In this document: piece after piece, positions 1-33,655 of the stretch
Numbering within the stretch: the first letter of the stretch is position 1
How the letters are laid out: every line of letters begins with the position of its first letter
NCBI GenBank assembly: GCA_016219175.1
Contig: JACRCD010000046.1
Location: 1 to 33,655, forward strand
DNA from: Deltaproteobacteria bacterium
GTDB taxonomy: Bacteria; Desulfobacterota; Desulfobulbia; Desulfobulbales; SURF-16
Length of the DNA stretch: 33,655 nucleotides
Direction: 5' to 3'
Position numbers and translations under genes: made by a program
Notes under the pieces: generated by a model
What the model was told of the DNA's origin: nothing
The model's database searches: none
The model's input: only the letters and a program-made list of their open reading frames with translations

Positions 1-287
1 GCCCCGTTTCTCATGGCCTGAACCGCGTCCTCCGGGGAGGCAAAGGCGGTGATCATGATAAAAGGCAGTTCCGGATTTGTTTTTTTTACGGAATCGAGGA
101 ACTCAAGGCCTCCCATGCCAGGCATTCTGATATCTGATATAACAAGATCAAACTCTCGGCCTTGCACGGCTTTCAGGCCCTTTTCGCCATCTGCGGCGGT
201 GACGGCCTCATACCCTTCTTTTTCAAGAAGTATTTTCAGGAACTCCCGCATGCTGAGTTCATCATCGACGACAAGTATTGTGGACAT
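1..287 (-). CDS. Response regulator receiver domain, partial (C-terminus beyond window)
   Basis: Reverse-strand reading from the ATG at 287 gives a protein beginning MSTILVVDDE that runs off the left edge after about 95 residues. It is a CheY-like receiver: an acidic pair at D8/D9, the phosphoacceptor Asp at about residue 52 in SDIRMPGM, and the conserved Thr in MITAFAS. The SDIRMPGM form is common in NtrC/PilR-type sigma54 activators, so an AAA+ and a Fis-type DNA-binding domain may follow outside the window, but this cannot be seen. No good Shine-Dalgarno sequence precedes the ATG. The upstream region, shared with the divergent DUF2905 gene, is rich in inverted repeats. Confidence 0.85.
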   Translation of the reverse strand, partial: MSTILVVDDELSMREFLKILLEKEGYEAVTAADGEKGLKAVQGREFDLVISDIRMPGMGGLEFLDSVKKTNPELPFIMITAFASPEDAVQAMRNG

Positions 288-333
288 GTTTTACAATAAG
301 TATCTGGGCATGAATTTGATACAGAGTACATCC

Positions 334-415
334 GAGAAATAATTTCTCAGACCAATAGAGCATGAATCCAAAAGGAGCATGCTCTAAAAAAAGTTAGCAG
401 TTTTTGGACTAACTT
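334..415. promoter_or_regulatory. Three consecutive inverted repeats in a divergent promoter region
   Basis: Between the response regulator (-) and the DUF2905 gene (+) there are three dyads: GAGAAAT-a-ATTTCTC at 334-348, AGAGCATG/CATGCTCT at 357-364 and 378-385, and AAGTTAG/CTAACTT at 391-397 and 409-415. None is followed by a T-run, so transcription-factor binding sites are more likely than terminators. The binding protein cannot be named. Confidence 0.4.
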
Positions 416-433
416 ACAAGCCGGTCAATCGGG

Positions 434-439
434 TATAAT
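434..439 (+). promoter_or_regulatory. Perfect -10 box (TATAAT) 8 bp before the DUF2905 start codon
   Basis: TATAAT at 434-439 would place the transcription start at about 446-447, directly at the ATG at 448. A poor -35 candidate, CTTACA, lies at 413-418 with a 15-bp spacer. No Shine-Dalgarno sequence precedes the ATG, so a leaderless mRNA is plausible. Confidence 0.4.
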
Positions 440-447
440 GGATTTCT

Positions 448-648
448 ATGGCGAAAAAATTGATCATTATCGGAATGCTTATTGTTCTTGCCGGGGTGCT
501 GTGGCCCGTTCTGAGTAAGATTCCCCTGGGACGTCTGCCCGGAGATATCGTGGTGCGCAGGGATAATTTCAGTTTTTATTTTCCTCTGACGACTTCAATC
601 ATTATCAGTCTGCTGTTTTCCTTGCTCTTCTGGCTCCTGCGCAAATGA
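448..648 (+). CDS. DUF2905 family small inner-membrane protein
   Basis: This 66-residue protein has two hydrophobic helices (about residues 4-22 and 48-63). They flank a short polar loop with the pattern KIPLGRLPGDIVV, which is the hallmark of the DUF2905 family. Members are small two-helix membrane proteins of unknown function. The gene has no visible ribosome-binding site and may be translated from a leaderless transcript. Its last 54 bases overlap, tail to tail, the 3' end of dusB on the other strand. Confidence 0.8.
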   Translation: MAKKLIIIGMLIVLAGVLWPVLSKIPLGRLPGDIVVRRDNFSFYFPLTTSIIISLLFSLLFWLLRK

Positions 649-1596
649 TGGTTCCTGCAGCAGCATGTCAACAAGCTCCCGTACCTGGCTGAATTCTGTC
701 GCCTGATAGATGTCGTTGCGTATTGATGCGCCATGGGGAAGACCTTTAAAATATTTCCCCGCGTGGCTTCGAATTTTACTTAAGGCCCATTGCGGGTCGC
801 AGAAATCAGCGATGAGCTGGAGGTGGCGTTTTAAGGCAATGAGGCGAATGCGTGGATCCGGGCTGGGTTTTTCCTGCTGGAAAATCCAGGGGTTGCCCAG
901 GGTGGCGCGGCCGATCATTACGCCGTCGCAGCCTGTTTTCTCCATCATGGCCAGCCCTTGTTCGTAAGAGAGGATGTCCCCGTTGCCAATAACGGGAATA
1001 CTGATTTTTCTTTTTACCGCAGCGATGATGTCCCAGTCAACCGTGCCTGAAAAGCCATCGCTCCAGGTTCTGGCATGGATGGTGACGGCCGAGGCCCCGG
1101 CTTCTTCGGCCATCTGCGCGAATTCAGGAGCGTTTTTGCTCTGATGGGTCCAGCCCGATCTGAATTTTACCGTAACCGGTTTGTCAGTGTTCGCGCAGAC
1201 TGCGCGGATTATCCCGGCGGCAAGTTCCGGTGATTTCATCAGGGCGGCGCCGGCCCCCTTTTTTGTCACCTTTTTCACCGGGCAACCCATGTTAAGGTCT
1301 ATGCAGTCAATCGGTTCACGGGAAATCAGAGCGGCCGCCTTGCCCATGACAGCCGGTTCACTGCCGAACAGCTGGATGGCAACAGGTCTTTCTTGCGGGG
1401 TTGATTTGAGCATATCGCACGTTTTTTGCTGGTGATATGACAGCCCATGACAGCTGATCATTTCTGAAAAAACAAGTCCCGCGCCATATTCGCGGCAAAG
1501 CAGGCGGAAGGGCAGGTCCGTGTATCCGGCTAGAGGCGCTAAAACAAAGGGATTGTCGATTATCAGGCTCCCTATTTGCAGCGGTTTTATTTTCAT
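595..1596 (-). CDS. dusB: tRNA-dihydrouridine synthase, DusB/NifR3 family
   Basis: This 333-residue FMN enzyme reduces specific uridines in tRNA to dihydrouridine using NADPH. The N-terminal TIM barrel starts with APLAGYTDLPFR (about residues 20-31), a FMN-binding segment. The catalytic Cys is C105 in DLNMGCPVKKV, followed by KKGAGAALM. VTVKFRSGW and IPVIGNGDI with GVMIGRATLGNPWIF are the expected flavin and phosphate-binding strands. Length is normal for DusB. The last roughly 18 residues (EPEEQGKQQTDND tail) are low-complexity and overlap the convergent DUF2905 gene. It is divergent from the transketolase gene. Confidence 0.93.
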   Translation of the reverse strand: MKIKPLQIGSLIIDNPFVLAPLAGYTDLPFRLLCREYGAGLVFSEMISCHGLSYHQQKTCDMLKSTPQERPVAIQLFGSEPAVMGKAAALISREPIDCIDLNMGCPVKKVTKKGAGAALMKSPELAAGIIRAVCANTDKPVTVKFRSGWTHQSKNAPEFAQMAEEAGASAVTIHARTWSDGFSGTVDWDIIAAVKRKISIPVIGNGDILSYEQGLAMMEKTGCDGVMIGRATLGNPWIFQQEKPSPDPRIRLIALKRHLQLIADFCDPQWALSKIRSHAGKYFKGLPHGASIRNDIYQATEFSQVRELVDMLLQEPSFAQEPEEQGKQQTDND

Positions 1597-1646
1597 GGAT
1601 TTTCTACTGGAGAGTTCGGCTGGAACATAGTAAGATAGCCTCCCCG

Positions 1647-1670
1647 TTAATAATTAAAATACGTTTTAAT
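1647..1670. promoter_or_regulatory. AT-rich dyads between dusB and tkt
   Basis: Two overlapping palindromes lie in the 109-bp divergent gap: TTAAT-a-ATTAA (1647-1657) and ATTAAAA-tacg-TTTTAAT (1653-1670). Their position between two divergent genes suggests an operator or overlapping promoters. AT-rich palindromes arise easily by chance, so confidence is low. Confidence 0.3.
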
Positions 1671-1705
1671 CAATGAACCAGGCAAACTGATCAACTGGAG
1701 ATATC

Positions 1706-3652
1706 ATGACTTTCAAATTAAACCCGAATAATGATCACCTGTCCACGGAAGAGTTGCAAAAGCTTACCGGAATGAGAAAACGCTGCGCCCGCCGCATCCT
1801 GCTGTCAACTGCTCTTGCCGCCTCCGGACATCCCGGGGGATCGCTTTCTTCTCTTGATCTTCTGCTTGTCACCTATGGCCTCATGAACCATAAACCTGAC
1901 GATCCCTGCTGGCAGGACAGGGACCGGGTGGTCATGAGTATCGGTCATATTTCCCCTGGGGTGTACAGTGTGCTTTCCGAGTATGGATATTTTTCGGAAG
2001 AGGAGTTCCTGACCGGATTCAGACGCGCCGGATCGGGTTTTCCCGGGCATGTTGAAAAAATCGTCCCCGGAGTTGAGTGGGATACCGGAAATCTCGGCCA
2101 GGGTTTGTCTGTCGGGGTCGGCATGGCCATGGCCATGAAGCTCAAAGGGTCAAGGCAGAAGGTCATCGTCTTTGTGGGAGACGGGGATCTGCAGAAAGGC
2201 CAGGCTGCCGAGGCGATGCGTTTTGCCAGTAAATTCAAACTCAATAATCTTATCGTCATCATAGATCGTAATCATCTGCAGATATGCGGCGGTACTGACG
2301 AAATTATGCCTTGCGACATCCCGGCCCTTTTTGCCTCCAGCGGCTGGAATGTTGAACTGCTTGACGACGGGCACGATTACAATAAAATTTTCAACATGTT
2401 GTCAGCTGTCTATAACGGCAAAGCCCTGAAACCGGAACGTCCCACCGTGATCAACGCCAGGACCGTCATGGGCAAAGGGATCTCCTTTATGGAAAATCTG
2501 GCCAAATATCATGGCTCTCCGTTAAAAGTTGATCAGCTCGCCCTGGCCTTTGCTGAACTGGGGGTGGAAAATGATTATGACAGGTGGGCAAAACTCCGCA
2601 CCAGCCCGGTTTCCGCCGCCACCAGGCTTGAAAATAAGATTTGCTATCCCGATATTGTAGCCGGGATGCCCGTTGTTTACGGGGCGGACCAGAAGACGGA
2701 TTGCCGGTCGGCGTATGGCACCGCCCTGTATGAACTGGCAAAGGTAAACAATATCCCCGGCCAGACGCCTAAAATTGTCGGCGTCTCCTGCGACCTGGAA
2801 GGGTCGGTCAAGATGGGGGATTTCCGGAAACATATGCCCGAGGCCTTTCTGGAATGCGGCATTCAGGAGCATCATGCCGCCACGATGGCCGGAGCAATAA
2901 GCCGTGAGGAGATGGCTGCTTTTTTCAGTACATTCGGGGTGTTTGCCGTATCCGAGGTTTATAATCAGAACAGGCTCAACGATATCAATCATACCAATGT
3001 CAAGGTTGTCGCCACCCATCTTGGGCTCGATGTCGGCGAAGACGGCCCCACCCATCAGGGGATAGATTTTATCGGTCTCATGCGTAACTATTTTAATTTC
3101 CAGGTATTTCTTCCCGCTGATCCGAATCAGACCGACAAGATTGTCCGCCATGTCGCCACGGTTGCCGGCAATCATTTCGTCGGCATGGGCAGGTCAAAAA
3201 TGGGCATGGTGCTGACTGAGGACGGAACGCCTTTTTTCGGCGCCGGCTACAAGTTTATCCCCGGCAAGGGAGACTGGGTGCGGCGCGGAGGAGCGGGAAC
3301 CATTATTTCCTATGGCACCCTCAGCCCGCAGGTTATGAGCGCCTGGCAGAAACTCCATGATGAAGGGATCGCCGTATCCATACTGCTCATGGCCTCTATT
3401 GTGCCAATTGACAGGGAAAGCGTTATTGCCGCGGCCCGGAGCGGTGGCCCGCTGCTGTCAGTGGAAGATCATCATGTGGATACCGGACTTGGAGCCATAA
3501 TCAGCACCATTCTCGCGGATGAGGGCATAGGCTGCGGATTAAAACGGCTCGGCGTGGCGCACTATGGCTCTTCCGGTAAACCTGGTGATCTTTATGCGGA
3601 GCAGGGGCTTGATGCCGATGGCATTGTCAGAACCTTTAAGTCGCTGCTGTAG
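1706..3652 (+). CDS. tkt: Transketolase (single-chain, TPP-dependent)
   Basis: This 648-residue enzyme of the non-oxidative pentose phosphate pathway transfers two-carbon ketol units. Seen in order: ASGHPGGSLS (substrate/TPP histidine, residue 41-42 region), MSIGH (79-81 region), the TPP/Mg motif starting GDGDLQKGQ (158-166) and ending DRN near 187-189, a conserved YHGSPL, then the second half with GIQEHHAATMAGA (catalytic Glu) and GEDGPTHQG. Length matches the standard fused enzyme rather than the split archaeal type. The usual Glu of the GDG-x-x-x-EG segment is Lys here (K164), which is unusual. A modest ribosome-binding site (CTGGAGA) precedes the ATG. The gene stands alone and is followed by a repeat and a strong terminator. 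Confidence 0.92.
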   Translation: MTFKLNPNNDHLSTEELQKLTGMRKRCARRILLSTALAASGHPGGSLSSLDLLLVTYGLMNHKPDDPCWQDRDRVVMSIGHISPGVYSVLSEYGYFSEEEFLTGFRRAGSGFPGHVEKIVPGVEWDTGNLGQGLSVGVGMAMAMKLKGSRQKVIVFVGDGDLQKGQAAEAMRFASKFKLNNLIVIIDRNHLQICGGTDEIMPCDIPALFASSGWNVELLDDGHDYNKIFNMLSAVYNGKALKPERPTVINARTVMGKGISFMENLAKYHGSPLKVDQLALAFAELGVENDYDRWAKLRTSPVSAATRLENKICYPDIVAGMPVVYGADQKTDCRSAYGTALYELAKVNNIPGQTPKIVGVSCDLEGSVKMGDFRKHMPEAFLECGIQEHHAATMAGAISREEMAAFFSTFGVFAVSEVYNQNRLNDINHTNVKVVATHLGLDVGEDGPTHQGIDFIGLMRNYFNFQVFLPADPNQTDKIVRHVATVAGNHFVGMGRSKMGMVLTEDGTPFFGAGYKFIPGKGDWVRRGGAGTIISYGTLSPQVMSAWQKLHDEGIAVSILLMASIVPIDRESVIAAARSGGPLLSVEDHHVDTGLGAIISTILADEGIGCGLKRLGVAHYGSSGKPGDLYAEQGLDADGIVRTFKSLL

Positions 3653-3674
3653 ATAACAACAGGCAGGTGGCTGG

Positions 3675-3780
3675 TTAGGGGCCGTTATAAAATAACCATT
3701 ACAGATTTGATATCATATCTATACGGCCCCTTATGCCGTTGCCACGCATGGTGTGTTACAGTAATTTATTGACAACGGCT
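3675..3780 (+). repeat. Structured 106-bp dispersed repeat, copy 1
   Basis: About 106 bp, closely matched by a second copy at 11415-11518 in the same orientation. It contains AGGGGCCGT (3677-3685) pairing with ACGGCCCCT (3723-3731), then GCCGTTG (3735-3741) pairing with CAACGGC (3773-3779), with an inner hairpin CACGC-atg-GTGTG. The first and third arms share GCCGTT, so alternative foldings are possible. It could be a MITE-like or REP-like element; no transposase is nearby. Confidence 0.75.
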
Positions 3781-3786
3781 TAAACG

Positions 3787-3829
3787 AAAAGGGGCGTGTT
3801 TGCTTCAAGCAAACACGCCCCTTTTTTTT
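3787..3829. terminator. Bidirectional rho-independent terminator between tkt and lptE
   Basis: A 13-bp GC-rich perfect stem, GGGGCGTGTTTGC with its complement (3791-3803 / 3809-3821), closes on a TTCAA loop. A run of eight T follows and four A precede it. It can terminate the + strand tkt transcript and the - strand rpsF-to-lptE run, which converge here. Confidence 0.92.
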
Positions 3830-3838
3830 ATTCTTATC

Positions 3839-4447
3839 TTATTTGCCTTCGGAAACTTTTTCCTGGGTCGTTTCCTTCTTGGAGAAGGTGTAAAAAAGCT
3901 GCATGTAGATGTTCTCGGCAATGGTATCGACTATCAGTTTCAGGGACTGCCGTTTGTTCATCTCGGTTGCCGCCGCATCGGCGCCGGCCCGGAAGGATTC
4001 CTGCCAGGGAGCATTTCTTTTTTCCAGGATGATTTCGCCCGTGTTATTTTTTTTCAGATGATAACTGTACTTCATCTCAGCCCGGAGTTCCACGGCCCGA
4101 TCCCAGGCGCCATAAGAAAGGCCGGGAAAATGGCTTGATTCGATCACCCCGCCTAAAACATAGTCAGCCTGATCAGGGGTGGTTGCCATGGAAAAATGTC
4201 TGGATTTTTTCAGCCAGCGGACCAGCGCCTGTTTCATTTCGCTTTGCAGGCCAAGCTCACTGCTGTTGTTGCTCCACATATCGACGTAGATGGAGATAGT
4301 CTCGCCTGCCACTGCTTCCGGCCCAGAGTCGTCCTCGCGGCTATAAGGATTAGAGTATCCGCAGGCTGCAAGCGCCACGCAAAGAGTCAGAAAAAGCATC
4401 AACAGACTAAGTTGTTTCGGCTTGGAGGGCTGCATTTTTTTTCTCAT
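3839..4447 (-). CDS. lptE: LptE-like LPS-assembly lipoprotein
   Basis: This lipoprotein of about 202 residues has a basic N-terminus, a hydrophobic segment and a lipobox LAAC, predicting signal peptidase II cleavage and an outer-membrane anchor. The body (GYSNPY near the Cys, ADYVLGGVIESS, then RAVELRAEMKYSYHLK) fits the LptE family, which plugs LptD during LPS insertion. Its position directly after leuS matches the conserved leuS-lptE order. A longer reading from a TTG at 4477 would overlap leuS. The ATG at 4447, just before the basic residues of the signal peptide, is preferred. The usual next gene, holA, is absent; the operon ends at the terminator. Confidence 0.78.
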   Translation of the reverse strand: MRKKMQPSKPKQLSLLMLFLTLCVALAACGYSNPYSREDDSGPEAVAGETISIYVDMWSNNSSELGLQSEMKQALVRWLKKSRHFSMATTPDQADYVLGGVIESSHFPGLSYGAWDRAVELRAEMKYSYHLKKNNTGEIILEKRNAPWQESFRAGADAAATEMNKRQSLKLIVDTIAENIYMQLFYTFSKKETTQEKVSEGK

Positions 4448-4463
4448 TGGATTTGCTGTCTCG

Positions 4464-6950
4464 CTACGATACGACAATATTTACCAGCTTGTTGTTGACG
4501 ATTATCATTTTTCTGATTGTTTTGCCGTCAATAAATTTTTGCACCTTGTCATCAGCGAGGGTTTTTTCTTTGACCGTATCTTCATCACAATCCGCCGCCA
4601 CCTGTAATTTGCTGCGGACCTTGCCGTTGATCTGCACGACAAGGGTGATGAAATCTTCTTTGATGGCTTCCGGATCAAAGGAGGGCCAGGGCGAATGGGA
4701 AAGGTCGGTGGCATGCCCCAACCGCTGCCAGATTTCTTCGCAGAAATGGGGAACCATGGGTGATAAAAGCTGGATGATCGCCTCCACTGCCTCTTTGATT
4801 ATTTCAGTCCGCGGTTTCTCCGGAACATTTTCTCCCGTCAGGGTGTAAAGGGTATTGGTCAATTCCATGACGGCGCTTATGGCGGTATTGAAATGAAATT
4901 TCCCGTCAATATCGCTGCCAACCTTGCTGATCGTCTGATGGGTCTTGCGGTGCAGTTCGCGGCTGGGGCTGTTTAATGTTTCCGGTAAAACGTTTGCGGA
5001 ACGGGTCAAGGTCTCCATATTGTCATGCACAAAACGGTACACCCGGTTTAAAAAACGGTAAGCGCCTTCAACGCCCTGATCGCTCCATTCCAGATCACGT
5101 TCAGGGGGCGCGGCAAAGAGGCTGAAAAGCCTCACGGTATCCGCCCCGTATCGTTTAATGAGTACGTCCGGATCGACCACATTGCCCTTGGATTTGGACA
5201 TTTTTGTGCCGTCTTTTATCACCATGCCCTGGGTCAGCAGATTGGCAAAGGGTTCGTTGACGGATAAATAGCCGATATCCCGTAAGACCTTGGTGAAAAA
5301 ACGGGCATAGAGCAGATGGAGAATGGCATGCTCAACCCCGCCGATATATTGATCAACAGGCAGCCAGTAATCCACCTCTTGTTTGTCCAGCGGGCCTTCC
5401 GTGTATCCCGGGCAGGCATAACGGGCATAATACCAGGATGATTCCACGAAGGTATCCATGGTATCTGTTTCACGGCGTCCGGGCCCGCCGCACCGGGGAC
5501 AGGTTGTCGCATGGAAACTAGCCAGGTCATGCAGAGGAGATTTCCCTGATTTTTCAATGGTCACGTCAGGGGGAAGGGTGACCGGCAGATCCTTTTCAGG
5601 AACCGGCTGGACCCCGCATTTTTGGCAATAAATCATGGGAATCGGCGCGCCCCAGTAACGCTGGCGGGAAATGCCCCAGTCGCGCAGCCGGTAGGTTGTC
5701 TGCTGTTTGCCAAATCCTTGTTCTCGGGCCTGTTCGGTGATTTTTATTTTTGCCGTATCCGAGGGAAGAGTGCTGAACTCACCGGAGTTAACCAGTGTGC
5801 CAGCCTCCTCATAGGCGGTTGTCATGGTTTTGCCATCCAGCGTTTCCCCCGCCGGTTGGATGACCACCTTGACCGGCAGATCGTATTGCCGGGCAAACTC
5901 GAAATCCCGCTGATCATGGGCAGGGACGGCCATGACCGCTCCCGTGCCGTATTCCGCCAGCACGAAATTCGCGGCATAAATGGGAAGTTTATCCCCGGTA
6001 AAGGGATTAACGGCATAACGTCCGGTGAAAACCCCTTCCTTGGCCAGTTCGTCTTCCGGATTCTGCCGCTGTTTTTCAATGCGCGTCTTTTCCGCAAAGG
6101 CAGTGATTTCCTTTTCCCGTCCCGTGCCCTGGCAGAGTTCATGGATATATTTATGATCCGGGGCAATGGACATGAAGGTCGCCCCGTAAATCGTGTCAGG
6201 CCTGGTGGTGAAAATGGTCAGCTTTTTATCAAAACCATCGACGATGAAATCAATCTCGGCGCCGGTGCTCTTGCCGATCCAGTTCCTTTGCATGGTGAGG
6301 ACCTTTTCAGGCCAGCCTTTCAGGTTGTCGCATTCAGCCAGCAGCTCCTCGGTGTAATCAGTAATCTTGAAAAACCAGCCGTTCATCTCCCTGGGCAGCA
6401 CGCTTTCATCGCAGCGCCAGCAGCATCCGTCAATCACCTGTTCATTGGCAAGAACGGTCTGGCAGGTCTCACACCAGTTGACCGTGGTGACTTTTGGATA
6501 AACCAGACCTTTTTCGTAGAGTTTGATAAAAAACAGCTGTTCCCATTTATAGTACTCGGGCCGGCAGGTGGCAATCTCCCGGCTCCAATCGTAACTGAGG
6601 CCCATGCCCTGCAGCTGCTTTTTCATGTAATCAATATTTTCATAGGTCCATTTGGCGGGATGGGTGCTGTGTTTTATGGCCGCATTCTCCGCGGGAAGTC
6701 CGAAGGCGTCCCAACCCATGGGGTGCAGGACGTTATAGCCCTGCATCCGTTTAAAACGGGCCACCACATCGCCAATTGAATAATTACGAACATGCCCCAT
6801 GTGGATGCGGCCGGAGGGGTAAGGAAACATCTCCAGCAGGTAATATTTTTTTGCCTGGGATTTCGATGAGACCTTAAATGTTTCTTCGTTTTTCCATTTG
6901 TCCTGCCATTTTTTCTCTATGGCCGCAAAATCGTAAATGTTCGTATTCAT
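4464..6950 (-). CDS. leuS: Leucyl-tRNA synthetase
   Basis: This 828-residue class I aminoacyl-tRNA synthetase charges tRNA-Leu. The HIGH motif is HMGH at 50-53 in [12 protein letters not shown], and the KMSKS loop is exact at 583-587 in [11 protein letters not shown]. The CP1 editing domain shows [13 protein letters not shown] and the [10 protein letters not shown] segment. A CxxC/CxxC pair near residue 170 (CETC, CCWRC) and another CPRCGG before the KMSKS region look like zinc sites. The C-terminal anticodon-binding and VVQINGKVR regions are present, so the gene is full length. It sits 48 bp downstream of dnaB and 16 bp upstream of lptE, probably in one transcript. No clear ribosome-binding site is seen. 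Confidence 0.97.
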
Positions 6951-6998
6951 ATTATTGTGTCTGGTTGTTGTTGATGGTTTTTATAAAAAGAGAGGAGA

Positions 6999-8360
6999 TC
7001 AGTTCTGAAAACCAGCCGTCAGAGGCGCCAGATTTTCAAAACTTGTGTATTTGCCGAGGAAGGCCAGCTCCACTGTTCCTGTCGGGCCATTCCTCTGTTT
7101 GCCTATGATTAATTCGGCAATGCCGCGTTTCGGATTGTCTTCAGCTTTGTTATAGACCTCATCCCGGTATATAAAGCAGATAACATCGGCATCCTGTTCA
7201 ATTGCCCCGGATTCGCGAAGATCAGAAAGCTGGGGCCGTTTATTGGGTCTGCTTTCAAGGCTTCTGTTTAACTGGGAAAGAGCGATGACCGGGATGTCAA
7301 GCTCCTTGGCCATGGCCTTCAGCGATCTGGAAATATCGCTGATTTCCTGTTCCCTGCTTTCAGAGCGGCCACGCATAAGCTGCAGATAATCAACAACGAT
7401 CAGACCAATATCGTGCTCGGCCTTCAGTCTCCGTGTCTTGGCCCTCATTTCAAGCACGGAAAGGGAAGGGGTGTCATCGATAAAAATTTTGGCTTGAGAC
7501 AGTTCCCCGGCTGCCCTGGTTAATTTAGGCCAATCGTTATCCTTTATAAAACCGGTGCGCAAATCATTGGAATCAACCTTGCTGAGAGAGCAAAGCAGCC
7601 GAAGGCCAAGCTGCGCCTTTGACATCTCCAGGCTGAAAACCCCAACGGATGTGCCATGGTGGAGGGCGGTATTCTGCACAATATTCATGGCCAGGGCGGT
7701 TTTTCCCATACTGGGCCGGCCGGCCAGGATAATAAGATCAGCAGGCTGAAGCCCCGCGGTCATTTTGTCAAATTGTTCAAAGCCCGTCGGAACTCCCGTG
7801 ATAAGTTCCTTTCGTTCGGCAAGGGTGGTTACCCGCTCAAAGGCTTTGGTGATGATTTTGCTTAAGGCTTCAAAGTCCTCTCCCCCCTTATCCCTGGCAA
7901 TTTCAAAAACAGTCTGTTCCACCTCATCAAGCAGCTTTTCAATATCATCCTGTTCCTCGTAACAGCGGGAGGCTATATCAGTGGATGTGGCAATGAGTTT
8001 TCTCAATATCGCTTTTTCACGAACGATTTTTGAGTAAAAAATAATATTTGATGCCAGGGGTACCAGGTCGGTCAGGGAAGCAAGATAGGCGGGACCGCCT
8101 GCCTCGGTCAGTGTATTGGATGTTTTCAGGAAGTTAGTAACGGTGATGAGGTCCTGTGGTTCATTTTTTTCAAACAGGGCCAGCATGGCCTGAAAAATGA
8201 GTTTGTTTGCTTGAAAATAGAAATCATCAGGCTGGATAAGAGCGATGGTCTTGGGCAAAATTCCCTGCTGCTGGAGAACTGCCCCTAAAACACACTGCTC
8301 AGCGTCCTTATTGTGAGGTGGAATCCGGTGAGCTGGTGTGAAAGATTCTTGCGCTGTCAT
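6999..8360 (-). CDS. dnaB: Replicative DNA helicase DnaB
   Basis: This 453-residue hexameric 5'-3' helicase of the replication fork has the N-terminal DnaB domain starting PPHNKDAEQCVLGAVL. The RecA-like C-terminal domain has Walker A GRPSMGKT (214-221), Walker B LIVVDYLQLM, and DnaB-specific SQLNRSLE and SDLRESGAIEQDAD segments. Length is normal and no intein is present. It follows rplI, as in many bacteria, after a 135-bp gap holding a 13-bp hairpin. No good Shine-Dalgarno sequence lies upstream of the ATG. Confidence 0.97.
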   Translation of the reverse strand: MTAQESFTPAHRIPPHNKDAEQCVLGAVLQQQGILPKTIALIQPDDFYFQANKLIFQAMLALFEKNEPQDLITVTNFLKTSNTLTEAGGPAYLASLTDLVPLASNIIFYSKIVREKAILRKLIATSTDIASRCYEEQDDIEKLLDEVEQTVFEIARDKGGEDFEALSKIITKAFERVTTLAERKELITGVPTGFEQFDKMTAGLQPADLIILAGRPSMGKTALAMNIVQNTALHHGTSVGVFSLEMSKAQLGLRLLCSLSKVDSNDLRTGFIKDNDWPKLTRAAGELSQAKIFIDDTPSLSVLEMRAKTRRLKAEHDIGLIVVDYLQLMRGRSESREQEISDISRSLKAMAKELDIPVIALSQLNRSLESRPNKRPQLSDLRESGAIEQDADVICFIYRDEVYNKAEDNPKRGIAELIIGKQRNGPTGTVELAFLGKYTSFENLAPLTAGFQN

Positions 8361-8449
8361 CTTGTCGCGGTTTGCTGGGTTTGGCTATGGAACACGAATG
8401 AAATTCGTAGAGAAAATACGGAAGAAAACTTAGGCGAACAATCAGACAA

Positions 8450-8483
8450 CCGGAAAACCCGAATATCGTGTCGGGTTTTCCGG
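8450..8483 (-). terminator. 13-bp perfect hairpin between rplI and dnaB
   Basis: CCGGAAAACCCGA (8450-8462) is exactly complementary to TCGGGTTTTCCGG (8471-8483), with an 8-nt loop. It lies 13 bases after the rplI stop in the direction of transcription. No T-run follows on the minus strand, so it may be a leaky terminator, an mRNA-end stabiliser or a processing site that lowers dnaB expression relative to the ribosomal proteins. Confidence 0.5.
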
Positions 8484-8495
8484 CAGACGATACAA

Positions 8496-8951
8496 TTATT
8501 CAGCGCTGACTAAAGGTACAATCTCTACCTTGATTTCAGATGTCATCTGATAACCTGTTTTGCAGGGAACCATTGTCACGCCGATTGTTTTAATAGGCTC
8601 GTCAAGCATGATTTTCCGCTTGTCAATCAACACCCCGAGTGTGGCAAGTTTGTCCGCGATATCCGCCGAGGTGACTGATCCGTAAAGTTTGTCTTCCTCG
8701 CCGACCCGCTGCTCGATAACAACGGTGACTCCGGCTATTTTTTTGGAAAGTTCCGTTGCCGCCTGGTGTGCCTTTTCCTTGTGGCTGGCAATAGTGTTCA
8801 TTTCCTGGGCAAGAATCGCCAGGTTTGCTTTGGTGGCAAGAACAGCCTTGCCGCGAGGGACAAGATAGTTACGTCCGTAACCAGGCTTGACCTTAACAAC
8901 ATCACCTTCCTCGCCCAAGGTATCTATAGTTTCTTTCAGTATTAATTCCAT
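8496..8951 (-). CDS. rplI: 50S ribosomal protein bL9
   Basis: This 151-residue two-domain protein of the large ribosomal subunit has an N-terminal 23S rRNA-binding domain with the bL9 signature GDVVKVKPGYGRNYLVPRGKA. A long connecting helix and a C-terminal domain with KLYGSVTSADIADKL follow. Length is typical. AAAGGTAG upstream of the ATG gives a usable ribosome-binding site. It follows the DUF2232 gene by 48 bp in the rpsF operon. Confidence 0.97.
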   Translation of the reverse strand: MELILKETIDTLGEEGDVVKVKPGYGRNYLVPRGKAVLATKANLAILAQEMNTIASHKEKAHQAATELSKKIAGVTVVIEQRVGEEDKLYGSVTSADIADKLATLGVLIDKRKIMLDEPIKTIGVTMVPCKTGYQMTSEIKVEIVPLVSAE

Positions 8952-8999
8952 TTTTCTACCTTTAATTTAAGATGGAACTTAAGTAGTCCAAAAAACCTT

Positions 9000-9935
9000 T
9001 CAGGTTGTTTCGTTTTGTGATTTTCGTAAATCAAACCACACATCAATCAGGCCGGCAATCGCTAAAAAAATGATTCCGTAAGCCTGGATAAGTACTAATG
9101 CATAAACAAAGAATCTAAAGGCCCAAGGCACCGCCCATTTGTCAAATAAAGATGTAAGCACCGCGAGTCCCTGAAAAAAAAAGAGAACAGCGGCGACCAG
9201 CATACAGTTCAAACTGATTTTACTTAACAAAGGCAATGGCAGCAGCAGGCCGATTCCCGAGGCAACAACAAGCCAGACAAGCTGATCGGGCAGGCGCCAT
9301 TGTCCATAAGGTTGCCATGGGCTGAGGCGGATATCCTTTTTTTTTAACAGCACGTTTCCCAGCAATAGATTGATCCAGACCGTGCAAAGGACAGTGATCA
9401 ATAATATTGCCGGGAAAATCACCGGAATAATAGCGCGGATCCGGGTAAAAGCAAGTTGTATCTGTGCCAGGGTTTCCGGATCAATATCGCTTGACTGCTG
9501 ATACAAGGAAAATGTTGCCGTCAGCGAGGTGTCAATCGTCTCAAGAATTTGATTGTAGGGCTGGACTTGCTCGACCATCCCGTACAAAAAAGCCCCCATA
9601 ACCCAGGTGGATATCAACATTAGTGCGCCGGTCATGCCGGCCCGGAGAACAGATCTGTTGTTTTGCACCGCCCTTGCCAACACATAAGCCAAGGGCAAAA
9701 ATGAAACAGAAAAAAAGAAGGACTGCAGTTTGCCGATAAGTAGGAAACCAACACCTGCTGCCAATATTGATTTTATCAGTATTGAACTTCCTCGTGCTTC
9801 TCCGGTTGTTACGAGTATATAAAAGGCTGGAAGGGGAATAAAAGTCCTTATCCAGCCCAACTCACCGCTTATTGCCGGAAGAAACAAGACAAGGGTTAAA
9901 ATTGCTCCTTTCAGCAAAACATCCGGTGGAGTCAT
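9000..9935 (-). CDS. DUF2232 (YybS-like) polytopic membrane protein
   Basis: This 311-residue very hydrophobic protein has roughly eight transmembrane helices. A short soluble stretch in the middle (about 135-170) carries the DIDPETLAQIQ segment. Its position between rpsR and rplI is where DUF2232 proteins are found in many Desulfobacterota, and the start lies 11 bp after rpsR, suggesting translational coupling. Function is unknown; the family resembles ECF-type substrate-binding membrane components, which is not evidence for transport here. Assignment rests on topology and context. Confidence 0.75.
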   Translation of the reverse strand: MTPPDVLLKGAILTLVLFLPAISGELGWIRTFIPLPAFYILVTTGEARGSSILIKSILAAGVGFLLIGKLQSFFFSVSFLPLAYVLARAVQNNRSVLRAGMTGALMLISTWVMGAFLYGMVEQVQPYNQILETIDTSLTATFSLYQQSSDIDPETLAQIQLAFTRIRAIIPVIFPAILLITVLCTVWINLLLGNVLLKKKDIRLSPWQPYGQWRLPDQLVWLVVASGIGLLLPLPLLSKISLNCMLVAAVLFFFQGLAVLTSLFDKWAVPWAFRFFVYALVLIQAYGIIFLAIAGLIDVWFDLRKSQNETT

Positions 9936-9946
9936 GCCTGCAATAA

Positions 9947-10180
9947 TCAGATCTGGGAACCGGTATAGGGCAACAGAGCAATATGACGGGCGCGTTTAAT
10001 CGCTTCTGTCAGTTCCCTCTGATGCTTGGCGCAGTTTCCGTATATCCGGCGGGGGATAATTTTCCCTCGTTCCGTAAGGAAATTACGCAGAACCTTTACA
10101 TCTTTATAGTCTATGACAAGTTCTTTATCTGCACAGAATCGGCAGACTTTACGACGATGGAATATTCTTTTTTTTCTCAT
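9947..10180 (-). CDS. rpsR: 30S ribosomal protein bS18
   Basis: This 77-residue small-subunit protein binds 16S rRNA as a heterodimer with bS6. The signature [20 protein letters not shown] is present in the family-typical place. Three cysteines (CRFC and NCAKHQR) suggest the zinc-binding form. GGAGAGG six bases before the ATG is a good ribosome-binding site. It lies 17 bp after rpsF; no ssb gene separates the two. Confidence 0.97.
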
Positions 10181-10197
10181 GATTGCCTCTCCGTGTA

Positions 10198-10572
10198 TTA
10201 CTCTTCTTCGTCAAAATCATTTTCAGAATCGTGTGCCTTGGCTGAAGGGGTGCTTCTTTTTACAGGCGTGTTAGGATCATACACTTCCTGGAGCTTCATC
10301 GTCATGAATTTAAGCACATGGTCGTCGATTTTGAAAATACGTTCCATTTCACTGACAGCGGCAGGGATGGCTGCAAATTCGGTATAAACATAATACCCCT
10401 GTTGCTGTTTTTTGATCGGATAGGCAAGTTTTTTCAGGCCCCAGTTATCAACATTGATAATGGTTCCCCCGTCACCTACAATGATGTCGGCTGTTTTTTG
10501 GCTTATCGCCTTTACTTCATCTTCCCCGACATTTGGACTGATGATAGATATGGTTTCATATCTGCGTAGCAT
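10198..10572 (-). CDS. rpsF: 30S ribosomal protein bS6
   Basis: This 124-residue protein begins [15 protein letters not shown] and contains the conserved [20 protein letters not shown] region typical of bS6. The acidic C-terminal tail ([10 protein letters not shown]) is common in this family. A strong Shine-Dalgarno AAGGAGG (10578-10584) precedes the ATG. It is the first gene of the minus-strand run through rpsR, DUF2232, rplI, dnaB, leuS and lptE, and has a long leader with possible autoregulatory hairpins. Confidence 0.97.
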
Positions 10573-10575
10573 TTG

Positions 10576-10671
10576 GTCCTCCTTGTGGACATTAATGGCC
10601 CTCTTCCGTTGCCTCAGTCAGAGAGCAAGGAAGGACATGGAATAATGCCTGTTTCCCCATGAAACGGGCAT
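10576..10671 (-). promoter_or_regulatory. rpsF mRNA leader with two hairpins (possible S6:S18 autoregulation)
   Basis: On the minus strand a 27-nt hairpin (10645-10671) pairs ATGCC and GTTTC with GAAAC and GGCAT around one internal C-A mismatch; its 5' arm contains CCG. Nearer the gene, GTCC-(7 nt)-GGAC (10576-10590) encloses most of the Shine-Dalgarno sequence. Known rpsF leaders bind the S6:S18 complex through a CCG-bearing hairpin; whether this one matches that motif is an inference. Confidence 0.4.
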
Positions 10672-10685
10672 AAAATAAGACGATT

Positions 10686-10715
10686 TTATTAACATGACCT
10701 GATAGCCGATGTCAA
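10686..10715 (-). promoter_or_regulatory. Predicted promoter of the rpsF operon
   Basis: On the minus strand a perfect -35 box TTGACA (10710-10715) is followed after 18 bp by TAATAA (10686-10691), a fair -10. The predicted start near 10679 gives a leader of about 107 nt before rpsF. Confidence 0.55.
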
Positions 10716-10833
10716 ATGAAAATTAGAGATGGATTGCGTTGGGAAGGGTGAAATGGGGCAGGAAATGGAGTCAAGGCTCAGCCTCGCCCCGACTGGGAGC
10801 ATGCGGGGACACCCAAAAAAAGAGGATTGTCCG

Positions 10834-11394
10834 CTATTTGCGCACGGTTTCGGCGGGTTTGGGCAAATAAGCGGATAACATTTGCCATGCCCCGGGTGAA
10901 TTCCAGTTCCGTGGTCCAATAATTTTCTCCCGCAGGATGCCCTGAGGGTCGATAATAAACGTTTCAGGCACTCCGGTAATACCATATTGAGTAGCCACCT
11001 TGGACTCAGGATCGAGGAGGATGGGGAAGCTCAACCCCTTTTTTGAGGCCAGCATCTGGGCAAAGTCGGCACGATCATTATTGAGTATGGTCAGCATCTG
11101 AAAAGGGGCCTGGGTCATGCCCTGTTTCAGCGCCTCCATGGAAGGCAGCTCCTCTTGACACGGCGGACACCAGGTTGCCCAAAAATTTACCAAAACCAAT
11201 TTCCCGCGCAGATCAGCCAGCCGCCATTTCTTGCCCTGGATGTCTGTTAAGGTGAAATCCGGCGCCGGGCTGTTTAAGGATGCCTTTTCTTGTTTGCTCT
11301 CCTCGATTTTACCGCAACTGGCAAGGAAGAAGGCCATCAAGATAAAAAAAAGTATGCAACAAGCTGTGATGTTGTATTTTCCCGTGTGGATCAT
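10834..11394 (-). CDS. TlpA/ResA-like thioredoxin-fold lipoprotein
   Basis: This 186-residue protein has a hydrophobic N-terminus ending in the lipobox LASC, so it is probably a membrane-anchored lipoprotein outside the cytoplasm. The mature part is an AhpC-TSA/Redoxin domain: SPAPDFTLTDIQGK, the active-site FWATWCPPC at about 71-79, and the cis-Pro region GVPETFIID. Such proteins reduce disulfides during cytochrome c maturation or protect periplasmic thiols. No cytochrome-maturation genes lie nearby, so the partner is unknown. A structured repeat lies just upstream. Confidence 0.88.
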   Translation of the reverse strand: MIHTGKYNITACCILFFILMAFFLASCGKIEESKQEKASLNSPAPDFTLTDIQGKKWRLADLRGKLVLVNFWATWCPPCQEELPSMEALKQGMTQAPFQMLTILNNDRADFAQMLASKKGLSFPILLDPESKVATQYGITGVPETFIIDPQGILREKIIGPRNWNSPGAWQMLSAYLPKPAETVRK

Positions 11395-11414
11395 ATCTCA
11401 ATTGTTATCCCGTA

Positions 11415-11518
11415 TTAGGGGCCGTTGTAAAATAACCATTACAGATTTGATCTTGCATGTACGGCCCCTTATGCCGTTGCCACGCATGGCGTGTCACAGT
11501 AATTGATTGACAACGGCT
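11415..11518 (+). repeat. Structured dispersed repeat, copy 2
   Basis: About 104 bp matching 3675-3780. Arms are AGGGGCCGT (11417-11425) with ACGGCCCCT (11461-11469), and GCCGTTG (11473-11479) with CAACGGC (11511-11517). The inner hairpin is perfect here (CACGC-atg-GCGTG), whereas copy 1 has a wobble pair at one position. The outer ends GCCGTTGT and ACAACGGC are also complementary, like terminal inverted repeats. The rest of the 254-bp gap shows no gene. Confidence 0.75.
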
Positions 11519-11648
11519 TTGTTCAATTTCAGTGGATTTTATAGAGATATCACACGCTACCGCGGAAGAAAATAAAAAATATGCCTCCGCATGCATATAT
11601 TCCTCGTTTCAAGAAGCCAAAACAATCCCGTACCAGTATGGATTTTTA

Positions 11649-12212
11649 TCAATAGGGTTTTTGTCCTATTATGTTCCCAGGCGGGGCGTAAAGGCAGAGC
11701 CATACCTGGGAGTCATCCTTGCAGACTGCTTTGGCGCATCCGAGTTCCGTGCTTTTCTCCCAGACCAGCTGCGTGTAATGTCCGCAGGTTTCGTCAGGAG
11801 GAGCCAGACAGATGTTGCCGGCGGGTGAATACCATTTTTTTTCACTTGCCCAGGCGGAAACAACATCGTTTTCCGTGATATTCTGCTTGGCGTGTTTCCA
11901 TATCCAGGCCCCGAATTTATTTTTTTTGTTTGCTGTTTTCAGGGCGCTGGCCCAATAAAGATTTTCACCTGGGCCGTCATGCTCCATGATGCATCCCTTT
12001 TTCTTTAAAACCTTTACCCTTTTTATTGCCTTGGCTTCCAGCGCTTTTGACCATTGGATATCGGTTGAGCCGACTTTTTCCCGGTATGAATTGTGAGCCC
12101 GCAGCATGGCGGCGGAGCCGACATTATTCTCCTGGGCTAGGCAGTCACACGTCATCAGCGCCATTACGATAAATAAAACAAGGCATAGGCGATAAAAGAG
12201 ATGATGGAACAT
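11649..12212 (-). CDS. Secreted CAP-domain (SCP/PR-1-like) protein
   Basis: This 187-residue protein has a signal peptide of about 26 residues ending near DCLAQ. The rest is one CAP domain: LRAHNSYREKVG (helix 1 with the cavity His), AKQNITENDVVSAWASEKKWY, the CAP1 signature CGHYTQLVWEKSTELGCAKAVC at about 142-163, and the CAP2-like end YAPPGNIIGQKPY. The form is strikingly like plant PR-1, with several Cys likely to form disulfides. The function of bacterial CAP proteins is mostly unknown. A strong ribosome-binding site (AGAGGAAGG) precedes the ATG. Confidence 0.9.
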   Translation of the reverse strand: MFHHLFYRLCLVLFIVMALMTCDCLAQENNVGSAAMLRAHNSYREKVGSTDIQWSKALEAKAIKRVKVLKKKGCIMEHDGPGENLYWASALKTANKKNKFGAWIWKHAKQNITENDVVSAWASEKKWYSPAGNICLAPPDETCGHYTQLVWEKSTELGCAKAVCKDDSQVWLCLYAPPGNIIGQKPY

Positions 12213-12368
12213 GACCTTCCTCTTTAAAAAATGTCCGGAGTCTGATGTTGCCCATCAGAATATCTTTTTATTTTCTGAACTCACAAATGGTTAAAAATAT
12301 TAAACAAGTATGTTGAAATTGGCAAGGATCTTAAAATAAAACTTAACAGTAAATTTTCTATTTTTACC

Positions 12369-12422
12369 TTGACAATGCGGGGACAAAGGTAATAAAAAAA
12401 TCCTTGAATGAGCGACCATTCA
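12369..12422 (+). promoter_or_regulatory. Promoter and overlapping palindromic operator of the carbonic anhydrase gene
   Basis: TTGACA (12369-12374) and TAAAAA (12393-12398) are separated by 18 bp. At the expected start site lies the dyad TGAATG-agcgac-CATTCA (12405-12422), of a size typical for TetR-family or similar repressors. The regulator is not in the window. Confidence 0.4.
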
Positions 12423-12463
12423 TTATTTTTTTGACTCACTTTAATAAATCGGAGGATTAACAA

Positions 12464-13252
12464 ATGAAGAAGATGCTAAAGTCTTTCGCGCTGGGATGCT
12501 GTATTCTGGCCGCCACGGCTTTTCAGGCAAATGCAAGCAGCACCGCTCATAAACCCAGTCCTGATGAAGTCGTCAAGATGCTGCAGGAGGGCAACAGCCG
12601 TTTTGTGGCCAATAAAGCCATGCAGCCGCATAGCGACACGAACCGTCTCATCCAGGCCGGCAAGGAAAATCAAGCTGATCATGCCTATGCCACCGTCATT
12701 TCCTGTTCGGATTCCAGGGTTCCTGTTGAACGCATCTTTGACGCGGGCGTCATGGATATTTTTGTCATCAGGGTGGCCGGTAATGTGGTTGATGTTGACG
12801 AGGCAGGCTCAATCGAGTACGGACTGGCCCATGTCAACACCCCTGTGCTGGTGGTGTTGGGACATACCCAGTGCGGCGCTGTTACCGCGGTAACCGGTGA
12901 GGTTGAGGGACATGGCCACGCCCTTGAACGCAATATCCCGCCCCTTGTCGACAACATCATTCCGGCCGTCAAGAAGGCAATGGCCGCTCATCCCGATAAG
13001 CATGACAAAGAGCTTGTTCCTTTCGGCATTGAGGAAAATATCTGGCAGGGCATTGAAGACCTTTTCATGGCCAGCCCCGCCACCCGCGAACTGGTGAAGA
13101 GCGGCAAGGTTAAAGTTGTCGGCGCCATGTACGACGTCGGAACAGGCAAGGTTGACTGGCTGCCCGATGCAAAGGTGAGCGATATCCTGCAGAAGGTTGA
13201 GAGCAATCCCGCCAGAGCCATGAATGCCATGGCCGAGACCGGGCATAAATAA
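12464..13252 (+). CDS. Exported beta-class carbonic anhydrase
   Basis: This 262-residue zinc enzyme interconverts CO2 and bicarbonate. A signal peptide (MKKMLKSFALGCC...AFQANA, about 24 residues) predicts export to the periplasm. Zinc ligands and catalytic dyad are intact: C81, D83 and R85 in SCSDSRVP, with H134 and C137 in GHTQCGAV. RVAGNVVD and GSIEYGLAHV are further family motifs. GGAGG eight bases before the ATG is a strong ribosome-binding site. It is transcribed alone, from its own promoter. An exported location is less common than the cytoplasmic form and may serve bicarbonate or CO2 uptake at the cell surface. Confidence 0.92.
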   Translation: MKKMLKSFALGCCILAATAFQANASSTAHKPSPDEVVKMLQEGNSRFVANKAMQPHSDTNRLIQAGKENQADHAYATVISCSDSRVPVERIFDAGVMDIFVIRVAGNVVDVDEAGSIEYGLAHVNTPVLVVLGHTQCGAVTAVTGEVEGHGHALERNIPPLVDNIIPAVKKAMAAHPDKHDKELVPFGIEENIWQGIEDLFMASPATRELVKSGKVKVVGAMYDVGTGKVDWLPDAKVSDILQKVESNPARAMNAMAETGHK

Positions 13253-13271
13253 CCTGTGGCATGGCTGCTTT

Positions 13272-13293
13272 CCCGGCGGAATATGCCGCCGGG
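13272..13293. terminator. GC-rich hairpin between convergent genes
   Basis: CCCGGCGG (13272-13279) and CCGCCGGG (13286-13293) form a perfect 8-bp stem with a 6-nt loop, 20 bp after the carbonic anhydrase stop and next to the convergent YkgJ-like gene. No T-run follows on either strand, so it may be a weak terminator or need Rho. Confidence 0.45.
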
Positions 13294-13295
13294 GG

Positions 13296-13964
13296 TCAGG
13301 CCGGCCGGATCAATTCCAGATGTATTGACGGCCCTGACAGGTTGACACGAAGACAGGGATGCCGCAGTGACTTAAAGAGTGGCCGGCCGAAATAAAAAAG
13401 TTCCAGATTCAGGCTCAGCCTGAATCTGGAAATCGCTTTGTCGCGGATCTCCAGGTCTTTCCTCATGATAAGCGTAAGCCCTTCCAGGGATTGCGCATTC
13501 GGCAATGGGGCGGAGAGGTGCTCCAGAAAAGTTAATGCCTTCCCGTAGGAACATTGCTCTTCGTGCAATTCCATGAAATCCCGCAGGGGATCATTCTTCC
13601 CGATAAGATCAAACCGGCTTAATCGCTCATTTTCGCTGATTGCTTGAATCTCGCCGGTGTCCCAGCATTGCAACGCTCTGCACTCCATAGGCCGATCCGT
13701 ATGGATCAGACATGCTGATTGGCCTGCATCATAAAAAATACATTCCCAGCTGGCCCCTTTCCCTGCTATCTTGATCAGTTCCTGGCCGGCAGGTTCAATC
13801 CGGTCTGTAAAAGGATTAAAGGACGGCTCCTGTTTTCTTATGGTTATCAAATTGTCCAGGGAAAGTACGGAGTTATCTAACAAGGACAAGTCCTTGCCGT
13901 GGAGAACAGGTCCTCCCTTTTTGCAGCATGTCCCGCATCTCAGGCATTGGCGTTTTTCTTTCAT
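13296..13964 (-). CDS. YkgJ family cysteine-cluster protein
   Basis: This 222-residue cytoplasmic protein carries the YkgJ/CxxCxxCC cluster: CLRCGTCCKKGGP at residues 7-19, then WECIFYDAGQSACLIHTDRPMECRALQCWD in the middle. These conserved Cys are thought to bind zinc or an Fe-S cluster. Biochemical function is not established for the family. The second half has no recognisable domain. There is no Shine-Dalgarno sequence before the ATG, but the cysteine motif begins at residue 7, so this start is likely right. Confidence 0.82.
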   Translation of the reverse strand: MKEKRQCLRCGTCCKKGGPVLHGKDLSLLDNSVLSLDNLITIRKQEPSFNPFTDRIEPAGQELIKIAGKGASWECIFYDAGQSACLIHTDRPMECRALQCWDTGEIQAISENERLSRFDLIGKNDPLRDFMELHEEQCSYGKALTFLEHLSAPLPNAQSLEGLTLIMRKDLEIRDKAISRFRLSLNLELFYFGRPLFKSLRHPCLRVNLSGPSIHLELIRPA

Positions 13965-14224
13965 GATGAAATGATTATAAATTTAATCCTGGAATTTTCC
14001 AACGGGTTGTTTTATTTTGCATTCATTTTGTGTAATTGCTCAGGTGTTTGATGTGGACTTTCTGTCTTTTCACGTAGCCAGTTTGAAAAATGATGAGTTC
14101 GTATATATGTTTTGACAAGCCTGAGTGTGGGGAACGAACTTGTTTATCGTCACCGGCTTCTTGTGTCTGGAAATTTTTTCCGGATCATCAATTTGCATTT
14201 TTTCAATGATGGGCAGGTCATGTC
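13965..14224. other. 260-bp divergent intergenic region without a gene
   Basis: This AT-rich region lies between the divergent YkgJ-like and PAS-GGDEF genes. A TTGACA occurs within TTTTGACAAGCC, but no convincing -10 lies at the right distance. No RNA gene or repeat was recognised. Confidence 0.5.
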
Positions 14225-15232
14225 ATGAAGTATTGCAATAAGTCGCGCGAAGAGTTGGCCGAGGATGTGGCCAGATTACGCAAACGCGTCGAGGAACTTG
14301 AAACAGCCCCATATCCGGTTAAAACCGGAAACGCTCTGGACAGGCATCTCGATCCCTACCGTCTCTGGCAGGAGACGTTTAACGTTGTTGATGATCTGAT
14401 TTATATCATTGACCGGGAGTTTAGGATTGTCCGGGCCAATAAGGCGACCCTTGAGATTCTCTCCTGTGAAGACTTGCCGGGCAGAAAATGTTTTCAGCTC
14501 TTCCATGCCCAGGATAATCCCGTAACGTACTGTCCTGCCTGCAAAGTCTTTCATTCCGGTAAACCCTATCACCTCGAACGCCAGGAACCTCTCCTGAAAA
14601 ACAGATGGTTTTCCATCTCGGCCTATCCCATAAAAGACGATCATGGTTTTGTCTGGCAGTGTTTGCTCATCTACAGGGATATCACTGATTGTAAAAAGAT
14701 GATGAACAAGCTCAGCGAGCTTGAAATTAAAGATGATTTGACCGGACTGATCAACCGCCGCCATTTTATTGAGGTTCTGGCCCGTGAGTTCCGACTTGCG
14801 GCCCGCCGTGGTAGTGGCCTGGTTTTCATGATCTTTACGGTGGATAAGTTCAAGGAGATCAATCATTCATGCGGTAGAAAATTCGGAGATTTTCTGCTCA
14901 AGGAAATGTCTGATATCCTCGTCGAAAATGTGCGGAACACCGATATCTGCGCCCGTATTGGCGCTGATGAATTCGGCGTGCTTCTCCCGGATGCGGATTT
15001 TCTCGAGGGAGAAATAATAGCCCGCAATATCCATTCCCTGATGAGTCAGTTTGTTTTTGATAATGGAGAGAGCAGCCGCCAGGTGTCAATAAGTGTCGGT
15101 CTTTCGGCGAACAGCTCGGATCACCCGAAAAACCACGAGGAGTTCTTCTCGTTGGCGGATAAAGCGCTGCACGTGGCAAAAGGTGAAGGCGGGAACCGGG
15201 TTGCGGTGCTCGGAGGAGATAATGTCCGGTAA
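14225..15232 (+). CDS. PAS-GGDEF protein with degenerate diguanylate cyclase site
   Basis: This 335-residue soluble protein has a short coiled coil (about 8-27), a PAS domain (about 48-155) and a GGDEF domain (about 165-330). The PAS domain holds several cysteines, including C81, C89 and a CPAC pair at 103-106, possibly a redox or metal site. In the GGDEF domain the signature reads GADEF (246-250). The metal-binding Asp of the canonical DxDxFK segment is Thr (T205 in FTVDKFKEIN), although N213, the nucleotide-binding Asn, is kept. It may therefore bind GTP or c-di-GMP without making it. It converges with the HDOD gene. Confidence 0.88.
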   Translation: MKYCNKSREELAEDVARLRKRVEELETAPYPVKTGNALDRHLDPYRLWQETFNVVDDLIYIIDREFRIVRANKATLEILSCEDLPGRKCFQLFHAQDNPVTYCPACKVFHSGKPYHLERQEPLLKNRWFSISAYPIKDDHGFVWQCLLIYRDITDCKKMMNKLSELEIKDDLTGLINRRHFIEVLAREFRLAARRGSGLVFMIFTVDKFKEINHSCGRKFGDFLLKEMSDILVENVRNTDICARIGADEFGVLLPDADFLEGEIIARNIHSLMSQFVFDNGESSRQVSISVGLSANSSDHPKNHEEFFSLADKALHVAKGEGGNRVAVLGGDNVR

Positions 15233-15303
15233 TGGAGGCGAGAAGGTTCTGGCGGGCTGCAAATAATTGCCTTGCCCACCCCGGCGCTTGAGGTTATGAG
15301 CAA

Positions 15304-16158
15304 TCAGGATAATTTCGACATCTCATTGAACTGATAGAAAAATTCATCAATAATCCTTTCCATGTTAGCCTGGAAATTGGGAATTTCCGGCAACTCCTGG
15401 TTCTGATCAATAAATTCATTCACATTGAAGGTGAAATTTTCCGGCAACATTGAGCGGATACCGATGCTTTCCACCAGAAAATTGGCAAGACTGACAATTT
15501 TAACGTCCATCTGCTCGGCTTCCGGGCAATTCTGTCTGTGGTGAAAACCGACAGGGATGGTGACATTGTCAGGCAATCCCCATTTCTGCAGAAGCGCCAT
15601 GCCCACCTTGGCGTGATCTGTTTCAAGCAGGGCCTGTTCTAATTCTATCAGTGTTTTGAATTTTTTCCCAAGGTTTCTGTTGTTTGAGATGGCAATCTGC
15701 AGGGGTCTGTTTAAAATGACCTTGCCGATGTCGTGCAACAGTGACGCCGTGTAAATGCTGGCCGAATCCTCAATAACGGCATATTTGGCGATGACTGATG
15801 ACAGAACGGCGGTTGCGTGGGAGTGATGCCACAGCGAGCCTGGTTCAAGATTGTATGCCTGCTGGGGGGATTTCATCAACCCCACGGAGGCGCCGGTTAT
15901 GGCAATGATTTTTACTGTTTCCAGACCGAAACGGATAATGATATCCTTAATGGAGGTAATCTCCCGCATATGGCCAAAATAGGCCGAATTCGCCAGCCGC
16001 AGCATGTTGGCCGTAAGGCTTGGATCCATTTGGATTTTTTGCGCCATTTCCGGAATGCTGCACTGGTTGTCATGGGCCATTTTCATGACCTCAAGGGCGA
16101 TATCCGGTCGGGGTACCAGTCTGTCGACATCCTTGATATATTTTTTTTCCGTTTCCAT
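15304..16158 (-). CDS. HDOD domain signalling protein
   Basis: This 284-residue protein consists mainly of an HDOD domain: VPRPDIALEVMKMA near the N-terminus, QMDPSLTANMLRLANSAYFG (about 43-62), and an HD-like LLHDIGKVILNR around 141-152 followed by HAKVG and HHR. HDOD proteins are non-catalytic or weakly catalytic relatives of HD phosphohydrolases and act in signal transduction. The HD pair is retained here. There is no fused receiver or GGDEF domain; it lies convergent to a PAS-GGDEF gene, hinting at a shared signalling role. No clear ribosome-binding site. Confidence 0.87.
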   Translation of the reverse strand: METEKKYIKDVDRLVPRPDIALEVMKMAHDNQCSIPEMAQKIQMDPSLTANMLRLANSAYFGHMREITSIKDIIIRFGLETVKIIAITGASVGLMKSPQQAYNLEPGSLWHHSHATAVLSSVIAKYAVIEDSASIYTASLLHDIGKVILNRPLQIAISNNRNLGKKFKTLIELEQALLETDHAKVGMALLQKWGLPDNVTIPVGFHHRQNCPEAEQMDVKIVSLANFLVESIGIRSMLPENFTFNVNEFIDQNQELPEIPNFQANMERIIDEFFYQFNEMSKLS

Positions 16159-16200
16159 ATGTTGGTACCGTGATTATGAAACCCTCATGTCATAATGGTG

Positions 16201-17226
16201 TCAACTGCATATTTTACTTGTGAGTGTGTTCTTTAACCGCACGACAATTCTGCCTTTTGTTTTTCCCTTCAGCATTTTGTCTATCTCCTGACTCAGGTTC
16301 GGCAAATCCACGATCGTTGCCAGCTTTTGCAACTGGTCGATCTGCCATTCCGACGCAAGTTTGCTCCATATTCTTTGGCGTGTTGCATAGGAACAGCTGG
16401 CCGAGTCAATGCCGCTTAAGGTGACGCCCCTGAGAATAAACGGATAGACGGAGATGTTGAGAGCCGGCGAAGCGACATTGCCGCAGCAGGTCACAATACC
16501 GCCATAACGGGTTGTTTTTATGGCTGTGGCCAGAATATCGCCTCCGACGGTGTCGATGACCGCGGCCCATTTTTCCCGTAACAGCATTCTGCCGGTGGTG
16601 TCGGTGGCTTCCTGACGGGAGAGGATCTGTGAAGCGCCAAGTGTCTTGAGAAGTGGTTGTTCCTCGCTCTTGCCTGTCACTGCCGCAACCTGGTAACCAA
16701 GTTTAGCCAGGATGGCCACGGAAATGCTGCCGACTCCCCCCGTGGCGCCGCTGACCAGAATTTTGCCATCTGCCGGGTTAACGCCGTGATCAATAATTTT
16801 AAGCACTGATTGGGCTGCCGTAAAACCAGCCGTGCCGTATATCATACCCTGAAAAAGAGTCATGGCGGGGGGCAGGGGCACAATCCATTCAGCCGGAACC
16901 CTGATGAACTGGCCGAATCCGCCTGGGATTTTTGTTCCCAGGTCATAGCCGGTAACAATGACCTGGTCTCCGGGTTTGAATTTGTCCGACCGGCTTTCCG
17001 CAACCACCCCGGCAACATCAACCCCTGGTGTATGGGGGTAACGGCGAGTTACGCCCTTGTTGCCCGAGGCGGATAAGGCATCTTTGTAGTTGAGGGAGGA
17101 ATAACGGACATCAATGAGTACATCATAATCAGGCAGTTCGGAAAGGTGTTTTTCCCGTATCTCTCTTGTGAAGACCTCGCCGGGTTCCTCACTGACCACC
17201 ATGGCCTGGAAAAGTTGATCGATCAT
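16201..17226 (-). CDS. acuI: Acrylyl-CoA reductase-like MDR family oxidoreductase (YhdH/AcuI)
   Basis: This 341-residue zinc-independent medium-chain dehydrogenase/reductase is probably NADPH-dependent. The family motifs SSLNYKDALSASGNKGV (44-60), PHTPGVDVAGVV and the Rossmann GATGGVGSISVAILAKLGY are clear. GTAGFTAAQSV and the C-terminal KGRIVVRL also match. YhdH/AcuI members reduce acrylyl-CoA to propionyl-CoA, but other enoyl or quinone substrates are possible. It lies alone on the minus strand, 42 bp upstream of the HDOD gene in the same direction, possibly co-transcribed. Confidence 0.85.
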   Translation of the reverse strand: MIDQLFQAMVVSEEPGEVFTREIREKHLSELPDYDVLIDVRYSSLNYKDALSASGNKGVTRRYPHTPGVDVAGVVAESRSDKFKPGDQVIVTGYDLGTKIPGGFGQFIRVPAEWIVPLPPAMTLFQGMIYGTAGFTAAQSVLKIIDHGVNPADGKILVSGATGGVGSISVAILAKLGYQVAAVTGKSEEQPLLKTLGASQILSRQEATDTTGRMLLREKWAAVIDTVGGDILATAIKTTRYGGIVTCCGNVASPALNISVYPFILRGVTLSGIDSASCSYATRQRIWSKLASEWQIDQLQKLATIVDLPNLSQEIDKMLKGKTKGRIVVRLKNTLTSKICS

Positions 17227-17448
17227 GTTTCTTTAATATTGATATTTTTAGGTTTTTTATAGCGGGACAAAAGTGAACATCTTTTATAAACATCTTACCT
17301 GATTCCTTAGTTTATTGACAAAGATTTATTTTCATTTAGAGTGGCTTTTAGCAATTTTAGAAATTGCGCAATCCCTCTTTGAGGGGCAAATTGAATATTT
17401 GCCAAGTGAATAGGTGATTGAGAAGTGGAATAACGACCCCGGCTAACC
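17227..17448. other. Gene-free region with three consecutive perfect hairpins
   Basis: No convincing gene is seen. At 17351-17402 three short perfect stem-loops follow each other: GCAATTT-tag-AAATTGC (17351-17367), CCCTC-ttt-GAGGG (17373-17385) and GCAAAT-tgaat-ATTTGC (17386-17402). The regular arrangement suggests a structured repeat or RNA rather than chance. A minus-strand open frame through this stretch has no start signal or recognisable family and is not called. Confidence 0.5.
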
Positions 17449-17613
17449 TTGATGGCGTCGTAAAAAATCCGATCTACTGCGTTGTAGCGCATTTTGGTTC
17501 GTTCGGCATACCACATGTATAGCCTCACTCTCAAAAATACACTACGCCTTGTATATCGAATTTTGTTACTTAGCCATCTGGGCTTTGTCGCCGACTTTTT
17601 ACGAGTTCATCAA
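17449..17613. mobile_element. MITE-like inverted-repeat element, copy A (165 bp)
   Basis: The ends are imperfect inverted repeats of 18 bp: TTGATGGCGTCGTAAAAA (17449-17466) and TTTTTACGAGTTCATCAA (17596-17613), matching at 15 of 18 positions. The interior is also self-complementary, so the whole element can fold into one long hairpin. It has no coding capacity. A nearly identical copy follows two bases later, and a truncated relative lies at 33390-33520. Confidence 0.8.
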
Positions 17614-17615
17614 CC

Positions 17616-17779
17616 TTGATGGCGTCGTAAAAAAATCGATCTACTGCGTTGTAGCGCATTTTTGTTCGTTCGGCATACCCATGTATAGCCTCACTCTCAA
17701 AAATACACTACGCCTTGTATATCGAAATTTGTTACTTAGCCATCCGGGCTTTGTCGCCGGCTTTTTACGGATTCATCAA
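17616..17779. mobile_element. MITE-like inverted-repeat element, copy B (164 bp)
   Basis: A tandem copy of 17449-17613 with only scattered differences. The ends are TTGATGGCGTCGTAAAAA and TTTTTACGGATTCATCAA (17762-17779). Internally GTAG (17651-17654) and ATTTTTG (17658-17664) pair with CAAAAAT (17698-17704) and CTAC (17708-17711). It ends 40 bp before the next gene, so it may supply or disturb that gene's upstream control region. Confidence 0.8.
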
Positions 17780-17819
17780 CCTTCAACCACCAGATCATAA
17801 GAAGAAAAATATCATTCTC

Positions 17820-18338
17820 ATGCCTAAAGAAACAATACAGAAGAAACTTTTGGCCCTTTACCACCTGACCTCCGAACAACTTGCGGAATTTTTGCAGGGG
17901 GGACCTTTTGATGATTATGCTGTCAGGGTGAATGAATTTGAGGTTTTCTGCGCCTTCTGGGCTACCGCCTGCTATCTGCACAGCCCCGGTGATCCGGACA
18001 AAGACCAGGTGGAACATTTTAATAAGTCCATTATATTCAGTATTGTTGACAGGGTGTCAGCCTTGCATCCTGACGAGCTTGACGAGGAGCAGATTGACTC
18101 TCTCGTGCAGACCATAACCAATGTTTTTATTGAAAGATTTTCCACTTACCGGGAATGCTTCCAGTCTGACGTGAAACAGCAGGAGAAAGGGTCCTATCCT
18201 CTTTTTCCCTGTCTGGTGGATGGGTTTCTCGTAAATATTCTGGACAGGCCGGTCCCGGAACAGGCCCATATCCGTCAGCTCCTTGATTCCTTTTTGGAAG
18301 AAATGCTTGATAAATCAATTGTTTATTTTTCCAGTTGA
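17820..18338 (+). CDS. Hypothetical protein, acidic and alpha-helical
   Basis: This 172-residue protein is not recognised. It has no signal peptide or membrane segment and looks largely helical and acidic (DELDEEQIDSLVQ, LLDSFLEEMLDKS). The start is taken as the ATG at 17820. The open frame extends 35 codons further upstream, but that part lies in the MITE-like element and reads as repeat. The ribosome-binding site is weak (AGAAG about 12 bases upstream). It precedes the Gfo/Idh oxidoreductase gene by 24 bp in the same direction, probably in an operon with lpxB. Confidence 0.65.
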   Translation: MPKETIQKKLLALYHLTSEQLAEFLQGGPFDDYAVRVNEFEVFCAFWATACYLHSPGDPDKDQVEHFNKSIIFSIVDRVSALHPDELDEEQIDSLVQTITNVFIERFSTYRECFQSDVKQQEKGSYPLFPCLVDGFLVNILDRPVPEQAHIRQLLDSFLEEMLDKSIVYFSS

Positions 18339-18362
18339 TTTCCCAATAGAGACGGAGACGAT

Positions 18363-19334
18363 ATGCGGAAAATAAAGATTGGGGTAATCGGCGCAGGGTA
18401 TCTCGGGAAATTTCATGCCCAGAAGTATGCGGCCATGACGGATGTGGAACTGATCGGCGTGGCGGATGTTTTCCCTGAGATTGCCCATCAGGTGGCCCAG
18501 GCCAATAAAACCAAGGCCTTTATCGACTACCGTGAGCTGCTGCACCAGGTTGACGCGGTCAGCGTCGTGGTGCCGACCCCTCTGCATCACAAAGTGGCAA
18601 GCGATTGTTTTGCCGCCAAGGTGGATGTCCTGCTGGAAAAGCCGATGACCGTAACCCTGACCGAGGCCGACGATCTTATCGGCAAGGCGGCAAAAGGCGG
18701 CCATATTCTGCAGATTGGTCATCTGGAGAGGTTTAATCCGGCTATCGTTGCCATGCAGGATTATCTGACCTGCCCCCTCTATATCGAATCGCAAAGGGTG
18801 CATTCCTTTAAACCGCGCGGCAGCGAGGTTGATGTTGTTCTTGATCTGATGATTCATGATATTGACATTATTTTACATGTCGTACCTTCCCCCCTGAAAT
18901 CAATTGATACCATAGGTGTTCCGGTGGTAACCAAGGAAACGGATGTCGCCACCGCGCATCTTATTTTTGAAAATGGCTGCACCGCCAATGTTTCCGTCAG
19001 CCGAGTTGCCTTGGATAATGTGCGCAGTCTTCGTGTCTATCAGCCGGGCAGCTCTCTTGTCGTCAATTATGCCACCAAGGAAATCATGGTTATTGAGCGG
19101 CTGCCGCAATTGACCCCGGAGGGATATCATGAAGAAAAGACAATCCATTTCTGTTTTACCGAAAAGGATGCCCTGGCTGCCGAGTTGACGGATTTCGTCG
19201 AAAACGTCCGCCTGCGCCGGACTCCCAGGGTTTCCGGACGGGAAGGGAGAGAGGCGCTGGAAGTGGCCTTGCGCATCATAGACCAGATCAGGAATCATAT
19301 CGACAGGCATAAAGACGTCTTATGCCGCGGGTGA
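18363..19334 (+). CDS. Gfo/Idh/MocA family oxidoreductase, possibly GnnA-like
   Basis: This 323-residue NAD(P)-dependent sugar oxidoreductase has a Rossmann nucleotide-binding motif GVIGAGYLGKFHA (7-19) and the family EKP motif at 92-94 (LLEKPMT). The C-terminal alpha/beta domain has DLMIHDIDII. It overlaps lpxB by 13 bp. In Acidithiobacillus and Leptospira a related enzyme, GnnA, oxidises UDP-GlcNAc at C3 next to lpx genes so that GnnB can make the 2,3-diamino sugar of amide-linked lipid A. Position suggests a similar role, but no GnnB aminotransferase is in the window, so the substrate is open. Confidence 0.85.
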   Translation: MRKIKIGVIGAGYLGKFHAQKYAAMTDVELIGVADVFPEIAHQVAQANKTKAFIDYRELLHQVDAVSVVVPTPLHHKVASDCFAAKVDVLLEKPMTVTLTEADDLIGKAAKGGHILQIGHLERFNPAIVAMQDYLTCPLYIESQRVHSFKPRGSEVDVVLDLMIHDIDIILHVVPSPLKSIDTIGVPVVTKETDVATAHLIFENGCTANVSVSRVALDNVRSLRVYQPGSSLVVNYATKEIMVIERLPQLTPEGYHEEKTIHFCFTEKDALAAELTDFVENVRLRRTPRVSGREGREALEVALRIIDQIRNHIDRHKDVLCRG

Positions 19335-20458
19335 TGATCGTAACCGGCGAGGCCTCGGGCGATCTGCATGGCGCCCGTCTGGTGGCTGCCATGAAGGAGT
19401 TGAACCCCGATCTTTCCGTCTGCGGCATGGGGGGAATTGAGCTGAGGCGGCAAGGGGTTGAAATTTTATATGATATTGCCAGGATGGCCGTGGTGGGACT
19501 GGTTGAAGTCATTACCCATCTCAAGGATATCCGCGCCGCCCTAAGGATCCTTGGCAACGAACTGCGGAGCAATCCCCCGGATTTGTTAATTCTGGTTGAT
19601 TATCCGGACTTTAACCTGCTGCTGGCGAAACAGGCCAAAAAAGCCGGCATTCCCATATTTTACTATATCAGCCCCCAGGTCTGGGCCTGGCGCAGCGGCA
19701 GGGTCGGAAAAATAGGGCTGCTGGTCGACGCCATGGCCGTTATTTTGCCATTTGAGCAGGAGTTTTACCGGCAGAGAGGGGTTGCCGTGGATTATGTGGG
19801 GCATCCTCTCCTTGATTCGGTCAAATATACCGTGGCCAGGGAGGATTTCTGCAGGCTGCACCAGATCAATCCGGACCATGTCCTGCTGGGTCTGCTGCCC
19901 GGCAGCCGGAAAAAAGAGATCCGTTCCATGCTGCCTGTTTTTCTGGAGACGGCGGCAAGGCTTGCCCGCACCCATGACAACATGACCGTTTTGCTGCCCC
20001 TGGCTCCGACATTGACCATGGATGATCTGGTTGCCTGCGGCCTGAACCTTGGCCAACATCCCGTCAAGGTTATTGCGGAAAACCGTTACGATCTCATGGC
20101 GGCCTGCGATCTGGCCATGGCGGTCTCGGGCACGGTCACCCTTGAACTGGCCATTCTTGACGTGCCGATGGTGGTTTCCTACAAAATGTCTCCGGTTACC
20201 TGGTTTGTGGGCCGGCCGCTCATCTCGGTTGACTATGCCTCCCTGGTCAACCTGATTGGCGGAAAAGAGGTGGTCAGCGAACTTCTCCAGGGTGAGGCCA
20301 CTGCTGCGAAGATTGCCGAGGCTTTGGAGGAGATCTGGCCCGGCCGCGACAAGAGAGAGATTATGCTGCGGGAGCTGGCGGCAGTACGAGAAAAAATGGG
20401 CGGGGGCGGGGCGTCCAAGCGAGCCGCGGGCCTGGCCCTTGCCACGGTCAGGCGCTAG
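19322..20458 (+). CDS. lpxB: Lipid-A-disaccharide synthase
   Basis: This 378-residue peripheral membrane glycosyltransferase of family GT19 joins UDP-2,3-diacylglucosamine and lipid X to give the tetraacyl disaccharide of lipid A. The signature motifs are all present: VTGEASGDLHGARL (7-20), GMGGIE, MAVVGLVEV, LVDYPDFN, YYISPQVWAWR (about 113-123), LPFEQEFY, YVGHPLLD, LLPGSRKKEI and AVSGTVTLELAI. Length is normal. Its ATG lies inside the end of the upstream oxidoreductase gene, so translation is likely coupled. Confidence 0.96.
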   Translation: MPRVMIVTGEASGDLHGARLVAAMKELNPDLSVCGMGGIELRRQGVEILYDIARMAVVGLVEVITHLKDIRAALRILGNELRSNPPDLLILVDYPDFNLLLAKQAKKAGIPIFYYISPQVWAWRSGRVGKIGLLVDAMAVILPFEQEFYRQRGVAVDYVGHPLLDSVKYTVAREDFCRLHQINPDHVLLGLLPGSRKKEIRSMLPVFLETAARLARTHDNMTVLLPLAPTLTMDDLVACGLNLGQHPVKVIAENRYDLMAACDLAMAVSGTVTLELAILDVPMVVSYKMSPVTWFVGRPLISVDYASLVNLIGGKEVVSELLQGEATAAKIAEALEEIWPGRDKREIMLRELAAVREKMGGGGASKRAAGLALATVRR

Positions 20459-20482
20459 AAACGTAAAAAAATGAAATAATGA

Positions 20483-20511
20483 TTGTCAATTTTCCATTAA
20501 TTTTACATTAT
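20483..20511 (+). promoter_or_regulatory. Predicted promoter of the response regulator gene
   Basis: TTGTCA (20483-20488) and CATTAT (20506-20511) are separated by exactly 17 bp in an AT-rich gap, 37 bp before the ATG of the response regulator gene. Confidence 0.45.
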
Positions 20512-20548
20512 GAATAGCATCAATTAAACATTAGACAGAGAGTTATTC

Positions 20549-20959
20549 ATGAAGATTCTGATTGCCGAAGATGATGTGATGACCAGAGTCATCCTGCAGG
20601 AGATGCTGGCTGACGTCGGGACAACCTACGGTGCCGAAAACGGCCGCGAGGCAATTGAAATTTTCACCCAGGCCCTGCAGGACAAGGATCCGTTTGATCT
20701 GGTCTGTCTGGATATTATGATGCCTGAAATCAACGGCCAGGATGCGCTGCTGAAAATTCGCAAAATTGAAGAGGACCTGGGGGTCATCCCCGAGTATCAG
20801 GTCAAGGTGATCATGATAACAGCCTTGAGCGACCCTGAAAATATCATGAAAGCCCATATTGAAGGCCGGTGTGAAGCATACATGACCAAGCCGATCAAGA
20901 TGGATCAGCTGCTTGAACAGATCAAAAAACTTGGTCTGCTGGTTTCCTATTCTTTTTAG
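20549..20959 (+). CDS. Single-domain (CheY-like) response regulator
   Basis: This 136-residue receiver domain has no output domain. The acidic pocket is D8/D9, the phosphoacceptor is D55 in LVCLDIMMPEING, the switch Thr is T91 in MITALSD, and the Lys is K114 in MTKPI. Such proteins act by protein-protein contact, for example in chemotaxis or phosphorelays. No histidine kinase is next to it, so its partner is unknown. The gene has its own promoter and a GAGAG ribosome-binding site. Confidence 0.92.
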   Translation: MKILIAEDDVMTRVILQEMLADVGTTYGAENGREAIEIFTQALQDKDPFDLVCLDIMMPEINGQDALLKIRKIEEDLGVIPEYQVKVIMITALSDPENIMKAHIEGRCEAYMTKPIKMDQLLEQIKKLGLLVSYSF

Positions 20960-20974
20960 GGGAGGGGGCTGCCC

Positions 20975-21007
20975 AGGTGGATAGGTTGTAAGTGTTTAGG
21001 TGGATAG
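20975..21007. repeat. Short direct repeat AGGTGGATAG (two copies)
   Basis: The 10-mer AGGTGGATAG occurs at 20975-20984 and 20998-21007, 23 bp apart, in the gap between the response regulator and the convergent mutY gene. The spacing is about two helical turns, but nothing links it to a regulated gene, so significance is uncertain. Confidence 0.35.
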
Positions 21008-21030
21008 AGGGGAATCGCCATGCCGGATCA

Positions 21031-22125
21031 TTACGGCTTCTGGCCCCTGGCTCCTGACTCCCGAAGAAAATCGATCAGCTTTCTGTGCCCCGCCGGAAAG
21101 GCAAAATCGCGCAGTTCGCTAAAAGTCACCCATCTGTTTTCCTGGGCGGCGTGGAGTGCGGGCTCGCCTTTCTCGTCAGCCGTTGTTTCGCAATAAAAAC
21201 CATGCAGGGTCACCCGGTAATGCATATAGCTGTGTCTGACACTGGTGATCCGAGCTGTCCGGGCAATGCGCAGCCCAGTCTCCTCATAAAATTCCCTGAC
21301 CACACCCTGCTCCGGGCTCTCGCCTTCCTTCAGTCTGCCGCCGGGAAACTCCCAGAGATTACCCCAGACATCATCCGCGCGCCGCTTCTGGATAAGTATT
21401 TTTCCGTCCCGGATCAGAAGGCCGGTCGCCATCTCAATGAAAACGGACTTCTTTTTCGGCAGGAGCACCGGACGTTCCCGGACAAGGCCTAAGTGCTGGG
21501 CTTGGCAGCAGCCGGCAAGCGGGCAGTTGGTGCAGAGCGGTTTCCCGGGCAGGCACACCAGGGCGCCCAGTTCCATGAGAGACTGATTGAAAAAACGGGA
21601 TTTACCAACGGGCAGCAGTCTGCCCGCCTTTTCCCAGATAAAGGTTTTGTTGGCGCGGCTCTTTACCGGGGTGGAGATGTTGAATATACGAGAGAAAATT
21701 CTCTCGATGTTGGCGTCAACAACGGGATAATCACGGTTAAAGGCGATGCTCATGATGGCCCCTGCCGTATAGGGACCGATACCAGGCAGGGTGATCAGGA
21801 TTTCATATGCCGCGGGGAGAGTGCCGCCCTGGCCTGCCAGCAGTTGCGCCGCCCTGTGCAGATTTCTGGCCCGTGAGTAATAGCCCAGCCCTTCCCAGTA
21901 ATTGAGGACCTCATTTTCGTCAGCCGCGGCCAGGGTATCGATATCCGGAAATCGCTGCAACCAGCGCTTAAAGTAGATGACAACCCGTTCCATCTGAGTC
22001 TGCTGCAACATGATTTCCGATACCCAGACCTGGTAGGGATCATAGGTCTGCCGCCAGGGAAGGTCCCGGCCGTGGACCTGAAACCAGTCCAGCAACTGGT
22101 GCAGGCAATGTTTGATGGGAATCAT
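21031..22125 (-). CDS. mutY: A/G-specific adenine glycosylase MutY with NUDIX-like C-terminal domain
   Basis: This 364-residue base-excision enzyme removes adenine mispaired with 8-oxoguanine. E37 in WVSEIMLQQTQ and the catalytic Asp D138 after the helix-hairpin-helix LPGIGPYTAGAI (113-124) are present. Four Cys (C191, C198, C201, C207; spacing 6-2-5) form the [4Fe-4S] site. The C-terminal recognition domain starts near 228 and keeps a complete NUDIX box from G263 (GRLKEGESPEQGVVREFYEE), which many MutY proteins have lost. It ends the leuB-trmJ-mutY operon, 6 bp after trmJ. Confidence 0.95.
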   Translation of the reverse strand: MIPIKHCLHQLLDWFQVHGRDLPWRQTYDPYQVWVSEIMLQQTQMERVVIYFKRWLQRFPDIDTLAAADENEVLNYWEGLGYYSRARNLHRAAQLLAGQGGTLPAAYEILITLPGIGPYTAGAIMSIAFNRDYPVVDANIERIFSRIFNISTPVKSRANKTFIWEKAGRLLPVGKSRFFNQSLMELGALVCLPGKPLCTNCPLAGCCQAQHLGLVRERPVLLPKKKSVFIEMATGLLIRDGKILIQKRRADDVWGNLWEFPGGRLKEGESPEQGVVREFYEETGLRIARTARITSVRHSYMHYRVTLHGFYCETTADEKGEPALHAAQENRWVTFSELRDFAFPAGHRKLIDFLRESGARGQKP

Positions 22126-22131
22126 GGGGAG

Positions 22132-22863
22132 TTATTTTTTTATCCGGCCGTTCAACCAGTCGATGCGGCTCCAGAGGCCATGGAGGATGCGGACTTCACG
22201 TTCATCGAGCCCGGTCCTGCCGAATATGCGCCTGAATGTGTGCAGGATATGGTCCGGATTCTGCGGATCAAGATAGTCGGCCTCGGTCAGAGTCCGGCGC
22301 ATATGCTCATACATCACCTCAACTGCCATGCTTTCCGCGCGATCAACCCCTGGGGGAGGAATTTCCCGGGATGGGCGTTGGCCCTTGGAGATCTCATAAA
22401 GGCAGATGGCCACCGCCTGGGCCAGGTTAAGCGACGGCAGGGCGGCATCGGTGGCGATGGTAACAAAAAACTGGCACAGGCCGAGCTCGGCCGTGGTCAG
22501 CCCGTCGTCTTCCCGGCCGAAGACCAGGGCTGTTTTTCCCTTGGCATTGTTTTTTGCCACCATTGCCCTCGTCTCGTGGGGCTCAAGGAACTCCTGGCGG
22601 TATTTGCCGGATCGGCGGGTGGCGCCCAGACAGAGGCTGCAGTCGGCCAGGGCTTCGGCCAGGGTGGGGAACATCATGGCCTTTTTGAGCAGATCCCTGG
22701 CGTTGACCGCCATGTCGCGCGCCTGTTTGCTGAGGTGATCAGCGCGGGGTTTGACCAAACGCAGATCGGTGAAACCGAAATTCATCATCACCCGGCAGAT
22801 GGAGCCGATGTTGAGCGCTCCCTGGGGCTCAACGAGAACGACGCTGACAGCAGGGGATGTCAT
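22132..22863 (-). CDS. trmJ: tRNA (cytidine/uridine-2'-O-) methyltransferase, TrmJ-like SPOUT
   Basis: This 243-residue SPOUT-fold RNA methyltransferase has the SpoU motifs 1-3: ALNIGSICRVMMNFG (16-30), LVFGREDDGLT (about 113-123) and LPSLNLAQAVAICLYE (142-157). A C-terminal helical extension after about residue 165 fits TrmJ, which methylates the ribose of nucleotide 32 in tRNA. Other SpoU methyltransferases such as TrmL lack this extension. Its start codon directly abuts the leuB stop codon, so translation is coupled. Confidence 0.9.
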   Translation of the reverse strand: MTSPAVSVVLVEPQGALNIGSICRVMMNFGFTDLRLVKPRADHLSKQARDMAVNARDLLKKAMMFPTLAEALADCSLCLGATRRSGKYRQEFLEPHETRAMVAKNNAKGKTALVFGREDDGLTTAELGLCQFFVTIATDAALPSLNLAQAVAICLYEISKGQRPSREIPPPGVDRAESMAVEVMYEHMRRTLTEADYLDPQNPDHILHTFRRIFGRTGLDEREVRILHGLWSRIDWLNGRIKK

Positions 22864-23970
<1,107 letters not shown>

Positions 23971-23990
23971 TTAAAATAAATGGGATTTTA

Positions 23991-24023
23991 TCATTCCGCA
24001 AAACGAAAAAAATCACGGAATGA
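23991..24023 (-). terminator. Inverted repeat between the TOPRIM-like gene and leuB
   Basis: TCATTCCG (23991-23998) and CGGAATGA (24016-24023) pair exactly around a 17-nt loop, flanked by T- and A-runs. It lies downstream of the TOPRIM-like gene and upstream of leuB. It could end the first transcript or act as an operator for leuB. The stem is short for its loop. Confidence 0.35.
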
Positions 24024-24111
24024 AAAAAATATAAGGCTAACTATTTGTAATAAATATATTTTTCTACGATTCCGGCACACCTTGTGGTGAAAAATAGACC
24101 ACCTGGTATCA

Positions 24112-24741
24112 CTATGAAATCGGAAACCATGTTTGCAAGGTGGTTTTAAGCTTGATAAAGGCTGGATCAACGCACCGCCCCAGGCTAACCTGCCGGGCAA
24201 GTTGGTCATAGAGGGAGGATGATCGAGATTTTCGAGCCGTTCGCAGGGCAAGCTCAATTGCTTCTTTTGGTCTTTCCGGCTTTGCCTGTCCTTCCTGTAA
24301 AAATTTTTTGTCCTTCAGCCAGCTTCTCAAGTCCGGGTTCCTCCCCTGCCAGCCCAATACGGCATCAACCTGTGGCGAGTCGCTCCAAACCCACATTTCA
24401 AGCTCAGGGTCGATGACCACGGCGGCGGCTCGTCCCCCCCATCCCGATTCTGACAACCGTTTTTCAATCATCGCTTCCAATGTCTCTCTTGATCTATCCT
24501 GTCCGCATCCCTCCCGGTCGAGCAGGATCAGGGCATGGGCAAACTGATTTCGAAAGAGACTGAGAAAATCATGACCACGCAACAAACAGCCCGGGTCTCT
24601 TTCCGGATGCACATGAACAACCGGCATTGGTTCTCGTATTCTCAGGGCCTGCGCGCGACCGAGAATGCCTTTTATCGCGAATTCCATATCCTTGTCAGCA
24701 ACCAGAACAACAAGATCATGGGGATATGGTCCGCTTGTCAT
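24112..24741 (-). CDS. TOPRIM/RloB-like protein, partner of the AAA ATPase
   Basis: This 209-residue soluble protein has segments reminiscent of TOPRIM-type nuclease families that accompany ABC ATPases: LVVLVADKDMEFAIKGIL (10-27) in the place of the usual Glu-bearing strand, HALILLDREG (69-78) as the Asp-rich strand, and DPELEMWVWSDS (111-122), like the P-x-x-E-x-W segment of RloB/DUF4276-type proteins. The canonical first-strand Glu is not obvious (D16, D18 and E20 are candidates). The ATG at 24741 overlaps the ATPase stop in an ATGA, so it is preferred over an in-frame start at 24792. Family assignment is from memory of motifs. Confidence 0.55.
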   Translation of the reverse strand: MTSGPYPHDLVVLVADKDMEFAIKGILGRAQALRIREPMPVVHVHPERDPGCLLRGHDFLSLFRNQFAHALILLDREGCGQDRSRETLEAMIEKRLSESGWGGRAAAVVIDPELEMWVWSDSPQVDAVLGWQGRNPDLRSWLKDKKFLQEGQAKPERPKEAIELALRTARKSRSSSLYDQLARQVSLGRCVDPAFIKLKTTLQTWFPIS

Positions 24742-26003
24742 CCCAGCACCCCGCCGGCAAAAAGAACTCCAAGGCTGGTTGTTCCCTGCCAATCCTTGAG
24801 GGCCGGATGCCGGCTCCCCAGCACAATGTCAGTTGCGCCCTCCTGGGTTTTGGCAAAGCACAGGACATCTTCCACTTTAACCATGCTGAGGATGACGGGG
24901 GAATGGGAGGCCAGCAGAATCTGCGCATCATAAACCGAGGAGAGAGACTGGAACATGGTTTCCACTGCTCGGGGATGGATGCCGTTTTCCGGTTCCTCGA
25001 TCAGGTAAACCCCGGTAAAATCAGGCAGGTAGGCGGGTAATGTCAAGGCCAGCAAGCGAAGGGTGCCGTCAGAAGCCATCCAGGAAGGAATCTCCAGCCC
25101 TCCGCGATAGCAGATGACCAGATAGCGATGCCTGTCGTCGGTTCGTTCGATGATACGAACATTTTCCAGATCAGGCAGGGCGGTTTTCAGGTGCTCAAGC
25201 CAGCTTTGAAAATTATCAGGATGGTTTTTCCGCAGAGCATCCAGGACCCATGGGAGGTTGGAGCCGTCCGGCTTAAAGCCGCGTACCTGTCCGGGCGGGC
25301 TTGCTTTACGGATCAGCAGGCTATTCAAAACAAATTGTTGAACGCCTTCCGTCAGCAATTTTTTCAGCCACGTTGCCACGGGAAACTTCGATTCGTCTTC
25401 CGGGAGATTGCCAAGGGCCGATTTGCGGGGGCCAAGCTTGAAAGCCGGCGCCCAGCCCTTTCCCTTTTCCTGATAAACCTCGGAATAGAAATTGTCATTG
25501 CCGCCGGATACCTTATTAATGACTGTTTGTGTCCCATGGACTCCCTTTGCAGTCATGATACTTGCCGGCGGCACATACGACATGGGGAAAAGTGAAAGCG
25601 GTAGTGGCTGTGTTGCGTCAGAGGAAGATTTCTTCAACAGCACCTTTTCCGTCTGGATGACAACCTCTTCGGTTTTGCCATCAATACCGAAAGAAACCTC
25701 GTAACGAACCGTGTCAAACTCCTTATCCCGCAGCAGACTTCGACGCTCCTTGGGAATAGCGGCCTCAATGGCCAACTCAAACTCGGAGCCAGACCTTTGC
25801 CACAATAGGTCCTGAAAATTCTTGGTTCTCTCACTAACAGCCGCCTCCAAGCCATTGGTAACCAGGCTTCCCAGAAAAGCCACCACATCGAGGAATGTCG
25901 TTTTGCCACTGGCATTGGGGCCGACCAGAACGTGAAACGGCCCCAACTGCTGGCGGGTATATCGCAGGCAGCGAAAGTTTTTTGCCTCAATGAGCGTGAT
26001 CAT
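24738..26003 (-). CDS. ABC-type AAA family ATPase (AAA_15/AAA_21, RecF/OLD-like)
   Basis: This 421-residue protein begins with the typical MITLIEAKNFRCL strand and has Walker A GPNASGKT (28-35), a degenerate ABC signature SDGTLRLLAL (311-320), Walker B LIEEPENG (334-341) and the H-loop ASHSP with H367. The insert between the two nucleotide-binding halves lacks a long coiled coil, so it is not an SMC or RecN protein. There is no fused TOPRIM domain as in OLD; instead the coupled downstream gene seems to supply one. Such pairs are common in anti-phage systems (PARIS AriA/AriB, RloA/RloB). It is divergent from uvrC. Confidence 0.85.
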   Translation of the reverse strand: MITLIEAKNFRCLRYTRQQLGPFHVLVGPNASGKTTFLDVVAFLGSLVTNGLEAAVSERTKNFQDLLWQRSGSEFELAIEAAIPKERRSLLRDKEFDTVRYEVSFGIDGKTEEVVIQTEKVLLKKSSSDATQPLPLSLFPMSYVPPASIMTAKGVHGTQTVINKVSGGNDNFYSEVYQEKGKGWAPAFKLGPRKSALGNLPEDESKFPVATWLKKLLTEGVQQFVLNSLLIRKASPPGQVRGFKPDGSNLPWVLDALRKNHPDNFQSWLEHLKTALPDLENVRIIERTDDRHRYLVICYRGGLEIPSWMASDGTLRLLALTLPAYLPDFTGVYLIEEPENGIHPRAVETMFQSLSSVYDAQILLASHSPVILSMVKVEDVLCFAKTQEGATDIVLGSRHPALKDWQGTTSLGVLFAGGVLG

Positions 26004-26299
26004 GTGCGTATGGCCCCTATGGAGATATACAGTTCTTTTGTCCGGTTAACCAGACATTCATTCATGGACGGTTGCAAACGGCAATATGATCTGCATCCGC
26101 CACAAAATCCTTAGGTTTCGCGGCGTTCAACCAAACCTCCCGTTGTTGCATAACCGGTTAGGCTTACCGTCGCCAACAAAGCGCAACGGAACCCCAGATC
26201 AATAAAGTGCCTTGTCCGGCATGCTGAACTTACAGGAACGGCGGATTGAAGGCGAGAAAAAAATCGTGCTCTTCCCGCACATTATGGTAAAAAAAGTCC
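26004..26299. other. 296-bp divergent intergenic region, no gene seen
   Basis: This lies between the AAA ATPase (-) and uvrC (+). It has no recognisable gene, repeat or RNA. An overlapping open frame from 26212 runs out of frame into uvrC and is a shadow. A GTTAGGC heptamer near 26157 has no attC partner. Confidence 0.5.
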
Positions 26300-28138
26300 A
26301 TGTCGCAAACAAGAGAGGACCATCACATTCTCAATGCGGATTTTCTGAAGACCATCCCCAACACTCCCGGCGTCTATCTGATGCTGAACCGGGCCGGCAA
26401 GGTGATTTACGTGGGCAAGGCCAGGGAACTGCGCAAGCGGCTGGCCTCCTATGCCAGATATCAGGGCGAGGCTCATGCGAAAACCGCGGTCATGGTCAGC
26501 CGCATTGCCGGGGTGGAAACCATTCTCACCCTGTCCGAAAACGAGGCGCTCATCCTTGAGGCCTCTCTGATCAAGAAGCACCGGCCCAAATATAATGTCA
26601 TTCTGCGGGATGATAAAAATTATCCTTTGATCAAGGTCACGGTAGATGAAAAGTGGCCGCGGGTGCTGATGACCAGGCGCAAGGGAGGGGACAAGGCCCG
26701 TTACTTCGGGCCCTTCACTTCCGTGGGGTCCATGTGGTCCACCATCAACCTCCTGCAGTCCCTCTTTCCCCTGCGCCGCTGCAAAGGCAGGGAGGTTGAA
26801 AAGCGGACCCGTCCCTGCCTCAATCACCAGATGCAAAAATGTCTGGCCCCTTGCGTCGGCAAGGCGGATAAAAAAGTTTACCAGGATATGGTGCGGGACA
26901 TCCTGCTGGTTCTGGAAGACAGAAACCGGGAACTTGTCCAGAAACTCAAGGACAAGATGGCGGAAGCGGCAGGGGCTTTGCAGTTTGAGCAAGCGGCTCT
27001 GTACCGGGACCAGCTGGAGGCCCTGCGGGAAACCCTGGAAAAACAGGTCGTGGCCGGGGCCGCCACCCTTGAGCTTGATGTCTTCGGTTTTGGGCGCCAG
27101 GATTCTTCCGTGGCGATTTCCGTCATCACGGTCCGGCATGGCAGGGTGCTGGGCCAGCAGGTGTTTTTTCTGGCCGAGCCCGTGGGTGAGGATGCCGAGA
27201 TCCTGGCCGAGAGCATCAAGCGATATTACGCGGAACAGCAATTTATTCCGGTGGAGATCCTCTTCCCCTTCATGCCGGATGATCATCAGCTCTTAGGCGA
27301 CTGGCTCAGCGGCTGTAAGGGACAAAAAGTTCTTTTCAAGGTCCCGGTGCGGGGCGACAAGACCCGGTTGATCGAAATGGTCCAAGCCAATGCCAGGCAG
27401 GTCTTCGCGGAGCAGGACAAGAAGGAGAAGGCCTGGGATGTGCTTGGCGAAGCCCTGGCTAGGACACTGCACCTGGTCCGCAGACCGGACCGCATTGAAT
27501 GTCTGGATATTTCAAACATCAGCGGCCGGCAGGCCGTGGGTTCGCTGGTCTGTTTTGAAAAAGGGCAAAAGGCGGCCGGCCGTTATCGCCATTTCAAGAT
27601 CCGCACCGTGGAGGGACCGGATGATTACCGGATGATGGCTGAGGTGCTGGAGCGGAGACTGAAACGGGGCATGGAGGACGATGATCTGCCTGATCTGCTC
27701 ATGGTGGATGGCGGCAAGGGGCAGCTGAATGTCGCCGTGAATATGGTCAGGCAACTTTCCCTGGAGGACCGGCTTGAACTGGCGGGTATTGCCAAGGAAA
27801 AAGGGGAGGAAGGAGAAAAAATCTACCGGCCCGGACGGAAAAATCCCATCCTGCTTGCCAGGCATTCTCCCCTCCTGCTTTTCCTGATGAAAATCAGGGA
27901 TGAATCGCACCGCTATGGCGTGACCTTCCATCGCAGGTTACGCCATAAGGCGGCCTTTGTTTCCGAGCTGGACAAAATTCCGGGCATCGGCCCCGCCAGA
28001 AAAAAACAATTACTGAGCGCTTTCGGCAGTCTGGAAAACATCAAAAAAGCCTCGGTTGACGAGCTGGCGTCCATCGGCGGAGTCGGGCCGGAGCTGGCCG
28101 CAACGATCCATGAATTTTTCCAGGCGGTTGCCGACTAG
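26300..28138 (+). CDS. uvrC: UvrABC excinuclease subunit C
   Basis: This 612-residue nucleotide-excision-repair nuclease makes the 3' and 5' incisions. The GIY-YIG domain is at the N-terminus (GVY 24-26, YVG 37-39, then KARELRKRLASY), a Cys-rich segment with RPCLNHQMQKCLAPC lies near 173-190, and the UVR motif for UvrB contact is near 218-241 (EAAGALQFEQAALYRDQ). The RNase H-like second nuclease shows LDISNISGRQAVGSLV and LMVDGGKGQLNVA. Two helix-hairpin-helix motifs (IPGIGPARKKQLL, IGGVGPELAATI) end the protein. It is complete. The ribosome-binding site is weak. Confidence 0.96.
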   Translation: MSQTREDHHILNADFLKTIPNTPGVYLMLNRAGKVIYVGKARELRKRLASYARYQGEAHAKTAVMVSRIAGVETILTLSENEALILEASLIKKHRPKYNVILRDDKNYPLIKVTVDEKWPRVLMTRRKGGDKARYFGPFTSVGSMWSTINLLQSLFPLRRCKGREVEKRTRPCLNHQMQKCLAPCVGKADKKVYQDMVRDILLVLEDRNRELVQKLKDKMAEAAGALQFEQAALYRDQLEALRETLEKQVVAGAATLELDVFGFGRQDSSVAISVITVRHGRVLGQQVFFLAEPVGEDAEILAESIKRYYAEQQFIPVEILFPFMPDDHQLLGDWLSGCKGQKVLFKVPVRGDKTRLIEMVQANARQVFAEQDKKEKAWDVLGEALARTLHLVRRPDRIECLDISNISGRQAVGSLVCFEKGQKAAGRYRHFKIRTVEGPDDYRMMAEVLERRLKRGMEDDDLPDLLMVDGGKGQLNVAVNMVRQLSLEDRLELAGIAKEKGEEGEKIYRPGRKNPILLARHSPLLLFLMKIRDESHRYGVTFHRRLRHKAAFVSELDKIPGIGPARKKQLLSAFGSLENIKKASVDELASIGGVGPELAATIHEFFQAVAD

Positions 28139-28270
28139 CCCGGCCATATAATTGTTGCTTTTTGTGGGGCGAATCACTATGTTTATGCGATTCTGATACC
28201 AGGTTTTTTTGTCAGCGTGAAGCTGTAATCATTGCAGCTGATTGCTATCATGTGAAAGGGAATGAATGCT

Positions 28271-29113
28271 ATGTGGGATTATACGGATAAAGTCAAGGAT
28301 CACTTTTTAAATCCGCGCAATGTTGGTGAGATAGAAAATCCCGACGGCGTAGGGGAAGTAGGCTCCCTGGCCTGTGGCGATGCCTTGAAGCTCACCTTTA
28401 AGCTTGACGCGGCCAAGGAAAGGATTGTTGACGCCAAGTTCAAAACCTTCGGCTGCGCCAGCGCCATCGCCTCATCCTCGGCCCTGACGGAGATGATCAA
28501 AGGGCTAAGTCTGACAGAGGCCGCCAAGATAACCAACGAAAATATCGCCGACTATCTGGGCAGCCTGCCCAAGGAAAAAATGCACTGCTCGGTCATGGGG
28601 CGCGAGGCCCTGGAAGCGGCCATCGCCAACCACCGCGGGGTCGCCCTGCCCATGGCTGAAGGGGAGGTCGTCTGCGAGTGCTTCGGGGTCACTGATCTGG
28701 AAATCAAGCGGGCCATCGAGGAGAGCAAGCTGCGCACCGTGGAAGAGGTGACCAATTTCACCAAGGCCGGCGGCGGCTGCGGCAAATGCGTGGACCGCAT
28801 CCAGGAGCTGCTGAGCGAGGTGCGCAAGACCGGCAAGCCGCAACTCATTCCCATGAGCGGTCCGAAACGTCTGACCAACATCCAGAAAATCAAGATGATC
28901 GAGGATGTCTTTGAAAGAGAGGTCAGACCGACCTTGAAAAAGGATGGCGGCGATGTGGAATTGATTGACGTGGACGGTGATTTCGTCATTGTTTCGCTGC
29001 GGGGTTCCTGCGCCAGCTGCGCCAAATCCCAGACGACCTTGAAGGAATATGTCGAGAAAAAATTGAGAGAGCAGGTGCTTGATACCCTGATCGTGGAGGA
29101 GAGTAAGGCATGA
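28271..29113 (+). CDS. nifU: NifU, three-domain Fe-S cluster scaffold
   Basis: This 280-residue scaffold assembles Fe-S clusters from sulfur delivered by NifS. Domains in order: IscU-like (WDYTDKVKDHFLNPRN; Cys in SLACGDAL, FGCASAIA and MHCSVMG), a BFD-like [2Fe-2S] ferredoxin domain (VCECFGVTDLEI...GGGCGKC) and a C-terminal Nfu domain (GSCASCAKSQTTLK). The start MWDYTDK at 28271 is chosen because known NifU proteins begin that way and AAAGGGA lies about 10 bases upstream; an ATG nine bases earlier sits too close to it. It overlaps nifS by an ATGA. Confidence 0.94.
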   Translation: MWDYTDKVKDHFLNPRNVGEIENPDGVGEVGSLACGDALKLTFKLDAAKERIVDAKFKTFGCASAIASSSALTEMIKGLSLTEAAKITNENIADYLGSLPKEKMHCSVMGREALEAAIANHRGVALPMAEGEVVCECFGVTDLEIKRAIEESKLRTVEEVTNFTKAGGGCGKCVDRIQELLSEVRKTGKPQLIPMSGPKRLTNIQKIKMIEDVFEREVRPTLKKDGGDVELIDVDGDFVIVSLRGSCASCAKSQTTLKEYVEKKLREQVLDTLIVEESKA

Positions 29114-30291
29114 GCAGACCTGACAGAACAATCTACATGGATAACAACGCCACCACCATGGTTGCCCCCGAGGTTCTTGAAACCATGATGCCCTATTTCT
29201 CCGCGCTCTATGGCAATCCGTCCAGCATGCACTCCTTCGGGGGTCAGGTCGGCAAGGCGGTGCGCACCGCCAGGGAGCAGATAGCCGGACTGATTAATGC
29301 CGAGGCCGAGGAGATTATCTTTACGAGCTGCGGCACGGAAAGCGACTCCACGGCCATACTTGCCGCCCTGCAGGCCCAGCCGGAGAAACGCCATATCGTC
29401 ACCACCAGAGTGGAGCATCCGGCCGTGAAAAATCTGTGCCGGAGTCTGGACTCCCTCACCGGACACAAACACCGGGTGACCGAACTGCCGGTGGAAAGTG
29501 ACGGCACCATCGATCTGCAGCGCTTTGAGGACAGTCTGACCGATGAAACCGTCGTGGTCAGTATCATGTGGGCCAATAATGAAACAGGGGTTATTTTTCC
29601 CATTGAGGAAATGGCCGGAATCGCTAAAAACCGAGGTATTCTCTTTCATACCGATGGTGTGCAGGCGGTGGGCAAAATTCCCATTGATCTGGCCAGGGTG
29701 CCGGTGGATTTCCTTTCCATCTCGGGCCACAAACTTCATGCCCCGAAGGGGGTAGGTGTGCTCTATGTCAGGAAAAGAACACCATTTGTGCCTTTTTTGA
29801 TCGGCGGCCATCAGGAGCAAGGCCGCAGGGGTGGGACGGAAAATGTCGCTTCCATAATCGGCATGGGTAAAGCCTGTGAACTGGCCGGCCGCCATATTGT
29901 CAAGGAAAATACCACGGTGAAGGCCCTGCGCGACAAGCTTGAAAAAGGACTTCTTGAAAAAATCCCCAATTCTCTCTTGAATGGCCATAAAAGCAAGCGT
30001 CTGCCCAACACGGCCAACATCAGCTTTGAATATGTGGAAGGGGAGGCGATTCTCCTGCATATGGACAGATTCGGCATCTGCGCCTCGTCGGGCTCGGCCT
30101 GCACCTCCGGGTCCCTGGAGCCGTCCCATGTGCTGCGCGCCATGGGGGTGCCGTTTACGGCGGCCCACGGCTCCATCCGTTTCAGCCTCAGTGTTTATAA
30201 TAATGAGGATGAGGTGGATTTTGTCCTGGACAAAATGCCTGGAATCATAGCAAATTTGCGCAACATGTCGCCTTTTTGGCAGAATAGATGA
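29110..30291 (+). CDS. nifS: Cysteine desulfurase NifS
   Basis: This 393-residue PLP enzyme takes sulfur from cysteine for Fe-S cluster assembly. It has the N-terminal YMDNNATTMVAPEV (9-22), H103 in RVEHPAV, K208 that binds PLP in SISGHKLHAPKG, and the persulfide Cys C331 in SSGSACTSGSLEPSHVLRAMG, which is the NifS/IscS-type (class I) loop. The start overlaps the nifU stop. No nitrogenase structural gene is in the window, so a general housekeeping role is likely. Confidence 0.95.
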   Translation: MSRPDRTIYMDNNATTMVAPEVLETMMPYFSALYGNPSSMHSFGGQVGKAVRTAREQIAGLINAEAEEIIFTSCGTESDSTAILAALQAQPEKRHIVTTRVEHPAVKNLCRSLDSLTGHKHRVTELPVESDGTIDLQRFEDSLTDETVVVSIMWANNETGVIFPIEEMAGIAKNRGILFHTDGVQAVGKIPIDLARVPVDFLSISGHKLHAPKGVGVLYVRKRTPFVPFLIGGHQEQGRRGGTENVASIIGMGKACELAGRHIVKENTTVKALRDKLEKGLLEKIPNSLLNGHKSKRLPNTANISFEYVEGEAILLHMDRFGICASSGSACTSGSLEPSHVLRAMGVPFTAAHGSIRFSLSVYNNEDEVDFVLDKMPGIIANLRNMSPFWQNR

Positions 30292-30418
30292 AAAATAGTT
30301 TAACTATCCAGGTGGCAGACTAAAGGACCTGTTGGCACAACGACATAATAACAGTCAGTACCGGCAGTCCCGCACCCTTCAGTCTTCAGCCTAAACACCT
30401 GAGAGGTAAAATACCAAC

Positions 30419-31372
30419 ATGCGTGTAATCCCCCCCTCCTATGAAATTTTAAGCGAACTCGATCAGCAGGGCCTGGCGGTCCGCATTGAGGCCTGCGGCC
30501 GTCTCTGCTATAAAAGCGAAGACAAGATCAGCGCTGATTCCGCCCCGCCTTTTATCCGGAGGATTTTAAAACATGGCCATAATTCCGTCGCGGAAATGGC
30601 TGTTGTGACTTTAAAAATCAATGTTGATCGCGAGTCGGATGTGGTCCAGCTCTTTGCCGTGCTGCCCAAGTATCTGCAGATAGACAGAGCGGAAAAAAAG
30701 ACCCTGCTCGTCAGCGGTTCGGTGCGCGCCTTCCGCGAACTCTTTCAAGGCCATGGAAATCTGAAGATAGTTAAGGGGCTGACCCATTGTCTGGCCGAAA
30801 AACATCCGCTGTTTTTCGAGGATATCCTGCCGAAAAGAGGACTGCTGCCCCAGGAAGGTATTCTGGTGGAGAAACTCACTCTTGACGAGGTTGATGCGCT
30901 GCCCACGGATCTTTTCGCCAAGCACCGTTATATTGGTGTCAAGTTTATCGTTAATCGGGCTGTCACCCATGAGATGGTGCGGCACCGGCCCTGCGGTTTT
31001 CTGCAGGAAAGCCAGCGCTACTGCCGTTACAGTGACAGCAAATTCGGCAACCAGGTCACCTTTATCAAGCCTCTTTTTTATGAAGAGGGCAGTGCGGAGT
31101 ATAAAACCTGGGAAGCCGCCATGGCGGAGACCGAAAGGCTTTATATCAAACTGCTTGAGACATCAAGCCCCCAGGCGGCCCGCACCGTGCTGCCCAACTC
31201 CTGCAAAACCGAGCTCATTGTCTATGCAAATCTTCTCCAGTGGCTGCACATGTTCAAGCTGCGAACCTCCAAGGGGGCGGATCCCTCCATGCGGGAAGTG
31301 ATGATTCCGCTGCTGGAAGATTTCAAAAAACCTTTCCCCGCTGTTTTTGCCCATTTAACTCCGGAACAGTAA
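30419..31372 (+). CDS. thyX: FAD-dependent thymidylate synthase ThyX, long divergent form
   Basis: This 317-residue flavoenzyme makes dTMP from dUMP using methylene-tetrahydrofolate and NADPH. The ThyX signature RHRx7S is present (R188-H189-R190 to S198, then R200-Y201), as are KHGHNS (51-56) and the C-terminal KLRTSKGADPSMREV helix. It is about 70-100 residues longer than usual ThyX because of an insertion at roughly 70-170. The conserved FEH reads AEM and the usual AQWEI tail reads SMREV, so it is divergent. It lies 127 bp after nifS. Formate-THF ligase downstream also feeds folate carbon. Confidence 0.85.
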   Translation: MRVIPPSYEILSELDQQGLAVRIEACGRLCYKSEDKISADSAPPFIRRILKHGHNSVAEMAVVTLKINVDRESDVVQLFAVLPKYLQIDRAEKKTLLVSGSVRAFRELFQGHGNLKIVKGLTHCLAEKHPLFFEDILPKRGLLPQEGILVEKLTLDEVDALPTDLFAKHRYIGVKFIVNRAVTHEMVRHRPCGFLQESQRYCRYSDSKFGNQVTFIKPLFYEEGSAEYKTWEAAMAETERLYIKLLETSSPQAARTVLPNSCKTELIVYANLLQWLHMFKLRTSKGADPSMREVMIPLLEDFKKPFPAVFAHLTPEQ

Positions 31373-31622
31373 GCGCTCCGCGGGCGGTTTGCTTTCTGTG
31401 AGGGCTCTATCTTTACTCCAGGATATCCGTCCGGCCTGGGCAAAATAAGTATTTTTTCGGATTGTTTTCCCAAAAAGAATATAGTATGGACATTTTCTAG
31501 CTTTTTGCCGAATTTTACGGGAGACGTGCGTGCTCCGCATGCCCCTTGAACAAAATAGATTTTACCCTCTACTAAATTTCAGAATAAATATTTCATTTCA
31601 TCGCGATGAGAAGGAGGAAGTA
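31373..31622. other. 250-bp intergenic region upstream of fhs
   Basis: No gene is recognised. The region is AT-rich toward fhs and ends with a strong Shine-Dalgarno AAGGAGG (31611-31617) placed for the ATG at 31623. An open frame extends upstream to 31530 but reads as non-coding, with no ribosome-binding site. Confidence 0.5.
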
Positions 31623-33386
31623 ATGGCTCTTGATCCAACCAAGCATGCAGACTGGGAAATTGCTGAAGATGCGGAAAAGAACATGAAGACGGTTTACGAA
31701 CTGGCTGAAAAGCTCGGTCTTGAGAAGGAAGAGCTCCTTCCCCACGGCCATTACGTGGCGAAACTTGATTACCGCAAGATCCTTGAGCGGTTGAAGGACA
31801 AGCCGGATGGTAAATACGTCGATGTAACCGCCATTACCCCCACTCCTCTCGGCGAAGGCAAAAGCACCTGCGCCATGGGTCTGGTGCAGGGCCTCGGCAA
31901 GAGAAACAAAAGCGTGGTCGGTGCCATCCGCCAGCCATCAGGCGGCCCGACCATGAACATCAAGGGCAGCGCCGCCGGCGGCGGTCTGGCCCAGTGCGTT
32001 CCTTTAACACCGTTCTCGCTGGGGCTGACCGGTGATATCAACGCCATCATGAACGCCCACAACCTGGGCATGGTGGCCTTGACCAGCCGCATGCAGCATG
32101 AGGCGAACTACACCGATGAGCAGCTGGCCAAAAGAAACCTGCGGCGGCTTGACATCCATCCCAAGAAAGTGGAGTTCGGCTGGATCATCGATTTCTGCGC
32201 CCAGGCCCTGCGCAATATCACCATAGGTATCGGCGGCAAGATGGATGGCTTTACCATGGAATCCAGATTCGCCATTGCCGTCAGTTCCGAGATCATGGCC
32301 ATTCTTTCGGTGGCCAGGGACCTCAAGGACATGCGGGAGCGGATCGGCAAGATTGTTGTGGCCTATGACAGGCAGGACCGCCCGATCACCACCTCCGACC
32401 TCGACGTGGCCGGCGCCATGACCGCCTGGATGGTCGAGGCCCTGAATCCGAACCTGCTGCAGACCATCGAGGGCCAGCCTGTTATCGTGCATGCCGGCCC
32501 CTTTGCCAATATCGCCATCGGCCAGTCTTCCGTCATCGCCGACCGGGTTGCCCTGAAAATCGCCGATTACAATGTCACGGAAAGCGGCTTTGGCGCTGAT
32601 ATCGGCTTTGAGAAGTTCTGGAACCTCAAATGCCGTTACTCCGGCCTCAAGCCCCACTGCGCGGTGGTGGTTGCCACCATCCGCGCCCTCAAGTGCCATG
32701 GCGGCGCCCCGATTCCCGTGCCCGGCAAACCCATGCCCGAGGAGTACAAGAAGGAAAATGTCGGCTGGGTTGAGGAAGGCTGCAAGAATCTGATCCGTCA
32801 TATTGAAACGGTGAAAAAGGCCGGGATCAATCCCGTGGTCTGCATCAACGCCTTCTATACGGACAGCGACGAAGAGATCAAGGCGGTACGACGCATGGGC
32901 GAGGCGGCCGGGGCCAGGGTCGCCCTGTCGCGCCACTGGGAGCACGGCGGCGACGGCGCCCTTGAATTCGCCGATGCGGTTGTCGACGCCTGTCAGGAAG
33001 AAAACGACTTCAAGTTCCTCTATGACCTCGATACCCCGCTCGGCAAGCGCATTGACCTGATTGCCAGGGAGGTGTACGGAGCCGACGGGGTCAGCTACAC
33101 CCCCGAGGCCCAGGAGAAGCTGAAACGGATGGAGGCTGATCCCGAAATGAAGGAGATGGGCACCTGTATGGTCAAGACCCATCTGTCATTGTCCCATGAT
33201 CCGAGATTGAAAGGCGTGCCCAAGGGCTGGACCCTGCCGATCCGCGACATCCTCACTTATAAGGGCGCAGGCTTTGTCGTCCCGGTGGCCGGGGCCATCA
33301 GTCTGATGCCTGGTACCGCTTCCGATCCGGCTTACCGCCGCATTGACGTTGATGTGGAGACGGGCAAGGTGAAGGGCGTTTTTTAA
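31623..33386 (+). CDS. fhs: Formate-tetrahydrofolate ligase
   Basis: This 587-residue ATP-dependent enzyme makes 10-formyl-THF from formate. It serves the methyl branch of the Wood-Ljungdahl pathway or general one-carbon supply. The P-loop TPLGEGKST (about 74-82) follows [29 protein letters not shown] is the folate/formate site signature; LTGDINAI and [12 protein letters not shown] are also family segments. The ATG at 31623 is chosen over the longer open frame because AAGGAGG lies 5-6 bases upstream and the protein then begins [13 protein letters not shown], as expected. A truncated MITE-like element follows a few bases after its stop. Confidence 0.96.
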
Positions 33387-33389
33387 AAA

Positions 33390-33520
33390 TGATGGCGTCG
33401 CAAAAAGTACGATCTACTGCGTTGCGGCGGGATCGCGAAATGCTCAACGTACCCTATGTACGCCTCCGCTTTCGCGACACCATCGCGCCCTGTATATCGA
33501 ACTTTTGTGCTTAGCCCAAG
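33390..33520. mobile_element. Truncated MITE-like element, copy C
   Basis: It shares ATGGCGTCG, GATCTACTGCGTTG and the CCTTGTATATCGAA-type end with copies A and B but lacks the right terminal repeat; similarity stops near 33515-33520. The middle differs: TCGCGAAA (33433-33440) and TTTCGCGA (33470-33477) pair exactly around a GTAC-cctat-GTAC core. The element is therefore a variant with a replaced but still self-complementary centre. It lies directly after fhs. Confidence 0.6.
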
Positions 33521-33655
33521 TTTAACACCAATGAGAGGATTTTAACGATTTCTGCTCCATTTGCCCTCAAAAAATCTAATAATATCAATTGGTCTATTGT
33601 TAGAGGGGCTATGTAGTGCCATAAAATAAATGAGACATATTGACTTTTTCATGAA
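33521..33655. other. Right-edge region, nothing recognised
   Basis: About 135 bp of AT-rich sequence after the truncated element. No gene or motif is recognised before the window ends. Confidence 0.4.

What the first reader, a model, noticed from the sequence alone, without database searches (positions are those of the whole stretch)
24112..26003. Coupled AAA ATPase and TOPRIM/RloB-like gene: possible two-gene anti-phage module
An ABC-type AAA ATPase (Walker A, SDGT signature, Walker B LIEEPENG, H-loop) is coupled by an ATGA overlap to a 209-residue protein with Asp-rich strands and a DPELEMWVW segment like RloB/DUF4276. The pairing matches the architecture of PARIS or RloA/RloB defence systems, but the small protein's first acidic strand differs from the usual Glu pattern. 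The pair sits between housekeeping genes (leuB operon and uvrC), as single insertions of defence modules often do.
Basis: partly seen in the sequence, partly recalled or inferred. Interest (0 to 1): 0.62.

Follow-up and report, generated by a model that had tools for sequence, protein, structure and literature searches.

The report
Orphaned MAD3–MAD4 split-OLD defence pair
Two overlapping genes encode an ATPase and a small nuclease-like protein that are known as parts of a larger phage-defence system; here they stand alone, apparently as the survivors of a restriction-modification system whose remains are still visible in sister genomes.

Summary
NCBIfam names them MAD3 and MAD4 of the methylation-associated defence system, above both cut-offs. 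They are not part of a MADS: MAD2 and MAD7 pass cut-off in 0 of 54 MAD4-bearing genomes, while a control plasmid has all eight genes in order. Conversely three Bacteroidota plasmids hold MADS with nothing between MAD2 and MAD5. [quoted passage not shown] its family touches DUF4276. The site is empty in a congener, the pair is less diverged at silent sites than 11 neighbours, and in sister genomes it is flanked by fragments of the Mod-Res operon in which its nearest relatives are embedded. Best reading: a PARIS-like guard/effector module, orphaned from its restriction system. Trigger, target and defence are untested.

The parts
24738..26003 (-). MAD3-like OLD-type ABC ATPase, 421 aa
   Evidence: NCBIfam NF047739 525 bits (cut-off 420), E 1.5e-157; Pfam AAA_21/AAA_15; AlphaFold2 pLDDT 88.9, Foldseek neighbours PtuA, OLD, Rad50, SMC, GajA
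24112..24741 (-). MAD4-like small protein with OLD-type Toprim fold, 209 aa
   Evidence: NCBIfam NF047734 233 bits (cut-off 160); AlphaFold2 pLDDT 93.4, pTM 0.88; the four best VIA-align rows are OLD Toprim domains, Z 10.1-9.2
24738..24741 (-). ATGA start/stop overlap coupling the two genes
   Evidence: sequence
25899..25922 (-). MAD3 Walker A, GPNASGKT
   Evidence: G28, N30, S32, G33, K34 invariant in 38 rows
25062..25073 (-). MAD3 ABC signature, SDGT
   Evidence: all four invariant in 38 rows
24981..25007 (-). MAD3 Walker B, YLIEEPENG
   Evidence: E336-G341 invariant in 38 rows
24903..24905 (-). MAD3 H-loop histidine H367
   Evidence: invariant in 38 rows
24694..24696 (-). MAD4 D16, in place of the usual Toprim Glu
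   Evidence: Asp in 52 of 53 rows
24511..24519 (-). MAD4 D75-x-E77, DxD-like motif
   Evidence: D75 in 53 of 53; position 77 acidic in 44 of 53
24391..24408 (-). MAD4 PELEMW, residues 112-117
   Evidence: P112 and W117 in 53 of 53, E113 in 52, E/D115 in 52
24265..24282 (-). MAD4 K154-P155 ... K159
   Evidence: K154, P155, K159 in 53 of 53
23961..26247 (.). Stretch between uvrC and leuB without a counterpart in the empty site of G005 (about 159 bp there instead)
   Evidence: borders from blastn, so approximate

Best explanation
The pair is a split OLD module of the MAD3-MAD4 family: an OLD-type ABC ATPase (MAD3) and, as a separate protein, a Toprim-fold putative nuclease (MAD4), built like PARIS (AriA-AriB). 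It is an autonomous, horizontally moving guard/effector that plugs into methylation-based defence systems and can persist without them. At this locus it is what remains of a Mod-MAD3-MAD4-Res restriction operon that entered between uvrC and leuB and lost Mod and Res. Supported by calls: family identity, predicted folds, conserved motifs, occupied and empty sites, relic Mod and Res pieces in sister genomes, purifying selection, absence of MADS partners. Inferred: MAD3 assembles and holds MAD4 inactive; an infection signal (most likely an anti-restriction protein or disturbed restriction machinery, as Ocr for PARIS) lets MAD3 release or activate MAD4; MAD4 then cuts nucleic acid, tRNA or DNA, by two-metal catalysis with D16, D75, E77, E113 and E115, and growth stops before phage is made.
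For: MADS3/MADS4 models above cut-off. MAD4 fold nearest OLD Toprim domains: 6nk8 Z 10.1 (178 aligned, rmsd 4.5), 6njv 9.7, 6p74 8.9 (134 aligned); Foldseek best hit 6njv, probability 0.98, E 0.014. MAD3 ORF found in 55 of 61 MAD4 loci; identities of MAD3 and MAD4 correlate at r 0.86 over 36 pairs. No MADS: MAD2 over cut-off in 0 of 54 genomes, MAD7 in 0 of the same 54, MAD8 matched in 0 of 27, with the Piscinibacter plasmid as positive control. MADS without the pair on three Bacteroidota plasmids. Relics: Mod residues 1-88 upstream of MAD3 in L007 (E 1e-20); Res from residue 391/392 at the end of MAD4 in L006, L007 (E 8e-4) and G002 (E 4e-7); Res C-terminus upstream of MAD3 in G002 (E 1e-87); E-values are for a small set of target sequences. 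The nearest MAD3 relatives at other loci, L008, L009 and L013, lie in the order Mod-MAD3-MAD4-Res. Silent divergence window-G001: MAD4 0.24, MAD3 0.33, 11 flanking genes 0.61-1.74.
Against: No assay of any kind. In the window itself no Mod or Res relic is detectable; the relics are in sister genomes. G002 has an in-frame deletion that removes D49, D75 and E77 of MAD4 while its MAD3 is 95% identical, so the effector is dispensable or costly there. Position 77 is not acidic in 9 of 53 sequences, so catalysis by MAD4 is not certain. The fold match is moderate: Foldseek has no hit at E 0.001, and Piwi-type MID domains reach Z 8.9-8.5 over 113-121 residues. 45 of 61 loci show no partner system within 6 kb by the reference set used. 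Promoter-like sites near the pair are not above chance. MAD5 and MAD6 were not searched in the genome, and many genomes tested are incomplete bins.
Confidence: 0.62

Rival explanations
1. The pair is a subunit set of a MADS whose other genes lie elsewhere in the genome and act in trans.
For: NCBIfam labels both proteins as MADS equivalogs.
Against: In the window's genome MAD1 reaches 47.8 bits (cut-off 80), MAD2 283 (cut-off 720), MAD7 and MAD8 give no match; MAD5 and MAD6 were not searched. MAD2 and MAD7 pass cut-off in none of 54 MAD4-bearing genomes.
Confidence: 0.04
2. A DNA-directed OLD/Gabija-like nuclease: MAD3 senses DNA ends, replication state or nucleotide levels, and MAD4 cuts phage DNA without any link to restriction systems.
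For: The nearest solved folds of MAD4 are OLD Toprim domains; MAD3 resembles PtuA, OLD, GajA and Rad50; 21 of 32 loci with 3 kb on both sides show no restriction-type or AddAB-like neighbour; L033 and L047 sit beside AddAB-like genes.
Against: Embedding in several kinds of restriction-type operon and the relic Mod-Res at this very site point to a tie with restriction.
Confidence: 0.22
3. A decaying leftover without present function.
For: Relic Mod and Res fragments around the pair and a deleted MAD4 in G002; absence from G005.
Against: Both reading frames are intact in the window, G001 and G003; dN/dS 0.06-0.18 for MAD3 and 0.05-0.35 for MAD4, with the ATPase motifs and most acidic positions kept.
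Confidence: 0.1
4. A housekeeping role, like the archaeal OLD protein Cran1 in the cell cycle.
For: Cran1 shows that OLD proteins can have non-defence roles (PMC12796447; start of abstract and passages seen).
Against: Patchy: 5 of 97 relatives and 10 of 395 genomes of the phylum; absent from G005; relatives scattered over many phyla.
Confidence: 0.02

Closest known systems
MAD3 and MAD4 of MADS (methylation-associated defence system; Maestri et al. 2024, not held; gene names from NCBIfam)
   Same: Both proteins pass the curated cut-offs; same order and 4-base coupling as in the control MADS plasmid NZ_CP136338.1
   Different: MAD1, MAD2, MAD7 and MAD8 not found over cut-off in the genome; 34% (MAD3) and 36% (MAD4) identity to that plasmid's copies
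PARIS (AriA-AriB), class 4 OLD
   Same: OLD-ABC ATPase and Toprim protein on separate adjacent genes (definition from passages of PMC10568477 and PMC12796447); PADLOC AriA model E 1.3e-28, one of 129 families that match MAD3 at E up to 1
   Different: The small protein matches only mad4 and HEC-01B in PADLOC, no AriB, at E up to 1
HEC-01 of PADLOC-DB (candidate system)
   Same: HEC-01A hits MAD3 at 2.8e-43, HEC-01B hits MAD4 at 4.3e-5
   Different: Weak match of the small protein; a search for HEC-01 together with PADLOC found no paper
OLD nucleases / Gabija GajA
   Same: ABC ATPase plus Toprim; MAD4 fold nearest to OLD Toprim domains
   Different: Two polypeptides, and no helicase gene beside the pair in the window
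DUF4276 and RloB
   Same: 16 of 53 MAD4 family members match DUF4276, best E 2.5e-5; best viral structural hit is named RloB-like, E 2.4e-3
   Different: The window's MAD4 itself has no Pfam match at E up to 1; RloB matches 1 of 53 at E 0.05

Membership tests
NCBIfam MAD3 / MAD4 protein families | score above curated cut-off over full length | tested here: met
   525.2 vs 420 over 1-427/427; 233 vs 160 over 2-206/206
MADS (eight-gene system) | MAD2 methyltransferase present | tested here: not met
   own best 283 bits vs 720; 0 of 54 MAD4-bearing genomes over cut-off; control plasmid 1015.5 bits
MADS (eight-gene system) | MAD7 present | tested here: not met
   no match in own genome; over cut-off only in the control plasmid, 1 of 55
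MADS (eight-gene system) | MAD8 present | tested here: not met
   no match in own genome at E 1e-10; matches only in three MADS plasmids of 30 records
MADS (eight-gene system) | MAD1 present | tested here: not met
   best 47.8 bits vs cut-off 80 in own genome
MADS (eight-gene system) | MAD5 specificity subunit and MAD6 kinase present | not tested
PARIS / class 4 OLD | split OLD-ABC ATPase and Toprim protein encoded side by side | tested here: met
   predicted structures only
PARIS / class 4 OLD | effector of the AriB sequence family | tested here: inconclusive
   no AriB match at E up to 1 in PADLOC; coverage of its AriB models not checked
PARIS / class 4 OLD | activation by Ocr-like anti-restriction protein and tRNA cleavage | not testable with these tools
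   bench only
RloAB | RloB Pfam domain in the small protein | tested here: not met
   no match in the window protein; 1 of 53 members at E 0.05
DUF4276 | Pfam PF14103 match | tested here: inconclusive
   none in the window protein at E up to 1; 16 of 53 members, best 2.5e-5
Toprim fold | OLD-type Toprim fold | tested here: met
   AF2 pLDDT 93.4; VIA-align Z 10.1 to 6nk8 over 178 residues, four best rows OLD (three are forms of one protein); but Foldseek E only 0.014, and Piwi-type MID domains reach Z 8.9 over 113 residues
Toprim fold | conserved Glu, then DxD | tested here: inconclusive
   Glu replaced by Asp (D16, 52 of 53); D75 53 of 53; position 77 acidic in 44 of 53
Gabija / class 2 OLD | fused ATPase-Toprim beside a UvrD-type helicase | tested here: not met
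   two separate genes, and none other between uvrC and leuB by the ORF list

The most novel reading that the evidence does not exclude
MAD3-MAD4 is a portable guard cassette that has entered at least five unrelated methylation-based systems, often between the modification gene and its partner: MAD2|pair|MAD5 in MADS, Mod|pair|Res in a type III-like system, DUF1156|pair|DUF499, next to BREX-6 PglX, and beside type I S or R genes. It protects the host system against anti-restriction and outlives it when that system decays, as at this locus.
Probability: 0.4. Interest if true: 0.68.

Novelty: new variant of a known kind. Interest (0 to 1): 0.47.

Why it matters
It indicates that two of the eight MADS genes form an autonomous module: the pair exists without MADS and MADS exists without the pair. 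That makes a clean genetic prediction for MADS (a core of six plus an optional PARIS-like guard), warns that the family labels will suggest MADS where there is none, and offers a natural experiment in which a guard was kept after the restriction system it rode with was lost.

Tried and rejected
Full MADS in this genome: rejected. PADLOC mad2 as a marker: useless, it matches in all 22 genomes and all 14 controls. NF047735 turned out to be another family, MPL36. A search for MAD2 in 369 genomes of the class of G116 found none, but at a strict E of 1e-150 and with no positive anywhere, so it says little. RloAB and PARIS as the sequence family: considered, not supported. Viral contigs and phage records gave no MAD4 relative; plasmids one. 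The A3 profile against PDB sequences gave only four hits at E 0.18 or more, of unrelated names. Promoter and terminator scans were no better than shuffles; repeats in the insert are short two-copy matches of the kind that arise by chance; no Rfam family or tRNA in the window. Structural families not listed by VIA-align are not excluded.

Limits of the counts. The genome-contig scan rested on two peptide patterns and is not exhaustive. The MAD4 alignment A3 holds the window and 52 of 61 loci (L007, L040, L059 and L061-L066 left out as near-duplicate, deleted or partial); A4 holds the window, 36 of 61 loci and the plasmid. MAD3 was not seen in L036, L046, L047, L057, L062, L063 (contig edge, or no ORF picked). 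The neighbour count used a small home-made reference set drawn partly from the same loci; several of these references (L009 Mod and Res, L017 DUF1156 and DUF499, L033 AddB and SNF2, L053 HsdM) are below the NCBIfam cut-offs and named by best match only, BREX-6 PglX of L034 is above; AddA of L033 is my label. L031 and L056 were counted on weak matches, and Pfam finds nothing in the L056 neighbour at E 1e-6; the L042 neighbour is an N6 methylase by Pfam. L048, L049 and L066 were not counted although they have defence-type or HsdS/HsdR-like neighbours. No base rate for random loci was measured. In the MAD3 tree many forks are unsupported and the branch joining the window and L008 has SH-aLRT 34, so the order of restriction-linked and orphan states inside this clade is unresolved. 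Silent distances above about 1 are near saturation.

Full report
What is there. The two genes exist as described, on the minus strand: 24738-26003 (421 aa) and 24112-24741 (209 aa) with a 4-base ATGA overlap. The larger is an OLD-type ABC ATPase whose ATPase motifs are invariant in 38 aligned sequences. NCBIfam assigns the pair to MADS3 (525 bits, cut-off 420) and MADS4 (233 bits, cut-off 160). PADLOC gives mad3/mad4 and HEC-01A/B. Pfam gives nothing for the small protein alone, but 16 of 53 aligned family members weakly match DUF4276 and one RloB.

Fold. AlphaFold2 with a 53-row alignment gives MAD4 a pLDDT of 93.4 and pTM 0.88. Foldseek against the PDB is weak (best 6njv, E 0.014, probability 0.98; no hit at E 0.001). 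In the VIA-align second look the four best rows are Toprim domains of OLD proteins, Z 10.1 to 9.2 over 176-180 residues (three of them are crystal forms of one protein), PH0156 follows at 9.0 and full-length T. scotoductus OLD at 8.9 over 134 residues. Against this, Piwi-type MID domains reach 8.9 and 8.5 over only 113-121 residues, and lumazine synthases 7 to 7.7. In BFVD the first row is an RloB-like phage protein. MAD3 (pLDDT 88.9) resembles PtuA, OLD, Rad50 and SMC heads. In MAD4 the Toprim Glu is an Asp (D16, 52 of 53), D75 is invariant, position 77 is acidic in 44 of 53, E113 is kept in 52, position 115 is acidic in 52, and K154 and K159 are invariant. A set of metal ligands with an ExE pair is proposed for the OLD protein Cran1 (passage of PMC12796447); MAD4's D16, D75-x-E77 and E113-x-E115 fit that pattern by motif only, since I had no residue-level overlay.

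Not MADS. The Piscinibacter plasmid NZ_CP136338.1 carries MAD1 to MAD8 in order, all above cut-off, and serves as positive control. In MAD4-bearing genomes MAD2 is over cut-off in 0 of 54 and MAD7 in 0 of the same 54 (the genome of L011 has sub-threshold matches to both); MAD8 is matched in 0 of 27. Many of these are incomplete bins. In the window's genome (98.4% complete) MAD1 is also below cut-off. MAD5 and MAD6 were not searched. Conversely, MADS of a Hymenobacter and a Bacteroides plasmid has MAD2, MAD5, MAD6 and MAD7 over cut-off (MAD8 165.5 and 178.7 against 175), with MAD2 and MAD5 overlapping and neither MAD3 nor MAD4 between them; a Phocaeicola plasmid shows the same arrangement by tblastn. 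No MAD4 relative is detectable elsewhere on those plasmids with either query; the chromosomes of their hosts were not searched. So the pair and the MADS core are separable both ways, the second way resting on three plasmids.

Where else it occurs. One pattern-based scan of genome contigs gave 61 loci, with a MAD3 ORF in 55. MAD4 was found in 5 of 97 relatives and in 10 of 395 genomes of the phylum, 9 over cut-off, own genome included; in no viral contig or phage record at the sensitivity used; in one plasmid. By a limited reference set 16 of 61 loci have a restriction-type or AddAB-like gene within 6 kb, and 11 of the 32 loci that have at least 3 kb on both sides. Layouts include Mod-MAD3-MAD4-Res (L008, L009, L013), DUF1156-pair-DUF499 (L028, L035), BREX-6 PglX beside the pair (L034), type I S or R genes (L046, L053, L066) and a SNF2 helicase with an AddB-like gene (L033). 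The others show no such partner by this set.

This locus. In G005 (same genus) and G011 (same family) uvrC and leuB adjoin without the pair; window 23961-26247 corresponds to about 159 bp in G005. Of six genus genomes, three have the pair intact, G002 has it with a deleted MAD4, G005 is empty, and G004 lacks MAD4 but its site cannot be read because leuB was not found at the cut-off used. Silent divergence between the window and G001 is 0.24 for MAD4 and 0.33 for MAD3 but 0.61 to 1.74 for 11 flanking genes; the pair is also the lowest two of 13 genes in the two other comparisons. Identity to L008 is 95% and 85% against 80% for LeuB; to Sulfurimicrobium (L009, a metagenome bin, so binning error is possible) 87% and 71% against 49%; to Moorella sulfitireducens (L017, an isolate) 72% and 60% against 56%, where the contrast is small. 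In the MAD3 tree the labels of 12 phyla need 19 changes against a least possible 11. Most simply, the pair moves between genomes.

The fossil. The closest relatives of the window's MAD3 at other sites, L008, L009 and L013, lie between Mod (cut by the contig edge in L008 and L013) and a BPTD_3080-like Res. At the uvrC-leuB site G003 (L007) still has a stretch matching the first 88 residues of Mod just upstream of MAD3 (57% identity, E 1e-20), and G001 (L006) a 31-bp trace of it. G001, G003 and G002 have a piece of Res from residue 391 or 392 at the very end of MAD4 (18 residues, E 8e-4, with an in-frame stop; and 28 residues, E 4e-7). G002 also has the last 185 residues of Res upstream of MAD3, at the start of its contig. 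E-values are for the small target set of that call. The window shows no such piece, and no such Res elsewhere in its genome at E 1e-20. The simplest history is a Mod-MAD3-MAD4-Res operon that decayed around a pair that was kept; the upstream Res piece in G002 means that the history there was more complex. MAD3 dN/dS is 0.06-0.18 and MAD4 0.05-0.35. Against a uniform need for the effector, G002 has lost about 70 residues of MAD4 in frame, including D49, D75 and E77.

Mechanism. PARIS is the nearest well-studied analogue: its ATPase AriA detects the anti-restriction protein Ocr and activates the Toprim tRNase AriB, and OLD-ABC/Toprim pairs are described as backup effectors in BREX loci (passages of PMC12839542 and PMC12409363). 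A guard that rides with restriction systems fits the contexts seen here. Trigger, substrate and the defence itself are inference; a DNA-directed OLD-like action is the main rival.

Known or new. [quoted passage not shown] I found no paper on MAD3-MAD4 outside MADS in searches, but the MADS paper itself is not held, nor are preprints and most subscription papers, so this is a weak negative. I class it as a new variant of a known kind.

Noticed in passing
window 17445-17783: Two tandem copies (166 bp, 94% matches) of an intergenic repeat that begins ...CGTCGTAAAAAA and ends ...CTTTTTACG, so with inverted-repeat-like ends by eye, near the ORF at 17715; it may be a REP/MITE-type repeat. A 19-base piece of it has no exact match in the 87 loci at hand.
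   Followed up: partly
L005 1357-1830 (G002; L040 appears to be the same contig): MAD4 with an in-frame internal deletion that removes the DxD-like motif while MAD3 stays intact: a natural effector-less variant.
   Followed up: partly
L085, L086, L087: MADS on Bacteroidota plasmids without MAD3-MAD4; in L086 a PP2C phosphatase gene follows MAD8, a possible partner of the MAD6 kinase.
   Followed up: partly
L033 5846-17297: The pair lies between a SNF2-type helicase and AddB/AddA-like genes, a possible further composite defence operon; L047 has an AddA-like gene 96 bp after MAD4.
   Followed up: no
L048 897-10627: A second OLD-like ABC ATPase and a 2088-aa helicase-like protein stand directly before the MAD3-MAD4 pair.
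   Followed up: no
window 22864-23946 (leuB): leuB is the least diverged flanking gene at silent sites between the window and G001 (0.61), next to the pair: a hint that recombination tracts carrying the pair reach into leuB.
   Followed up: no
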